A stretch of 59,461 bases of DNA from an uncultured Asticcacaulis sp. (GTDB lineage Bacteria > Pseudomonadota > Alphaproteobacteria > Caulobacterales > Caulobacteraceae): the NCBI GenBank assembly GCA_936940865.1, contig CAKZJB010000003.1, forward strand, positions 1-59,461, written 5' to 3'. The notes beneath the pieces are model-generated. The model ran no database searches. It worked only from the letters and a program-made list of their open reading frames with translations, and was not told the DNA's origin. Position 1 is the stretch's first letter. Each line of letters opens with the position of its first letter. Position numbers and translations under genes: made by a program. This document shows, piece after piece, positions 1 to 59,461 of the stretch.

Positions 1-356
1 GGGCTGACATAGATGTCGTCGGGACCCGGCAGGTAGTTGGCTTCGGGACTGCGCAGGAAGCCGAAGCCGTCCTGGAGGACTTCGACGACGCCCGAGCCTG
101 TGATTTCGACGCCTTCTTCGGCCAGCGCCTTCAGCACGGCGAACATCATGTCCTGCTTGCGCAGGTTGCTGGCGTTTTCGATACCGAGTTGTTCGGCGAA
201 GGTGAGGAGGTCGGTGGGCGACTTGTCTTTGAGGGTCTGGAGCGACATTTTCTGTCCGCTCATCGCGCCTTCGACAGCATCGTCGTCTTCGGCTTCATTT
301 TCGATCTCGGTGTCGATTACCTCTTCGGCACCTTCGAGTTCGGGGTCTTTATCCAT
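1..356 (-). CDS. rho: Transcription termination factor Rho, N-terminal part (runs off the window)
   Basis: Rho is the hexameric RNA helicase that terminates untranslated transcripts. The gene starts at 356 and leaves the window at base 1, giving about 118 residues. After an acidic N-terminus rich in Asp and Glu (roughly residues 2-30) comes a helical segment, LQTLKDKSPTDLLTFAEQLG, typical of the Rho N-terminal domain. The RNA-binding cold-shock-like domain then begins with FGFLRSPEANYLPGPDDIYV, a Rho signature. The ATG follows a C-rich stretch without an obvious ribosome binding site. The 231 bp between hemJ and rho suggest rho has its own promoter. Identity is firm although only the N-terminus is present. 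Confidence 0.93.
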   Translation of the reverse strand, partial: MDKDPELEGAEEVIDTEIENEAEDDDAVEGAMSGQKMSLQTLKDKSPTDLLTFAEQLGIENASNLRKQDMMFAVLKALAEEGVEITGSGVVEVLQDGFGFLRSPEANYLPGPDDIYVS

Positions 357-542
357 GGGGGGTAGTCTTTCGGGAATAGACGGAGTCGTGGCGTTGGGCC
401 ACTTAACCGATATGCCTGTCCGGTATGCGGAAGGCTTGAAATTGTAAGTTGGGGAGGCAATCCGACAGAACGTGGCGCCTGTATGGGGTTTTGCGGTAAC
501 GCAAATCGGGTGGATAAGTACACCAACGGTGGATACCGTCAA

Positions 543-591
543 GTGACAAATGGGGCGTGGGGTCCGCGACCCCCAAAACCCTATTTGTCAC
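543..591. repeat. Nested inverted repeat after hemJ containing the GGGGTCCGCGACCCC palindrome
   Basis: Outer arms GTGACAAAT (543-551) and ATTTGTCAC (583-591) are perfect complements, and the right arm contains the hemJ stop codon. Inside lies GGGGTC-CGC-GACCCC (559-573). The same 15-mer recurs at 18428-18442. It may act as a terminator or mRNA-end hairpin for the hem genes, although no T-run follows on the minus strand. The second copy suggests a dispersed palindromic element. Confidence 0.6.
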
Positions 592-1043
592 TTTGAACAG
601 TATTCCAGCGTCACCGACATCACCATGATGATCGCCAGCAGGAACGGCACTTCATTGAGTTTCCGCCACAGCTTCTCGCTGCCGATGTCTTCGCCACGTT
701 GCAGTTTCTTGAATCGCACAGCCAGAAAATGGTGATATCCGGTGATCAGCACAATCCCCGCCATCTTCACGATGAACCAGGGTTCCCAGAAAAACTTCCA
801 GCCCCAGCGCTGGGCGACATTGATCCATATCAGGCCAGCGCCGAACAGCCATGCCGCGATCATTGCCGGATTCATGATGATACGCAGAAGATTGCGCTCC
901 ATGATCTGGAAAACGCTCGCCACCTCGGGCTTGCCGGCATTCTGGATGTGGTAGACGAACAGACGCGGCAGGTAGAGCAATCCGGCCATCCACGCGATCA
1001 CTGCCAGGATATGCAGGCCGCGGACAAGATCGTACCAGTTCAT
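588..1043 (-). CDS. hemJ: HemJ-type protoporphyrinogen IX oxidase
   Basis: Small membrane protein of the HemJ family (151 aa), which oxidises protoporphyrinogen IX to protoporphyrin IX, the penultimate step of heme synthesis. About four hydrophobic segments are visible. The N-terminal pattern has His11, Arg27 and His32 (GLLYLPRLFVYH), residues of the type conserved in the family. It is the last gene of a leftward hemE-hemH-hemJ unit, and its ATG overlaps the hemH stop by four bases (ATGA). The next gene of the pathway, ferrochelatase, lies immediately upstream, which supports the assignment over an uncharacterised membrane protein. Confidence 0.9.
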   Translation of the reverse strand: MNWYDLVRGLHILAVIAWMAGLLYLPRLFVYHIQNAGKPEVASVFQIMERNLLRIIMNPAMIAAWLFGAGLIWINVAQRWGWKFFWEPWFIVKMAGIVLITGYHHFLAVRFKKLQRGEDIGSEKLWRKLNEVPFLLAIIMVMSVTLEYCSK

Positions 1044-2101
1044 CGCGAGCGCCTCGCCTTCTGTTTCGGACAGAATTTATGACAGGCCTGGCAGGTCTGG
1101 TCGCCGATCACCGACGCATTGGACCCGATGGCCTTGAGCACCTCGTCGTTCAACGCCCGGATGAAGCAGGCGTCGGCACCCAGGGCCGGCACGCGCACAT
1201 AGTCCTTCACGCCCAGGTCGCGCGCCAGGTGGCCGTATTCGATGTCGAGCTCGACAAGTGTCTCGATATGCTCGGAAACGAAGGCGATCGGCACCAGCAC
1301 TATATTCTTGCCGTCCTTTGCAGCCTTGCGGATCGTGTCGTCGGTCGCCGGCCCTATCCACTGCAACGGCCCGACGCGGCTCTGGTAGCAGATGACATGC
1401 TCGATCTCGGTGCCCAGTGACGCCATGACAGCCGCAACGGTGGCCTCGACATGCGCCTTGTAGGGATCACCCATCCGCACGATCTTTTCGGGCAGACCAT
1501 GGGCCGAAAACAGCAGGCGATAGTTTTCCGGATCCTTGATGCGCGTCAGTTCCTTTCGGATCGTATCGACATGCGCCTTGATGAAATGATCGTTGGCGGC
1601 ATAGCAGCAGACGCGCGTGACCTTGCCCTTGCCTTTGTAAGCCTTGTCGAACGCTTCGAAGGCGGTCAGCGTCGTGGTCGATGAGAACTGCGGGTACAGC
1701 GGCAACAAGACCACCTCGTCCGGTTGCCACGCAGCGATGTCGGCCGCGGCCTGCTCGATGAAAGGATGCCAGTAGCGCATGCCGACGAAAACCTTCGTCT
1801 CCAGGCCCGGCGTCTTGCTGTTGATATAGCTTTCCAGGGCGTTCGCCTGCGCCTCGGTTTCGCGAAGGATCGGAGATCCCCCACCCATGCGGGCGTAGTT
1901 CTTGCGCGCTTCCGGAGCTCGCCGGCTGGCGATCATCGACGCCACACCCTGGCGGATTCCGAACGGCAAGCCGATAATGTACTTGTCACGAAACAGGTTA
2001 TAGAGGAAGGGCTGGACGTCCTCCTGAACCCTTGGTCCGCCAAGATTGAAAAGCAGGACCGCCACGCGTTTACTGGGAAGCACCTTCAAGCCGTTCGTCA
2101 T
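1040..2101 (-). CDS. hemH: Ferrochelatase
   Basis: Inserts ferrous iron into protoporphyrin IX, the last step of heme synthesis. The protein has 353 aa when started at the ATG that overlaps the hemE stop (ATGA at 2098-2101). A longer in-frame start exists, but it would run deep into hemE and adds a non-family sequence. Family features include VAVLLFNLGGP near the N-terminus, the conserved serine-histidine segment LLFSAHGLPEKIV, and FVSEHIETLVELDIEYG. The C-terminal region has a Cys in ADACFIRALN and three more in CQACHKFC. Caulobacter ferrochelatase is known to hold a [2Fe-2S] cluster, and these cysteines fit that type. Confidence 0.95.
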   Translation of the reverse strand: MTNGLKVLPSKRVAVLLFNLGGPRVQEDVQPFLYNLFRDKYIIGLPFGIRQGVASMIASRRAPEARKNYARMGGGSPILRETEAQANALESYINSKTPGLETKVFVGMRYWHPFIEQAAADIAAWQPDEVVLLPLYPQFSSTTTLTAFEAFDKAYKGKGKVTRVCCYAANDHFIKAHVDTIRKELTRIKDPENYRLLFSAHGLPEKIVRMGDPYKAHVEATVAAVMASLGTEIEHVICYQSRVGPLQWIGPATDDTIRKAAKDGKNIVLVPIAFVSEHIETLVELDIEYGHLARDLGVKDYVRVPALGADACFIRALNDEVLKAIGSNASVIGDQTCQACHKFCPKQKARRSR

Positions 2102-3126
2102 TGTCCGCGAATCCGTTTCAGCGCCTGCTCGACATGCGCGATCGGCGTATCCGGAAAGATGCCGTGCCCCAGATTGAAGATCAAGGGACCCTTGCCCCAG
2201 GCTTCGAGAATCCGTTCGATCGCGGCGTCCAGCGCCCTTCCGCCCGAGCGCAGCACCACCGGATCGAGTGCTCCCTGGATCGGGCGGTCTTTCTGCAGGC
2301 CGGCGCCCAGGGCAAGCGGCGTGGCTGTGCCAAGCGCAAGGCAATCCACGGGTACGCTGTCGAGGTATGATCGGCAACGTGCTTCGGCGCCGCGCGGAAA
2401 ACCAATGACCGGCAGGGTCACGCCCAGTTCGCGAATGCGTGCGACAAGCCTCTTGTGTGGCTGAATGATCAGGTTGTCGAAATAGGGATCGGGGAATCCT
2501 TCCGCCCAGCTTTCGAAAATCTTCAACACCTGTGCGCCGGCCTTGGCTTGCATCAGAAGGTATTGCGCGGACGCTTCGATGACGATGTCGACCAGCCGCA
2601 TGACCTTTTCGGGATCGTCATAGACGAAGGCGCGGATCAGGCTGCGATCGTGCGCCTTCTTGCCATTCAGCATATAGGTGAGCACGGTCCAGGGACCGCC
2701 GCAGAACCCGATCAGCGTGGTCTCGGATCCCAGTTCGGCACGCACGCGTTGAAGCGTTTCACCGACCGGCGCCAGGCTTTCACCTGCAGCGGCGGCCTTA
2801 TCCCGCATCTGACTTTCACCGGGAAGATCGCCCAGCACAGGCCCCTCGCCGGCTGCGAACGCCAGGTCCTGGCCGAGCGCCAGCGGAATCATCAGAATAT
2901 CCGAAAAGAGAATGGCTGCGTCGAAGCCGAAACGCCGGATCGGCTGGAGCGTGGCTTCGGCGGCTTTTTCGGGATCAAGACAGAATTCAACGAAACCCGG
3001 AGTCGAGGCCCGTAGTTCCCGGTATTCCGGAAGGTAGCGCCCGGCCTGACGCATGAACCATACCGGTGGGGGGGAAACTGTCTGTCCGGACAGGACCGAG
3101 AGTATGGATGCCTTGGGTTCGGTCAT
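2098..3126 (-). CDS. hemE: Uroporphyrinogen decarboxylase
   Basis: Decarboxylates uroporphyrinogen III to coproporphyrinogen III in heme synthesis. The protein has 342 aa, the normal family length. The family signature PPVWFMRQAGRYLPEYR lies at about residues 20-36, the FSDIL motif with the catalytic-type Asp at residue 76, and GFCGGPWTVLTYML at 140-153. It is the first gene of the leftward heme unit, and its start faces the putative replication origin. This hemE-next-to-origin arrangement is known from Caulobacter crescentus. Confidence 0.97.
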   Translation of the reverse strand: MTEPKASILSVLSGQTVSPPPVWFMRQAGRYLPEYRELRASTPGFVEFCLDPEKAAEATLQPIRRFGFDAAILFSDILMIPLALGQDLAFAAGEGPVLGDLPGESQMRDKAAAAGESLAPVGETLQRVRAELGSETTLIGFCGGPWTVLTYMLNGKKAHDRSLIRAFVYDDPEKVMRLVDIVIEASAQYLLMQAKAGAQVLKIFESWAEGFPDPYFDNLIIQPHKRLVARIRELGVTLPVIGFPRGAEARCRSYLDSVPVDCLALGTATPLALGAGLQKDRPIQGALDPVVLRSGGRALDAAIERILEAWGKGPLIFNLGHGIFPDTPIAHVEQALKRIRGQ

Positions 3127-3298
3127 GGAGTCAATCCGGTGCAGAATGAGGCTCCCGTCTTAGATAAACCCAAAAAAAAAGAAAGAGGTATTAGAGGTTA
3201 TTTAGGGCGGGGATGACGGGGAAAATCGTCGCACCGACCTCGCTTATCACCGGTTTTTCACAGTCCGTCCCGAATTGGAAAAACGGCGGTTCACAGGG

Positions 3299-3307
3299 TG
3301 TGGACAA
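3299..3307 (-). promoter_or_regulatory. DnaA-box-like site
   Basis: TTGTCCACA on the minus strand differs from the DnaA consensus TTATCCACA at one position. It lies 10 bp from the first CtrA-like box inside the putative origin. A weaker TTTTTCACA lies at 3254-3262. Confidence 0.5.
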
Positions 3308-3316
3308 TGAGGATAA

Positions 3317-3331
3317 TTAACCAAACATCAA
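3317..3331 (+). promoter_or_regulatory. CtrA-like box 1 (one mismatch)
   Basis: TTAA-CCAAACA-TCAA against the CtrA consensus TTAA-N7-TTAA. The left half TTAACCA matches the preferred extended half-site. Confidence 0.5.
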
Positions 3332-3337
3332 TCTAGG

Positions 3338-3352
3338 TTAAGATTCCGTAAA
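3338..3352 (+). promoter_or_regulatory. CtrA-like box 2 with an embedded GATTC methylation site
   Basis: TTAA-GATTCCG-TAAA, one mismatch in the right half. The N7 spacer contains GATTC, a CcrM-type GANTC sequence. It begins 21 bp after box 1. Confidence 0.5.
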
Positions 3353-3379
3353 CGACATATCAAACCCGTCTGTGAATGG

Positions 3380-3394
3380 TTAACAAACTGTTAA
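3380..3394 (+). promoter_or_regulatory. CtrA box 3 (perfect TTAA-N7-TTAA)
   Basis: TTAA-CAAACTG-TTAA is an exact consensus match. It begins 42 bp after box 2, which is again a multiple of two helical turns. A further one-mismatch site, TTCA-N7-TTAA, begins 40 bp later at 3420. Confidence 0.7.
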
Positions 3395-3650
3395 ACAACA
3401 CACAGGCTGGCGGATCGCATTCATACATTCTTAACAATCGGCATTTCGCGGTGAAGAAATCGGACGCTTTTCAACCGCCGTCACCAGCCCGGCAGGCGCG
3501 CGCGCGGATTCCCGCCGGTTGTGCGATTTTCATCCATTAACCGTCCCCTGTTCTGTGCACAGTTATATTTTTTGTGACGGTCGAAGGTCATGCCGGCCAT
3601 GGCGCGGTGCAGCGAATACGGCTAAGGATTCAACCATTCAAAGGTGAACC

Positions 3651-4520
3651 ATGCCCGAAACGCCGCTTAAGACCGCCCTGCCCCGTATAGGTACCTATTT
3701 CCATGTCCATCTGATATCGGATTCTACAGGGGAAACCTTGAATGCCCTGGCCAAGGCGGCAGCCGCCCGCTTCGAAGGCATCTTGCCGATCGAACATATC
3801 TACGTGCTGATCCGCTCGGAAAAGCAGCTTGAACGTGCACTGGCCGAAATCGAAAGTTTTCCCGGTATCGTCCTGCACACCATGGTCGACATGGATTTGC
3901 GCAGTCAGCTCGAAGTCCGCTGCCGGGAACTCGATATTCCGGCGATCGGCGTCCTCGATCCCCTGGTCGTTGCCTTTTCGCGACACCTGGGCGCGGCCGT
4001 GTCCAAGCGTGTCGGCGCCCAGCACAATCTCGACAATGAATATTTCGAGCGCATCGAGGCCTTGAACTATGCCATTGCCCATGACGACGGCGCCATGGCG
4101 GACAAGTTGAAACAGGCCGATGTCGTCCTGGTCGGCGTCAGCCGCACGTCGAAGACCCCGACCTGCATTTACCTCGCGCACCGCGGCATCAAGGCGGCCA
4201 ATATCCCCCTGGTGCCGGGCCGGGACCTGCCGGAAGAAATCGACCAGCTCAACAACCCGCTGATCGTCGGGTTGCTGGCATCGCCCGAGCGCCTGATCCA
4301 GATCCGCCGCAACCGGCTCCTGACTCTGAACAATGACGACCGCCCCTCCACCTATACGGACCAGGAGGCCGTGCGGCAGGAAATCATCGCGGCGCGGCGG
4401 CTGTTCGAACGCAAGGGCTGGCCCGTGATCGACGTGACGCGGCGCTCGATCGAGGAAACCTCGGCGGCCATCATCAGCCTGCTGAACGAAAAACGCACGG
4501 GGCGGCTCGGCGGTATTTAA
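3651..4520 (+). CDS. ppsR: PpsR-type kinase/pyrophosphorylase (pyruvate phosphate dikinase or PEP synthase regulator)
   Basis: Member of the DUF299 family (289 aa): bifunctional Ser/Thr kinase and pyrophosphorylases that switch PEP synthase or pyruvate phosphate dikinase off and on. The N-terminal ISDSTGET motif lies at residues 22-29, and the nucleotide-binding P-loop-like GVSRTSKTP at 162-170. The ATG has a good ribosome binding site (AAAGGTG). It is the first gene on the right-hand side of the putative origin. The family is certain, but which of the two target enzymes it regulates cannot be told from this window. Confidence 0.9.
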   Translation: MPETPLKTALPRIGTYFHVHLISDSTGETLNALAKAAAARFEGILPIEHIYVLIRSEKQLERALAEIESFPGIVLHTMVDMDLRSQLEVRCRELDIPAIGVLDPLVVAFSRHLGAAVSKRVGAQHNLDNEYFERIEALNYAIAHDDGAMADKLKQADVVLVGVSRTSKTPTCIYLAHRGIKAANIPLVPGRDLPEEIDQLNNPLIVGLLASPERLIQIRRNRLLTLNNDDRPSTYTDQEAVRQEIIAARRLFERKGWPVIDVTRRSIEETSAAIISLLNEKRTGRLGGI

Positions 4521-4575
4521 CTCGACATATCGGCCTGCGCCTCTTATGAGAGCACCGTCATTTCGGGCCCAGCGA

Positions 4576-5178
4576 ATGCTTACTAATAACCCTCTTATCC
4601 TCGCGTCCGGTTCGGCTTCGCGCGCCATGCTGTTGCAGAATGCTGGGATTCCTTTCCGAAAGATCCCATCGGCCGTCGACGAGGACGAAATCAAGGACTC
4701 CTGCCTGGCCAGAGGTTTTACGCCTAAGGCTGTCGCGCTGAAGCTGGCCGAGGCCAAGGCGGAAAGTGTATCGCTTTCCAATACAGGCCTGGTACTGGGC
4801 GCCGATCAGGTCTTGCAGCTCGAAAACGACCTGATCAGCAAATCACCCGACATGAACGCGGCCCGCGATCTTTTGAAACGCATGAGCGGCAAGATTCATT
4901 ATCTGCATGCCGCCATGGCGCTCTATGAAAACGGCCAGCTGATCTGGTCCCAGGTCGACACGGCGGAAATGTCGGTCCGGACATTAAGCAACGACTTTAT
5001 CGACGCGTATCTTAACGAAGCCGGCGATAAACTCCTGAAGACGGTCGGCAACTATATGCTCGAAGGCTCGGGCATACATCTGTTCAATTCCATCCGCGGC
5101 GACTACTTCACCGTGCTCGGCCTGCCTATGCTGCCCCTGCTCGGCAAGCTGCGCCAACTCGAGGTTATTCCGGCATGA
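4576..5178 (+). CDS. maf: Maf-like nucleotide pyrophosphatase
   Basis: Maf-family proteins hydrolyse non-canonical or modified nucleoside triphosphates. The chosen ATG gives 200 aa starting MLTNNPLILASGSASRAMLL, the typical Maf N-terminus. An in-frame ATG 30 bp earlier (4546) is possible, and neither has a strong ribosome binding site. Internal motifs are DEDEIK, ALKLAEAKA and GADQVLQ, where most Maf proteins have GADT. Its stop overlaps the aroE start by four bases. The substrate subclass is not resolved. Confidence 0.88.
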   Translation: MLTNNPLILASGSASRAMLLQNAGIPFRKIPSAVDEDEIKDSCLARGFTPKAVALKLAEAKAESVSLSNTGLVLGADQVLQLENDLISKSPDMNAARDLLKRMSGKIHYLHAAMALYENGQLIWSQVDTAEMSVRTLSNDFIDAYLNEAGDKLLKTVGNYMLEGSGIHLFNSIRGDYFTVLGLPMLPLLGKLRQLEVIPA

Positions 5179-6047
5179 TCGACACCCTCCCCACCGGCGC
5201 CGCCAGGGTCGCGGCCATTGTCGGCCAGCCTGTTCGCCATTCGCTGAGCCCGTTTCTGCACAATGCCTGGCTGCGCGACCTGAAGCTTGACGGCGTCTAC
5301 GCGGCCTTCGGTCCCAAGGACGAACACGCGTTCGAGCGGCTGATCCTGTCATGCCGCAGTAATGGCATGAGCGGTCTCAACGTCACGGCGCCGTTCAAGG
5401 AACAAGCCCTGGCGCTGGCCGATACGGTGGCGGACGGCGCGCGCAATTGCGGCTCGGCAAATCTCCTGACCTTCGATGCCGATGGTTATGTCCACGCCCA
5501 GAGCACCGACGGATATGGCCTGATACGGGCGTTCGATCTGCAGGCGCCCGCCTGCGACCTGCGTGCCGGGCCGGTGGTCATCATGGGCGCTGGCGGAGCC
5601 TCGCGAGCGGCGGTCGCGGCCATGCTGGACGCCGGCGCACCGGAAGTCCGCATCGTCAACCGCACCCTGGCGCGCGCCGAGGACCTGGTCTTCGCCTTCC
5701 AGGGCCAGGCGGCGCAAGGCGTCCACCAGGTCGTTACCGCCTTTGAGCTGACCGACGTCGATCGCGCCTTTTCCGACGCGGTAGCGGTGGTCAACGCCGC
5801 CTCCGGAGGTCCCCTGCCCCTTTTCGACGCCCTGCCGGATCATGCGACGGTCATGGACATGACCTATCGGCCGCTCAAGACCAACTGGCTGAAAGCCGCG
5901 GAAGAGCGTGGCCTCAAGACGGTGGACGGCCTGAACATGCTGATCGAACAGGCGCGGCCAAGCTTCGAAGCCTTCTACGGCGCGACGCCCAACCCGGCCT
6001 TCGATATCCGCGGCCTGGCCCTGGCCTTCCTCGGTGAAACCGAATGA
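5175..6047 (+). CDS. aroE: Shikimate 5-dehydrogenase
   Basis: Reduces 3-dehydroshikimate to shikimate with NADPH, in the pathway to chorismate and aromatic amino acids. The protein has 290 aa. The shikimate-binding HSLSP motif lies at residues 22-26, catalytic Lys75 in NVTAPFKEQ, Asp112 in STDGYG and the NADP loop GAGGAS at 138-143. The gene is overlapped at both ends (ATGA with maf and coaE), so it belongs to a tightly coupled ppsR/maf-aroE-coaE run next to the origin. Confidence 0.95.
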   Translation: MIDTLPTGAARVAAIVGQPVRHSLSPFLHNAWLRDLKLDGVYAAFGPKDEHAFERLILSCRSNGMSGLNVTAPFKEQALALADTVADGARNCGSANLLTFDADGYVHAQSTDGYGLIRAFDLQAPACDLRAGPVVIMGAGGASRAAVAAMLDAGAPEVRIVNRTLARAEDLVFAFQGQAAQGVHQVVTAFELTDVDRAFSDAVAVVNAASGGPLPLFDALPDHATVMDMTYRPLKTNWLKAAEERGLKTVDGLNMLIEQARPSFEAFYGATPNPAFDIRGLALAFLGETE

Positions 6048-6640
6048 TCCGACTGGGTCTGACCGGATCGATCGGCATGGGCAAGTCGACCATCGCCCGG
6101 ATGTTCCGCGATGAAGGCATACCGGTATGGGACGCGGACGAAGCTGTGCACCGTCTCTATGCTACGTCTCCGGTCATCAGGCAAAAACTTACCGACGCCT
6201 TCGGCGATGTCGTGACCGACGGTCATGTCGACCGCGTCAAACTGTCGGCGGCCTTGAAGATGGTCGATCATGGCTTCGATCGCCTGAACGCCATCGTCCA
6301 TCCGCTGGTCGTCGACGACCGCAAGGTGTTCATGGACGCCGAAGAGCGGCGCCACGCCGATCTCGTGGTGGCGGATATTCCCCTGCTATATGAGACCGGG
6401 GCCGAATCCTGGCTCGATTACGTGCTGGTGGTGTCGGCGCCGGCCGATGTGCAGAGGGCTCGGGTTATGGCACGTCCGGGCATGACCGCGGAAAAGTTCG
6501 CGGCCATCCTGGGGCGTCAGATGCCCGATGCCGAAAAGCGCAGGCGCGCGCACTTCGTCATCGACACCGGTCAAAGCCTCGACGAGTGCCGCGGCGAAGT
6601 CCGCAAACTGGTCAACCGCTTCACGGGTAGCGGCTTGTGA
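6044..6640 (+). CDS. coaE: Dephospho-CoA kinase
   Basis: Phosphorylates the 3'-hydroxyl of dephospho-CoA, the last step of coenzyme A synthesis. The protein has 198 aa with the P-loop GSIGMGKST at residues 8-16, the WDADEAVHRLY segment that follows it in the family, and DIPLLYE in the middle. The ATG overlaps the aroE stop. The aroE-coaE-dnaQ order is common in alphaproteobacteria. Confidence 0.95.
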   Translation: MIRLGLTGSIGMGKSTIARMFRDEGIPVWDADEAVHRLYATSPVIRQKLTDAFGDVVTDGHVDRVKLSAALKMVDHGFDRLNAIVHPLVVDDRKVFMDAEERRHADLVVADIPLLYETGAESWLDYVLVVSAPADVQRARVMARPGMTAEKFAAILGRQMPDAEKRRRAHFVIDTGQSLDECRGEVRKLVNRFTGSGL

Positions 6641-6684
6641 AATTGCCTTGATCTGGCAGGCGCATCACATACATATGTGACCCC

Positions 6685-7383
6685 ATGGCATTGGAAATCG
6701 TCCTCGATACGGAAACCACGGGCATCGACCACCGCAAGGGGCATCGTCTGATCGAAATCGGCTGCATCGAGATCGAGGACCTGCTGCCGACCGGCCGCAC
6801 CTTCCACCACTATATCAATCCCGAGCGCGAGATAGAGGCCGACGCCATCCGCGTCCATGGCATCAGCAACGAAATGGTGCGCGGCAAGCCGAAATTCGCG
6901 CACATCGTCGATGACATGCTGGCGTTCATCGGCGATCGCAAGATCATCGCGCACAATGCGGCCTTCGACCGCGGCTTCATCAATATGGAGCTGGAAAAGC
7001 ACGGCCGGGCCGCAACGCCTGACGACCAGTGGATCGACACCCTGGAAATTGCCCGTATGAAATTTCCGGGCATGGCCAACTCGCTCGATGCGCTCTGCCG
7101 CCGTTTCAATATTTCGTTGGCCGAACGCGACCTGCACGGGGCGCTGATCGACGCCCGCCTGCTGGCCAGCGTCTATCTGGAACTCCTGGGCGGCAAGGAA
7201 CGCGCGCTCGATCTCGAAGTCGCGGTCGTCAAGGCGGTGGAGGGCGTCATCGCCAGTGTTCAGGACTACGGTCCCCGCCCTCGCCCGCTGGCCAGTCGTA
7301 TTACGGTCGCCGAAGCCGAGGCACACGACGCCTTTATCAGGAAATATCTCAAGGACAAGAGCCTGTGGCCGGTAGCGGGCTGA
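6685..7383 (+). CDS. dnaQ: DNA polymerase III epsilon subunit (3'-5' exonuclease)
   Basis: Proofreading exonuclease of the replicative polymerase. All five DEDDh catalytic residues are visible in this 232-aa protein: Asp8 and Glu10 in DTETTG, Asp95 in HNAAFDRGF, and His151 and Asp156 in HGALIDARLL. The C-terminal tail beyond residue 185 would contact the alpha subunit. It starts 44 bp after coaE. The next gene begins inside its last codons. Confidence 0.95.
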   Translation: MALEIVLDTETTGIDHRKGHRLIEIGCIEIEDLLPTGRTFHHYINPEREIEADAIRVHGISNEMVRGKPKFAHIVDDMLAFIGDRKIIAHNAAFDRGFINMELEKHGRAATPDDQWIDTLEIARMKFPGMANSLDALCRRFNISLAERDLHGALIDARLLASVYLELLGGKERALDLEVAVVKAVEGVIASVQDYGPRPRPLASRITVAEAEAHDAFIRKYLKDKSLWPVAG

Positions 7384-8147
7384 ACCTTGCCCTGCTGCTG
7401 TTCCTGTTGACGCTCTACGCGGTCAATTCGTGGCTGAACATCCGCCGATACAAGGCACTGGCGCAGGTTGCCGATATCGATCGGCTGGCCTTTTACCGGT
7501 CCGGCCTGGCGAAATCCCTTCTGTTGTTCCTGGGTGGCGCCATGATCAGCCTGATCGTCTTGCATCGGCTCGACGGTCTTGCGGCCGTTCCCGAGGAATT
7601 CGAGTCCGAAACCGTACGGTCGGTGTTCCTTAGGGTGCCTGCGGTATGGATACACGGTATAGCATCGGTATGGATAGCCGTCATTTGCCTCGCCTCGTGG
7701 CTCGGCGGCGCGCAGATGAAGCGCCTGATCGAACGCAGTGAAATCCTGCCGAAAACCGCTTTGGCCTCGCTCCTGCCGCGAACCGGCGGCGAAAGGGTGT
7801 GGGCCGTGCTGATCGCGCTGAATGCCGGACTGTCCGAGGAATTGTTTTTCCGCCTGGCGCTTCCATTGCTGCTGGCAGCGGTAACGGGTCAGGCCGCCCT
7901 CGCCTTCTGGCTGGCCGTCATCATCTTCGGCCTAGGTCACGCCTATCAGGGCCTGTTCGGCGTCGTCGTCACGACCGTCATCGGAGCCCTTCTGGGTCTG
8001 ATCTATCTCTATAGCGGCAATCTGTGGCTGGTCGTCGCCATCCACGCCGGCATCGACCTGTGGTCCCTGGTCGTCATGCCGCTTCTGATTGGCTGGCCGC
8101 CGAAAATGTTGGGGCGTTCAATCAGACCCAATTCCAACAGCGATTGA
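7365..8147 (+). CDS. CPBP-family intramembrane metalloprotease-like protein
   Basis: Integral membrane protein of the CPBP (Abi/CAAX-protease-like) family. A GTG start at 7365 is preferred because AAGGAC lies eight bases before it. It overlaps dnaQ by 19 bp and gives 260 aa. The three family motifs are present: EELFFR (Glu158, Glu159, Arg163), FGLGH (His192) and HAGID (His227, Asp231). About six hydrophobic segments are visible. The last five codons and the TGA stop lie inside the left arm and loop of a dispersed structured repeat (8134-8215), so the C-terminus NSNSD is repeat-derived. The substrate is unknown. Confidence 0.82.
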   Translation: MAGSGLNLALLLFLLTLYAVNSWLNIRRYKALAQVADIDRLAFYRSGLAKSLLLFLGGAMISLIVLHRLDGLAAVPEEFESETVRSVFLRVPAVWIHGIASVWIAVICLASWLGGAQMKRLIERSEILPKTALASLLPRTGGERVWAVLIALNAGLSEELFFRLALPLLLAAVTGQAALAFWLAVIIFGLGHAYQGLFGVVVTTVIGALLGLIYLYSGNLWLVVAIHAGIDLWSLVVMPLLIGWPPKMLGRSIRPNSNSD

Positions 8148-8215
8148 CGAAATCGCTGTTGGCAAGGGCGACCGCGCGCCGCGCATGTTTGCGCGAGCGA
8201 TGCGGCGCTTGAGCT
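8134..8215. repeat. Structured intergenic repeat, copy 1
   Basis: It begins with a perfect 12-bp hairpin, CCAACAGCGATT / AATCGCTGTTGG with loop GACGA (8134-8162). A GC-rich part follows, beginning GCAAGGGCGACCGCGCGCC and ending TGCGGCGCTTGAGCT. A related copy lies at 30219-30295. It sits between convergent genes and carries the stop codon of the upstream one. Confidence 0.75.
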
Positions 8216-8225
8216 AAAAGGCTTA

Positions 8226-8705
8226 TTACGCCTGGCCTGCGGGCTGTTGCTGGGACAGCACATTGGCCTTTTGCTGCATGTACAGCGTGCCGAAATCGAT
8301 CGGATCGATGAAGAAGGGGGGCGAGAAGCCGCCGTCCGACGACGCGTCGGCGACGATGCGGCGGGCGAACGGGAAGAGGTAGCGCGGGCATTCGACCAGC
8401 AGGGTAGGCTCGACCAGGTCTTCCGGGATATTGCCCAGCTGGAACAGGCCACCGTAAACCAGCTCGACGGCAAACATCGGGCCTTCCGGCGTCGCGGCCT
8501 TGACCGACAGCTTGAGATCGACTTCGAACAGGCCGTCCGAACGGCCCTTGGCGCTCATTTCGACACCGAGGTCGACTTCCGGACGGGCTTCGACGCGGAG
8601 CGAATTCGGGGCGCGCGGATTCTCGAACGAGAAGTCGCGGATGAACTGGGCCAGAACCGTCATGGCGGGGGGCGGCGGCGATTGGGTTTCGGGGGTATCA
8701 GACAT
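8226..8705 (-). CDS. secB: Protein-export chaperone SecB
   Basis: Homotetrameric cytosolic chaperone that keeps preproteins unfolded and delivers them to SecA. The protein has 159 aa. The family N-terminal core [17 protein letters not shown] and the VELVYGGLF and [10 protein letters not shown] segments are clear, and a short Pro-rich N-terminus precedes them. It is transcribed away from the Tim44-like gene. The 214-bp divergent gap must hold both promoters. Confidence 0.96.
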
Positions 8706-8919
8706 GATTGAAGACGACTCCGGTTCACGCGGGGACGGATCCGCTGCGCTTGTGTGGACGCCCTGCTAACAGATAAGAAAATTTTAAGCAATCAAACGAA
8801 GAGTTCCCCTTCCTGAAACTTCTCCTATATATTGCCTGAAGGGCTCCGTTTCCGGGGTCTTTTTCCAGGTTCGACCGAATTCGCGGCGCCCGCGCGCCCG
8901 GTAATCCCGAGATCCCAAC

Positions 8920-9558
8920 GTGAATATTGCCGCCCTCGTCATTTTCGCCATCGTGGCCATCATTATCCTGGTACAGCTCTACAGCGTGCTCGGCCGGAAG
9001 GTGGGTTTCCGTGTCGAGGACAAGGTGCTGGCGAAGTCTGCAGAAGACATGGACGGTACGCTCAAGCTGGAACGTCCGGCGGAGCCGCCCAGGCTGCCGA
9101 ATCTCGATCTCTTGAAGTCGCGCGACATCAATTTCAACGAAATCAACTTCGTTGAAAAGGCGCGAGAGACCTATGAGCAGATCGTCCAGGCCTATCATCG
9201 CGGCGAGATCGATACCGTAAAGGACCGCCTCTCGGAAAACGTCTACGCCATCTTCAAGCAGGCGGTAGAGGGCCGCTCCGGACCCGCGACCCGCCGCTTG
9301 AGCTTCGTCGACGCGCCGAAGGCCGACATCGACCTGATCGATTTCAAGGACGACGCCGCCCAGATTCGCGTGCGTTTCCTGTCCGAACTGATGTTCGAAG
9401 ACATTCCGCAGCCGGCCGAGGGCGAGGAGGGGACTGTAAAGGCCCAGCCGAAGGAAAAAACCTATGAGCGCACGGCCGAGTTCTGGACCTTCCAGAAAAA
9501 CCTGCGCAACCCGGGCAGTCCCTGGCTGCTGACTCATACCATGGCCGCCAAGGCATGA
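8920..9558 (+). CDS. Tim44-like inner-membrane-anchored protein (TimA type)
   Basis: A Tim44/TimA family protein of 212 aa with one N-terminal membrane anchor (residues 3-20) and a C-terminal Tim44-like domain. The end (ERTAEFWTFQKNLRNPGSPW) matches the typical domain end, in which an aromatic strand WTF is followed by a short loop and a Trp. A GTG start is used. Caulobacter has a characterised Tim44 homolog, TimA, an inner-membrane protein of uncertain role. The four-base overlap with mltA suggests cotranscription. Confidence 0.85.
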   Translation: MNIAALVIFAIVAIIILVQLYSVLGRKVGFRVEDKVLAKSAEDMDGTLKLERPAEPPRLPNLDLLKSRDINFNEINFVEKARETYEQIVQAYHRGEIDTVKDRLSENVYAIFKQAVEGRSGPATRRLSFVDAPKADIDLIDFKDDAAQIRVRFLSELMFEDIPQPAEGEEGTVKAQPKEKTYERTAEFWTFQKNLRNPGSPWLLTHTMAAKA

Positions 9559-10769
9559 TCTCCCGGATCGGGAGGGGGGGCTTCGACTGGCGTAACGGTG
9601 CGGCCCTTTCCCTGACCCTGCTGGTGGCGGCGTGCGCCGGACAGCCGCATGCGCCGGTGGTGCCGCCAGTCACGCCGGTCAAGCCGCAGATTCCGCCGGT
9701 CTCCGAACAAGCTCCCAATCCTGTGCCGGAAGCCCTGCGCCTGTCGCACCTGCCGGGCTGGGATCAAAGCGATGCTTTCGTCGCTCTCGAAGCGCTGCGC
9801 GGAACCTGCGCCTACAAGAAGGGCAGGGGGTTCGCGGCCGTCTGTCAGACCCTGGCGGCCGAGGATTTCGAGTCTCCGGACCAGGTCAAAAGCTTCCTGT
9901 TGCGCAATTTGCAAATCTCGCCGGTCAATACCGATGTCGCGGGCCTGCTGACCGGTTACTTCGTGCCGGACTATGACGCAGTGACGGCGCCCACTGCTGA
10001 ATTTTCGCAACCTGTCCGCATGCGGCCCGACGATCTGGTTTACGTTTCCGGCGATCAGATGACGCCGCCGCAGACCGGCACCAAGGCAGCGGCGCGAAAG
10101 GTCGGTAAGAAGTACGTTCCGTATTACACACGCGCCGAAATCGAAAAGAAGCCGGCGAAGGCCGATTACTATATGCGCCCCGAGGACTATTTCTTCATGC
10201 AGCTGCAGGGGTCCGGGTTCCTCGACCTGCCGGACGGCAAGCGAGTCTACGCCGCCTATGCCGCCGACAATGGCTATCCGTTCGTCGGCATCGCGCGCGT
10301 CATGGTGGACCGCGGGATTCTTCAGCCGAACGAAACGTCCGGCGACACCATCCACGCCTGGCTGGCCGCCCATCGCGGTCCCGAGGCGCAGGGCGTGATG
10401 AACGCCAATCCGCGCTATGCCTTTTTCACGATCGTTCCCGACCAGACCGAGCCCAACGGCGCGGCGGGTCTTCCGCTGCCGCCGGGATCGGCGATCGCCG
10501 TCGACCCGGCTTTCCATGATTATGGCGATCTTTTCTGGCTCGACGCCCACGCCGGCAGCAACGCCTTGACCGATGCCTTCCCGGCCTATCAGCGCATGGT
10601 TACGGCGCTGGACACCGGCGGCGCCATCAAGGGCGACGTCCGGGCCGACCTCTATGTCGGACACGGTGACCGTGCCGGCACGGAAGCCGGACGCATCAAG
10701 CATGTTTTGAAGATGTATCGTATCTTGCCGTTCGTGGCCGGACCGGACGCGGCCGCGTCTACGAAGTAA
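9555..10769 (+). CDS. mltA: Membrane-bound lytic transglycosylase A (lipoprotein)
   Basis: Cleaves peptidoglycan glycan strands with anhydromuropeptide formation. The protein has 404 aa. The signal peptide ends in a lipobox, LVAAC, with Cys27 as the lipidated residue, followed by a Pro-rich linker. The MltA domain occupies the middle, including FMQLQGSGFLDLPDG and RYAFF. A 3D domain lies at the C-terminus with conserved Asp residues (IAVDPAFHDYGDLFWLDAHAG and ADLYVGHGD). It starts within the end of the Tim44-like gene, and its 3' end overlaps the convergent MAPEG gene by 11 bp. Confidence 0.94.
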   Translation: MISRIGRGGFDWRNGAALSLTLLVAACAGQPHAPVVPPVTPVKPQIPPVSEQAPNPVPEALRLSHLPGWDQSDAFVALEALRGTCAYKKGRGFAAVCQTLAAEDFESPDQVKSFLLRNLQISPVNTDVAGLLTGYFVPDYDAVTAPTAEFSQPVRMRPDDLVYVSGDQMTPPQTGTKAAARKVGKKYVPYYTRAEIEKKPAKADYYMRPEDYFFMQLQGSGFLDLPDGKRVYAAYAADNGYPFVGIARVMVDRGILQPNETSGDTIHAWLAAHRGPEAQGVMNANPRYAFFTIVPDQTEPNGAAGLPLPPGSAIAVDPAFHDYGDLFWLDAHAGSNALTDAFPAYQRMVTALDTGGAIKGDVRADLYVGHGDRAGTEAGRIKHVLKMYRILPFVAGPDAAASTK

Positions 10770-11169
10770 ACAGACGGGCGATGGCGATGACGCACATCAG
10801 GCCCAGCACCCCGGAGCCGGCGATGAAGAGGCCGAAGCGGATGACGACGATATTGCATGTCGCATGGACCACGGAGTGGATGATGCGCAGGGCCACATAC
10901 AACCAGGCGAAGTATTCGAGCGAGAAGGTGCTGGACCCCGTCGCGTAAATCCCCAGGCACAGGGCGTAGAACAGCATCGGCTGTTCGAGCAGGTTGTTAT
11001 AGTTGTCGGCCGGCCATTGAACATGCGGCGGCACCCGGCGCGCGACCTCGCCGCTTTGCGGACGGGCTTCCGAAAGCGCATAGCGGAATATGGTCGGCAG
11101 GCGCTGGACATAGAGCCAGGCCAGCATCACCAAAGACCACGCAATCAGGGCAAGAACGGGTTGTACCAT
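10759..11169 (-). CDS. MAPEG-family integral membrane protein
   Basis: Small four-helix membrane protein (136 aa) of the MAPEG family, which includes microsomal glutathione transferases and related bacterial proteins. The family segment between helices 1 and 2 is clear: PADNYNNLLEQPMLFYAL, with the usual Asn and Glu residues. The last helix ends the protein at LFTS. Enzymatic activity cannot be inferred for bacterial members in general. It is convergent with mltA, and their stop regions overlap. Confidence 0.85.
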   Translation of the reverse strand: MVQPVLALIAWSLVMLAWLYVQRLPTIFRYALSEARPQSGEVARRVPPHVQWPADNYNNLLEQPMLFYALCLGIYATGSSTFSLEYFAWLYVALRIIHSVVHATCNIVVIRFGLFIAGSGVLGLMCVIAIARLFTS

Positions 11170-11381
11170 AAGGGCTTACGCTAACAGACAAAGTTTAAGA
11201 TTGCGTCAGTCAGAGGTTGCGAAGCGGTAAATTCCCACAGGCGGCGAGGGTGGCCCAGAGGTCATATTTGTTTCAAAAGAAACTTCCAACGCCCGTGCAC
11301 GAATGTTAAAGCATTCGGCATTTAAATCGTTTGCGCCGTAAGCGACACAGCCTAAAACTGTTGCGCCGGCCAAGGGCAGGA

Positions 11382-14300
11382 ATGGGTATCGACATGGACG
11401 ATTTCCGCAATGACGCGCACGCGGATCTGCGCGCACATTTGTTCAAGGCGTTTGCCGCCGCGTTGGGCAGGCCTGGCTCCGATGCCCTGACCCGGTTCGA
11501 AACCACCTTCCTCAACCAGATTCTTGAAGATTTCGACACCGAAGAGCTTCCGGACCTGTCGCCCGCCGACATGGAGGCCGTCGTCAGTGCCTTCTGGGGT
11601 TACGCCGCCACGCGATCGGGTGCCCAGACCCTGCGCCGTATCGAGCCGTTGGGCGATGGAGGCGTCTATGATCTTGTCGAGATCGTACAGCCGGATTCTC
11701 CTTTCATTGTCGAAACCGTTATGGGCGAACTCATCGACCAGGGCGTTTCGATCCGCTCGATGTTTCACCCGGTGGTGACCGTATGGCGCGACGCCGATGG
11801 CCATCGTCTGGAGGCCGAGGGGGATGCGGCCGCCGGCAGCCCCGAATCGATGATGCTGGTCTTTATCGAGCGCCTCAATCCGGAAAAGCGCGCCCAGGTC
11901 CTGGCCGGCCTGAACGAAAGCCTGAATGACCTCAAACTGGCCGTGCGCGACTTCCCGCGCATGCAGAAGCTGATGGCCCAGGAGATCGAGACGCTGGAAG
12001 CCTTGCGCGCCGCCGGCACGCTCAAGGCCGATCCGGCGGTCATCGACGAGAACCTGGCCTTCCTGAAATGGGTCGACGAAAACCACTTCGTCTTCCTGGG
12101 CGCCCGCGGTTATTCCTATCCGCGCGACGGCGAGGGCGCCTATGTCCGGGAGGAACCGCTGTATCAGATGCAGGAGGGATTCGGCGTGCTGCGCGACGCC
12201 GGTCGCGCCGTGTTGCGCCGCTCGTCGGAGCCCGCGGTCCTGTCGCAGCAGCTGATCACCCAGATCGAAAACTCCGAACCGGTCACGGTTGCCAAGGCTA
12301 ATATCAAGTCGCGCGTCCATCGCCGCGTCTATATGGATTATATCGGTATCAAACGGTACGGCGCCGATGGCAATCCGTCGGGTGAAGTGCGTTTCGTCGG
12401 CCTGTTCACGTCCGAAGCCTATGACCGTCCGGCCTTCGAAGTGCCCCTGGTCCGCCGCAAGGCCCAGCGTGTGCTCGAAGACGCCTTCAATATGGGCATT
12501 AACGGCGGCTATAACGAAAAGCGCCTGAAGAACATCGTCGAGACCTATCCCCGCGACGAACTGTTCCAGATGTCGGAAGCGGACTTGCTGCGCATCGCGC
12601 GCGGCATCCTGCATCTTTCGGACCGGCCGCGGGTCAAGATCTTCACGCGCAACGATCCGTTCGACCGCTTCATTTCGATCCTGCTCTATATTCCCCGGGA
12701 ACTCTATCAGTCGCAGATGCAGAAGCAGGCCGGTGAAATCCTTGCCAAGGCCTATCTCGGCCGGGTGTCCGCCTCCTATCCCTATATCAACGAATCCCTG
12801 CTGAGCTGCGTCCACTACATCATCGGCGTGACGCCGGGCGACCATTTCGAACCCAATATCGCCGATCTGGAAGCGGATATCGAAAATATCGTCCGATCAT
12901 GGCCGCAGAAGGTCGACGCCCTGGTGCGCGAAGAGGCGATCCTGGAAACCCTGCCGCTGCCCCACGCCGGCATCGACTGGATGGCCTGGGCCGCGGCGTT
13001 TCCCGCCGGCTACCGCGACCGCTATTCGGTGGGCGAAGCCGTGCTCGACGTCGATTACCTGGCGTCGCTGACCGAAGACGCGCCCTATGCGGTGCGCGCC
13101 TACCAGCGTCTGGAAGATGCCGACAATATCTTCTGCTTCAAGGTCTACGCCCACGTTGAACGCGCCATTCCGCTATCGAACATCCTGCCGGTGCTCGACA
13201 ATATGGGTTGCCGCACACTCGAGGAATATGGCTATCCGGTGAAGTCGGAAGCCTTGGGCGGTTATTGGGTTCAGGAATTCATTATTCGACTGCCGGACGG
13301 TCACCGCACGCCGTTCGCCGATTTCCGCGACGATTTCGAACGGGTGCTGATGGCCCTGTCGCGGCGCCAGACGGAAAACGACGGCTTCAACGCCCTGGCC
13401 CTGTCGGGTCAGTCATGGCGCGAGATCGCCCTGATCCGGGCCTTCTGCCGTTACCGCGTCCAGTCGGGCCTCGACCCCAGTCCCGACATCCAGCAGGCGG
13501 CATTGCGCGAAAATCCCGAAGTCGTAAAGGCTCTGCTCGACCTTTTCACGCTGAAGTTCGCGCCGGGCGGTGATGTCGAGTCCCGCCGTGCGGGCGCCGA
13601 GGCCGCGAAGGAAAAGATCGACGGCCTGCTGCAAAAGGTCGCCAGCCTCGACCACGACCGCGTGCTTCGCCGCCTGGCCGCCCTGGTCGGCGCCATGCAG
13701 CGCACCAACTACTTCCAGCCCGGTCCCGACGGCCAGCCCAAGGACTATATTTCGTTCAAGGTGGCGAGCCGAGAGCTGGCCGACCTGCCCGAACCCAAGC
13801 CTTACCGCGAGATTTTCGTCCTGGCGCCGCACGTCGAAGGCGTGCACCTGCGCTTCGGACCGGTGGCGCGGGGCGGCCTGCGCTGGTCGGACCGCAAGGA
13901 TGATTTCCGCACCGAGGTCCTTGGCCTGGTCAAGGCACAGCAGGTCAAGAATGCGGTCATCGTGCCCGTCGGCTCTAAAGGCGGCTTCTTCCCGAAATCC
14001 TTGCCGCGAAACGGTACGCCTGACGCCATTCGGGCCGAAGCGGTGAGGGCATACAAGACCTTCCTGTCGGGTCTGCTCGACCTCACCGACAATATCGATG
14101 CCCGGGGCGAAATCCTGCCGCCGAAGGATGTGGTGTCCTGGGACGCGCCCGATCCATATCTTGTCGTCGCAGCCGACAAGGGTACGGCGACCTTCTCCGA
14201 CATCGCCAATGGCGTGTCGGCCGACTATGGCTTCTGGCTGGGCGACGCCTTTGCCTCGGGCGGCAGCGTCGGGTACGACCACAAGGCCATGGGCATTACG

Positions 14301-16274
14301 GCGCGGGGCGCGTGGGAGGCGGTCAAGCGCCACTTCCGCGAAATCGGCAAGGACATCCAGTCGGAGGCTTTCACCGTGGCCGGCGTCGGCGACATGTCGG
14401 GCGACGTCTTCGGCAACGGCATGCTTCTGTCGAAACAGACCCGCCTGGTGGCCGCCTTCGATCACCGCGACATCTTCCTCGATCCGAACCCCGATCCCGA
14501 GGCGTCCTTCGCCGAGCGCCAGCGCATGTTCGCCCTGCCGCGCTCGTCCTGGCAGGACTATAACAAGGACCTGATTTCCAAGGGCGGGGGTGTCTTCCCG
14601 CGCGGCCAGAAATCGATCCCGCTGTCGCCCGAGGTCAAGGCCATGCTCGACCTGACGGCATCCGAAGTGTCGCCTTTCGACCTGATGCAGGCCATCCTCA
14701 AGGCGCGTGTCGAGTTGCTCTATTTCGGCGGCATCGGCACCTATATCAAGGCGCCGCAGCAGAGCCATCTCGATGTCGGCGACAAGGCGAACGACGCCAT
14801 CCGCATCGATGCCACCGAGGTCCGCGCCCAGGTCATAGGCGAGGGCGCCAATCTCGGCATGACCCAGGCCGGCCGCATAGCCGCCGCCGAACGCGGCATC
14901 CGGCTGAATACCGATGCCATCGACAACTCCGCCGGCGTCGACTGTTCCGACCACGAGGTCAACATAAAGATCCTGCTGGGCCAGCTGACGGCGGCGGGCA
15001 GGATGACGATCGAGGCGCGCAATAAGCTCCTGGCCGAAATGACCGACGATGTGGCGCGCCACGTCCTGCGCCACAACTACGATCAGACCCTGGCCTTGTC
15101 GCTGCAGGAGTCCTACGCCGCGGAAGACAATGTGGCGGCGCAGGGCTTCATGAAGGATCTAGAATCCCGCGGTAAACTTGACCGCAAGGTCGAGGGGCTC
15201 CCGTCCAACGCCGAGCTCGAAGCGCGGCGTGGACAGGGCAGGGGTCTCTACAGGCCCGAACTGGCTGTGACCATGGCCTACGGCAAGATCGTCCTGTTCG
15301 ATGATATCGTGGCGTCGGCCGCGCCTGACGATCCGGGTTTCGCCCAGGTCGCCGTCGACTATTTCCCGGCCGCCCTGCACGGTTATACGGAGGCCATTGC
15401 CCGCCATCGCCTGCGGCGGGAAATCGTCGCGACGGTGCTGGCCAACGAGATCGTCAATATGTGCGGTCCCAGCTTCGCCTCGCGGCTGATGCGCGGCGCC
15501 GGCGTCGATACGGCGGGCTTCGTCCTGGCTTTCGAAGCGACGCGGCGCCTGTTCGATATAAGCACAGTGTGGTCGCAGGTCGACGCGCTCGACAACAAGA
15601 TCCCGGCGCCGGTGCAGACGATGCTTTACCGGGAGGTGGCGCGTTTCGTCCGCCATCAAACCTACTGGATGGCGCGCCGCTTCGCGCAGACGACGCCAGG
15701 TCTCGACGCCATGGTGACGCCGTATGCCGACGGGATCAGGACACTGATGGCGATCGACGTCAGCGCGCTCAACGCCACGGCGCGGTCGGCGGTCGCCTCG
15801 CGGACGGCATCCTTTACCGATGCCGGCGTGGCGATCGACCTGGCGCACCGTATCGCGACGCTCGGCGTCCTGCACCAGGCGCCGGACATCATCGCCCTGG
15901 CGGCCGAACGCGGGAAGTCGGTCGAAAAGACGGCCGAGCTCTATTTCCTGACGGGCGAACGTTTTGGCTTCGAGACCCTGGCCGAAGGGGCGGGCGTCCT
16001 GGCCAGTACCGATCCATGGGACCGCATGGCGACCCGCCGGCTGATCGAGGATGTCCGTTCCGAGCAGAGGGCGGTGGTGCGGGCCATGATGGCCCGCATG
16101 ACGCCCGATGAGCAGCCGTTGGCGATCGCGCAAAGCTGGGAAAAGGACAATGCCGCCATGGTCGAGCCCCTGCGCCGGATGATGCAGGACATGACGACCG
16201 GCGGCTGGAGCTTCGCCAAGCTGACCATCGTCAACGCCGTCCTCAGGGAGTGGGTGGGCAAGCTCCAGGGGTAA
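11382..16274 (+). CDS. gdhZ: NAD-specific glutamate dehydrogenase, large (180-kDa) type
   Basis: Oxidatively deaminates glutamate to 2-oxoglutarate and ammonium. The protein has 1630 aa, as in the giant NAD-GDH class. The ATG at 11382 has AGGGCAGGA just upstream; an alternative TTG lies 51 bp earlier. The long N-terminal part would hold the regulatory domains. The catalytic core begins near residue 825 with RGGLRWSDRKDDFRTEV, followed by KNAVIVPVGSKGGF (about residues 853-866). In Caulobacter the equivalent enzyme, GdhZ, also binds FtsZ and links metabolism to division. That role is known for the relative and only inferred here. Confidence 0.93.
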   Translation: MGIDMDDFRNDAHADLRAHLFKAFAAALGRPGSDALTRFETTFLNQILEDFDTEELPDLSPADMEAVVSAFWGYAATRSGAQTLRRIEPLGDGGVYDLVEIVQPDSPFIVETVMGELIDQGVSIRSMFHPVVTVWRDADGHRLEAEGDAAAGSPESMMLVFIERLNPEKRAQVLAGLNESLNDLKLAVRDFPRMQKLMAQEIETLEALRAAGTLKADPAVIDENLAFLKWVDENHFVFLGARGYSYPRDGEGAYVREEPLYQMQEGFGVLRDAGRAVLRRSSEPAVLSQQLITQIENSEPVTVAKANIKSRVHRRVYMDYIGIKRYGADGNPSGEVRFVGLFTSEAYDRPAFEVPLVRRKAQRVLEDAFNMGINGGYNEKRLKNIVETYPRDELFQMSEADLLRIARGILHLSDRPRVKIFTRNDPFDRFISILLYIPRELYQSQMQKQAGEILAKAYLGRVSASYPYINESLLSCVHYIIGVTPGDHFEPNIADLEADIENIVRSWPQKVDALVREEAILETLPLPHAGIDWMAWAAAFPAGYRDRYSVGEAVLDVDYLASLTEDAPYAVRAYQRLEDADNIFCFKVYAHVERAIPLSNILPVLDNMGCRTLEEYGYPVKSEALGGYWVQEFIIRLPDGHRTPFADFRDDFERVLMALSRRQTENDGFNALALSGQSWREIALIRAFCRYRVQSGLDPSPDIQQAALRENPEVVKALLDLFTLKFAPGGDVESRRAGAEAAKEKIDGLLQKVASLDHDRVLRRLAALVGAMQRTNYFQPGPDGQPKDYISFKVASRELADLPEPKPYREIFVLAPHVEGVHLRFGPVARGGLRWSDRKDDFRTEVLGLVKAQQVKNAVIVPVGSKGGFFPKSLPRNGTPDAIRAEAVRAYKTFLSGLLDLTDNIDARGEILPPKDVVSWDAPDPYLVVAADKGTATFSDIANGVSADYGFWLGDAFASGGSVGYDHKAMGITARGAWEAVKRHFREIGKDIQSEAFTVAGVGDMSGDVFGNGMLLSKQTRLVAAFDHRDIFLDPNPDPEASFAERQRMFALPRSSWQDYNKDLISKGGGVFPRGQKSIPLSPEVKAMLDLTASEVSPFDLMQAILKARVELLYFGGIGTYIKAPQQSHLDVGDKANDAIRIDATEVRAQVIGEGANLGMTQAGRIAAAERGIRLNTDAIDNSAGVDCSDHEVNIKILLGQLTAAGRMTIEARNKLLAEMTDDVARHVLRHNYDQTLALSLQESYAAEDNVAAQGFMKDLESRGKLDRKVEGLPSNAELEARRGQGRGLYRPELAVTMAYGKIVLFDDIVASAAPDDPGFAQVAVDYFPAALHGYTEAIARHRLRREIVATVLANEIVNMCGPSFASRLMRGAGVDTAGFVLAFEATRRLFDISTVWSQVDALDNKIPAPVQTMLYREVARFVRHQTYWMARRFAQTTPGLDAMVTPYADGIRTLMAIDVSALNATARSAVASRTASFTDAGVAIDLAHRIATLGVLHQAPDIIALAAERGKSVEKTAELYFLTGERFGFETLAEGAGVLASTDPWDRMATRRLIEDVRSEQRAVVRAMMARMTPDEQPLAIAQSWEKDNAAMVEPLRRMMQDMTTGGWSFAKLTIVNAVLREWVGKLQG

Positions 16275-16314
16275 AGCCCTTGCCATTTGCGGTTTTTATG
16301 ACCATTTAAGCGGC

Positions 16315-16881
16315 ATGTTCATCCAGACCGAAGCCACGCCCAATCCCGACGTCATCAAGTTCCTGCCCGGCAAGGTCGTTCTGGAGCAGGGAACGCGCCA
16401 GTTCGCCACGATCGATGAAGCCAGGGTTTCGCCCCTGGCCGAAGCGCTGTTCGCAATCGACGGCGTCGCCGCGCTCTTTTTCGGCAACGACTTCCTGACG
16501 GTGCGCAGGCGTCCCGACTCGAGCCTGATCTGGGCCGAGCTCAAGCCGCCGATCCTGGCCGCCATCATGGACTTCTACACCTCGGGCCAGCCGATCCTGC
16601 GCGAGGTCGAGGCGAAAACCGATATCGTCTACGAAGGCGAGCTGGGACAGATCGTCGCGGAGATCAAGGACCTGCTCGACACTCGCGTCCGTCCGGCGGT
16701 CGCCCAGGACGGCGGCGACATCGAATTCGACAGCTTCGACCTGGAAAGCGGCACGCTTTACCTGCACATGCGCGGCGCGTGCTCTGGCTGTCCGTCGTCT
16801 TCGGCGACCTTGCGTCAGGGCGTCGAGACCCTGATGAAGCACTATGTGCCCGAGGTCAAACAGATCGAGGCTGTCCTCTGA
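16315..16881 (+). CDS. NfuA-like iron-sulfur cluster carrier
   Basis: Scaffold or carrier protein that hands Fe-S clusters to target enzymes. The protein has 188 aa. An N-terminal Nfu_N domain begins MFIQTEATPNPDVIKFLPG, and the C-terminal NifU-like domain carries the cluster-binding CSGC (Cys156 and Cys159). This is the eukaryote/alphaproteobacterial Nfu1 arrangement rather than the E. coli NfuA one with a degenerate HesB domain. tsaB follows with overlapping stop and start. Confidence 0.92.
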   Translation: MFIQTEATPNPDVIKFLPGKVVLEQGTRQFATIDEARVSPLAEALFAIDGVAALFFGNDFLTVRRRPDSSLIWAELKPPILAAIMDFYTSGQPILREVEAKTDIVYEGELGQIVAEIKDLLDTRVRPAVAQDGGDIEFDSFDLESGTLYLHMRGACSGCPSSSATLRQGVETLMKHYVPEVKQIEAVL

Positions 16882-17507
16882 GCCTGGCCCTCGTCATCGA
16901 CACGTCCCTGCACGCCTGTTCGGTCGGGCTGTTCGGCGACGGCGCGCCGCTGTTCGTGGCGTCCGAAGCCATGCAGCGCGGGCATCAGGAGCGGCTGGGG
17001 CCATTGGCTGCTGAGGCGCTGGGCCAGGCTGGGGTCCGGCCGCGGGAGTTGACGCATCTTGGTGTGACGCTGGGGCCGGGATCCTTTACCGGCCTGCGCG
17101 TCGGATTGTCCTTCGCCAAGGGGCTGGCGGTCGGCCTGAACCTGCCTTTGCAGGGTGTCGGCACTTTGGAGGCCCTGGGTCATCATCCGGATTTGCTGGG
17201 TAAACGCCGCGTCGCCGTCATCGACGGCGGGCGGGGACAGATTTATGTCCAGGCCTTTGACGGTGAAACGATCGAGGCGCCTCGCGCCGTGACGGCGGGC
17301 GGCTTCGATATCGACACCGATATTCTGACCGGCCCGGGCGCCGGTCTGCTGGCGGGCCGCGCCGAAATATTCGAACAGGGGTGGCCAGTGCCGGAAGCGC
17401 TGGCGGCGCTGACGCTGAAAGGCGGCCACGACGACCTGACACCGCTTTACATGCGCGAAGCCGACGCGGTGGTCTCCAAGCGCGGCATCATCTCTCTCTC
17501 GTCATGA
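16878..17507 (+). CDS. tsaB: tRNA threonylcarbamoyladenosine protein TsaB
   Basis: Partner of TsaD in making t6A37 in ANN-decoding tRNAs. The family N-terminus LVIDTSLHACSVGLF begins almost immediately after the nfu stop. In this frame there is no ATG, GTG or TTG there, only CTG at 16878 (overlapping the TGA as CTGA, with GAGG seven bases upstream) and CTG at 16884. A GTG about 100 bp upstream would add a non-family extension. I therefore assign a CTG start, giving 209 aa. The motif GVTLGPGSFTGLRVG is diagnostic. Confidence 0.88.
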   Translation: MSLALVIDTSLHACSVGLFGDGAPLFVASEAMQRGHQERLGPLAAEALGQAGVRPRELTHLGVTLGPGSFTGLRVGLSFAKGLAVGLNLPLQGVGTLEALGHHPDLLGKRRVAVIDGGRGQIYVQAFDGETIEAPRAVTAGGFDIDTDILTGPGAGLLAGRAEIFEQGWPVPEALAALTLKGGHDDLTPLYMREADAVVSKRGIISLSS

Positions 17508-17956
17508 TCCGCCGGGTCGCCGAGGCCGACACGGAATTCTGGATGCGCCTGGCCGGAATTCACGCCGCCAGCTTTGAACATGGGTGGAGCGCCGACGAAT
17601 TTCGGGTCATGTCGAACGCGACGCATAACCGTCTCTACGTGGCGGAAAGCGATGGCGTGATTCTGAGCTTCATCCTGCTGACGGTGGTGGCGGGCGAGGG
17701 CGAAATTCTGACGATCGCGACGGCCCCGGATCACAGGGGCAGGGGCCATGCCGGCGGTCTTCTGAAGCACGTCGCCGAAAACCTGGTGGCCGAAAATGCC
17801 GATTCTGTCTTTCTCGAGGTAGCCGTCGACAACGCGGAAGCCCTGGCCTTGTATAGCCGGGCCGGCTTCCGGTCGGCGGGTGTGCGCAAGGCCTATTACA
17901 GCCGAACGGGCGCGCCGGCGGTGGACGCCCACATACTGAGGCTTGCGCTCGACTGA
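17504..17956 (+). CDS. rimI: RimI-like N-acetyltransferase (GNAT)
   Basis: GNAT-fold acetyltransferase of 150 aa. RimI acetylates ribosomal protein S18 and related N-termini. The acetyl-CoA loop is in IATAPDHRGRGHAGGLL, and the C-terminal EVAVDNAEALALYSRAGF and KAYYS segments match RimI. The ATG overlaps the tsaB stop (ATGA). The tsaB-rimI pairing is widespread and supports the name, but GNAT substrate predictions are always soft. Confidence 0.85.
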   Translation: MIRRVAEADTEFWMRLAGIHAASFEHGWSADEFRVMSNATHNRLYVAESDGVILSFILLTVVAGEGEILTIATAPDHRGRGHAGGLLKHVAENLVAENADSVFLEVAVDNAEALALYSRAGFRSAGVRKAYYSRTGAPAVDAHILRLALD

Positions 17957-18004
17957 GGCGGCCTTTACATTTAGGCGTGCCGGATATGGCTAAGGAGTCG
18001 GCCG

Positions 18005-18415
18005 ATGGACCGCATTGAACAGCAATGCATCGAAAAAGGCATGCGCATGACGGACCAGCGCCGTGTGGTGGCGCGTGTCCTGGCGCAGGCTCAGGATCAT
18101 CCGGACGTCGAGGAGCTGTATCATCGCGCCGTCGCCGTCGACCCGCACATTTCCCTGGCCACTGTCTATCGCACCGTCCGCCTGTTCGAAGAGGCCGGCG
18201 TCGTCGAACGCCACGATTTCGGCGACGGCCGCTCGCGCTACGAAGAAGCGGGTGAAGACCATCATGACCACCTGATCAATATCAAGACGGGCGAGGTCAT
18301 CGAGTTCTTCGATCAGGAAATCGAGAAAATGAAGGAAGCGCTGGCTGAAAAGCTGGGCTTCAAACTCGTCGGTCACAAGCTCGAATTATATGCTGTGCCT
18401 TTAGACGAAAAATAG
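18005..18415 (+). CDS. fur: Fur-family metalloregulator
   Basis: Ferric-uptake-type repressor of 136 aa: a winged-helix DNA-binding domain ([20 protein letters not shown], about residues 50-69) and a metal-binding/dimer domain with the HHDH cluster at residues 86-89. It lacks the paired cysteines of E. coli Fur ([11 protein letters not shown] where E. coli has Cys), as is usual in alphaproteobacterial Fur/Mur proteins. AAGGAG precedes the start by eight bases. Whether it senses iron or manganese cannot be decided from sequence. Confidence 0.9.
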
Positions 18416-18424
18416 TTTTGGGGT

Positions 18425-18445
18425 GCAGGGGTCCGCGACCCCTGC
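18425..18445. repeat. GGGGTCCGCGACCCC palindrome, second copy, after fur
   Basis: Hairpin GCAGGGGTC-CGC-GACCCCTGC, a nine-bp perfect stem. The core 15-mer is identical to that at 559-573, while the flanks differ. Five Ts follow at 18457-18461, eleven bases beyond the stem, so it could also end fur transcripts. Confidence 0.65.
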
Positions 18446-18486
18446 GACTTATTGCCTTTTTCGTTATTTTTCATCATAACGCGCGG

Positions 18487-19854
18487 ATGAATTCTCCCGT
18501 GCGTACACCCAAAAAGCTGCATATCAAGACCTACGGCTGTCAGATGAACGTCTATGACAGCGAGCGTATGGCCGACATACTGCGTCCGCTCGGCTACGAG
18601 ATGGCGGAGACGTCGGACGACGCCGACCTGGTCGTGCTCAACACCTGCCATATTCGGGAAAAGGCTTCGGAAAAGGTCTATTCCGAAATCGGGCGGCTGA
18701 AGGAACAGCGCGGAGAGAAAGAAGCGCGCGGCGGCGGGCGCATGACGATCGCGATCGCGGGCTGCGTCGCCCAGGCCGAGGGCCAGGAGATCATGAACCG
18801 CGCGCCGGCGGTCGACCTGGTCGTCGGGCCGCAGGCCTATCATCAGCTGCCGGAACTGATCGCGCGCACGACGCGGATGAAGGGCGAGCGCCTGGCCGCC
18901 GATTTCGCGCCGGACGCCAAGTTCGACGCCCTGACGGCGGAGCGGACTGTCACCGGCCCGACCGCGTTCCTGACGGTTCAGGAAGGGTGCGACAAGTTCT
19001 GCACCTTCTGCGTCGTGCCCTATACGCGCGGCGCCGAGTGGTCGCGCCCGGTAGCCTCGATCCTCGAGGAAGCGAAGGCGCTTGCCGCCAAGGGCGTGCG
19101 CGAAGTGACCCTGTTGGGGCAGAACGTCAACGCCTATAATGGCACGGGCGGCGACGGCCAGCCCTCGACCCTGGCGAAACTGATGTATGCCCTGGCTGAA
19201 ATCGACGGCATCGATCGCCTGCGCTATACGACCTCGCATCCCAACGACATGGGCGACGACCTGATCGCGGCGCATGGCGGCCTGGCCGCGCTGATGCCCT
19301 ACCTGCACCTGCCGGTGCAGTCGGGCTCGGACAAGATCCTGCGCGCCATGAACCGCAAGCATGGCCGCGCGGCCTATATCGACCTGATCGGGCGCATCAA
19401 GGCGGCGCGTCCCGACCTCGCGCTGTCCGGTGATTTTATCGTCGGCTTCCCGGGCGAGACCGACAAGGATTTCGACGATACGCTCGACCTGGTGCGCACG
19501 GTCGGTTATGCGTCGGCCTTTACGTTCAAGTATTCGCCGCGTCCGGGCACGCCCGCCGCGTCGATGCCGAACCAGGTGCCGGAAGCGGTAATGGACGATC
19601 GCCTGCAACGGCTGAACGCGCTGATCGTCGAGCAGCAACAGGCGTTCAAGGAGACCCTGGTTGGCCAGGTTTTGCCGGTTTTGTTCGAAAAGAGGGGCCG
19701 CTACGGTCGCCAGGCGATCGGACGCTCCCCATATCTGCAATCGGTGTTCGTAGAGGACGCCGATCACCTGATGGGCCAGATCGTGCCCGTCCGCATCACG
19801 GCGCTTGGCAATAACAGCTTGCAGGGCGCGTTGCTTGCCCCTGTGGAGGCCTAG
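18487..19854 (+). CDS. miaB: tRNA-2-methylthio-N6-dimethylallyladenosine synthase
   Basis: Radical-SAM methylthiotransferase acting on i6A37 of tRNA. The protein has 455 aa. The N-terminal UPF0004 domain carries the auxiliary cluster cysteines Cys18 (TYGCQMN), Cys54 (NTCHIREKA) and Cys93. The radical-SAM motif CxxxCxxC is Cys168, Cys172 and Cys175 ([10 protein letters not shown]). A TRAM domain forms the end. The ATG with family N-terminus [16 protein letters not shown] was chosen over an earlier in-frame start. The next gene overlaps the stop by one base. Confidence 0.95.
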
Positions 19855-20840
19855 TGGCTGTCGTAAAGGAAGACTTTATCCCATTATCCGATGCCTGTGT
19901 GCTGGCGGTCGCCGGCCCGTCGGAACGCTATCTCGCCATGATAGAAGGCGCCTTCAAGGTGCTGATCGAAATGCCGGGCGGTGGTGTCATTGTTTCCGGC
20001 GATCCGCGCGGGCGGCAGAGAGCGAAGGCGGTGGTCGCAGCCTTGTCCGATCTCTACGACAAGGGCGTCGACATCACCGAGGTCGATGTACGCCAGTTGA
20101 TAGAACAGCCGCAGGCCATTGCGGATGCGGAAGGTTCCATTCAGTCCGTACCGAACGATTCGCGCAACACGGTCGTCATGGGAAGGCGCGGCGCCATTGC
20201 CGCCAAGACGGCGGGCCAGGCCGCATACCTGCGGGAACTCGCGGAAAAAGATCTGGTGTTTGCCCTGGGACCCGCAGGTTCGGGCAAGACGTTTCTTGCC
20301 GTGGCGCATGGCGTGTCGCTGCTGCTTAGCCGCCGTGTCGACCGCCTGGTCATCACGCGCCCGGCCGTCGAGGCCGGGGAGCGCCTGGGTTTCCTGCCGG
20401 GTGATCTCAACGAAAAGATCGATCCGTACCTGACGCCGATCTGGGGCGCGCTCGACGACATCCTTGGGCCTCAGGTCCTGGCGAAGAAACGCGAGTCACG
20501 GGAAATCGAAGTGGCGCCGCTGGCCTATATGCGCGGCCGGACCCTGTCCTATTCCTACGTCATCATCGACGAGGCGCAGAATACGACGCGCATGCAGATG
20601 AAGATGATTCTGACGCGTCTGGGCGAAGGCTCGAAGATGGTGGTCACCGGCGACCCGTCGCAGATCGACCTGCCGAACCGTGGCGACAGCGGGCTGACGC
20701 ACGCCATGGGCCTGCTGGGCAAGCTCAAGGGCGTGGGGGTAGCCGAACTGTCGGCCGACGACATCGTGCGTCATGAACTGGTGGCGCGCATCGTTCGCGC
20801 CTATGACAACGAACACCGGAACGCGTTCGGAGGCTCATGA
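19854..20840 (+). CDS. phoH: PhoH-like ATPase
   Basis: Cytosolic ATPase of the PhoH/YbeZ family, linked to RNA metabolism with YbeY. It has 328 aa with a GTG start sharing a base with the miaB stop. The Walker A loop GPAGSGKT lies at residues 139-146, Walker B is YVIIDEAQN, and GDPSQIDLP follows. The miaB-phoH-ybeY-corC-lnt order is a conserved operon in proteobacteria. Confidence 0.94.
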   Translation: MAVVKEDFIPLSDACVLAVAGPSERYLAMIEGAFKVLIEMPGGGVIVSGDPRGRQRAKAVVAALSDLYDKGVDITEVDVRQLIEQPQAIADAEGSIQSVPNDSRNTVVMGRRGAIAAKTAGQAAYLRELAEKDLVFALGPAGSGKTFLAVAHGVSLLLSRRVDRLVITRPAVEAGERLGFLPGDLNEKIDPYLTPIWGALDDILGPQVLAKKRESREIEVAPLAYMRGRTLSYSYVIIDEAQNTTRMQMKMILTRLGEGSKMVVTGDPSQIDLPNRGDSGLTHAMGLLGKLKGVGVAELSADDIVRHELVARIVRAYDNEHRNAFGGS

Positions 20841-21328
20841 TGGAACCCCTGATCGATATCGAGATCGAAGACGACGGTTGGCTCGATGTCCTGCCGGACG
20901 CGCAGGCCGTGGTCGAAACCGGCGTCGCGGCGGCTTTGGCCGCGGTCGAAATCGAAGGCCAGGCGGACGTCGTGGTCCTGCTGTGCAACGATGCCGAGAT
21001 GCGCGAGCTGAACCGTGAATATCGCAAGAAGGACAAGGCCACCAACGTCCTGAGCTTCCCGGCGCCGAAGGCGATGCGGGTCAAAGGCGTGCTGGAACAC
21101 CTGGGCGACGTGGCCCTGGGCCTCGAAACCTGCGTGCGCGAAGCGAAAGAGCAGGGCAAGACGCTCAAAAATCACGTGATGCATCTGTCGGTGCATGGCA
21201 CTTTGCATCTCTTGGGTTATGATCACATGACCGATGAAGAGGCGGAAGAGATGGAAGCCCTGGAACGGGACATTCTGGCGGGACTGGGTGTGCCCGACCC
21301 CTATGCGCAGGACACCGGGCATGGCTGA
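20837..21328 (+). CDS. ybeY: Endoribonuclease YbeY (16S rRNA maturation)
   Basis: Zinc-dependent endoribonuclease needed for 16S rRNA 3'-end processing and ribosome quality control. The metal motif HxxxHxxxxxH is His120, His124 and His130 (HGTLHLLGYDH). The family segment REYRKKDKATNVLSFP is also present. The protein has 163 aa; two adjacent ATGs (20837 and 20840) are possible, and the first overlaps the phoH stop. Confidence 0.95.
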   Translation: MMEPLIDIEIEDDGWLDVLPDAQAVVETGVAAALAAVEIEGQADVVVLLCNDAEMRELNREYRKKDKATNVLSFPAPKAMRVKGVLEHLGDVALGLETCVREAKEQGKTLKNHVMHLSVHGTLHLLGYDHMTDEEAEEMEALERDILAGLGVPDPYAQDTGHG

Positions 21329-22196
21329 GAGCGAGGGGCCCAGGCCGGGCCTGCTGTCGTTTTTCGGGTTCAACCGCAAATCGGCGGACCGCGATGAGTC
21401 CGCGCCCGGCCATGCGCACGATGACAAGACAGTCAGTGAGCTGGTCGACCATGCGCGCGCCTTCCAGTCGCTGAGCGTGGCCGACGTCATGACGCCGCGC
21501 GTCGATATTATCGGCGTCGAGCTGTCGAGCACGCTGGCCGACGTGGTCAGCATCGCCGTCGAAAGCGAGCACTCGCGCCTGCCCATTTATCGCGAAACCC
21601 TCGACGATCCCGTGGGTGTCGTCCATATCAAGGACGTACTGAAACTGCTGGCGCCGGAACCCGGCCGTCCGGCGCCCAACTGGGCCGAGCCCGTTCTTCA
21701 CCGCCTGCGCCGCGAAGTGCTGTACGTGCCATCGTCGATGACGACCTCGGAACTGTTGGTGCGCATGCAGGGCAACCGAATCCACCTGGCGCTGGTCATC
21801 GACGAATTCGGCGGCACCGACGGGCTGGTGACGCTGGAAGACCTGGTCGAGGCGGTGGTCGGCAATATCGACGACGAATACGACGAGGTGCCGGAAGAAA
21901 GTATACGTGACCTGCCCGGCGGCCAGATCGAGGCCGACGGCCGTGTCGAGCTGGCGATGTTGGAGGAGCGGCTCGGCCGGCAACTCCAGCTTGAAGACTC
22001 GGAAGAAGAGGTCGATACCCTGGCGGGGCTGGTCGCCGTGCTGGCCGGCCGCGTGCCGCAGCGTGGAGAGGTCATTCCCTATCCGCAGGCCGGTTACGAT
22101 ATCGAGGTCGTCGACGCCGATGCCCGCCGTATCAAGCGCCTGCGTCTGCATCGTCATGCCCTGGAAACCGACGATCTCCAGCCGGCGGATGACTGA
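21321..22196 (+). CDS. corC: CorC/HlyC-type transporter-associated protein with paired CBS domains
   Basis: CBS-domain protein (291 aa) of the CorC/hemolysin-C group, associated with Mg/Co efflux and membrane integrity. The first CBS domain starts at SVADVMTPRVDIIGVEL and the second at YVPSSMTTSELLVRMQ. A CorC_HlyC domain then ends the protein with ETLAGLVAVLAGRVPQRGE-like features (here DTLAGLVAVLAGRVPQ). There is no membrane segment, so it is the soluble type. It starts 8 bp inside ybeY and overlaps lnt. Confidence 0.9.
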   Translation: MAESEGPRPGLLSFFGFNRKSADRDESAPGHAHDDKTVSELVDHARAFQSLSVADVMTPRVDIIGVELSSTLADVVSIAVESEHSRLPIYRETLDDPVGVVHIKDVLKLLAPEPGRPAPNWAEPVLHRLRREVLYVPSSMTTSELLVRMQGNRIHLALVIDEFGGTDGLVTLEDLVEAVVGNIDDEYDEVPEESIRDLPGGQIEADGRVELAMLEERLGRQLQLEDSEEEVDTLAGLVAVLAGRVPQRGEVIPYPQAGYDIEVVDADARRIKRLRLHRHALETDDLQPADD

Positions 22197-23874
22197 GCCC
22201 GCTCTGGCCGTGAAGGAACCGCCCGCCCCCGGGAAGATGCGCGACGCTTTGACGTCTTTGCACAGGCGGCCGCGCGTCCTGGCCCTGGTTGCCGGGCTGC
22301 TGATCGGCCTGGCGCAGCCGCCGTTCGGCTTTATTCCCGGCCTTTTCGGCTATGCGATCCTGCTGTTCGCCCTGGAACGCGATCCCGGCAACAGGCCCTG
22401 GCGCGGCACCTTTTTTATCGGATGGCTGGCCGGCTTCGCCTATTTCTTCGTGGGCTGCTTCTGGATTGCCGAGGCCTTCCTGGTCGACGCCAAGACCTAC
22501 GGCTGGATGGCACCGTTCGCGGCAACGCTTTTACCGTCGGGAATCGGCCTGTTCTGGGGCCTGTTCGCCATGGCCTATCGCCGGCTGCGCAGCGGCAGGG
22601 CGTCGCGCTTTATCCTGTTCGCCGTCCTGTTCTCGTCTTTCGAAATCACGCGCGGCACCATCCTGTCGGGCTTTCCATGGGATCCGTCGGGCTCGACCTG
22701 GCGTGCGGGTTCGGCCATGTCGCAGATGGCCGCTTTCGTCGGCGTCTATGGCCTGGGATTGATTACTGTGGCGATCTTCGCCAGTCCGGCGGTGGTTCGG
22801 GCGCGCGAAGGGTTGCGGGGCTGGTGGCCCATGCTTGCTGCCGCCATCCTTTGGGCGGGCTGTTTTGCCGCTGGCGAAATTCGGCTTGCCACGACGCATA
22901 TCGGTTCGACCAGCTATACGGTCCGTGTCGTCCAACCCAATGTCGGCCAAAAAGCCAAATGGACTGTTGGGGCGCTCGACAGCCTGCTTGGCGACTATGT
23001 GACACTGAGCCGCGCTCCGCCGGCGCCCGGCCATCCCACCCCAGCCCTGATAATATGGCCGGAAGGCGCGCTTCCCGCCATGTTCGAGGACGTTTTGTCG
23101 GCCGATTCCTGGACGGCGCCCATCCTGACCTCGTTTCTTCGGGACAAACAGGCTTTCATCATGGGCACGTCGCGGACGGACTATGATGCAAAGGGCCGCC
23201 CCATCTATCGCAACTCCATGGTGGCGATGCACCAGGACGGCGGCCGTACCTACATCGACGGCTTCTACGACAAGTACAAGCTGGTGCCGTTCGGCGAATT
23301 CACGCCGTTCCAGGATATTCTCAACCCGCTCGGCATGAAGGCGCTGACCCATTTCGATGACAGCTTTACGCCGGGCGAACGGACAAAACCGGTCACGTTC
23401 TACACCATCCCGAAATTCCTGCCGCTCATTTGCTACGAAGGCATCTTCCCCAGCCTGGATATGGACAGCTACCGGTCGTCCGACGATCCGCGCCGGCCGA
23501 ACTGGATTCTGAATATCAGTAATGACGCCTGGTTCGGCCCGACGACCGGCCCGCGCCAGCACCTGAATCTGGCCAGCTATCGCGCGATCGAAGAAGGCTT
23601 ACCTATGGTAAGGTCGACGCCGACGGGTATATCTGTACTTATAGATCCGCTTGGCCGTGTAGTTGCCGGAAGCCGGATAGATTTGAATGCCAGAGGTTTT
23701 GTCGACTTGACTATACCTGGCCGGGCAGAGAGAACTATTTACTCAACTTCCCGTTTCGGCATAGTTATCCTGGATGTGATTTTTCTCTTGATTCTCGTGC
23801 CTTTTGATACATTGGTACTGATGATCAGGAAGAAACCCATTCGGTCTCTTTTCCGCCGAGGGTATGTCGACTAG
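22189..23874 (+). CDS. lnt: Apolipoprotein N-acyltransferase
   Basis: Adds the third acyl chain to lipoproteins at the inner membrane. The protein has 561 aa: an N-terminal membrane part with several helices, then a nitrilase-like periplasmic domain with the Glu-Lys-Cys triad (WPEGALPAMF, DKYKLVPFGEF, LICYEGIFP). It starts at the ATG overlapping the corC stop (ATGACTGA). From about base 23590 onward the gene is visibly richer in A and T and uses more A/T-ending codons than upstream. Confidence 0.94.
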   Translation: MTEPALAVKEPPAPGKMRDALTSLHRRPRVLALVAGLLIGLAQPPFGFIPGLFGYAILLFALERDPGNRPWRGTFFIGWLAGFAYFFVGCFWIAEAFLVDAKTYGWMAPFAATLLPSGIGLFWGLFAMAYRRLRSGRASRFILFAVLFSSFEITRGTILSGFPWDPSGSTWRAGSAMSQMAAFVGVYGLGLITVAIFASPAVVRAREGLRGWWPMLAAAILWAGCFAAGEIRLATTHIGSTSYTVRVVQPNVGQKAKWTVGALDSLLGDYVTLSRAPPAPGHPTPALIIWPEGALPAMFEDVLSADSWTAPILTSFLRDKQAFIMGTSRTDYDAKGRPIYRNSMVAMHQDGGRTYIDGFYDKYKLVPFGEFTPFQDILNPLGMKALTHFDDSFTPGERTKPVTFYTIPKFLPLICYEGIFPSLDMDSYRSSDDPRRPNWILNISNDAWFGPTTGPRQHLNLASYRAIEEGLPMVRSTPTGISVLIDPLGRVVAGSRIDLNARGFVDLTIPGRAERTIYSTSRFGIVILDVIFLLILVPFDTLVLMIRKKPIRSLFRRGYVD

Positions 23875-23937
23875 AGCGTAGGGGCGTGGGTTCGGAACTG
23901 CTTTTACCGTCCACACCGTATAAGCCTCGGGGTCGGT

Positions 23938-24393
23938 GTGTTGATCGACAGAAAAATAAATATAGAGGCGAAGTTGGACGACAATTCTAAAACCGACCGT
24001 GGGCCGAACCCGGTTGACTTGCACGTGGGTGCCCGCGTGAGAATGCGGCGAAAATTTCTGGGCATGAGTCAGGAAGGCCTTGCCGACACTATAGACCTGA
24101 CATTTCAGCAGGTGCAAAAGTACGAACGCGGTTCCAACCGCATCAGTGCCTCGAAGCTGTACGAAATCTCGAAGGCGCTCAAGGCCCCTGTGTCCTATTT
24201 CTTTGAAGGTTACGGCGAAGGCGAAGGGGTCGAAGGGTTTTCGGAGTCTGAAAGCGAACAGTTCGTTCATGGCTTCCTGATGACGACCGAAGGTATCGAA
24301 CTGGCCGAAGCCTTCCCGCGCATCCGCAGTTCCAAGCATCGCCGCCGTATCCTGGAACTGGTCCGCGCCCTCGCCGAGGACGACGACGCCTGA
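23938..24393 (+). CDS. XRE-family transcriptional regulator upstream of metK
   Basis: DNA-binding protein of 151 aa. A Cro/CI-type helix-turn-helix occupies about residues 28-85 (VGARVRMRRKFLGMSQEGLA, then FQQVQKYERGSNRIS and LYEISKALKAPVSYFF). An acidic and then basic tail ends LVRALAEDDDA. The start is GTG at 23938, with an adjacent TTG alternative. It is followed by an intrinsic terminator and then metK. Its targets are unknown. Proteins of this kind are common in Caulobacterales and Rhizobiales. Confidence 0.8.
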   Translation: MLIDRKINIEAKLDDNSKTDRGPNPVDLHVGARVRMRRKFLGMSQEGLADTIDLTFQQVQKYERGSNRISASKLYEISKALKAPVSYFFEGYGEGEGVEGFSESESEQFVHGFLMTTEGIELAEAFPRIRSSKHRRRILELVRALAEDDDA

Positions 24394-24456
24394 GCTGAGT
24401 TGTAATCGATTAGAGTGCGCCCTCAGGTTTAATAAACTCCGTCGACGTATGAGAAG

Positions 24457-24482
24457 GCCCCGTCATTGTGACGGGGCTTTTT
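24457..24482 (+). terminator. Intrinsic terminator after the XRE regulator gene
   Basis: Stem GCCCCGTCA / TGACGGGGC with a TTG loop, followed by five Ts. It separates the regulator from metK, so metK must have its own promoter in the next 60 bp. Confidence 0.9.
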
Positions 24483-24508
24483 GCGTTAGGCAGCACAAAC
24501 CGCTTGCT

Positions 24509-24530
24509 CATATAAAGATATCTTTATATG
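24509..24530. promoter_or_regulatory. Perfect 22-bp palindromic operator upstream of metK
   Basis: The half-site CATATAAAGAT is followed directly by its exact reverse complement. It lies 15-33 bp before the two candidate metK starts, inside the promoter region. From memory it resembles operators assigned to SahR-type (ArsR-family) regulators of the S-adenosylmethionine cycle in proteobacteria. The regulator is not identified here. Confidence 0.7.
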
Positions 24531-24562
24531 GTTATAGGACGTAAATGCAGAAGGTCTCTTCT

Positions 24563-25741
<1,179 letters not shown>

Positions 25742-25773
25742 CATACGGGCTGTAAGCCGCCACAGCCGCGCCC

Positions 25774-26460
25774 ATGACCACCGATCCCGACAAGACGCCA
25801 CCGACCTGGGGCCCCATGCGCTCCTTCGGCCGCACCAAATCGCGCACCCTGAAGCCGCGCCAGGCCAATTTGTTCGACACCCTGTTGCCAGGCATAGCGG
25901 TGACTGACGAAAGCCTGCCGGGTATTCTGGCGGGCGGCAAGGTGTGGCTGGAAATCGGCTTTGGCGGTGGCGAGCATCTGGCGGGACAGGCGGCGCGCAA
26001 TCCGGACGTCACCATTATCGGCTGCGAGCCCTTCCTGAACGGCGTGGGCTCCCTGCTGCGTCATGTCGAAGACGGCGGCCTGAAGAATGTCCGCGTCCTG
26101 GCTGACGATGCGCGGCCGTTGATCGACAAGTTGCCGGACGCCAGCCTCGACCGTATCTTCATCCTGTTCGCCGATCCATGGCCCAAGGCGCGCCATAACA
26201 AGCGGCGCTTCATCCAGACGGAAACGGTGAATGCCTTTGCCCGCGTTCTGAAACCCGGCGGCCGGGTGCGTTTCGCCACCGACTGGGCGGACTATGCCGA
26301 CTGGGCCTTGCGCTTTTTCCGCGAAAGCCCCGATTTCGCCTGGCAGGCCGAAGCACCGTCCGACTGGACGAAGCCGCCGCAAGACCACCTGACGACGCGT
26401 TACGAGACCAAGGGCCTTGGCGACTGCAAGCCGGTCTTCTTCGACTTCGTCCGAAAGTAG
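25774..26460 (+). CDS. trmB: tRNA (guanine-N7-)-methyltransferase
   Basis: Methylates G46 of tRNA using S-adenosylmethionine, so it sits naturally beside metK. The protein has 228 aa. The SAM-binding stretch is VWLEIGFGGGEHLAGQA, followed by GCEPFLNG, and the catalytic-side motif FADPWPKARHNKRR is diagnostic. It ends convergently with the following lipoprotein gene, 18 bp apart. Confidence 0.95.
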   Translation: MTTDPDKTPPTWGPMRSFGRTKSRTLKPRQANLFDTLLPGIAVTDESLPGILAGGKVWLEIGFGGGEHLAGQAARNPDVTIIGCEPFLNGVGSLLRHVEDGGLKNVRVLADDARPLIDKLPDASLDRIFILFADPWPKARHNKRRFIQTETVNAFARVLKPGGRVRFATDWADYADWALRFFRESPDFAWQAEAPSDWTKPPQDHLTTRYETKGLGDCKPVFFDFVRK

Positions 26461-26478
26461 CTGTTATTCCAACGGTGA

Positions 26479-27018
26479 TTACTTCGCCGGACGCACGACC
26501 TTGCTTTCCAGGTTGGCCTTGACCTGGCGCGCGTCATAGGCATTGGGCTGCTCGGGCTTGGGACCCTTGTGCATCAGGATTTCAGCCGAAGCTTCGTAGC
26601 GCGTGAACTGATAGCTGTCGCGCTGCCAGTCATCCATGCCGAAGCCCACGCCCCACGCACCCCAGCGGCTGCCGCGATAGAAGCGCCACGACACGCTGTT
26701 CATGAACGGGTCGTCGTAATTGCTGACGGTGCGGGTCTTGCTGTCGGTGTCGCGGTGGACGATTTCGAACCAGTCGTAACCGTTGGCCAGGGTCAGTTCC
26801 GCCGCGTGGTACAGCATGTAGTTTTCGACGGTTTCGCGTGGAGTGGAATCGTTGCCCGAGAAGCTCAGGCGGTAGCGGCCGTCTTCGATACGTGTGTCGC
26901 TATAGCCCCAGTGATAACCCGAGGCGGTATCCGCCGGCTGATACGGAGTCGGCGTGGCGCAACCCGACAGAACGGCCAGGGCCGAAACGGCGAGCGCGGT
27001 GACGATATACTTTTTCAT
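26479..27018 (-). CDS. Lipoprotein of the CC0125/CC1285 type
   Basis: Predicted lipoprotein of 179 aa. The start at 27018 gives MKKYIVTALAVSALAVLSGC, a signal peptide ending in lipobox LSGC. The mature part has SGYHWGYSDTRIEDGRYRLSF, YHAAELTLANGYDWFEIV and several aromatic-Gly strands, as in a family described from Caulobacter with no known function. An in-frame start 84 bp upstream would place a non-signal extension before the signal peptide and is not used. Confidence 0.8.
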   Translation of the reverse strand: MKKYIVTALAVSALAVLSGCATPTPYQPADTASGYHWGYSDTRIEDGRYRLSFSGNDSTPRETVENYMLYHAAELTLANGYDWFEIVHRDTDSKTRTVSNYDDPFMNSVSWRFYRGSRWGAWGVGFGMDDWQRDSYQFTRYEASAEILMHKGPKPEQPNAYDARQVKANLESKVVRPAK

Positions 27019-27135
27019 TGGCGTTTTCCCACAGGCACGAAGTGCGCGTGCCACAATCTGTGCCAGCAAGTTAACGCCGTCAATACGGCGTAATTTCGTC
27101 ACATTGATGATGACGCGGCAAATTGCGGCGGACGG

Positions 27136-27915
27136 CTATGGGTTTCGCTTGGTGTGCGTCAAGGCGGACAGGGTCTCGAACGCGGCACCCGTCCACTGCA
27201 GCATGTCGATGCGCGCCGCCGACGCAGTGAACGACAGCATGTTGAAGCCATTGGGCTGGTGCCGCAAACGTTTCGAAGTCGCCGTGGATGCATTGAGAAA
27301 CAGCGTCGCATGGCCGTCGCCCTCACGTATCTCGGTATAGGCGTGATGCTGGTGGCCAGCCAGAACCAGATCGATCTTCAAGCTCTCCAAAGTCGTCATG
27401 AAGGTTTGCCGGTTGAACACGGCGACGTCGAGTGGGAATTCTTTCGGATTCATGACCGGATGATGGACGACGCATATCCGCCACGGCGCGGCGGACGCGG
27501 CAAAGACCCGATGCAAATCCCGGCACTGACGGTTGCTTATGGCGCCGTTGGCCCAATTCCAGTGGGGCAGGATCATCCGCGCCGAATTGAGTCCCTTGAC
27601 ATGGACGGTATCGGAGCGGAATTCGGGCTCAAGTTCGCGACCTATATGATGGCGGTAGCGGCGGAACGGGTTGACGAAGCGCGTCAGATCCATGCCGGGC
27701 AGGTCGTGATTGCCGGGTATGGTCAGCAGCGGCAGGTTCAGGCGGTCGAACCAGGCGCGGGCCTCGGCGAATTCTTGCCTGGTGGCGGATTGGGTGATGT
27801 CGCCGCTGGCTATGACCAGATCCGGGCGGGCGTCGGCCAGACAGGCGGCCAAGCCTTCAGCCACAGCCGCCTCGATGCAGCCGAAATGCAGGTCCGAGAC
27901 ATGTGCGATCTTCAT
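27136..27915 (-). CDS. Calcineurin-like metallophosphoesterase
   Basis: Two-metal phosphoesterase of 259 aa. The five motif blocks are present: SDLHFG, SGDIT, GNHD, VVHHPVM and GHQHHAY. Substrates of this class range from cyclic nucleotides to lipids, and none can be assigned here. It overlaps the end of the lipid-kinase-like gene by four bases, so the two are probably translated together, which weakly suggests phospholipid or phosphate-ester turnover. Confidence 0.87.
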   Translation of the reverse strand: MKIAHVSDLHFGCIEAAVAEGLAACLADARPDLVIASGDITQSATRQEFAEARAWFDRLNLPLLTIPGNHDLPGMDLTRFVNPFRRYRHHIGRELEPEFRSDTVHVKGLNSARMILPHWNWANGAISNRQCRDLHRVFAASAAPWRICVVHHPVMNPKEFPLDVAVFNRQTFMTTLESLKIDLVLAGHQHHAYTEIREGDGHATLFLNASTATSKRLRHQPNGFNMLSFTASAARIDMLQWTGAAFETLSALTHTKRNP

Positions 27916-28841
27916 CCGGCCTCCGGTTCCGGTATCAGCACCTGGACATGGCGAGGCTTAAGCGTGAATTCCAGCGGCGTGCGCAACTTTTCCACCTCGC
28001 CGTCTATCGAAACAAGGGCTCTTTTGTGCCGGCTCCACAGCTTGATACGGCGTCCCGTCATCTCCTTGAGGTCCGGATCACGCAGCCAGTGCCCGAACAG
28101 AAGCCGCATCAGCAGGCGCATGTGCGACACTTTCGACTTCGTCGTCATGACATAGGCCGCCAGTTCGCCGCCGTCGAGCGTTTGCCGCTTGAAATTGCTT
28201 TCGGTCAGCGTGTCGCTGTCGGCGAAGCGGTTGGCGGAGACCACGACGGCCGGCGTGTGGAATTTCGTCATCTGGCCGTCGACATCGAGCACGATGCGCT
28301 CGCGCTTATGCCGGTCGATATTGTCGAGCACGAACATGAAGAGCCGCGGGAAGAGCCAGAAATTGCTCATGTCGCGCTTTTGTTCGCGATAGACCGAGGC
28401 CTGCGGCATGGTGCCGATACTGGCGCAACAGAGAAAAAGCTTGCCATTGACATAGCCCGCATCGATCGCCTCGGTCCTGACCCCATGCGCATAGGCCTTC
28501 AGGGCTTGTGGCAGGGTGTCGATGCCGAGGTCGTGGGGCAAAAGGTTCATGGTTCCGAAAGGCAGGACGCCGAACGCCTTGCCACGTTCGGCCAGCACCT
28601 TGGCGCTTTCTCTGATGGTGCCGTCGCCGCCGCCGATGAGTAGCGGCAGTGGGCTTTCGATCAGGCGGTCGAGATTTTCCGACATCGTGTCGGGTTCGCT
28701 GAAGCACAATTCGGCGACGTCAAGCCCGCTGTCATGGATGGCGGCTTCGACCGCCGGCTCGCCCATGTTGAGCACGGTGCCCGACCGCCGGTTTATCAGG
28801 ATGTTGAAGCCTTCGCCCGCCATGCGGCTGTTGTGACGCAT
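27912..28841 (-). CDS. Diacylglycerol/sphingosine kinase-family protein
   Basis: Lipid-kinase fold protein of 309 aa. The ATP-binding loop LLIGGGDGTIRESAK and the following PFGTMNLLPHDLGI are typical of the DAGK catalytic domain. The C-terminal half is the usual beta-rich domain ending in a DGE motif (SIDGEVEK). A start six codons later (MAGEG) is possible. The lipid substrate is not known. It is first in a two-gene leftward unit with the metallophosphoesterase. Confidence 0.87.
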   Translation of the reverse strand: MRHNSRMAGEGFNILINRRSGTVLNMGEPAVEAAIHDSGLDVAELCFSEPDTMSENLDRLIESPLPLLIGGGDGTIRESAKVLAERGKAFGVLPFGTMNLLPHDLGIDTLPQALKAYAHGVRTEAIDAGYVNGKLFLCCASIGTMPQASVYREQKRDMSNFWLFPRLFMFVLDNIDRHKRERIVLDVDGQMTKFHTPAVVVSANRFADSDTLTESNFKRQTLDGGELAAYVMTTKSKVSHMRLLMRLLFGHWLRDPDLKEMTGRRIKLWSRHKRALVSIDGEVEKLRTPLEFTLKPRHVQVLIPEPEAG

Positions 28842-28874
28842 GGCGGTGCAAAGAATCTATAGCGATTGGCTACC

Positions 28875-30110
28875 TTATCCGTGCTGATCGCGCTTGGCCG
28901 CCACGCGCAGGCGCAGGGCGTTGAGCTTGATGAAGCCGGCGGCATCGCGGTGGTCGTAGGCGACCTTGCCTTCTTCAAACGTCACCAGGTCCTGGTCGTA
29001 CAGCGAATAGGGGCTGGTGCGGCCGATAACGGTGACATTGCCCTTGTAGAGCTTGACGCGGACCTGGCCGGTGACCTTGTCCTGGCTGAAGTCGATGGCG
29101 GCCTGCAGCATCTGGCGCTCGGGCGAGAACCAGAAGCCGTTATAGACCAGCGACGCGTACTTCGGCATCAGCTCGTCCTTCAGGTGCATGGCGCCGCGGT
29201 CCAGCGTGATCGATTCGATGCCGCGGTGCGCCGCCAGAAGGATGGTGCCGCCCGGGGTCTCGTAGACGCCGCGCGACTTCATGCCGACGAAGCGGTTTTC
29301 GACCAGGTCGAGGCGGCCAACACCGTTGTCGTGGCCGAGCTGGTTGAGCCTGGTCAGCAGGGCCGCCGGCGACAGCTTTTCACCGTCGATGGCGACGGGG
29401 TCGCCGCGTTCGAAGTCGATGGTGAAGACGGTTGCCTTGTCCGGCGCGTCCTCGGGCGCGATGGTGCGTTGATAGACGAATTCCGGGGCCTCGACCGCCG
29501 GATCTTCCAGCACCTTGCCTTCGGACGAAGAGTGCAGCAGGTTGGCGTCGACCGAGAAGGGGGCGTCGCCGCGCTTGTCCTTGGCGATGGGGATCTGGTG
29601 GGCTTCGGCGAAGGCCAGCAGGGCTTCGCGCGAGGCGAAGTTCCATTCGCGCCACGGCGCGATGACGCGGATGTCTGGCTCAAGGCCGTAATAGCCGAGC
29701 TCGAAGCGGACCTGGTCGTTGCCCTTGCCGGTCGCGCCATGGCAGACGGCGTCGGCGCCGACCTTGCGGGCGATCTCGATCTGCTTCTTGGCGATCAGCG
29801 GACGCGCGATCGAGGTGCCGAGCAGGTACTGGCCTTCATAGACGGTGTTGGCGCGGAACATCGGGAAGACGTAGTCGCGGACGAATTCCTCGCGCAGGTC
29901 CTCAATGAAGATGTTTTCCGGCTTAATGCCAAGAAGCTCAGCCTTCTTCCGCGCCGGTTCCAGCTCTTCACCCTGGCCGAGGTCGGCGGTGAAGGTGACG
30001 ACTTCGGCGTTATATTCGGTCTGCAGCCACTTCAGGATGATCGAGGTGTCGAGGCCGCCCGAATAGGCGAGGACGACTTTCTTGACGGGCTTATCAGCGG
30101 GTGCGGACAT
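28875..30110 (-). CDS. argG: Argininosuccinate synthase
   Basis: Condenses citrulline and aspartate with ATP, the penultimate step of arginine synthesis. The protein has 411 aa. The ATP loop AYSGGLDTS lies near the N-terminus, followed by [10 protein letters not shown], and [16 protein letters not shown] in the middle. The ATG has AGGAACG seven bases upstream. It is a single gene, separated from kup by a terminator and a dispersed repeat. Confidence 0.97.
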
Positions 30111-30183
30111 GGGCGTTCCTTGAAGCGGGACGGTGTGTGGACAATTCCCGCGCGCTTTACGGTCTGCATCGCTGCGATGCAAG

Positions 30184-30211
30184 AAAAAAGAGGGGCCGCT
30201 GGACCCCTCTT
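30184..30211 (-). terminator. Intrinsic terminator downstream of kup
   Basis: On the minus strand the stem AAGAGGGG / CCCCTCTT is followed by a T-rich run (TTTTTT then C). It lies between the kup stop and the argG start, so it protects argG from kup read-through. Confidence 0.85.
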
Positions 30212-30218
30212 GTTATTG

Positions 30219-30295
30219 CAACGGCGATGGTATCGCCGTTGGCAAGCGCGACTGCGCGCCCGAGCCTATGCGAGGAGCCATGCGGCGCTTGAGCT
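30219..30295. repeat. Structured intergenic repeat, copy 2
   Basis: Hairpin CAACGGCGAT / ATCGCCGTTG with loop GGT (30219-30241), then GGCAAGCGCGACTGCGCGCCC and the tail ATGCGGCGCTTGAGCT. It matches copy 1 (8134-8215) in order and sequence. An A-T pair of the copy-1 stem is a G-C pair here. Confidence 0.75.
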
Positions 30296-30302
30296 GAAAA
30301 AA

Positions 30303-30341
30303 CTAATACCGACGGTCATTCTTCATGACCGTCGGTATTAG
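30303..30341. terminator. Perfect 17-bp hairpin covering the kup stop codon
   Basis: Arms CTAATACCGACGGTCAT and its exact complement are separated by five bases. The right arm contains the kup TAA. There is no T-run directly after it, so it may protect the mRNA end rather than terminate; the true terminator lies at 30184-30211. Confidence 0.65.
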
Positions 30342-32362
30342 ACCGTTACCTGTGTACCCAGTTCGACCACGCGGCCCGGCGGGATATGGAAGAACTCGGT
30401 CGGGTTGGTGGCGTTTTTCATCAGGAAGATGAAGAGCTTGTCCTGCCACAGCGGCATTCCGGAATTGGCGGACGGCACGACGCTCCTGCGGCCGAGGAAG
30501 AAGCTGGTCGACATGATATCGAACTTGAGACCAAGTTTCCGGCACAGACCCAGCGCCTTCGGCAGGTTCGGGCTTTCCATGAAGCCGTAGTTCAGCGTGA
30601 CCTTCTTGAAGTCCTCGTTCAGCACCTCGATCGAAATGCGGTCGGCGTCCTGGACGCGCGGCGTATTGGTCGTGCGCACCGTCAGGATGATGTTCTTCTC
30701 GTGCAGGATCTTGTTGTGCTTGAGATTGTGCATCAAGGCGACCGGAGCGATTTCGCCGTCCGAGGTCAGGAAGATGGCCGTACCGGCGACGCGGTGCGGC
30801 GGGCGCTTCTTCAGCATCTCGATCAGGTCGGTCAGCAGAACCGAGTCGCGGCGCGCTTTTTCGGTCAGGGTCTTGGTACCGCCGGCCCAGGTCAGCATGG
30901 TCAGGACCAGCCCGCCGCCGAGCGTCAGCGGCAGCCAGGCGCCATCCGGAATCTTCAGCAGGTTCGAGCTGAAGAAGACGATATCCAACGCACCCAGCGG
31001 CGCCAGCAGCGCCCAGGCCTGCCAGCGCTTCCACTTCCAGACGTGGCGCAGGAAGACGTAGGCCAGCAGCGTATCGACCATCATGGCGCCGGTGACGGCG
31101 ATGCCGTACATCGAAGTCAGGCGGTCGGTGGTCTGGAAGACGAGCAGCAGGATCAGGACGCCGATCAGCAGCATGGAGTTGATCTGCGGCACGAAGATCT
31201 GGCCGGCCTGGGTCTCGGAGGTGCGCTTGATGTCGATGCGCGGCAGCAGGCCCAGTTGCACCGCCTGCTGGGTCATGGAGAAGGCGCCGGTGATGACGGC
31301 CTGGCTGGCGATGACGGTCGCCAGCGTCGCCAGGATGAAGATCGGCCAGTAGGCCACGTCGGGCACCATCTGCCAGAACGGATTGGCGCGGGCCGCAGGA
31401 TCCTTGAGCGCCAGCGCGCCCTGGCCGAGATAGTTCAGCGTCAGGCAGGGCAGGACGAAGACCATCCACGACATCTGGATCGGCTTCTTGCCGAAATGGC
31501 CCATGTCGGCATACAGCGCCTCGGCGCCGGTGACGGCCAGGAAGACCGAGCCCAGGATGACAAAGCCTGTCAGGCCGTTGGCAATAAGGAATTCGATGCC
31601 GTACTGCGGCATCAGGGCCGTCAGGATGATCGGATCGTCGAAGATGTGCAGCAGGCCGAGGCCCCCCAGCGCCAGGAACCATATCACGGTGATCGGACCG
31701 AAGAACTTCGCGACCTTGCCTGTGCCCTTGGACTGCACCATGAACAGGGCCAGCAGGATGACGCCGGCCAGGCCGACGATATAAACGTGCGGGATATGGC
31801 CGACGCCCGGTGCGTCGCGCAGGCCTTCGACCGCGCCCAGCACCGACACGGCCGGCGTGATGATGCCGTCGCCGTAAAACAGCGACGCGCCGCAAATGCC
31901 GAGGAAGAAGACGGCCGGCGAATATTTGCCGAGGGCCTTCTGCGCCAGCGCCATCAAAGCCAGTGTGCCGCCTTCACCCTTGTTGTCGGCGCGCATCAGG
32001 AAGATGACGTATTTCACCGTCACCACCATGATCAGCGCCCAGAATACCAGCGAAATGACGCCGTAGACAGCCAGGCTGCCGTCGGCGCCGGCGCGCGTGT
32101 GGCGCAGCGCCTCGCGCATGGCGTACAGCGGCGACGTCCCGATATCGCCAAAGACGACGCCGATCGAGCCGACCGCCAGCGCCAGGAAGCCTTCCGATCC
32201 ATGGCCGTGACTCTGCACGGCGTCGGCCGCGGGTGAATGGCCTGCGGAGGAAACGTGAACGCTTGTGGCTGGATTGGTCTGGGACTCGGTGTCCGTCATT
32301 GCAACGGAAGGCGCTGACAGCGGCGCGGACGCCGTTGAATCAGCAGGGATATCCCCGGTCAT
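30338..32362 (-). CDS. kup: Kup-type low-affinity potassium uptake transporter
   Basis: Proton-coupled potassium importer of the KUP/HAK/KT family. The protein has 674 aa: an unstructured N-terminus of about 60 residues, about twelve membrane segments and a cytosolic C-terminal domain. The family motif GVVFGDIGTSPLYA marks helix 1, and CGASLFYGDGIITPA follows. The ATG was chosen for its strong CAGGAGAG site; a longer start lacks one. It is divergent from the Rrf2 gene across a 175-bp gap. Confidence 0.94.
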   Translation of the reverse strand: MTGDIPADSTASAPLSAPSVAMTDTESQTNPATSVHVSSAGHSPAADAVQSHGHGSEGFLALAVGSIGVVFGDIGTSPLYAMREALRHTRAGADGSLAVYGVISLVFWALIMVVTVKYVIFLMRADNKGEGGTLALMALAQKALGKYSPAVFFLGICGASLFYGDGIITPAVSVLGAVEGLRDAPGVGHIPHVYIVGLAGVILLALFMVQSKGTGKVAKFFGPITVIWFLALGGLGLLHIFDDPIILTALMPQYGIEFLIANGLTGFVILGSVFLAVTGAEALYADMGHFGKKPIQMSWMVFVLPCLTLNYLGQGALALKDPAARANPFWQMVPDVAYWPIFILATLATVIASQAVITGAFSMTQQAVQLGLLPRIDIKRTSETQAGQIFVPQINSMLLIGVLILLLVFQTTDRLTSMYGIAVTGAMMVDTLLAYVFLRHVWKWKRWQAWALLAPLGALDIVFFSSNLLKIPDGAWLPLTLGGGLVLTMLTWAGGTKTLTEKARRDSVLLTDLIEMLKKRPPHRVAGTAIFLTSDGEIAPVALMHNLKHNKILHEKNIILTVRTTNTPRVQDADRISIEVLNEDFKKVTLNYGFMESPNLPKALGLCRKLGLKFDIMSTSFFLGRRSVVPSANSGMPLWQDKLFIFLMKNATNPTEFFHIPPGRVVELGTQVTV

Positions 32363-32537
32363 GCACACTCTCCTGAGGGGCGGCGACACACAAAAGTCCC
32401 GGTCAGGCCCTCGCTTGAACGCCGGGCTCTTACGCTTATTTAAGACCACATTCAATCCTGATTACAGTTCGATTAGGGTCGCAAAACCAGTGATGGGCTA
32501 GGAACCGCTGTAAAATTGTTGTAATATTGAGATAATC

Positions 32538-32993
32538 ATGTCGGACAGCCAAAGATTTCCCGTCGCCGCGCACACCCTGGCGTACCTGGCCCACCGCAAC
32601 GCCTATTCTCGCGAACAGGCGGTGTCCTCGTCTGTGCTTGCAGCATCCATTCCAACGAACCCGGTCGTGATTCGCCGCATGACGACCCAACTGGCCAAGG
32701 CCGGACTGCTCGCCACCTGTTCCGGGGTCGCGGGCGGGGCCTGGCTGCTGAAGCGCCCGGAACATATTCATCTCGATGAGGTCCTGCGCGCAGTCAACGG
32801 CTGCGCGCATCTGGGCAGTGCGCCCGTCGGCGCCAAGAACTGCCCGATCAGCCAGGCCATTCCGCGCGCCGTCAGCCACGCCATGGACCTGGCCAATGCC
32901 GCCGCGTCGGCCAGCCTGGCGCGCATCACGGTCGCCGATCTGCTGCAACAGGCCGGCCATCAGGCCGAAAACGCTGAAAAAATCCCGGCTTAA
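32538..32993 (+). CDS. Rrf2-family transcriptional regulator with three cysteines
   Basis: Winged-helix regulator of 151 aa. N-terminal FPVAAHTLAYLAHR, the recognition region IPTNPVVIRRMTTQLAKAGL and the wing GVAGGAWLLKRP fit Rrf2 proteins. Three cysteines (in LLATCSG, VNGCAHLG and KNCPIS) could bind an Fe-S cluster or sense redox, as in NsrR and IscR, but their spacing is not a clear match to either. It is divergent from kup and convergent with cobA, sharing two stop-codon bases. Targets are unknown. Confidence 0.85.
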   Translation: MSDSQRFPVAAHTLAYLAHRNAYSREQAVSSSVLAASIPTNPVVIRRMTTQLAKAGLLATCSGVAGGAWLLKRPEHIHLDEVLRAVNGCAHLGSAPVGAKNCPISQAIPRAVSHAMDLANAAASASLARITVADLLQQAGHQAENAEKIPA

Positions 32994-33748
32994 CGCAGCG
33001 CCGCTACGGCGGTCGCAACCGAAGCCGTGCGCGCATAGGCAAAGGCGTCGCCGACGGCGATAAGCACGGGCCCGTCCCAGGCGGCTGTTTCGACCTCAGC
33101 CGCCAGCCGGTCGAGCCTCGTCGCAACGGCGCGCGCGTGCTGGCGCCCGGCGTTTTCGATCAGCACGACCGGCGTCGCGGCCGGACGGCCGGCTTCACGC
33201 AGCCGCGCTTCGATATGGCGGGCATTGTGCGAGGACATGTAGAAGACAAGGCTGGTTTCGGTGTCCGAGACGCGGGCGTCGTCGAGATCGATGCTGCCCT
33301 CCTTTGTCCGCCCGGTCAGGAAGGTGACGGCGCGCGCCTCGCCCCGGTGGGTCAGGGGGAACTCGAACTGCGCGGCCGCGGCGCTGGCGGCCGTGACGCC
33401 GGCCAGGGTCTTGTGCGGGACGCCATGACGGTCGAGATACTGGCGCTCTTCTTCGACGCGGCCGAACATGGACGGATCGCCGCCCTTCAGGCGCACGACG
33501 TGCAGGCCTTTTCGCGCCAGACGCACCATCAATTCGTTCGTCTTGTCCTGGCTGACGCTCAACCGGTCGCCACGCTTGCCGACACAGATCTTGACGCAGC
33601 GTTGCGGGGCAAGCGCGATAATATCCTCGCTGACCAGGGCGTCGTAGAGCAGGGCCTGGGCCTGCTGCAGGACTTTCAGCGCGCCCAGGGTCAACAGGTC
33701 GGCATTACCCGGGCCCGCGCCCACCAGACTGACAAAACCATTACGCAT
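32990..33748 (-). CDS. cobA: Uroporphyrinogen-III C-methyltransferase (siroheme synthesis)
   Basis: Adds two methyl groups to uroporphyrinogen III to give precorrin-2, on the way to siroheme, the cofactor of NirB. The protein has 252 aa. FVSLVGAGPGNADLLTLGAL opens the methyltransferase fold, and VVRLKGGDPSMFGR and FLTGRT follow. The ATG lies inside the last codons of nasA with AAGGAGG before it. It is the methyltransferase half of CysG only; the dehydrogenase/chelatase part must be encoded elsewhere. Confidence 0.92.
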   Translation of the reverse strand: MRNGFVSLVGAGPGNADLLTLGALKVLQQAQALLYDALVSEDIIALAPQRCVKICVGKRGDRLSVSQDKTNELMVRLARKGLHVVRLKGGDPSMFGRVEEERQYLDRHGVPHKTLAGVTAASAAAAQFEFPLTHRGEARAVTFLTGRTKEGSIDLDDARVSDTETSLVFYMSSHNARHIEARLREAGRPAATPVVLIENAGRQHARAVATRLDRLAAEVETAAWDGPVLIAVGDAFAYARTASVATAVAALR

Positions 33749-36425
33749 CAGCGGCCTCCTTGGCCTTGTGGCGGACAATCATCCGCACGATTTCCGGGCG
33801 GCACGACCCGCATTGCGTGCCGGCAGAGGTTACGTCGCCGACGGCGTCGGCCGATTGGCAACCGGCGGCGATGGCGGCTTCGATCTTGCGCTGGCCAATA
33901 CCGCGGCAGGCGCAGACCAGCGGGCCCTGGTCCTCGACGCCTGGCAGGCGACCGATCAGCACGGCGGCGCGGTCTTCCGGGGAAAGGGCTTCGTCACCGA
34001 AGCGCTCGGCCAGCCAGTCGCGGGCCGGCAGGCGCTTGGCCGACGGCGCGATAAAGGCCACGGCGGTCAGGCGGCCGTCCTCCATCAGGACGCGGCGGCG
34101 GATGCCGCCCGCCGGATCGTCGAGCGAGATCGCGCCCTTCGCCCCGACCAGGGTGTCGAGTGCCGGCGGCTGGCCGCGGCCGGCGATTTCATAGACCTGG
34201 CAATGAGCGAACGGGGTACGGCGCCAGATGACGCCCGGTCCGAAGGCGAGCTCGTCGTCGCCATGGATGACAAAGCCGTGCCAGGTTTCGCCGAACGGCG
34301 TCACCATGGCCGGGGTGTGCTTGAATTCGGGCTGGCCAGAGGTCGGATCGACTTCCGGGTTGATCAGCGGATTGGCGCGGCCAAACGGCGCGAAGCTCTT
34401 CGTCCAGTGCATCGGCACGCAGATATCGCCTTCGCGTACGTCCTCGGTCACCTTGGCGCGCAGGACCGCATCGCCATAGAAGGTGACGACGCGCGCCAGG
34501 CGCTGGTCGGTGATGAAGCAGCGCTCGGCGTCGCGCGGATGGATTTCGACCAGCGGCTCGGGAATGTGGCGGTTGAGCTCGGGCGCCAGCGCCGTCCGCG
34601 TCATGGTGTGCCACTGGTCGCGGATACGGCCGGAATTGAGCGCCAGCGGGAAGGCATCGGTGGTCGGGCTGGCCGGGCCTTGCGCCAGGACCGGAGACAG
34701 GCGGGCGCGGCCGTTGGGCGTGTTGAAGCCGCCATCGGCGAACAGCCGTCCGGCCGGCTTGCCGCCCTTGCGGAACGGCCAGCGTGTCGGGACCAGGTTG
34801 TCGTATTCGGCCTTTGTCATGCCGGCCATGCCGCCGAGGTCGAGGAAGCGGTAGCCGTCGTTTTCGAAGGCCGTCAGGCGGGCATATTCGTCGAAGACCT
34901 CGCCGGCGTGCTGCCACTCGAAGCCGGCATAGCCCATGCGGCGCGCAACCTCGGCGACGATCCGCCAGTCGGCTTTTGTCTGGCCGGGCAGGGGCGCCAG
35001 CGGCCGCTGGCGTGAGATCACGCGTTCCGAATTGGTGACGGTGCCGTCTTTTTCGCCCCAGGCGGCGGCCGGAAGCTGGATGTGGGCCATGGCCATGGTG
35101 TCGGTGCGCGCGATCACGTCCGACACCACGACCAGTTCACAACGCTTCAGGGCCTGGGCGACGAAATCGGCATCGGGAAGGGACACAAGCGGATTGGTCG
35201 CCATCACCCACACGGCCTTGATGGCGCCGGAATGGATGGCGCGGAACATGTCGACGGCCTTGAGGCCTGCTTTCGGCGCGATGGTCGGGCTGTTCCAGAA
35301 GCGCTTTACGCACGATTTCGAGACCTCGTCGAAATCCATGTGCGCGGCCAGCATATTGGCCAGGCCGCCGACTTCACGGCCGCCCATGGCGTTGGGCTGG
35401 CCGGTGATCGAGAAGGGTGCTGAACCCAGCTTTCCGATCTTGCCCGACAGAAGGTGTGCATTGATCAGGCTCAGCCCCTTGGCGACGCCCTGGGCCGATT
35501 GGTTGGAGCCCATGGAGAACAGGCTGACCGTACGCGCGGTGGTGAGAAAGCGGTTGTAGAAGGCGAGAAGATCGCCGGTGGCGATGCCGCAATCGCGGGC
35601 GACCGCCTCGGGGGACTGGTCCTGCTGTTCGAGCGTGGCCTTGAGCTCGGCATAGCCTTCCGTGTGGTCGCGGACGAAATCGCGATCGACGCCGCCATGC
35701 GTGATCAGATAGGCGCAAAGCCCGTTCCACAGGCGCACGTCGCTCTGCGGCTTGATCATCAGATGCAGGTCACACGACTTGGCGGTTTCGGTCCGCCGGG
35801 GATCGATGCAAATGCGGAACTGCGGGTGGCGGTCGCCGGCGGCTTCGACGCGGCGGAACAGCACCGGGTGCGTCCAGGCGGCATTATGCCCGGAAAAGAC
35901 CAGCAGTTCCGCGGCCTCGATGTCCTCATAGGTGCCGGGCACCAGGTCGGCGCCGAACGCCTTCTTGTGCGCGGCGACGGCCGAGGCCATGCACAGGCGC
36001 GAATTGGTGTCGATATTGGCCGTGCCGATATAGCCCTTGGCCAGTTTGTTGACGGCGTAGTAGTCCTCGGTCAGTAGCTGGCCGGAGACGTAGAAGGCCA
36101 CGGAGTCGGGTCCGTGCTGGTCGACGATGGCGCGGAATTTCTGCGCGACGGCGTCGAGCGCCTCGTCCCATGATGCGTCGCGGAAGCCATCCGCTTCACG
36201 AATACGAGGATGAAGCAGCCGTCCCTGCAGGCCGAAGGTGGCGCCGAGCGCGGTACCTTTCGAGCAGAGACGGCCGCCGTTGGCCGGGTGGGCCGGGTCG
36301 CCCGCCACCTTGAGTTCGCGGTTCCCGTTCGTGTCCGCCGCCACGCCGCAGCCGACCCCGCAATAAGGGCACGTCGTGCGGATCGTCGTCGTGACGGCTT
36401 CGGCGGGGGCAGCGTCTCTGGCCAT
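33741..36425 (-). CDS. nasA: Assimilatory nitrate reductase, catalytic subunit
   Basis: Cytoplasmic molybdopterin enzyme that reduces nitrate to nitrite. The protein has 894 aa. The N-terminal [4Fe-4S] motif is CPYCGVGC, completed by LCSKG. The Mo-bis-MGD domains follow, with the usual NTNSRLCM-like segment (here DTNSRLCMASAV). A C-terminal BFD-like [2Fe-2S] domain contains CACRGIG and CGSC, as in the Klebsiella-type enzyme. It starts 10 bp after nirD and overlaps cobA by eight bases. Confidence 0.95.
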   Translation of the reverse strand: MARDAAPAEAVTTTIRTTCPYCGVGCGVAADTNGNRELKVAGDPAHPANGGRLCSKGTALGATFGLQGRLLHPRIREADGFRDASWDEALDAVAQKFRAIVDQHGPDSVAFYVSGQLLTEDYYAVNKLAKGYIGTANIDTNSRLCMASAVAAHKKAFGADLVPGTYEDIEAAELLVFSGHNAAWTHPVLFRRVEAAGDRHPQFRICIDPRRTETAKSCDLHLMIKPQSDVRLWNGLCAYLITHGGVDRDFVRDHTEGYAELKATLEQQDQSPEAVARDCGIATGDLLAFYNRFLTTARTVSLFSMGSNQSAQGVAKGLSLINAHLLSGKIGKLGSAPFSITGQPNAMGGREVGGLANMLAAHMDFDEVSKSCVKRFWNSPTIAPKAGLKAVDMFRAIHSGAIKAVWVMATNPLVSLPDADFVAQALKRCELVVVSDVIARTDTMAMAHIQLPAAAWGEKDGTVTNSERVISRQRPLAPLPGQTKADWRIVAEVARRMGYAGFEWQHAGEVFDEYARLTAFENDGYRFLDLGGMAGMTKAEYDNLVPTRWPFRKGGKPAGRLFADGGFNTPNGRARLSPVLAQGPASPTTDAFPLALNSGRIRDQWHTMTRTALAPELNRHIPEPLVEIHPRDAERCFITDQRLARVVTFYGDAVLRAKVTEDVREGDICVPMHWTKSFAPFGRANPLINPEVDPTSGQPEFKHTPAMVTPFGETWHGFVIHGDDELAFGPGVIWRRTPFAHCQVYEIAGRGQPPALDTLVGAKGAISLDDPAGGIRRRVLMEDGRLTAVAFIAPSAKRLPARDWLAERFGDEALSPEDRAAVLIGRLPGVEDQGPLVCACRGIGQRKIEAAIAAGCQSADAVGDVTSAGTQCGSCRPEIVRMIVRHKAKEAADA

Positions 36426-36435
36426 GTTTACAAAC

Positions 36436-36771
36436 TCAGATGTTGAGACCCAAAAGGATTCGGCCGTTTTCGATCATCAACGGCACGGTCGGCGTGCAGC
36501 CCTTGCCGGCGTCGGCGCCCATGGCTTCACCGGTTTCGAGCGAGATCGACCAGTTGTGCAGCGGGCAGGCGACCGCCTTGCCGTGGACGATGCCTTCGGA
36601 AAGCGGCCCGTGCTTGTGCGGGCAGCGGTCGAAGATGGCGAAGTATTCGTCCGAAACGGTGCGAAAGACCGCGACGGCGCCCAGGTCGGTTTCGACGCGG
36701 CGGGCGCTTTGCGGCTGCACCTCTTCGGCCGGGCCGACATCGGTCCAGTGGATGACGACGGAGGCATTCAT
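36436..36771 (-). CDS. nirD: Nitrite reductase (NADH) small subunit, Rieske type
   Basis: Small partner of NirB, 111 aa. It has a Rieske-like fold with full cluster ligands, CPH (Cys50, His52) and CPLH (Cys69, His72), whereas some NirD proteins have lost them. The ATG overlaps the nirB stop (ATGA), which fixes the start. A larger frame upstream is only read-through of nirB. Confidence 0.93.
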   Translation of the reverse strand: MNASVVIHWTDVGPAEEVQPQSARRVETDLGAVAVFRTVSDEYFAIFDRCPHKHGPLSEGIVHGKAVACPLHNWSISLETGEAMGADAGKGCTPTVPLMIENGRILLGLNI

Positions 36772-39248
36772 TCTGCAGGCTCCTGAAGGTGAGATTGCGA
36801 AATTCCGGCGCGCAGGTCGGCCAGCGGCGAGAACACCTTGGCGGGTTCGGACCTGGGTGCGATTTCGGCCCACGGATCGACCTGGAACACCGCCTGGCTT
36901 TCCAGGAAGCGGGCGACCAGGGCGGCGCGAACGTCCGGCTCGGCCAGGCCGTCCTTGACGAACTGCAGGCCGACACGTTCGATCCACGGCGCCGTGCGTT
37001 CCAGGTACCAGGCGTCTTCGCGGTAGAGCTGGACGAAGGCCATCGACCATTCCAGCGCTTCCTCTTCGGTCGCCACCTTGGTCAGAAGGTCGGTGACGCG
37101 GACATGGATGCCGGCATTGCCGCCGACATGCAGCTCATAGCCGCTGTCGACGCAGACGACGCCGAAGTCCTTGATTGTCGCTTCCGCGCAGTTGCGCGGG
37201 CAGCCCGATACGGCCATCTTGAACTTGTGCGGCATATAGCTGCCCCAGGTCGCCTGTTCCAGCTTGACGCCGAGACCGGTCGAATCCTGGGTGCCGAAGC
37301 GGCACCATTCCGAACCGACGCAGGTCTTCACCGTACGCAGCGCCTTGGCGTAGGCGTGGCCCGACACCATGCCGGCGGCATTGAGGTCGGCCCACACGGC
37401 CGGGAGGTCCTGCTTCTTGATGCCGAACAGGTCCAGGCGCTGGCCGCCGGTCACCTTGACCATCGGCACGTCGTACTTGTCGACGACATCGGCGATGGCG
37501 CGCAGTTCCTTGGCCGAGGTCAGCCCGCCCCACATGCGCGGCACGACCGAATAGGTGCCGTCCTTCTGGATGTTGGCGTGGTTGCGCTCATTGACGAAGC
37601 GCGAGCGCGGATCGTCCTTGTACTCGCGCGGCCAGGCGCAGAGCAGGTAGTAGTTGAGCGCCGGACGGCACGACGAACAGCCGTCGGGGGTCGACCACTT
37701 CAGCGCCTGCATGACGTCGGGCATGGTCTTGATCTCCTGCTCGACGATCGCCCTGCGCACGACGGCGTGGCCGTGCTCGGTGCACTTGCATATCGGCTTC
37801 GGGCCGGTCTGCGCCTTGAAGGCGTCGCCGAGCGTGCATTTCAGGAGGCTTTCGACGATGCCGGTGCACGACCCGCATGACGCCGACGCCTTGCAGTGGC
37901 CGCGGACCTTGTCGAGATTGTCGTTGCCCGCCTGGATCGAGGCGACCACCTGGCCCTTGGACACGCCGTTGCAGCCGCACACTTCGGTGTCGTCAGGCCA
38001 TGCCGCAACAGCGTCAGAAGGGTCCTGGCCGGCCAGGGCGTTGGTGACGGCCTGGCCGAAGATCAGGGTATCGCGGATATCGCCGATATCCTCGCCCTTC
38101 TTCATCAGGTCGAAGTACCAGCCGCCGTCGGTGGCTTCGCCGAACAGGACGCAGCCCGCCAGCTTGTTCTGCTTGATGACCAGGCGTTTGTAGACGCCGC
38201 GGCTGGGGTCGCGGAAAACGACGTCCTCGTAGCCTTCGCCGCCCGAGAACTGGCCGGCGGAATAGAGATCAACGCCCGAAACCTTGAGGCGCGTGGCCAG
38301 GCTTGAGCCATGGTATTCGCTGTCGGGGCGGGTTTCGGTCAGCACGTCGGCGACGGTGCGGCACATTTCCCAAATCGGCGCGACCAGGCCGTAGCACTGG
38401 CCGCGGTGCTGGGCGCATTCGCCGATGGCGAAGATGTCGGGGTCCGAAGTGCGCATCTGGTCGTCGACCACGATGCCGCGTTCGACCTTCAGGCCGGACG
38501 ACTTGGCGGGCTCGACGTGCGGGCGGATGCCGACGGCCATGACCAGCAGCGAAGCCGGGATGACGCGGCCGTCCTTCAGCTTCAGGCCTTCGACGTGGGT
38601 TTCGCCGAGGATGGCTTCGGACTGGGCGTTGAGCACCGAGGTCACGCCGCGTTCCAGAAGCGCCTTTTCGAGCAGGCGGCCGGCGGCTTCGTCGAGCTGG
38701 CGCTCCATCAGCACGTCGACCAGGTGGATGACGGTGGCCTTCATGCCGCGCTTGGCCAGGCCGTAGGCGGCTTCGAGGCCCAGCAAGCCACCGCCGATGA
38801 CGACGGCTTCGCCACCTTGCGCGGCGGCTTTCTGCATGGCGTCGACATCGTGCAGGTCGCGGAAGGCGACCACGCCGTGGAGGTCGGCGCCCGGCAGGGG
38901 CAGGCGGATGGGATCGGAGCCCATGGCCAGGATCAGCTTGTCGTAGGCGATGGTCTGGCCGTCGTGCAGGACGACGAACTTGCCCTTGGTGTCGATGGAC
39001 TGCACCCAGTAGCCGAAATGGGTCTTGACGCCGTTGCTATCGTACCATTCCTGGCTGTGGGTGACGATCTGTTCGAAGCTCTTTTCGCCGGCCAGGACGG
39101 GCGACAGCTGGATGCGGTCGTAGGTGGGCAGGCTTTCGGCGCCGATGATCGAGATGTCGAAACGGGTATCGTCGCGCTTGAGGATTTCTTCGACGATGCG
39201 TCCGCCCGCCATGCCGGCGCCGATGACGACGATTTTTTCCTTGGTCAT
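36768..39248 (-). CDS. nirB: Nitrite reductase (NADH) large subunit
   Basis: Siroheme enzyme that reduces nitrite to ammonium with NADH in the cytoplasm. The protein has 826 aa. An FAD-binding loop starts at VVIGAGMAGG (residues 7-16), an NADH loop is VVIGGGLLGLEAA near residue 150, and BFD-like [2Fe-2S] cysteines lie in CGCNGVSKG and CGSCTG. The siroheme/[4Fe-4S] cysteines are CVGSEWC and CPRNC near residues 650-700. It is second in the operon, 10 bp after narK. Confidence 0.96.
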   Translation of the reverse strand: MTKEKIVVIGAGMAGGRIVEEILKRDDTRFDISIIGAESLPTYDRIQLSPVLAGEKSFEQIVTHSQEWYDSNGVKTHFGYWVQSIDTKGKFVVLHDGQTIAYDKLILAMGSDPIRLPLPGADLHGVVAFRDLHDVDAMQKAAAQGGEAVVIGGGLLGLEAAYGLAKRGMKATVIHLVDVLMERQLDEAAGRLLEKALLERGVTSVLNAQSEAILGETHVEGLKLKDGRVIPASLLVMAVGIRPHVEPAKSSGLKVERGIVVDDQMRTSDPDIFAIGECAQHRGQCYGLVAPIWEMCRTVADVLTETRPDSEYHGSSLATRLKVSGVDLYSAGQFSGGEGYEDVVFRDPSRGVYKRLVIKQNKLAGCVLFGEATDGGWYFDLMKKGEDIGDIRDTLIFGQAVTNALAGQDPSDAVAAWPDDTEVCGCNGVSKGQVVASIQAGNDNLDKVRGHCKASASCGSCTGIVESLLKCTLGDAFKAQTGPKPICKCTEHGHAVVRRAIVEQEIKTMPDVMQALKWSTPDGCSSCRPALNYYLLCAWPREYKDDPRSRFVNERNHANIQKDGTYSVVPRMWGGLTSAKELRAIADVVDKYDVPMVKVTGGQRLDLFGIKKQDLPAVWADLNAAGMVSGHAYAKALRTVKTCVGSEWCRFGTQDSTGLGVKLEQATWGSYMPHKFKMAVSGCPRNCAEATIKDFGVVCVDSGYELHVGGNAGIHVRVTDLLTKVATEEEALEWSMAFVQLYREDAWYLERTAPWIERVGLQFVKDGLAEPDVRAALVARFLESQAVFQVDPWAEIAPRSEPAKVFSPLADLRAGISQSHLQEPAE

Positions 39249-39258
39249 GACTGAACCC

Positions 39259-40473
39259 TCAGATCTTGACGGAGTTGGCAGAGAGGGCGCCCCAGGTCGA
39301 ACGCCACTTTTTCTTGATGAAGGTCAGGCCCGACAGGGCGACCAGGGCCAGGACGGCGAAGCCGATCAGGCCGATCTGGTACGAACCGGTCGCCTGCTTG
39401 GAAAAGCCGAGCGTCGCGGCGAGATAAAAGCCGCCGACCCCGCCGAAGGCGCCGACCAGGCCGGTCATGATGCCGATCTCGTGGCGGAAGCGTTGCGGAA
39501 CCAGCTGGAAGACCGCACCATTGCCCATGCCGAGCGCACCCATGGCGATCATCAGGACAACCAGGGTCGCCCAGACGTTCGGCATCCTGAAGCTGAAGAT
39601 GACCAGGAAGAGCGCCGCGACCGAATACATGATCGACAGGGTGCGGATGCCGCCGATGCGGTCGGCGATCGAGCCGCCGACGGGACGGACCAGCGAGCCC
39701 GAGAAGACGCAAGCCGCCGTGAAGAAGCCGGCGATGACGGGCGTCAGGCCATATTCGGCGTTGAAATAGACGTTGAGCGACGAGGAAAGGCCGACGAAGC
39801 CGCCGAAGGTGACGCCGTAGAACAGCATGAACCACCAGGCATCGGGCTCCTTCAGGATCTTGAGATATTGCGCGGTCGTCTTGGCCGGCGGCTGCTCGGG
39901 CGCGTCCTTGGCCATGAACAGGTAGACGACGAAGACGATGATCAGCGGAATGGCGACCAGGCCGAAGACCGCCTGCCAGCCGAACATCTTGGCCAGCGTC
40001 GGGGCGAACAGAGAGGCGAAGACCGTACCCGAATTGCCGGCGCCCGCAATGCCGAGCGCAACCCCTTGATATTTCGGTGGATACCAGCGCGATGCCAGCG
40101 GCAGGGCGACGGCGAAGGATGCGCCGGCCATGCCGAGAACCGCGCCGAGGCTTAAGATCGCACCGAAGCTGTTGATGTGCAGCAGCCAGGCAAGCAGCAG
40201 GCCGGCGATGACGATGCCCTGCGCGATCAGGCCGGTCTTCTTGGGACCGATATGGTCGACCAGGAAACCATTGACGATGCGAAGCGCCGCGCCGGCCAGG
40301 ATGGGAACGGCCACCATCAGGCCCTTTTGTGCGGGATCGAGATGAAGGTCCTTGGCGATCTGGACGCTGAGGGCGCCCAGAAGTACCCAGACCATGAAGC
40401 TCATGTCGAAGTAGAGGAAGGCGGACAGAAGAGTAGGCGTGTGCCCTGCCTTAAGAAAGTCCTTACTGATCAT
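39259..40473 (-). CDS. narK: Nitrate/nitrite transporter, NarK/NasA-type MFS
   Basis: Major-facilitator carrier of 404 aa with about twelve membrane helices. The nitrate-signature-like segment GIAGAGNSGTV lies in the first half and GAFGGVGGFYLAATLGF in the second. It is the first gene of narK-nirB-nirD-nasA-cobA. The long leader (to about 40640) carries two ANTAR-type hairpins and a terminator 24 bases before the ATG. The direction of transport is inferred as uptake from the assimilatory context. Confidence 0.92.
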   Translation of the reverse strand: MISKDFLKAGHTPTLLSAFLYFDMSFMVWVLLGALSVQIAKDLHLDPAQKGLMVAVPILAGAALRIVNGFLVDHIGPKKTGLIAQGIVIAGLLLAWLLHINSFGAILSLGAVLGMAGASFAVALPLASRWYPPKYQGVALGIAGAGNSGTVFASLFAPTLAKMFGWQAVFGLVAIPLIIVFVVYLFMAKDAPEQPPAKTTAQYLKILKEPDAWWFMLFYGVTFGGFVGLSSSLNVYFNAEYGLTPVIAGFFTAACVFSGSLVRPVGGSIADRIGGIRTLSIMYSVAALFLVIFSFRMPNVWATLVVLMIAMGALGMGNGAVFQLVPQRFRHEIGIMTGLVGAFGGVGGFYLAATLGFSKQATGSYQIGLIGFAVLALVALSGLTFIKKKWRSTWGALSANSVKI

Positions 40474-40496
40474 CTGTATATCCGGCCGCTTGGGGC

Positions 40497-40563
40497 AAAA
40501 AAAAACGCCTCAAGATCAAACTGGGACCGGACACGGAGGGACCGATCAGCTTGACTTGAGACG
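40497..40563 (-). terminator. Leader terminator of the narK operon
   Basis: Minus-strand arms CGTCTCAAG and CTTGAGGCG (one G-U pair) enclose about 40 nt and are followed by nine Ts. It lies 24 nt before the narK ATG, where it would block the operon unless antitermination occurs. The 5' arm sits in a 19-nt sequence, GACAATGACGTCTCAAGTC, identical in the porin-nrt leader. Confidence 0.85.
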
Positions 40564-40576
40564 TCATTGTCTTGGC

Positions 40577-40608
40577 GTCTGTCAGCGCCATCCTTGGCAA
40601 AAACAGAC
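40577..40608 (-). promoter_or_regulatory. ANTAR-target hairpin 2, narK leader
   Basis: Minus-strand stem GTCTGTTTTTGCC / GGCGCTGACAGAC with hexaloop AAGGAT (A at position 1, G at position 4). A two-base internal mismatch lies at pairs 5-6 from the loop, at the same place as in the porin-nrt leader. Confidence 0.75.
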
Positions 40609-40618
40609 TAGGGAGGAA

Positions 40619-40636
40619 ACGGTCGCCGTTGACCGC
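40619..40636 (-). promoter_or_regulatory. ANTAR-target hairpin 1, narK leader
   Basis: Minus-strand stem GCGGTC / GACCGT with hexaloop AACGGC (A1, G4). It lies 35 nt loop-to-loop from hairpin 2. Such tandem hexaloop hairpins are the known binding motif of ANTAR antiterminators. Confidence 0.75.
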
Positions 40637-40667
40637 ATGGTCTGATGGTGCTTGCCGGACGGGCTTT

Positions 40668-40673
40668 CGTCAA
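40668..40673 (-). promoter_or_regulatory. Candidate -35 element, narK operon
   Basis: TTGACG on the minus strand, 32 bp before hairpin 1. The same hexamer occurs 28 bp before hairpin 1 of the porin-nrt leader (45387-45392). A transcript starting about 35 bp downstream would begin close to hairpin 1. No clear -10 was identified. Confidence 0.5.
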
Positions 40674-40707
40674 TAACGGCGTCCGGATTCCGGCCGGCCT
40701 TTCGCGG

Positions 40708-40740
40708 TGCACAAAAATCTTGTGGTGAAAATGTCACAAA
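40708..40740 (-). promoter_or_regulatory. Conserved 33-bp upstream block, copy A
   Basis: Plus strand begins TGCACAAA and ends TGTCACAAA. The porin-nrt copy (45428-45460) has the same ends and the same 33-bp length. It lies 35 bp upstream of the TTGACG element, a plausible activator site. The factor is not identified. Confidence 0.55.
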
Positions 40741-40792
40741 CCGCCCCGGATTTCGCCGATTTGGCGGCTCCGAGGCGGTTCATGGAAAAAGG

Positions 40793-40807
40793 TTGAAATG
40801 GTTTCAA
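40793..40807. promoter_or_regulatory. Palindrome TTGAAATGGTTTCAA, copy A
   Basis: TTGAAA-TGG-TTTCAA, perfectly symmetric apart from the centre. A second copy (TTGAAATGGTTTCA) lies at 45514-45527. Both centres are about 163 bp upstream of hairpin 1 of their leader. Confidence 0.6.
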
Positions 40808-40857
40808 ACGCAACATGTGACGAAAGGCGTTAAGAATTAAGCCTTCCGTGACGTCGG

Positions 40858-41658
<801 letters not shown>

Positions 41659-41691
41659 GAATGTACTCCGGAAATTGTCTTGAGAGCGGGC

Positions 41692-42591
41692 TTAGTCTGC
41701 GGCGGTTCCGCGGGAGACGATGTTTCCAAGTCCGGCAACCAGGCGGTCGAGCGCGAAGCCCACCAGTCCGACCCAGGCCAGGGCCACGATGATGTCGGAC
41801 ATGCGCGACGAATTGTACTGGTCCCAGATAAAGAAGCCGATGCCGACGCCGCCCAGCAGCATTTCCGAGGCGACGATGGCCAGCCAGCTCATGCCGATGC
41901 CGATCCGCAGGCCGGTGAAGATGTGCGGCGTCGCCGCCGGCAGCATGATCTTGAAGAAGAATTCGATGGGGTGCAGACGCAGGACGCGGGCGACGTTGAT
42001 GTAGTCCTGCGGGATGTTGCGGACGCCGACGGCCGTGTTGATGACGATCGGCCAGATCGAGGTGATGAAGATGACGAACAGGGCCGACGGCTGGGCTTCG
42101 CGCAGCATGGCCAGCGAGATCGGCAGCCAGGCCAGGGGCGGCACGGTGCGCAGGACCTGGAAGATCGGGTCGAAGCCCTTGCGCGCCCAGCCGACCGTGC
42201 CGATGAAGGCGCCGAGCAGCACGCCGCAGACGGCCGCCAGGCTGAAGCCGATGCCGACGCGCGACAGCGAGGTCAGCACGTGCCAGAACAGGCCCTTGTC
42301 GACACCGCCGCGGTCGAAGAAGGGGTTGAGGATCAGCTCCTGCGAGTCCGCCCAGATCTGCGATGGGCCCGGCAGGCCGCCTGGCATGACGCGCGACACG
42401 GCCTCCCAGATACCCAGGGCGATGCCGATGGTCAGAACCGGCAGGATAACGGTCGAGATGCGGTCGCCGGCCTTGCGCAGCTTCGCGGCTTCGATCTGCT
42501 TCTTCTGCGCGGCGTTCAACAGGACGGATCGGTCGATCGACGGCGCGGTTTGGATAGGAGCCTCGGGCTTTTTCATAAAATCAAACGGCAT
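41692..42591 (-). CDS. nrtB: Nitrate ABC transporter, permease
   Basis: Inner-membrane permease of 299 aa, with an N-terminal cytosolic stretch of about 45 residues and then about six helices. The permease loop that contacts the ATPase is recognisable near ...GVRNIPQDYINVARVLR... and the segment RTVPPLAWLPISLAML is typical of nitrate/taurine-type permeases. It lies 57 bp after nrtA and 33 bp before nrtC. Confidence 0.92.
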   Translation of the reverse strand: MPFDFMKKPEAPIQTAPSIDRSVLLNAAQKKQIEAAKLRKAGDRISTVILPVLTIGIALGIWEAVSRVMPGGLPGPSQIWADSQELILNPFFDRGGVDKGLFWHVLTSLSRVGIGFSLAAVCGVLLGAFIGTVGWARKGFDPIFQVLRTVPPLAWLPISLAMLREAQPSALFVIFITSIWPIVINTAVGVRNIPQDYINVARVLRLHPIEFFFKIMLPAATPHIFTGLRIGIGMSWLAIVASEMLLGGVGIGFFIWDQYNSSRMSDIIVALAWVGLVGFALDRLVAGLGNIVSRGTAAD

Positions 42592-42612
42592 AACGGGTTC
42601 CAGTCGGAAAGG

Positions 42613-42640
42613 CGCCTCTCCGGAGCGGGCCGGAGAGGCG
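42613..42640 (-). other. Perfect 11-bp hairpin between nrtA and nrtB
   Basis: CGCCTCTCCGG and its exact complement around a six-base loop, without a T-run. Hairpins after a binding-protein gene often stabilise its mRNA and let it be made in excess of the membrane subunits. That role is inferred here. Confidence 0.7.
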
Positions 42641-42648
42641 AACGCGGG

Positions 42649-43908
42649 TTAGCTCAGCTTCTTGATCGCCAGGCTGTTGAGGTAGGCGTCGGGGTTGGAC
42701 GGGTCGAAGACCTTGCCGTCGAAGAACTTTTCCGGACCGCGCGAATCCGAGGCCGGAGCGGCGATGCCGTATTGCTTGGCGACATCGCGCCACAGGTCCG
42801 AGCGGTTGACCTTGTTGACCAGGGCCATGGTGTTGAGACCCGCGTCGAAATTGCCCCAGCGCTTGTTTTCGGTGATGAACCAGGCGTCGTGCGATTTGAA
42901 GGGGAAGGCGGCATTGTCGGCCCAGAACTTCATGATATGCGGGCTGCCGGTAACCTTGCGGCCGTCGCCGTAGTCGATCGTGCCCTTAAGGCGCGGGACG
43001 ATGTCGTTGATCGGCACGTTGATGTACTGGCGGCCGGCAGTGATGGCGCACATGGCGTCGCGGTTCTTGTCGCACCATTGTTGGGCTTCCATGACGGCGG
43101 CGATCAGCGCCTTGGCGGCATTCGGATGCTTGTCGACCCAGTCGGCGCGCATGCCCAGCGCCTTTTCCGGGTGATTCATCCATATTTCCGATGTCGTCGT
43201 GGCGGTGTAGCCGATGTGCTGGTCGACCAGCTGGCCGTTCCATGGCTCGCCGACGCAGAAGGCGTCCTGTGTGCCGGCTTTCATGTTGGCGACCATCTGC
43301 GGCGGCGGGATGACGATGGTCGAGCAATCGGTGTCGGGGTTGATGCCGCCGGCCGCCAGCCAGTAGCGCAGCCACAGATCGTGCGTACCGCCACGGAAGG
43401 TCATCGCGACCTTGGCGATATTGCCGGCCGCCTTCATCTGCATGAACTTGGCCTTCATCGGCGCGCTGTTGAGGCCGACCTTGATGTCCTTGAGGTCGTT
43501 GCCGACGCTGATGCCCTGGCCGTTCACATTGAGACGCGCCAGGATATACATCGGCGTGGCCTTCGCCGCCTGGCCGGTGGTGATGAGGTAAGGCATCGGC
43601 GACAGGATGTGCGCCCCGTCGATTCCGCCGCCCTGGCTGCCCAGCACGATATTGTCGCGTGTGGCCGCCCACGAAGCCTGCTTGAGCACGTCGACATCCG
43701 GCATGCCGTACTTGGCGAACAGGCCGCGTTCCTTGGCGATGATCAGTGGCGAAGAGTCGGTCAGCGCGATGAAGCCCAGCTTGGCGGCCGAGGTTTCCGG
43801 TCCCTTGCCGGCGGCAAACGCCCCCGACGGAAACAAGGCGCGGGCGGCCGCTACGGTCGCGGCGGCGCCGATCAGGGCCTGGCGGCGGTTGAGATCGAAT
43901 TTGGTCAT
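42649..43908 (-). CDS. nrtA: Nitrate ABC transporter, periplasmic binding protein (Tat-exported)
   Basis: Binds nitrate in the periplasm and delivers it to NrtB/NrtC. The protein has 419 aa. The N-terminus has a twin-arginine signal (LNRRQALIG followed by a hydrophobic stretch ending AFA). The family core is FIALTDSSPLIIAKERGLFAKYG and GIDGAHILSPMPYLIT. It shares its fold and several motifs with the cytoplasmic sensor NasS downstream, which lacks the signal. It starts 17 bp after the porin gene. Confidence 0.94.
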   Translation of the reverse strand: MTKFDLNRRQALIGAAATVAAARALFPSGAFAAGKGPETSAAKLGFIALTDSSPLIIAKERGLFAKYGMPDVDVLKQASWAATRDNIVLGSQGGGIDGAHILSPMPYLITTGQAAKATPMYILARLNVNGQGISVGNDLKDIKVGLNSAPMKAKFMQMKAAGNIAKVAMTFRGGTHDLWLRYWLAAGGINPDTDCSTIVIPPPQMVANMKAGTQDAFCVGEPWNGQLVDQHIGYTATTTSEIWMNHPEKALGMRADWVDKHPNAAKALIAAVMEAQQWCDKNRDAMCAITAGRQYINVPINDIVPRLKGTIDYGDGRKVTGSPHIMKFWADNAAFPFKSHDAWFITENKRWGNFDAGLNTMALVNKVNRSDLWRDVAKQYGIAAPASDSRGPEKFFDGKVFDPSNPDAYLNSLAIKKLS

Positions 43909-43925
43909 GATACGAATTCCAGGGC

Positions 43926-45206
43926 TTAGAGCTTGTAGTTCAGCGCGATCCACGTCTTGGTCCGCGAGGCGGGCATGGTCGGGCTGGCGCGTTCGAAGTC
44001 GGCGTATTTCAGCATCAGGCTGAGGTTCTTGGTCAGGCCGGCAACCAGCACGGCGTCCCATTCCTTGCCGATCTTCTGGTCGAGGCGATCGGTCTTGAAG
44101 TCGTGATAAACGACGGTCAGGGTCGGATTCATGAACCACGGCGCCCACGGCTTGGTGTGGCCGGCAACGACGAAGCTGGCGTTCAGGTCGTCGATACCGT
44201 TGACGAAGGTCTTGTTGCCGCCGGTGGCGGAGAAGACGTCGTCATAGCCTTGGAAAGCGTGAGAGGTGCCCAGCGGCGCGACGAAGCCGACCGTGCCGTT
44301 GCCCTGGAGCGCTTCGTAATTGAGCTTCAGCGTGTAGATGTCGTATGTCGCCGAGCCTTCGATCATCGATTCATGCAGGTCGAAGACGGCGGGGTTCAGA
44401 CCGTTTGGTTTTTCACCGGCATATTGCAGGACGTAGCCCAGCTTGAACGCCGACACCCAGTCGCTGCCGTAGGCCCGCAGGCCCTTGATCGCCACGGAAG
44501 AGGCCGCGGCATTGGTCTGGTCGGCGGCGACCGGCGCCGTGGCGGCCGTCGAGAAGCGCAGCGCGTAGTCGAAGGCCGTGAATTTCAGGGCTTCGTTGAC
44601 GCTGTAGCTGGCGTTCAGCACGTAGGAGTTCGAATACCAGTCCTTGGCGTCGCCGACGACGCGGTTGACGCGCCCGATATAGGCGCCGGTCAGCTTGACG
44701 CGCCACAGGGTCGTATCGAAGCGGACGGCGTCATAGGTCTGTTCGTCCTGGCGCCAGCCGACATTGCCGATGAAGCGCGCGTCGTCGAGGATGATGCGCT
44801 GACGGCCCAGCGTCAGCGTATTGGTCGCGTCGGGCGTCCACGTGATCTGGGCGCGGTTGATCTCGGTGACCTTGGGGTCGAGGACCGTCGGATAGGCGGT
44901 ATTGCCGTTGAGTGTCGAATTATATTTATCGGACAGGATGTTGACGCTGTCGATTTCGACCAGGGCCTTGAAATTATGGAAATCGCCGGTTTGCAGGCCG
45001 AAGCGGTTGCGCCAGGTCAGGGCTTCGGCCGTATTGGCGACGCCCTGTTGGTCGACCTGCTCCCAGCGAAGGTTGGAGTCCAGGATCGGCTTCGAGGCCG
45101 AGATCGCGTCGGCGATCGTATCTTCGGCGCGGGCGCTCGCCGCCAGGACCATCACACCGGCGGCGCAACTCAGCGCCAGCCTTGTCTTTGTTGTTTTTCT
45201 AACCAC
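43926..45206 (-). CDS. Outer-membrane porin of the alginate-export family, probable nitrate porin
   Basis: Predicted beta-barrel of 426 aa. The GTG start at 45206 is chosen because AGGGG precedes it and it gives a clean signal peptide ending ASARA before EDTIADA. Earlier starts would read through the leader terminator. Repeated alternating strands with Tyr/Trp and the C-terminal strand WIALNYKL fit an outer-membrane protein. As first gene of the nrt operon it probably lets nitrate across the outer membrane; that substrate is inferred from position. Confidence 0.82.
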   Translation of the reverse strand: MVRKTTKTRLALSCAAGVMVLAASARAEDTIADAISASKPILDSNLRWEQVDQQGVANTAEALTWRNRFGLQTGDFHNFKALVEIDSVNILSDKYNSTLNGNTAYPTVLDPKVTEINRAQITWTPDATNTLTLGRQRIILDDARFIGNVGWRQDEQTYDAVRFDTTLWRVKLTGAYIGRVNRVVGDAKDWYSNSYVLNASYSVNEALKFTAFDYALRFSTAATAPVAADQTNAAASSVAIKGLRAYGSDWVSAFKLGYVLQYAGEKPNGLNPAVFDLHESMIEGSATYDIYTLKLNYEALQGNGTVGFVAPLGTSHAFQGYDDVFSATGGNKTFVNGIDDLNASFVVAGHTKPWAPWFMNPTLTVVYHDFKTDRLDQKIGKEWDAVLVAGLTKNLSLMLKYADFERASPTMPASRTKTWIALNYKL

Positions 45207-45224
45207 CGCTCTTATCCCCTGAGC

Positions 45225-45286
45225 AAAAAAAAACGCCCCAAGCGCGGCGCGGACCCTTTTCCAGAAAGGTTCGCCGACTTGAGACG
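45225..45286 (-). terminator. Leader terminator of the porin-nrtABC operon
   Basis: Minus-strand arms CGTCTCAAG and CTTGGGGCG (two G-U pairs) followed by nine Ts, ending 19 nt before the GTG start. Its 5' arm lies in the same 19-nt sequence as in the narK leader (45276-45294). Confidence 0.85.
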
Positions 45287-45301
45287 TCATTGTCCTGCAG
45301 A

Positions 45302-45325
45302 CCGTGCGCCGCCATTGGCGTCCGG
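45302..45325 (-). promoter_or_regulatory. ANTAR-target hairpin 2, porin-nrt leader
   Basis: Minus-strand stem CCGGACGCC / GGCGCACGG with hexaloop AATGGC (A1, G4) and a two-base mismatch at pairs 5-6 from the loop. Confidence 0.75.
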
Positions 45326-45333
45326 CCCGTATG

Positions 45334-45359
45334 ATGTGCCGCCGTCCTTGACCGCACAT
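45334..45359 (-). promoter_or_regulatory. ANTAR-target hairpin 1, porin-nrt leader
   Basis: Ten-pair minus-strand stem ATGTGCGGTC / GGCGGCACAT with one G-G mismatch, one G-U pair and hexaloop AAGGAC (A1, G4). It shares TGCGGTCAA with hairpin 1 of the narK leader. Confidence 0.75.
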
Positions 45360-45386
45360 GCGAAGGTTTGTTCAGGCTGGGGGTTC

Positions 45387-45392
45387 CGTCAA
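45387..45392 (-). promoter_or_regulatory. Candidate -35 element, porin-nrt operon
   Basis: TTGACG on the minus strand, 28 bp before hairpin 1, matching the element at 40668-40673. Confidence 0.5.
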
Positions 45393-45427
45393 TCCGACTT
45401 TATCGGGGATTGGGGCTTTTGCTGCTA

Positions 45428-45460
45428 TGCACAAAGCGCTTGAAGCAAAATTGTCACAAA
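45428..45460 (-). promoter_or_regulatory. Conserved 33-bp upstream block, copy B
   Basis: Plus strand begins TGCACAAAG and ends TTGTCACAAA. It has the same length and ends as 40708-40740 and lies 36 bp upstream of TTGACG. Confidence 0.55.
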
Positions 45461-45513
45461 ATCGGGGAACCGGGTTCTTTTTCGGGTGGGAATGGGGGTT
45501 AGACCGGAAACAG

Positions 45514-45527
45514 TTGAAATGGTTTCA
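45514..45527. promoter_or_regulatory. Palindrome TTGAAATGGTTTCA, copy B
   Basis: Same palindrome core as at 40793-40807. It lies between the nasS stop and the porin promoter, with its centre 162 bp from hairpin 1. Confidence 0.6.
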
Positions 45528-45537
45528 TTAGAAACAT

Positions 45538-46686
45538 TTATGCGCACTTGAACACACCGCCGTCGAACAGGACGTTCGGCGGCATGGCGATGTCATGCGG
45601 TTGCGCCGGCAGCGACCAGGGCTGGGCATGGCCGCCTTCTTCCTTTTCAAGCGCAATCGGGCAGTTGAGGCCCAGGCTTGAGGCGGCGATGCGCCACAGG
45701 TCCGGCCGGTATATATGACGCGCCAGCTGGTCGAAATCGTGTTCGGCGGTCAGCCAGCCCCACTTGACCATCTGCCCCAGGAACCATTTGGCGTGGCTGA
45801 TCCACGGATAGGTGGCGGTTTCCGGATCGAGCACCAGGCCGCTGCCGTGTTCGGACAGGGCCAGGGCGATGGCTTCCGCCGGTGCGCCGACATAGGCGCG
45901 CCGGGCCAGAATCCGCACCAGGTCCTGATGGTTGCCCGGGCGGCTGGCCCATTGCCCGGCGCGCAGCAGCGCGCGTACCAGCGCTATGACGGCGTCGGGG
46001 TTTTCCTCGGCCCAGGCGGAGCGGACGCCCAGGACCTTTTCCGGCTTGAGGCTCCAGTAGTCGGGGTCGGAAAAGAGAATCTCGCCACGGCCTTTCAGTT
46101 GCGCCGTCTGCGGCCAGGGCGAGCCCGAGCAGAATCCGTCGACCACGCCGTCCTTGATCATGTCGGCCATGCGCGACGGCGGCACGACGACCCACTGAAT
46201 CTGGCGTTCGGGATCAAGTCCGGCCGAAGCCACCCAATGGCGCAGGACAAAGTGGTGCGGCGAATAGGTAAAGGGAATGGCGAAGACCAGCCGGCCTTCG
46301 CCGGATTTTCGCCGGCGATCGACTTCGCGCGCCAGCAGGCGGGCGCTTCCCGTCAACGACCTGGCGGGATGGCCGTTTTCTTCCAGACGGGCCTTCAGCG
46401 CGGCCGACACCAGCACGGAATTGCCGTTGGCGCCCAAGGCAATCGGCGCGATGATCCGGCCCATGGACGGACCTTGGCCGAGCGCGGCGGCGAACGGCAT
46501 CGGCGCCAGGATATGGGCGGCATCGACCAGGCCGTAAGCCAGCTTGTCGCGTATGGTCGACCAGTTGGCCTCGCGGCTGAGCGTTACGTTCAAACCTTCG
46601 CTGTCGTAAAAGCCCAGCGCCTCGGCTACCAGCAGCAGGGCGGCGTCGTTGAGCGGGCTATAGGCGATCTTCACGTCCATGGTCAT
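45538..46686 (-). CDS. nasS: NasS, cytoplasmic nitrate/nitrite sensor
   Basis: NrtA-like binding protein of 382 aa with no signal peptide (MTMDVKIAYSPLNDAALLLV), so it stays in the cytoplasm. Motifs shared with NrtA include DAAHILAPMPFAAALGQG and GFCSGSPWPQTAQ. In known NasS/NasT systems NasS holds NasT inactive until nitrate or nitrite binds. The ATG overlaps the nasT stop (ATGA), so the two are cotranscribed as nasT-nasS. Confidence 0.92.
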   Translation of the reverse strand: MTMDVKIAYSPLNDAALLLVAEALGFYDSEGLNVTLSREANWSTIRDKLAYGLVDAAHILAPMPFAAALGQGPSMGRIIAPIALGANGNSVLVSAALKARLEENGHPARSLTGSARLLAREVDRRRKSGEGRLVFAIPFTYSPHHFVLRHWVASAGLDPERQIQWVVVPPSRMADMIKDGVVDGFCSGSPWPQTAQLKGRGEILFSDPDYWSLKPEKVLGVRSAWAEENPDAVIALVRALLRAGQWASRPGNHQDLVRILARRAYVGAPAEAIALALSEHGSGLVLDPETATYPWISHAKWFLGQMVKWGWLTAEHDFDQLARHIYRPDLWRIAASSLGLNCPIALEKEEGGHAQPWSLPAQPHDIAMPPNVLFDGGVFKCA

Positions 46687-47270
46687 TCGCCTCCGGGGGA
46701 AAGCAGGTCGCTGACGGCCAGGATATCGGCGGCCACGGCGTGGATGGGCCGGCCGGTATCCATGGCGTGCTTGCGCAGGAGCTTGTAGGCTTCGTCTTCA
46801 CTCAAGCCGCGCGACTTCATCAGGATGCCCTTGGCCCGGTCGATCGTCTTGCGGGCGGCCAAATCGGCGCGTGCCTTGTTGAGGTCGTTGCGCAACGACT
46901 GCATCATGGCGAAGCGCTGGGCGGCAACCGTCAATACCGACGACATGCGCTTCGGGTTGAAGCCGTCGACGATATAGGCTGCGACGCCGGCCTCGACCGC
47001 CTTGGCCGTCGAATTGGCGTCGGAGCGGTCGACGAACATCACGACCGGGCGCGGCACCGACTCGTTGGCGACCTGCAGGGCTTCCAGCATGTCGCGGTCG
47101 GGGCTTTCGCAGGCGATGATCACCATGTCCGGATCGATGTCGCGCAGCATGCGCAATTCGAACCGGGGCTGGATGGTGATCGACGGATCCTGCCCGGCAT
47201 GATCGGCGCGGATGCCCTCGGCCACCGAAGCGGCGCGGGCGTCATCGGGGTCGATGATCAGGACATTCAT
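46683..47270 (-). CDS. nasT: NasT, ANTAR-domain transcription antiterminator
   Basis: RNA-binding antiterminator of 195 aa. The N-terminal receiver-like domain runs to about residue 120. A coiled linker (LRNDLNKARADLAARKTIDR) leads to the ANTAR domain, AKGILMKSRGLSEDEAYKLLRK, ending near ADILAVSD. At the usual phosphoacceptor position of the receiver (MVIIACESPDRD) there is Ala, not Asp, consistent with control by NasS binding rather than phosphorylation. Predicted targets are the hairpins before narK, the porin-nrt operon and nasT itself. Confidence 0.93.
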   Translation of the reverse strand: MNVLIIDPDDARAASVAEGIRADHAGQDPSITIQPRFELRMLRDIDPDMVIIACESPDRDMLEALQVANESVPRPVVMFVDRSDANSTAKAVEAGVAAYIVDGFNPKRMSSVLTVAAQRFAMMQSLRNDLNKARADLAARKTIDRAKGILMKSRGLSEDEAYKLLRKHAMDTGRPIHAVAADILAVSDLLSPGGE

Positions 47271-47300
47271 GGTCGCCGGTCGAAGCCTCTTTGCATCAAC

Positions 47301-47348
47301 AAAAAACCGCCAACAATCGCCCGGACATTTCCGGTCGGTTGAAGGCGG
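47301..47348 (-). terminator. Candidate leader terminator of nasT-nasS
   Basis: Minus-strand arms CCGCC (47344-47348) and GGCGG (47307-47311) with a CCGGA/TCCGG inner hairpin, then six Ts ending 31 nt before the nasT ATG. The stem is short, so this is weaker than the other two leader terminators. Confidence 0.5.
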
Positions 47349-47359
47349 CGGTGCCAGTC

Positions 47360-47388
47360 GCCGCCCGGTTCTCCGTTGAACCGGCGGC
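47360..47388 (-). promoter_or_regulatory. ANTAR-type hairpin in the nasT-nasS leader
   Basis: Minus-strand stem GCCGCCGGTTC / GAACCGGGCGGC, eleven pairs with one bulged G, and hexaloop AACGGA (A1, G4). Its 3' arm overlaps an alternative seven-pair stem, GGCGGCG / CGCCGCC (47344-47365). A second A-x-x-G hexaloop was not found. Confidence 0.6.
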
Positions 47389-47543
47389 TTCGGAGGAACA
47401 ATGATAAAAAACTTTCATCATGGCAAGTGCTGCGGTGCAATATTTATACCCGAAAGCCCGAGCGTCTCTGAGAAGAACCGAATAGGCTTGCTTTTCCGTT
47501 TCCGCTCGTGTTCGATCCGCCGACTTTTATATGGGGAGCAATT

Positions 47544-48341
47544 GTGGCCCGCCGTCTTGTGCTGATTACCGGGGCGTCCGCCGGCATAGGCCTGAGTTTC
47601 GCCCGCACCTACGCTGCGCACGGCTGGGACGTGGCCGTCACCGCCCGGCGTGAAGACCGCCTGAAGACCCTGGCCGAGGAAATCTCCCTGCGCTTCGGCG
47701 TCGAGGCGCATGCCCTGCCGGCCGACCTGTCCGATCCCGCCGCTCCCGAAGCCCTGCAAAAGAGCCTGCTGGCGCTTGGCCGCGGCGTCGACGGCCTGGT
47801 GAACAATGCCGGCTACGGTCAGCCCGGCGGCTTCCTCGGCAATACGCTCGAGGCGCACAAGGCCTTCATGCAGGTCATGTGGCTGGCGCCGATCGAGCTG
47901 ATCCATCGCTTCCTGCCGGGCATGGTCGAGCAGCGCTTCGGCCGCATCATCAATGTCGCCTCGCTGGCGGGATTCCTGCCGGCGTCGCCGGGCGACACGC
48001 TCTATGGACCGGTCAAGACCGGCTTGACGCGCTTTTCGCAGAGCCTGCATCTTGAGGTCCGGGACCATGGCGTCCATGTCAGCGCGCTTTGCCCCGGCTG
48101 GACCTATTCCGAATTCCACGATGTCGTCGGTACGCGCTCGAAGCTTTCCAAGGCCATTCCCGAATGGTGGTGGATGGGCGCCGACGAGGTCGCGCGCGAA
48201 GGCTTCGTCGCCGCCGAGGCCAACCGGCCAGCGTGCGTTCCGGGCGCGCCCAACAAGACGGTGGCGGCCCTGCTCAAGGTCCTGCCCGACGACTGGGTGA
48301 TGGAGCTGGCCTCGGGCCAGCTCAGGAAAATCCATCGATAA
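47544..48341 (+). CDS. Short-chain dehydrogenase/reductase
   Basis: NAD(P)-dependent SDR of 265 aa from a GTG preceded by GGGGAGC; an upstream in-frame start adds 12 residues before the Rossmann fold. The cofactor loop is TGASAGIG, followed by NNAGYGQPGG, catalytic Ser in NVASLAG and YGPVK as the YxxxK motif. The substrate is unknown. It faces away from nasT and converges with marC, the two stop codons lying in one palindrome. Confidence 0.88.
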   Translation: MARRLVLITGASAGIGLSFARTYAAHGWDVAVTARREDRLKTLAEEISLRFGVEAHALPADLSDPAAPEALQKSLLALGRGVDGLVNNAGYGQPGGFLGNTLEAHKAFMQVMWLAPIELIHRFLPGMVEQRFGRIINVASLAGFLPASPGDTLYGPVKTGLTRFSQSLHLEVRDHGVHVSALCPGWTYSEFHDVVGTRSKLSKAIPEWWWMGADEVAREGFVAAEANRPACVPGAPNKTVAALLKVLPDDWVMELASGQLRKIHR

Positions 48342-48351
48342 TTATCGATGG
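48332..48351. other. Perfect 20-bp palindrome spanning two convergent stop codons
   Basis: CCATCGATAA followed by its exact complement. The TAA on each strand is the stop of the SDR and marC genes respectively, so both proteins end in His-Arg. It could form a hairpin at both mRNA ends; no T-run follows on either strand. Confidence 0.75.
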
Positions 48352-49067
48352 TGCTCCGTGTAGGGGTGCGCCGCCGACGGCAGGATGATGTTGTGCGTGA
48401 TCTCGCTGACCGCCGAGATGACGATCTGTACCGAAAGTGCACACAGGATCAGGCCCAGCACGCGCACCACGACGACCATGCCGACGCGGCCGAAGATGCG
48501 CGAAATGGTGTTGGACAAGAGCAGCGTCACCAGGATCGCCACGGCGGTGGTAATGATGGCCAGCACGCCGACGGCCAGGCCCAGGGGCCCGAAATCCTGC
48601 GCCACGCCGGCCTGGATGACGACCGTCGAGATCGTGCCCGGGCCGACCATCAGCGGGAAGGCAAAGGGCACGACCAGCTTTTCGAAGCTTTTCTTGGCGT
48701 TCTCGCGATGGCCCAGCGGCTGAATGCCCGATGCCGGATCGCCACCATGCGCAACTTCGTCCGCATGGGTGAAGGTCTCGAGGAACTCGCCGCGGGCCAT
48801 CTCCAGTCCCATGAGGAACAGCAGCAGCCCGCCGGCGATGCGGAAGGCGTCCATTGAGATGCCGAAGAATTTCAGGATGTTCAGGCCGGCAAAGAAGAAG
48901 ACGGTCAGTATGACGGCCGTGAAGATGCTGATGTAGAGGCTCAGCCAGCGTCGGGCGGTTCGCGACTGGCTTTGCGTGGCGGCGGCGAATATCGGCACGT
49001 TGCCGATCGGGTCGATCAGCGCGAAAAGCGTGATGAAGAAGTTGACGTAGAACGCAAGCAGGGTCAT
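48342..49067 (-). CDS. MarC-family integral membrane protein
   Basis: Membrane protein of 241 aa with about six helices. The family N-terminus FFITLFALIDPIGNVPIF and the mid-protein VPFAFPLMVGPGTISTVV are clear. MarC proteins have no established function; an early link to multiple antibiotic resistance was not upheld. The start MTLLAFYVNFF was chosen; a longer start adds 42 hydrophilic residues. Confidence 0.88.
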   Translation of the reverse strand: MTLLAFYVNFFITLFALIDPIGNVPIFAAATQSQSRTARRWLSLYISIFTAVILTVFFFAGLNILKFFGISMDAFRIAGGLLLFLMGLEMARGEFLETFTHADEVAHGGDPASGIQPLGHRENAKKSFEKLVVPFAFPLMVGPGTISTVVIQAGVAQDFGPLGLAVGVLAIITTAVAILVTLLLSNTISRIFGRVGMVVVVRVLGLILCALSVQIVISAVSEITHNIILPSAAHPYTEHHR

Positions 49068-49161
49068 GAGACCGTCTCGGCAAGAGGTGGCGTCTTTTTG
49101 ATGTACGGCGCTTCGCCCTCCAGAGCAAACTGGTTTCGATTGATTATTAAGGGCTGATTCC

Positions 49162-49863
49162 ATGACGACGCTTCTCAAGGCCGACGACCGCATGATCCTG
49201 GCGCTGGACGAGCCCGATCTCGACCGCGCCCGCGCTCTGGTAAAGACGCTTGGCGACAGCGTGTCCTTCTACAAGATCGGCCTGACGCTGCTGGCCCAGG
49301 GCGGTCTGGTCGTGGCCGAGGAGCTGAAGGCCGAAGGTAAGAAGATCTTCCAGGACTGGAAGTTGCACGACATTGGGGCCCAGGTCGAAGGCGCCGCGAA
49401 AGCCGCGTGCTCGGGCGCGTGCGATCTTTTGACCGTCCATGCCGAGCCCCAGGTCATGCGCGCCGCCGTGCGCGGTCGCACCAACGATACGACCAAGATC
49501 ATCGGCGTCACCGTGATGACCAGTCTCACGCAATACGATCTCGACGAGATGGGCTATGGCATGGAGCTGACCGATCTGGTCATGCGCCGCGTCGACCAGG
49601 CGGTGGAATGCGGCCTCGACGGTATCGTCTCCAGCCCGCACGAGGCGGCGATGATCCGTGCCCGTGTGCCGGCCGATTTCCTGATCGTGACGCCCGGCGT
49701 GCGTCCCGAAGGCGCGGCGCTCGACGACCAGCAGCGCGTGGCGACGCCCCAGGAAGCGTTATTGCACGGCGCGTCGCATGTCGTGGTCGGCCGCCCCATC
49801 AGCCGCGCGGCGGACCCGGTCGCCGCGGCGCAAGGTATCCTGGCAGCGTTGCATAACGTGTAA
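49162..49863 (+). CDS. pyrF: Orotidine 5'-phosphate decarboxylase
   Basis: Final step of UMP synthesis. The protein has 233 aa. The active-site segment IFQDWKLHDIGAQVEGA carries the catalytic Lys-Asp pattern (DxKxxDI, here DWKLHDI), and VTPGVRPEG near the C-terminus binds phosphate. It is divergent from marC and has no obvious operon partners. Confidence 0.96.
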   Translation: MTTLLKADDRMILALDEPDLDRARALVKTLGDSVSFYKIGLTLLAQGGLVVAEELKAEGKKIFQDWKLHDIGAQVEGAAKAACSGACDLLTVHAEPQVMRAAVRGRTNDTTKIIGVTVMTSLTQYDLDEMGYGMELTDLVMRRVDQAVECGLDGIVSSPHEAAMIRARVPADFLIVTPGVRPEGAALDDQQRVATPQEALLHGASHVVVGRPISRAADPVAAAQGILAALHNV

Positions 49864-49904
49864 TTGCACCTCCCCATTTTTCTGCGAAAAACGGGGAGAT
49901 GTAT

Positions 49905-50117
49905 TCAAAAATCCACCGCGATTCCCTTGCGTTCCCAGTCGCCATAGCGCGTGGGTTCAGGCCCGCCGGGTCCGCCTTCCTCGATGGCGCGGGCGATCTC
50001 GGCCTCTTCGTGAGCCCGGCGTTCGGCGGCCTCGGCCAGGGCGCGCTGCGCTTCGGGCGTCAGCACTTTTTTGGTCACTTCACCAAGATCGGCGGGTTTT
50101 TCGGGTTCGGATGACAT
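49905..50117 (-). CDS. SdhAF4-like succinate dehydrogenase assembly factor (DUF1674)
   Basis: Small protein of 70 aa whose C-terminus GGPGGPEPTRYGDWERKGIAVDF-like end (key residues GPEPTRYGDWE and the final DF) is the DUF1674/Sdh8 signature. Eukaryotic members protect flavinylated SdhA during complex II assembly. The start MSSEPEKPADLG gives the family length; an earlier start adds 20 residues. sdh genes are not in this window, so the role is inferred from family only. Confidence 0.85.
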   Translation of the reverse strand: MSSEPEKPADLGEVTKKVLTPEAQRALAEAAERRAHEEAEIARAIEEGGPGGPEPTRYGDWERKGIAVDF

Positions 50118-50198
50118 TTTTGTAAGGATGTGGCGTGGATTTACGGCTCTTCCCATATCTAGGCTTCGAACGCTCAAAGCTCAAGGAAGCCTGTAAAA

Positions 50199-51110
50199 AT
50201 GCATCTCAAGACCTGGATCCTGCTGGCCGGCCTGACGGCGCTGTTCGGCGCCTTCGGTCTTCTGTTGGCCGGCCCGACCGGCATGGTGATCGCGCTTTTG
50301 ATCGCCGTGGCCATGAACCTGTTTACCTATTGGAATTCGGACCGGATGGTGCTTGGTATGTACAATGCCCAGCCTGTCGAACCCGATACCGCCAATCCGC
50401 TGTTGCGCACCTATTATAACGACATCGCTGAGTTGGCCGGCCGCGCCGGCCTTCCCATGCCGGGCGTCTATGTCATCGACAGCGAGCAGCCCAATGCCTT
50501 CGCCACCGGACGAGACCCGCAGCATGCAGCCGTATGCGCCACGGTTGGCCTTTTGCAACGTCTCGACCGCGGCGAAATCCGCGGCGTCATGGCGCACGAA
50601 CTGGCGCATGTCAAAAACCGCGATACCCTGACCATGACGATCACGGCGTCGATCGCCGGCGCCATTTCGTCGCTGGCCAACTTCGCGATGGTCTTCGGCG
50701 GATCGCGCGACGACGAGGGGCGCGGCGGCAATGTCATCGGCGCCATCGCCATGGCGATCCTGGCGCCGATTGCCGCCATGCTGGTCCAGATGGCGATTTC
50801 GCGGACGCGCGAATATGCCGCGGACCGGGTGGGCGGGGAAATCTCCGGCGATCCGGAGGCCCTGGCGCGAGCGCTCCACAAGATCGAAGCCTATGCACAA
50901 GGCCTCACCAATTACGAAGCGGAGCGAAATCCGGCGACGGCGCACCTGTTCATCATCAACCCGCTGCACGGTGGCGGACTCGACAACTGGTTCTCGACCC
51001 ACCCTTCGACCGAGAACCGTGTGCAGGCCCTGATCCGGCTGGCGCAGGAAATGGGCGGGCGAAAATCAGGAAAAACATTTACCGCGGTGCCCACAACGGA
51101 TATGGGCTAA
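50199..51110 (+). CDS. htpX: HtpX-type membrane zinc protease
   Basis: Membrane metalloprotease of 303 aa for quality control of membrane proteins. Two helices at residues 5-45, then the zinc motif HELAH (His133, Glu134, His137) and the third ligand region [13 protein letters not shown]. Two further hydrophobic segments lie between these. It precedes rsmB by 36 bp on the same strand, an order seen in other alphaproteobacteria. Confidence 0.95.
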
Positions 51111-51146
51111 GCCGCCTTACCTGCCCCAGTTTCCAAGCATCTTGTC

Positions 51147-52565
51147 ATGACACCCATTCGCTCCAAACGCCCGTCGTCCCGTTCCGGCTATCACCCGCCC
51201 AAGGTCAGGCCGCAGCCCAAACCCAAACCGAAGTTCGCGCCCAACGAACGGGTGGCTGTCGATGACGGCGGCGATATCGGCATGCCGGCACGCATTGCCG
51301 CGCTTACCCTGGTCGATGCGGCGCTGGAAAAGCGTTCGGGTTTCGATGAGGCGGTGACGCGCTCGGACTTCCTGGCCCTGTCCGAAAGCGAACGCAGCTT
51401 TGCCCGCGCCCTGGCCCTGCTGGTGCTGCGCCGCCTGGGGCAATTCGACGAAATCATCGACAAGCGCACGCAGAAGACGCCGTCCGATAGCGTGTGCGCC
51501 CTGCTGCGCATTGGCCTGGCGCAGATCGGCTACATGCAGGTCCCCGACTTCGCCGCCGTGTCGACGACGGTCAAGCTGGCCGAACGCGAAGCCCATACCC
51601 GTCCGTTCAAGGGCCTGATCAACGCCATCCTGCGCGGCGTGATCCGCGATCGAGAGGCTACCGGCCAGTTCCCGAAGATGAATCCCGCGCGGCTGGTGCC
51701 CGACTGGCTGTTCCAGCGCTGGGTGGCGGCCTATGGCCGCCCGGCGGCCGAAGGCATCGCGCTCGCCCTGACAGAAGAGCCGGCCACCGACCTCAGCTTC
51801 AAAACCATCGCCGATCTCGACCGCCTGAAAGAGGCGCTGGACGGCACGCCGCTGGGCGACCGGGCCATGCGCAGCGCGCTTCGCGGCGACATCCGCGACT
51901 GGGCCGGCTATAGCGAGGGCGTGTGGTGGGTGCAGGACGCGGCGTCGAGCGTTCCGGTCGCGCTTCTGGGCGATCTGACCGGCGAGACCGCCATCGACCT
52001 GTGCTCGGCGCCCGGCGGCAAGACGCTGCAACTGCTGGCGCGCGGCGCGGCCGTCGTGGCGCTCGACCGTTCGAAGAACCGCCTGAAGCGCGTCGAGGAA
52101 AACCTAAAACGCACGGGCTACGCTGCCGAAATGAACATGGCCGACGCCGAAACCTGGCAAGACGCGCGAACATTCGATGTCGTGCTGCTCGATGCGCCGT
52201 GCAGCGCCACCGGCACCTTCCGGCGCCAGCCCGACGTCCTTTGGGCGACGCGGCCTTCCGACATCGCCAAGCTGGCCGACGTCCAGCACCGCCTGCTCGA
52301 TTCCGCGGCGAAGCATGTCGCACCGGGCGGCTGTCTTGTCTATTCGACCTGTTCGCTGGAACGCGAGGAGGGAGAAACCCAGGTCCTGGCCTTCGTACGG
52401 CGCCATCCCGAATTCGTCGTGGATAAGGTAACCGCGGACGAAGCCTCCGCCATCGGATTGCCGCAGGGCTCGGTGAAGCCCGAAGGTTGGCTGCGCCTGT
52501 TGCCACACCAGAGGGCGGGGGGACAGGACGGGTTTTTCGTCGCAAGACTGCGCCGAAACGGTTGA
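51147..52565 (+). CDS. rsmB: 16S rRNA (cytosine-C5)-methyltransferase, RsmB type
   Basis: S-adenosylmethionine-dependent m5C methyltransferase of 472 aa. A basic Pro-rich N-terminal tail is followed by a NusB-like RNA-binding domain (about residues 45-170) and the Rossmann methyltransferase domain with CSAPGGKTLQ. The two catalytic cysteines are Cys352 (DAPCSATG) and Cys402 (STCS). Presence of the NusB domain favours RsmB over other m5C enzymes. Confidence 0.92.
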   Translation: MTPIRSKRPSSRSGYHPPKVRPQPKPKPKFAPNERVAVDDGGDIGMPARIAALTLVDAALEKRSGFDEAVTRSDFLALSESERSFARALALLVLRRLGQFDEIIDKRTQKTPSDSVCALLRIGLAQIGYMQVPDFAAVSTTVKLAEREAHTRPFKGLINAILRGVIRDREATGQFPKMNPARLVPDWLFQRWVAAYGRPAAEGIALALTEEPATDLSFKTIADLDRLKEALDGTPLGDRAMRSALRGDIRDWAGYSEGVWWVQDAASSVPVALLGDLTGETAIDLCSAPGGKTLQLLARGAAVVALDRSKNRLKRVEENLKRTGYAAEMNMADAETWQDARTFDVVLLDAPCSATGTFRRQPDVLWATRPSDIAKLADVQHRLLDSAAKHVAPGGCLVYSTCSLEREEGETQVLAFVRRHPEFVVDKVTADEASAIGLPQGSVKPEGWLRLLPHQRAGGQDGFFVARLRRNG

Positions 52566-52620
52566 CGGCAGCCGCGAAACAACCGTTATAGACAACCTCC
52601 AATCTGGGATTCTGACTCGC

Positions 52621-53286
52621 ATGCCGATGTCCGCTCCGCTCATCTGTCCGTCCATCCTTGCCTCCGATTTCGCGCGCCTGGGCGAAGAGGTTCAGGCGAT
52701 CACGGCGGCCGGCGCCGATTTCGTCCATATCGACGTCATGGACGGCCATTTCGTTCCCAACATCACCATCGGCCCCGAGGTCGTGAAGGCGCTGCGCCCC
52801 CACACCACCCTGCCGTTCGACGTCCACCTGATGGTCGCGCCGGTCGATCCCTTCCTGGAAGCCTTTCGCGCCGCCGGTGCCGATTATATGAGCGTCCATC
52901 CGGAAGCCGGACCGCACCTGCATCGCACGCTCAAGCAGATCCGCTATCTCGGCGCCAAGGCCGGCGTCGTGCTCAATCCGGCGACGCCTGTCGAGGTGCT
53001 CGACTGGGTGATCGACGATATCGACCTGGTGCTGATCATGAGCGTCAATCCGGGCTTCGGCGGCCAGAGCTTCATCTCGTCGCAGCTGCGCAAGATCGAG
53101 GCCGTGCGCCGCCGGCTTGACGCCATCGCCCATCCGGCCATTCTGCAGGTCGACGGCGGTGTAAATGCCCAGAACGCCCAGGCCTGCGTCGACGCCGGCG
53201 CCACGGCGCTGGTCGCCGGCACCGCCGTCTTCAAGGGCGGCGCGTCCGCCTATGCCGACAACATCAAGACGCTGAAAGGGCTTTAA
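52621..53286 (+). CDS. rpe: Ribulose-phosphate 3-epimerase
   Basis: Interconverts ribulose 5-phosphate and xylulose 5-phosphate in the pentose phosphate pathway. The protein is a TIM barrel of 221 aa. CPSILASDFARLG opens the family, and HIDVMDGHFVPNITIGP carries the metal-binding His and Asp. VMSVNPGFGGQ-like (here IMSVNPGFGGQ) and VDGGVN complete it. The next gene follows six bases later. Confidence 0.97.
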   Translation: MPMSAPLICPSILASDFARLGEEVQAITAAGADFVHIDVMDGHFVPNITIGPEVVKALRPHTTLPFDVHLMVAPVDPFLEAFRAAGADYMSVHPEAGPHLHRTLKQIRYLGAKAGVVLNPATPVEVLDWVIDDIDLVLIMSVNPGFGGQSFISSQLRKIEAVRRRLDAIAHPAILQVDGGVNAQNAQACVDAGATALVAGTAVFKGGASAYADNIKTLKGL

Positions 53287-53292
53287 GGCACG

Positions 53293-55011
53293 ATGCAGGC
53301 CTTCGAGCACAACGCTCTGCCGGAACTGAACGCCGCGAAGACGCCGTGGGGCCATGTGGTCCTCGCATGGCTGCGCCGTCAGGCCGGAGCGGAACTGTTC
53401 GGCATGCCGGGCTATGGCCTGACGCTGAAAGGCGCCGTGCCCGAAGGCTTCGTGGCGGCGCCGCGCGACATGCGCCCGGCGTCGGCGCACCTCGGCAAGG
53501 CGATCCTGCAGGGCCGCTTTACCCTGGCCGGGGCGCGCATGAGCGTACAGGGCAGCGGCGACCCCTGGAACCGGCCGTCGCCGACCCGCGCCTTTGCGGT
53601 CGAGCTGCACCGGTTCGAGTGGTTGCCGGCCCTGATGAGCCAGGGCGACGAAGGCGCGAAGGAGGGTCTGCGTCTCTTCCTTCTGTGGAGCAAGACCTTC
53701 AGCCGCTGGACTCCGTTTTCATGGGGCGAGGAAGTCCTGCCGCGCCGCCTGATAAACCTTGCCATCTTCGCCCGCCGCCTGTCGGGTCAGGCGACGCCGG
53801 GCGACGCCATAGACCTGGCCCAGTCCCTGGCCATGCAGGGCCGCCACCTCAAGTGCCTGCACGACGGTGCCTGGATGGCGGACAAGGCGGCGGCCCTGGT
53901 CGTGCTGGGCTGCGTCCTGTCTGGGCGGGTCGGCGACGGCTTCCGTATCTCCGGCATGAAGCTGCTGCAAAAGGCGTTGAAGAAGGCCGTTATGCCCGAC
54001 GGCAGCCACGCCTCGCGCAGCCCGCAGCGCGGCCTTGAATTGCTCTATGACCTTTTGCTGATCGAAGATGGCCTGTCGCAACGGGGTCTGGCCGGCCCCG
54101 GTTGGCTTGACAGCCATATCGAGTCCCTGAGCCGTTTCATCCGTGCCCTGTCGCACCCGGACGGCAGCCTGTGTGCCTTCCAGGGCGCGGAATCGCTGCT
54201 GCCAGACCTGGTGCTGCCGGCTCTTGTGCGCGACGAAAAGAATGCGGGCGTGACGCCGATCCAGCTTGACGATGGCCGCTATCACCGCCTGCTCGGCCGC
54301 TCGCTCAGCGTCTATGTCGATGCGGGCGAAGCGAAGACGGGACCGTTCGGTCACACGGCGGTCGACCATCCCATGGCGTTCGAGGTCTCGGGTGGCCGCG
54401 ACAAGCTGATCGTGTCGCCGGGCTGGTCGCCGCGTCAGGGCGATCACATGGCCTTTCGTCTCGTGGGTGCCGGCAATACGGTGTCGATTGCCGACGCCAG
54501 CCTGCTGACACCCGTGACGGGCCGGTTCGGCGAACTGCTCGACTTCTGCCTTGAGGGCCATCATTACAAGGTGCGCAGCCGCCGCGTCGAAGCCGAGGAG
54601 ACGGGCTCGCTGCTCGAGCTCGAACACGACGGCTGGAAAGCGCGGTTCGGTCTCAAGCACGAACGCCGTCTTTACGTGGATGCGCAGCGCGACGAACTGC
54701 GCGGCGAGGACCGCCTGACGCCTGTCAGCACCAAGCAAACCGTGCCCATGGCCTCACCCTTCGCCATCCACTTCCTGCTGCATCCGGAAGTCCAGGCTTC
54801 GCTGGCGCGCGACAAGAAAAGCGTTCTGCTGCGTGGGCCGGGCGGACGCGGCTGGTGGCTGCGCCATGACGCCAAGGACGTGGCCATCGAAAGCGGCCAG
54901 GTGTTCGAACGCGACATGCCGCGCAAGACCTCGCTGATCGTCCTGCGCGGTGTGGGCCGGCTCGATGCGCCGACCCGCGTGCGCTGGAAGCTGTCGCCCG
55001 CAGAGGCTTAA
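53293..55011 (+). CDS. Heparinase II/III-family protein
   Basis: Polysaccharide-lyase-like protein of 572 aa with no clear signal peptide. Residues about 100-290 form the alpha-helical half. The C-terminal half (about 310-560) matches the Heparinase II/III beta-sandwich, with DAGEAKTGPFGHTAVDHPMA and the strand GWSPRQGDHMAFR. Cytoplasmic members of this type are common in Caulobacterales, often near purH and rpe, but their substrate is unknown. Codon use matches its neighbours. Confidence 0.85.
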   Translation: MQAFEHNALPELNAAKTPWGHVVLAWLRRQAGAELFGMPGYGLTLKGAVPEGFVAAPRDMRPASAHLGKAILQGRFTLAGARMSVQGSGDPWNRPSPTRAFAVELHRFEWLPALMSQGDEGAKEGLRLFLLWSKTFSRWTPFSWGEEVLPRRLINLAIFARRLSGQATPGDAIDLAQSLAMQGRHLKCLHDGAWMADKAAALVVLGCVLSGRVGDGFRISGMKLLQKALKKAVMPDGSHASRSPQRGLELLYDLLLIEDGLSQRGLAGPGWLDSHIESLSRFIRALSHPDGSLCAFQGAESLLPDLVLPALVRDEKNAGVTPIQLDDGRYHRLLGRSLSVYVDAGEAKTGPFGHTAVDHPMAFEVSGGRDKLIVSPGWSPRQGDHMAFRLVGAGNTVSIADASLLTPVTGRFGELLDFCLEGHHYKVRSRRVEAEETGSLLELEHDGWKARFGLKHERRLYVDAQRDELRGEDRLTPVSTKQTVPMASPFAIHFLLHPEVQASLARDKKSVLLRGPGGRGWWLRHDAKDVAIESGQVFERDMPRKTSLIVLRGVGRLDAPTRVRWKLSPAEA

Positions 55012-55111
55012 CCCTCTCATTTCCCTGACTCATTTTTTATAAGAACGCATGAAATCCGTCTTCGTTTCTCAGGCCGCGTCAGGCTTACTGATTACGAAGA
55101 GGAGAAAACCC

Positions 55112-55486
55112 ATGCCCAAGATCGCACACAGAATTGTTGCCGCTGCCATGGCTGGCGGCCTTCTCGGCGGCGCCGTCCTTACCGCGGTCCCGGCTGAGGC
55201 CTATACGCGTTATGTCTGCAAGTACGAACAGAAGCGCCGCGAACATACCGGCACCATCGTCGGGGCCATCGCTGGCGGTGTTCTGGGTAATGCCGTGTCA
55301 GGCCACCACAGCAAGGGTCTCGGCACGGTCGTCGGTGCCCTGGGCGGCGCGGCCATCGGCTCCAAGATGGGCCACGATAGTGGCAAGCGGGCCTGTACCC
55401 GGGCTATGGCTTATCGCAGTGAAACCGTTTATTCGCGCGACAGCCACGGCCGCCGCGTCAAAACCGTGTATCGCTACGTGCGTTGA
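55112..55486 (+). CDS. Glycine-zipper secreted protein 1
   Basis: Small protein of 124 aa with a strong GAGGAG ribosome binding site, which sets the start. A signal peptide (residues 1-29, ending AEA) is followed by CKYEQKRREH and a glycine-zipper region, GTIVGAIAGGVLGNAV and VVGALGGAAIGSKMG, about residues 46-88. A basic Tyr-rich tail ends it. Cysteines flank the zipper and may form a disulfide. Probably a periplasmic or membrane-associated stress-type protein; its function is unknown. Confidence 0.82.
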   Translation: MPKIAHRIVAAAMAGGLLGGAVLTAVPAEAYTRYVCKYEQKRREHTGTIVGAIAGGVLGNAVSGHHSKGLGTVVGALGGAAIGSKMGHDSGKRACTRAMAYRSETVYSRDSHGRRVKTVYRYVR

Positions 55487-55512
55487 GCACCAGAAAAATC
55501 TATGAAAATCAA

Positions 55513-55543
55513 AGGCTCCGCGGATGATTTGCGGGGCCTTTTT
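55513..55543 (+). terminator. Intrinsic terminator after glycine-zipper gene 1
   Basis: Stem AGGCTCCGC / GCGGGGCCT (one G-U pair) with a nine-base loop followed by a T-run. It separates the two paralogous genes, which are therefore transcribed independently. Confidence 0.88.
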
Positions 55544-55681
55544 CGTGTTTACAAAAAAAATGCATTCTGAACCAAGATGAATATGGCGCTCAAATGCCGT
55601 TCAGGTTGGCAGCCTTATAAAGGTCCTCATCAAGCCGAGGGAATATCCCCGAAAAGGCATGAAACACGAAGGACTTGCGTT

Positions 55682-56062
55682 ATGACTACCCTCACGAAGA
55701 CGATGAAAACCCTGACCGCTGCCGTCATCACGTCCGGCCTGATCCTGGGCGCTACGGTTCCGACGGCTTCGGAGGCCCGCCCCTACACCCAGACCTACGC
55801 CTGCAAGGTCACCAAGAGCAAGTCGCAGAAGACCGGCACGATTGTCGGGGCGATTGGCGGCGCGGTGGTCGGCAGTCAGGTTGCCAAGCACGAAAAGGGC
55901 CTGGGCGCTGTCGTCGGCGGCCTGGCCGGTGCGGCCATCGGCTCGAAGGTCGGTAAGGACCAGGGCAAGCAGCAGTGCAACAACGTCGAAAACTCGATGC
56001 AGCGCGCCGGCTATGACAGCAACGGCCACCGTATCCATCACCGTCGTCACCACCGGAGCTGA
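55682..56062 (+). CDS. Glycine-zipper secreted protein 2 (paralog)
   Basis: Protein of 126 aa with a signal peptide (ending SEA) and mature part RPYTQTYACKVTKSKSQK, then zipper segments GTIVGAIGGAVVGSQVA and VVGGLAGAAIGSKVG. The order, spacing and the two cysteines (before the zipper and after DQGK) match the preceding gene, indicating tandem duplication. The tail differs: it is Asn- and His-rich (HRIHHRRHHRS), while the first copy is Tyr/Arg-rich. Start MTTLTKTMKTL was chosen because the upstream extension is not signal-like. Confidence 0.82.
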   Translation: MTTLTKTMKTLTAAVITSGLILGATVPTASEARPYTQTYACKVTKSKSQKTGTIVGAIGGAVVGSQVAKHEKGLGAVVGGLAGAAIGSKVGKDQGKQQCNNVENSMQRAGYDSNGHRIHHRRHHRS

Positions 56063-56100
56063 CCTCAGCCCCCAAACCCGGCTCCTGACGATGCTGACAG

Positions 56101-56126
56101 CCCCCCGCCATCCCGTTGGCGGGGGG
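56101..56126 (+). terminator. GC-rich hairpin after glycine-zipper gene 2
   Basis: Nine-bp stem CCCCCCGCC / GGCGGGGGG with an eight-base loop, followed by TACTGTCTTT. The T-run is weak, so it may be a terminator for the upstream gene or part of the purH leader. Confidence 0.6.
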
Positions 56127-56205
56127 TACTGTCTTTCCGGGTAGGCAAAGCGAACGCGGTCGTGTAAACGGCCCGCATTCCCCCTCCCACCGTCACGGAT
56201 CTGTC

Positions 56206-57819
56206 ATGCCTGCCGCTCCCGATTTCCCGCCCGCGCCCGATCGCGTCATTCCGAAACGCGCCCTTATCTCGCTGTCCGACAAGACCGGCCTGATCGAGGC
56301 TGCAAGTGCGCTGGCGGCCAAGGGCATCGAAATCCTGTCGACCGGCGGCACCCGCGCCGCCATCGAAAAGGCCGGCATCGCGGTGAAAGACGTGGCCGAT
56401 ATCACCGGCTTCCCGGAAATGATGGATGGCCGCGTCAAGACGCTGCACCCGAAGGTCCACGGCGCGCTTTTGGCCTATCGTGACGCCCCGGAACACGCCA
56501 GGGCGCTGACCGAGCACGACATCGCGCCGATCGACATCGTGTGGATCGACCTCTATCCGTTCGAACAGACCATTGCCGCCGGAGGCACGTTTGAGGCGGC
56601 CATCGAAAACATCGACATCGGCGGCCCGGCCATGATCCGCTCCTCGGCCAAGAACCATTCGTACGTCGCCGTCTGCGTCGACAAGGCGGCCATGGACGCC
56701 GTTCTGGCCGAAGTCGAAGCGAACGGCTCGACGGGCCTGAGCCTGCGTAAGTCATTGGCCGCCAAGGCCTTTGCGCGCACCGCCACCTATGACGCCGCTG
56801 TTTCGTCGTGGTTTGCCGGGCAACTCGGCGACGACTACCCCGAGCGCAAGGCGATCGCCGGCAGTCGCATCCAGACCATGCGCTACGGCGAAAATCCGCA
56901 CCAGTCGGCGGCCTTCTATCGCACCGGCGAGCTCCGCCCGGGCGTGGCGACGGCGAAGCAGTTGCAAGGCAAGGAACTGAGCTACAACAACGTCGCCGAC
57001 ACCGATGCCGCCATCGAGCTGGTCGCCGAGTTCGATCCCAAGGCCGCACCCGCCTGCGTCATCGTCAAGCACGCCAATCCGTGCGGTGTCGCGGTCGGTG
57101 AAACCCTGGCCGATGCCTATCGCCGTGCACTGGAATGCGATCCGGTTTCGGCTTTCGGCGGCATCATCGCGCTCAATTCGCGTCTGGATCGCGCCACGGC
57201 GGAAAAGATCGTCGAAATCTTCACCGAAGTCGTCGTGGCGCCCGAAGCCGACGACGACGCGGTCGCCGTTTTCGCCGCCAAGAAAAATGTCCGCCTGCTC
57301 GTGACCGGCGGTCTGCCGGACCCGCTGGCCGGTGGCCAGGTTTTCCGCTCGGTGGCCGGCGGCATGCTCATCCAGTCGCGTGATACGGCGCGCATTACGG
57401 CGGCGGACCTGAAGGTCGTCACCAAGCGCCAGCCGACCCCGACCGAAATCCAGGACATGCTGTTCGCGTTTACGGTCGCCAAGCACGTCAAGTCGAACGC
57501 CATCGTCTATGCCAGGGATGGCCGTACCGCCGGCATCGGCGCGGGCCAGATGAACCGCCGCGACTCGGCGCGCATCGCCCGCCTGCGTGCGCAGGAGGCG
57601 GCCGAAGGCCTGGGTCTCAGGGACTCGCTGGCCCTGGGTTCGGCCTGTGCCTCGGAAGCGTTTTTCCCCTTCCCCGACGGCCTGCTCGAAGCGGCCGCCG
57701 CCGGCGCGACGGCGGTCATCCAGCCGGGCGGCTCGATCGGCGACCAGGCGGTGATCGACGCCGCCGACGCCGCGGGCCTGGCGATGGTCTTCACCGGGAC
57801 GCGGGTGTTCCGGCATTAA
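56206..57819 (+). CDS. purH: Bifunctional AICAR formyltransferase/IMP cyclohydrolase
   Basis: Performs the last two steps of IMP synthesis. The protein has 537 aa. An MGS-like cyclohydrolase domain with LSTGGT and [13 protein letters not shown] occupies the first 200 residues. The formyltransferase domain follows with [27 protein letters not shown] and SDAFFPF-like [11 protein letters not shown] near the end. The start MPAAPDF gives the usual length. Confidence 0.97.
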
Positions 57820-57900
57820 CCTCTTTGGCAGATGGGGCGGCTATAGTGCCGCCCCAACCGCACCTGCCACTTCCGGGCGAATATTCAGCGAGGAGCCCCG

Positions 57901-58656
57901 GTGCTCGACACCCTTCAGCGGCGATTTGATTTTCTGGCGCCTCATATCGAAGCCTTCGGGCCGGCGGATGACAGCCTGCGCCCGGCCGTGCTGCTGTTCC
58001 ATGCCTGCAATGGCGTGCGTGAGCATATCCGCCAATACGCCCAAAAGGCTGCCGAGGCCGGATTTCGCGCCTTCGTCGTCGACTCCTTCACGCCGCGAGG
58101 CTGGGACTATGCGGCGGCGATAAGCCTGGTGTGCTCGGGTATGGCGTTGCACGGCTACGAACGTTCGGGCGATGTCTTGGCGGCGGTCTGGGGCCTGTCG
58201 CAGCGCGCAGATGTCGACGCATCGCGCCTGTGCCTGGCTGGCTGGAGCCACGGTGCCTGGTCGATCATGGACCTGATGACGCAACGCCTGTCGCGCTCCG
58301 GCTCGGCGCGGCTGATCGATCCGACGCCGGCGCCGCTAAAGGGTATAAAAAGTCTGTTCCTCGTCTATCCCTACATAAATTTCCCGGCGCGCAGCAACAC
58401 GCATCCGTGGGAATACAAGCCGCGCACCCTGGCCATCCTCGCGCGTAACGACTTCCTGACGGCGCATGCCCACGCGCTCAACATCGTCAACCACCTGAAA
58501 ACCGAAAGCGTACCGGTCGAGACCCTCGAATTCGACGCCACACACTGTTTCGACGAGGACGGCGTGCATTTCGGTGCCTTCATGTCGTATGACCGCGCCT
58601 GTCATCGCCGCGCCGAAGAGGCCTTCGTTAAATTCCTCGGTGAAACACTGTCTTGA
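57901..58656 (+). CDS. Dienelactone-hydrolase-family alpha/beta hydrolase
   Basis: Alpha/beta hydrolase of 251 aa with a GTG start (AGGAG four bases before). The nucleophile elbow GWSHGAW has Ser116, and the other triad candidates are Asp184 (ARNDF) and His215 (DATHCFDED). VVDSFTPRGWD and LVYPYINFPAR are characteristic of this subgroup. The substrate is unknown. A paralog follows 197 bp downstream on the same strand. Confidence 0.85.
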   Translation: MLDTLQRRFDFLAPHIEAFGPADDSLRPAVLLFHACNGVREHIRQYAQKAAEAGFRAFVVDSFTPRGWDYAAAISLVCSGMALHGYERSGDVLAAVWGLSQRADVDASRLCLAGWSHGAWSIMDLMTQRLSRSGSARLIDPTPAPLKGIKSLFLVYPYINFPARSNTHPWEYKPRTLAILARNDFLTAHAHALNIVNHLKTESVPVETLEFDATHCFDEDGVHFGAFMSYDRACHRRAEEAFVKFLGETLS

Positions 58657-58853
58657 ACATTGTTCAAAAACTGCTATAACGGCCTCGGAACAGGCAGAGC
58701 CATTGCATATGGCGGTTCAAGACAGTGATTACCTTCCCTTCTCCCACCTGAGGGGTATAGCGCCAGCGAAAGTACAGCTTTCGCCAGCGTTGGGGGTAAC
58801 CAGAACACCTTGATTCATATGCGATAATCTGCCTGAATTAGGGACCGTAATCC

Positions 58854-59447
58854 ATGGACACCATGGCCGAACGCTGGGCGCTGCTGCAAAAGAGCGTGAC
58901 CGTCTATGGTCCCGAAGACGACCTGCCGCGCCCGGCGGTCGTGCTGTTCCATGGCTGCGGCGGTTTGCGGCCCCACGTCCATCTTTATGCCCGGGCCGCC
59001 GCCACGACGGGGGTGCGTGCCTACGTCATCGACAGCTTCACGCCGCGCGGCTGGGACCGCAACTTCGCGGTCTCGCTGATCTGCACGGGCGTTGTTTTAC
59101 AGGGGTATGAACGGTCGGGGGACGTTCTGGCGACGTTGTGGGGCCTGAAGCAAAGCGGTCGCGTGCGGATGGACCGCGTCATGCTTGCGGGCTTCAGCCA
59201 CGGCGGCTGGTCGATCATGGACCTTATGACGCAACGCCTGACGCGGCCGGGCGAAGCGAAGCTGGCCGATCCCGACCCGGCCCTGCTCGAAAATCTGCGG
59301 GCCCTGTTCCTCGTCTATCCGTATATAAATTTCCCGGCGCGGACCAATCTGCGCGCCTGGGTGCGTCACCCTGAAACCTTTGCCGTGCTGGCGGAAAAGG
59401 ATCACCTAGAGCATTTCCCGATCAAAATGACTGATATCCGGCTTTGA
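58854..59447 (+). pseudogene. Dienelactone-hydrolase-like paralog, 3' end disrupted
   Basis: It matches the preceding gene through residue ~186: VVLFHGCGGLRPHVHLYA, VIDSFTPRGWD, nucleophile Ser115 in GFSHGGW, LVYPYINFPAR and Asp183. It then ends after HFPIKMTDIRL, 197 aa in all, about 55-60 residues short and without the region holding the catalytic His. The break coincides with an AT-richer palindromic sequence at the window edge (59408-59461). Whether the rest of the gene lies beyond the window cannot be seen. The protein as read should lack a full catalytic triad. Confidence 0.65.
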
Positions 59448-59461
59448 TGAAGTATTTTCTG
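59408..59461. repeat. Possible dispersed palindromic repeat interrupting the hydrolase gene (cut by window end)
   Basis: AGAGCATTTCCCGATCAAA is followed 16 bases later by TTTGATG and AT-rich sequence. From memory, AGAGCATTTYCCGATCAAA-type palindromes are common intergenic repeats in alphaproteobacteria. Here only the left arm and a degenerate part of the right arm are visible. Confidence 0.4.

Follow-up and report, generated by a model that had tools for sequence, protein, structure and literature searches.

The porin-nrtABC operon and the narK-nirB genes of an uncultured Asticcacaulis sp. are each preceded by a leader of the same layout, which raises the question of which regulator acts on them and how it would do so. 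We studied this in a stretch of 59,461 nucleotides (contig CAKZJB010000003.1), hereafter called the window. Both leaders are predicted to fold into three successive hairpins (P1, P2, and P3) whose six-base loops carry A at position 1 and G at position 4 (A1/G4), followed by an intrinsic terminator (Table 1). The A1/G4 hexaloops, the overlap between P3 and the terminator, and the presence of nasT and nasS upstream point together to antitermination of the NasS-NasT type. Judging from sequence and modelled folding, we hold with high confidence that the region before the porin acts as a NasT-controlled antitermination leader of the nitrate-uptake operon.

Table 1. Features of the two leaders and of the neighbouring genes in the window.
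Feature	Position	Strand	Description
-35 candidate	45387..45392	-	TTGAC(G) box; putative promoter role
P1 hairpin	45334..45359	-	hexaloop AAGGAC (A1, G4); predicted fold
P2 hairpin	45298..45329	-	7 bp, 2x2 internal loop, 4 bp, hexaloop AATGGC (A1, G4); predicted fold
P3 mini-hairpin	45282..45295	-	GGAC[AAUGAC]GUCU, mostly within the 19-mer, overlaps the terminator 5' arm; predicted pairing
Intrinsic terminator	45225..45288	-	stem 45288-45232, U run from 45233; predicted fold
19-mer	45276..45294	-	GACAATGACGTCTCAAGTC, exact copy in the narK leader; sequence match
Second leader (narK-nirB)	40497..40636	-	same layout as the porin leader; predicted fold
narK-leader P1	within 40497..40636	-	loop AACGGC; predicted fold
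narK-leader P2	40608-40577	-	loop AAGGAT; predicted fold
narK-leader P3	40572-40559	-	loop AATGAC; predicted fold
narK-leader terminator and U run	stem 40565-40504	-	predicted fold
nasT	46683..47270	-	ANTAR RNA-binding protein; PF03861, 78 bits
nasS	45538..46686	-	NrtA-like nitrate sensor (NMT1_2); PF13379, 217 bits
porin	43926..45206	-	putative GTG start after the terminator, AGGGGAT 5' of the GTG
nrtA	42649..43917	-	nitrate-binding protein, putative start; PF13379, 329 bits
nrtB	41692..42591	-	ABC permease; PF00528
nrtC	40858..41658	-	ABC ATPase; PF00005
narK	39259..40473	-	narK-type MFS transporter; PF07690
nirB	36768..39248	-	assimilatory nitrite reductase

The minimum-energy fold of the porin leader has -64.0 kcal/mol, against a mean of -50.3 for 200 dinucleotide shuffles (z -3.4), and that of the narK leader has -56.3 against -39.9 (z -4.7, 200 dinucleotide shuffles); none of the 200 shuffles reached the native energy in either case. 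Hairpins and terminator appear in both folds, in agreement with the shared layout proposed by the first-pass annotation, which had also correctly placed the loops AAGGAC (P1) and AATGGC (P2), both of them on the minus strand, and seen an internal mismatch at the same position of the second hairpin (7 bp followed by a 2x2 internal loop in both leaders). The P2 hexaloop of the narK leader, AAGGAT, appears in the predicted fold as a tetraloop with a closing A-U pair. The same annotation had described an identical 19-nt sequence at the terminator. GACAATGACGTCTCAAGTC has indeed two exact matches in the window (45276-45294 and 40553-40571), where 0.03 matches with up to three mismatches are expected by chance, but it is more than terminator sequence, since its bases 1-12, GAC[AAUGAC]GUC, form the third hairpin with an A1/G4 hexaloop of its own. 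The 19-mer serves both P3 and a terminator arm and is thus under a double constraint. This third hexaloop, as well as the nasT and nasS genes beside the leader, had gone unmentioned. The equal spacing claimed for TTGACG holds relative to the first hairpin, the box beginning 43 nt ahead of the P1 loop in each case, but its distance to the 19-mer differs by 4 nt. Across the genus, TTGAC lies 41-44 nt 5' of the P1 loop in all 37 leaders described below. The two leaders are plausibly paralogous, having arisen by duplication. A third 19-mer-like match in the same genome (L003, three mismatches) is not a leader.

Further upstream, the two leaders share sequence blocks at nearly equal distance (GAAACCATTTC, TTGTGACA, and TTTGTGCA). 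GAAACCATTTC lies 175-177 nt 5' of the P1 loop (45526-45516 and 40805-40795, minus strand), and more shared block material is found at about 45460-45428 (minus strand). These shared blocks are possibly an activator site; the upstream palindrome pattern is present in only 4 of the 37 genus leaders. The TTGTGACA block suggested a sigma-54 promoter in front of the window leaders, but inspection by eye did not support it. The longest ORF called mechanically for the porin (43926-45359) begins at an ATG inside P1, and the true start is likely the GTG at 45206. The porin scores 22.5 bits with Alginate_exp, under the cut-off of 25.2.

The candidate regulator is encoded next to these RNAs. The genes nasS and nasT lie directly upstream of the porin leader, nasT adjoining nasS beside the nitrate-assimilation genes, which is the arrangement of NasS-NasT systems. 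This NasT is the genome's only ANTAR match (the assembly has 245 contigs and is 99.98% complete), and the earlier suggestion that one RNA-binding protein controls both nitrate uptake and reduction is very probably right, given this single ANTAR protein and the place of its gene. ANTAR is the sole Pfam family in NasT (E ≤ 0.001), unlike the NIT-ANTAR architecture of NasR/nasF. NasT aligns to EutV (6wsh) with an E value of 4.6e-15 and keeps the EAYxxLRxxxM core. In EutV, Tyr164, Arg168, and Met172 contact the hexaloop (PMC8934654), and the EAYxxLRxxxM residues of NasT would be their counterparts (numbering matched by us). NasS in turn matches the nitrate-binding NrtA (2g29) with an E value of 6e-46.

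The position of P3 is what would make the leader a switch. The hairpin lies on the 5' base of the intrinsic terminator, and the overlap is predicted to let either P3 or the terminator form, but not both. The predicted pairing probability of P3 is 0.97 in the porin leader and about 0.81 in the narK leader when the RNA ends after P3; it decreases to 0.43 and 0.29, respectively, with 17 nt more RNA, when the terminator is incomplete, and to 0 in both leaders once the terminator is complete. Forcing P3 has a predicted cost of 7.1 kcal/mol (porin) and 6.8 kcal/mol (narK), and with a penalty of about 7 kcal/mol P3 would require the help of a protein to win. The linker between P2 and P3 has 2 nt in the porin leader and 4 nt in the narK leader when the whole P2 stem is counted, which is within the 2-25 nt given for ANTAR RNAs (PMC8164766) and below the range of 5-12 nt known from eut leaders, for which a 3-nt linker is described as harmful (PMC3369931). 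Short linkers of 1-9 nt are also found in 42 leader candidates at other NasT loci. The nirB-type leaders (L080, L082, L086, L089-L092, and L096) have another terminator, UCCCGCA...UGCGGGA, which overlaps the 3' arm of P3 only; their P3 is still GGAC[AAAGAY]GUCC.

The leader is conserved across the genus. Of 61 genomes searched for the 19-mer with up to three mismatches, 27 had matches, and 14 of the 32 loci inspected are leaders, including the two of the window. Each of the 14 has three hairpins, with one exception in loop sequence (in L005 the P2 loop begins with G). We built a covariance model (R1) from the alignment of these 14 leaders and searched it over 199 genomes of the family, which resulted in 43 places in 28 genomes (E ≤ 0.01). 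Inspection classed 34 of them as leaders, every one inside Asticcacaulis, and 9 as something else: six places outside the genus (G085, G092, G163, G175, G187, and G193) lack a U run and a nas-protein match nearby, and three weak matches inside narK (L100, L101, and L103) were dropped. Three more leaders in L143-L145 brought the total to 37, from 22 of the 25 genomes of the genus, which are related, so that these counts are not independent. Because R1 was trained on three hairpins, its later matches lean toward the three-hairpin layout; the 14 training leaders, found by similarity to the 19-mer alone, also have three hairpins.

By comparison with the window proteins, the first gene after the 34 leaders is a porin in 20 cases, nirB in 9, and narK in 5, and the porin is followed by nrtA in 17 of the 20 and by narK in the other 3. 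The first-pass annotation had held that its reading would fall if the leader pairing were not conserved in relatives with the same operons. It passed this test: nrtA (E ≤ 1e-100) is present in 17 of the 25 genomes, and the leader stands before porin-nrtA in all 17. The leader is also found in 21/21 genus genomes encoding NasT (21 of the 25) and in one of the four without a NasT match (G023, a draft of 370 contigs). In AC460 and A. biprosthecium, the narK leader is followed after about 1.6 kb by a third leader of this type (L143, 18528-18609; L144, 18833-18914), and nirB starts soon after this third one in A. biprosthecium (L070).

Pairing has been kept while the stems diverged, as had been claimed for the two window leaders, and the relatives have pairs changed on both sides. 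Among 36 distinct leaders, standard pairs make up 97.2% of 432 pair cells, and 7 of 12 pairs show changes on both sides. The covariation score of this set is 0.444, against 0.214 when shuffled and at most 0.089 with slid partners, in an alignment fitted to the model, which favours covariation. The number of further pair types (16) is not special, being reached by 74 of 500 shuffles. P1 and P2 have three pairs each with changes on both sides. The outer pair of P3 is A-U in 14 leaders, G-C in 13, and G-U in 8, and its inner three pairs are invariant and thus uninformative on covariation; in the alignment of the 14 leaders alone, no P3 pair changed on both sides.

In our initial tabulation of the loops, G4 was a search condition, A or G was required at position 1 of P1, and A was preferred in P2, so that only the counts compared with shuffles test A1/G4. 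With a stem of at least three pairs, an A1/G4 hexaloop is found at P1 in 36, at P2 in 36, and at P3 in 35 of the 37 leaders (shuffle means 3.3, 2.8, and 1.8; the shuffles of the P1 segment reach at most 7). With at least four pairs, the counts are 35, 28, and 34 (shuffle means 1.3, 0.9, and 0.6). For the interval between P1 and P3, the strict minimum-energy fold has an A1/G4 hexaloop in 31/37 leaders (shuffle mean 0.2, maximum 2), and any middle A1/G4 hexaloop with a stem of at least three pairs is present in 36/37 (mean 2.5, maximum 8). Opening tetraloops that have a closing A-U pair, a step that leans toward A1, gives a middle hexaloop in all 37 leaders and A1/G4 there in 36 (mean 0.7, maximum 3). 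P1 and P2 thus keep A1/G4 while the other loop positions (2, 3, 5, and 6) drift among the 37 leaders, and the data favour recognition of both by NasT. Where the published ANTAR antiterminators consulted carry two small hairpins with A1/G4 hexaloops, each window leader carries three.

To look outside the genus, we searched the surroundings of NasT genes at 98 loci (L125-L222, including three from Asticcacaulis) and obtained candidates at 76. The 82 candidates were cleaned to 70 by excluding those with no plausible leader by eye (L138 minus, L194 plus, L206 minus, and one of L160) and eight of L143-L145, which belong to the same genus. A close hexaloop pair is found in 45 of the 70 (42 with the short linker mentioned above, 3 with an extra upstream loop), which rules out a third hexaloop everywhere. 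A long gap between P1 and P3 is found in 25, with an A1/G4 middle loop in 8 of them (shuffle mean 0.5, maximum 3). An extra upstream A1/G4 hexaloop occurs in 12 of 52 close-pair candidates versus 1.9 expected, in a set that includes doubtful candidates and a count that overlaps the 8/25. Leaders thus usually have two loops; in Asticcacaulis three are standard, and outside it they are the minority. For the nasA leader of Paracoccus denitrificans, two hairpins (HI and HII) are in print, and growth on nitrate was lost in the absence of HI (PMC5424462). By eye, this leader (L205, ~11867-11930), which the automated scan did not report, has the loops AACGGC, AATGAT, and GACGAT, the third beginning with G.

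A search of Rfam at gathering cut-offs gave no match in the window leader, and the narK RNA family (RF03032) has no match in the same genome at E ≤ 0.001. Against the porin leader, RF03032 scores 19.6 bits (45281-45340, minus strand), below its gathering cut-off of 43.2, and aligns its one modelled hairpin with P2 and the following GACAAAGACGUC with P3. In its consensus, [AACGGC] corresponds to P2 and GAC[AAAGAC]GUC to P3; the family models a single hairpin and contains nothing equivalent to P1, whereas the porin leader has three hairpins. Matches to RF03032 (E ≤ 0.001) occur in 15 of 299 genomes of the phylum, 11 of them over the cut-off. An ANTAR protein is encoded in all 15, which are not independent (11 come from one family), with at least one match within 2 kb in each; for comparison, 106 genomes encode one in an equally large draw of 299 that includes the 15. 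Many of the matches lie before narK. We inspected 19 of the 23 matches (loci L253-L272 except L266): 16 have A1/G4 hexaloops in both hairpins, and L255, L259, and L270 have one in a single hairpin. By eye, most of those inspected have a U run after the second hairpin. RF03032 looks like a NasT two-hexaloop antiterminator whose second hairpin is unmodelled, which would offer a likely identity for this Rfam family. The start of its consensus resembles a sigma-54 promoter. We found no occurrence of the terms narK RNA, RF03032, or narK motif in the literature searched.

That all three hexaloops are NasT sites, making the leader a three-site ANTAR switch, we regard as an even call. Alternatively, two hexaloops may bind NasT as in the canonical pair, either P1 and P3 with P2 as a spacer or P2 and P3 with P1 unused, a serious possibility that we rate somewhat short of even. 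This would fit the long-gap candidates outside the genus, which nearly always have a middle hairpin and carry A1/G4 there in just 8 of 25, the other middle loops of the Phenylobacterium leaders (L152, L153, and L157), and the weak RF03032 match, which sets the modelled hairpin on P2 and the next loop on P3. Yet even these 8 exceed what shuffles give, and A1/G4 is present in both P1 and P2 in 36 of the 37 Asticcacaulis leaders, with the other four positions varying, which favours three recognised loops.

Two further readings bear on whether NasT and P3 are involved at all. NasT binding to the hairpins is a prediction, and they could in principle be those of an ordinary attenuator or the target of another RNA-binding protein; we consider this very unlikely, as A1/G4 hexaloops are the mark of ANTAR targets, the sole ANTAR protein is encoded beside the leader, and no Rfam family matches at its cut-off. 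The identity of the 19-mer in both leaders of this genome could also be the trace of a recent event of gene conversion or duplication, the 19-mer having no role beyond the terminator. We give this the least credence, because relatives keep GAC-R-xx-G-xx-GUC despite changes at loop positions 2-3, the leaders within a single genome are not always alike (e.g., G017), and the nirB-type leaders swap the terminator and retain a P3 such as GGAC[AAAGAU]GUCC.

Under NasT control, the leader would work as follows. Transcription would start just before P1, as the TTGAC box suggests, and P1, P2, and afterwards P3 would fold in this order. Without nitrate, NasT would be held by NasS, the terminator would take the 3' half of P3, and the polymerase would stop before the porin. 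In the presence of nitrate or nitrite, NasT would be released from NasS and bind the A1/G4 hexaloops; recruited at P1/P2, it would stabilise P3, which would block the 5' base of the terminator and let porin-nrtABC be transcribed. P3 would then be the antitermination hairpin, and P1 and P2 either two recruitment sites or one such site with the other a spacer or unused. In a three-site switch, NasT may be caught at P1, passed to P2, and then to P3 as they are transcribed, or two or three dimers may be bound simultaneously. The narK-nirB leader would work likewise, so that uptake and reduction would rise together.

Antitermination by NasS-NasT is a known mechanism, and the third hexaloop is the unusual part. 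Work on P. denitrificans shows that NasS releases NasT in response to nitrate and that the nasA leader is bound by NasT (PMC3795266). As in the NasS-NasT systems of Paracoccus denitrificans, Azotobacter, Pseudomonas, and Bradyrhizobium, the nasT and nasS genes here neighbour nitrate-assimilation operons, the leader combines hairpins with a terminator, and NasT is of the receiver-like/ANTAR type. Unlike those systems, there are two separate leaders per cluster (three in some relatives), one of them before porin-nrtABC, and each has three A1/G4 hexaloops. The presence of such a leader need not mean simple activation. In Bradyrhizobium, NasT hairpins are predicted for narK and bjgb, but expression of both genes goes up in a nasT mutant under denitrifying conditions (PMC6759348). 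The dual-hexaloop antiterminators of ANTAR proteins (EutV/eut, NasR/nasF, and AmiR/amiE) share with the window leaders the A1/G4 six-base loops, which EutV requires, and a last hairpin on the 5' base of the terminator (PMC3369931); they differ from them in lacking the third tandem hexaloop. The roughly 400 known ANTAR RNAs, from firmicutes and proteobacteria, are described as dual stem loops (PMC8164766). The model for EutV has a recruitment hairpin capture a dimer, which is then handed over to the antitermination hairpin (PMC8934654). EutX/Rli55 has one extra hexaloop beside the dual motif (PMC8934654), as here, but it is a protein-sequestering small RNA, whereas the window element is a terminator leader. 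We found no description of a three-hexaloop terminator leader in the literature searched, which argues only weakly for novelty because supplements (the leader drawings of PMC6759348 among them) and many subscription papers lay outside the search.

A three-site switch, if true, would widen the time available for blocking the terminator and sharpen the response to nitrate. For ANTAR dimers, simultaneous and successive binding of the hairpins are both under discussion (PMC8934654), and such a switch would make the two modes distinguishable in a natural leader, where loop-by-loop removal of the three natural loops can address how one dimer uses several of them. For Asticcacaulis, the analysis indicates that nitrate uptake through an outer-membrane porin and an ABC transporter is tied, together with nitrite reduction, to one sensor in the genus.
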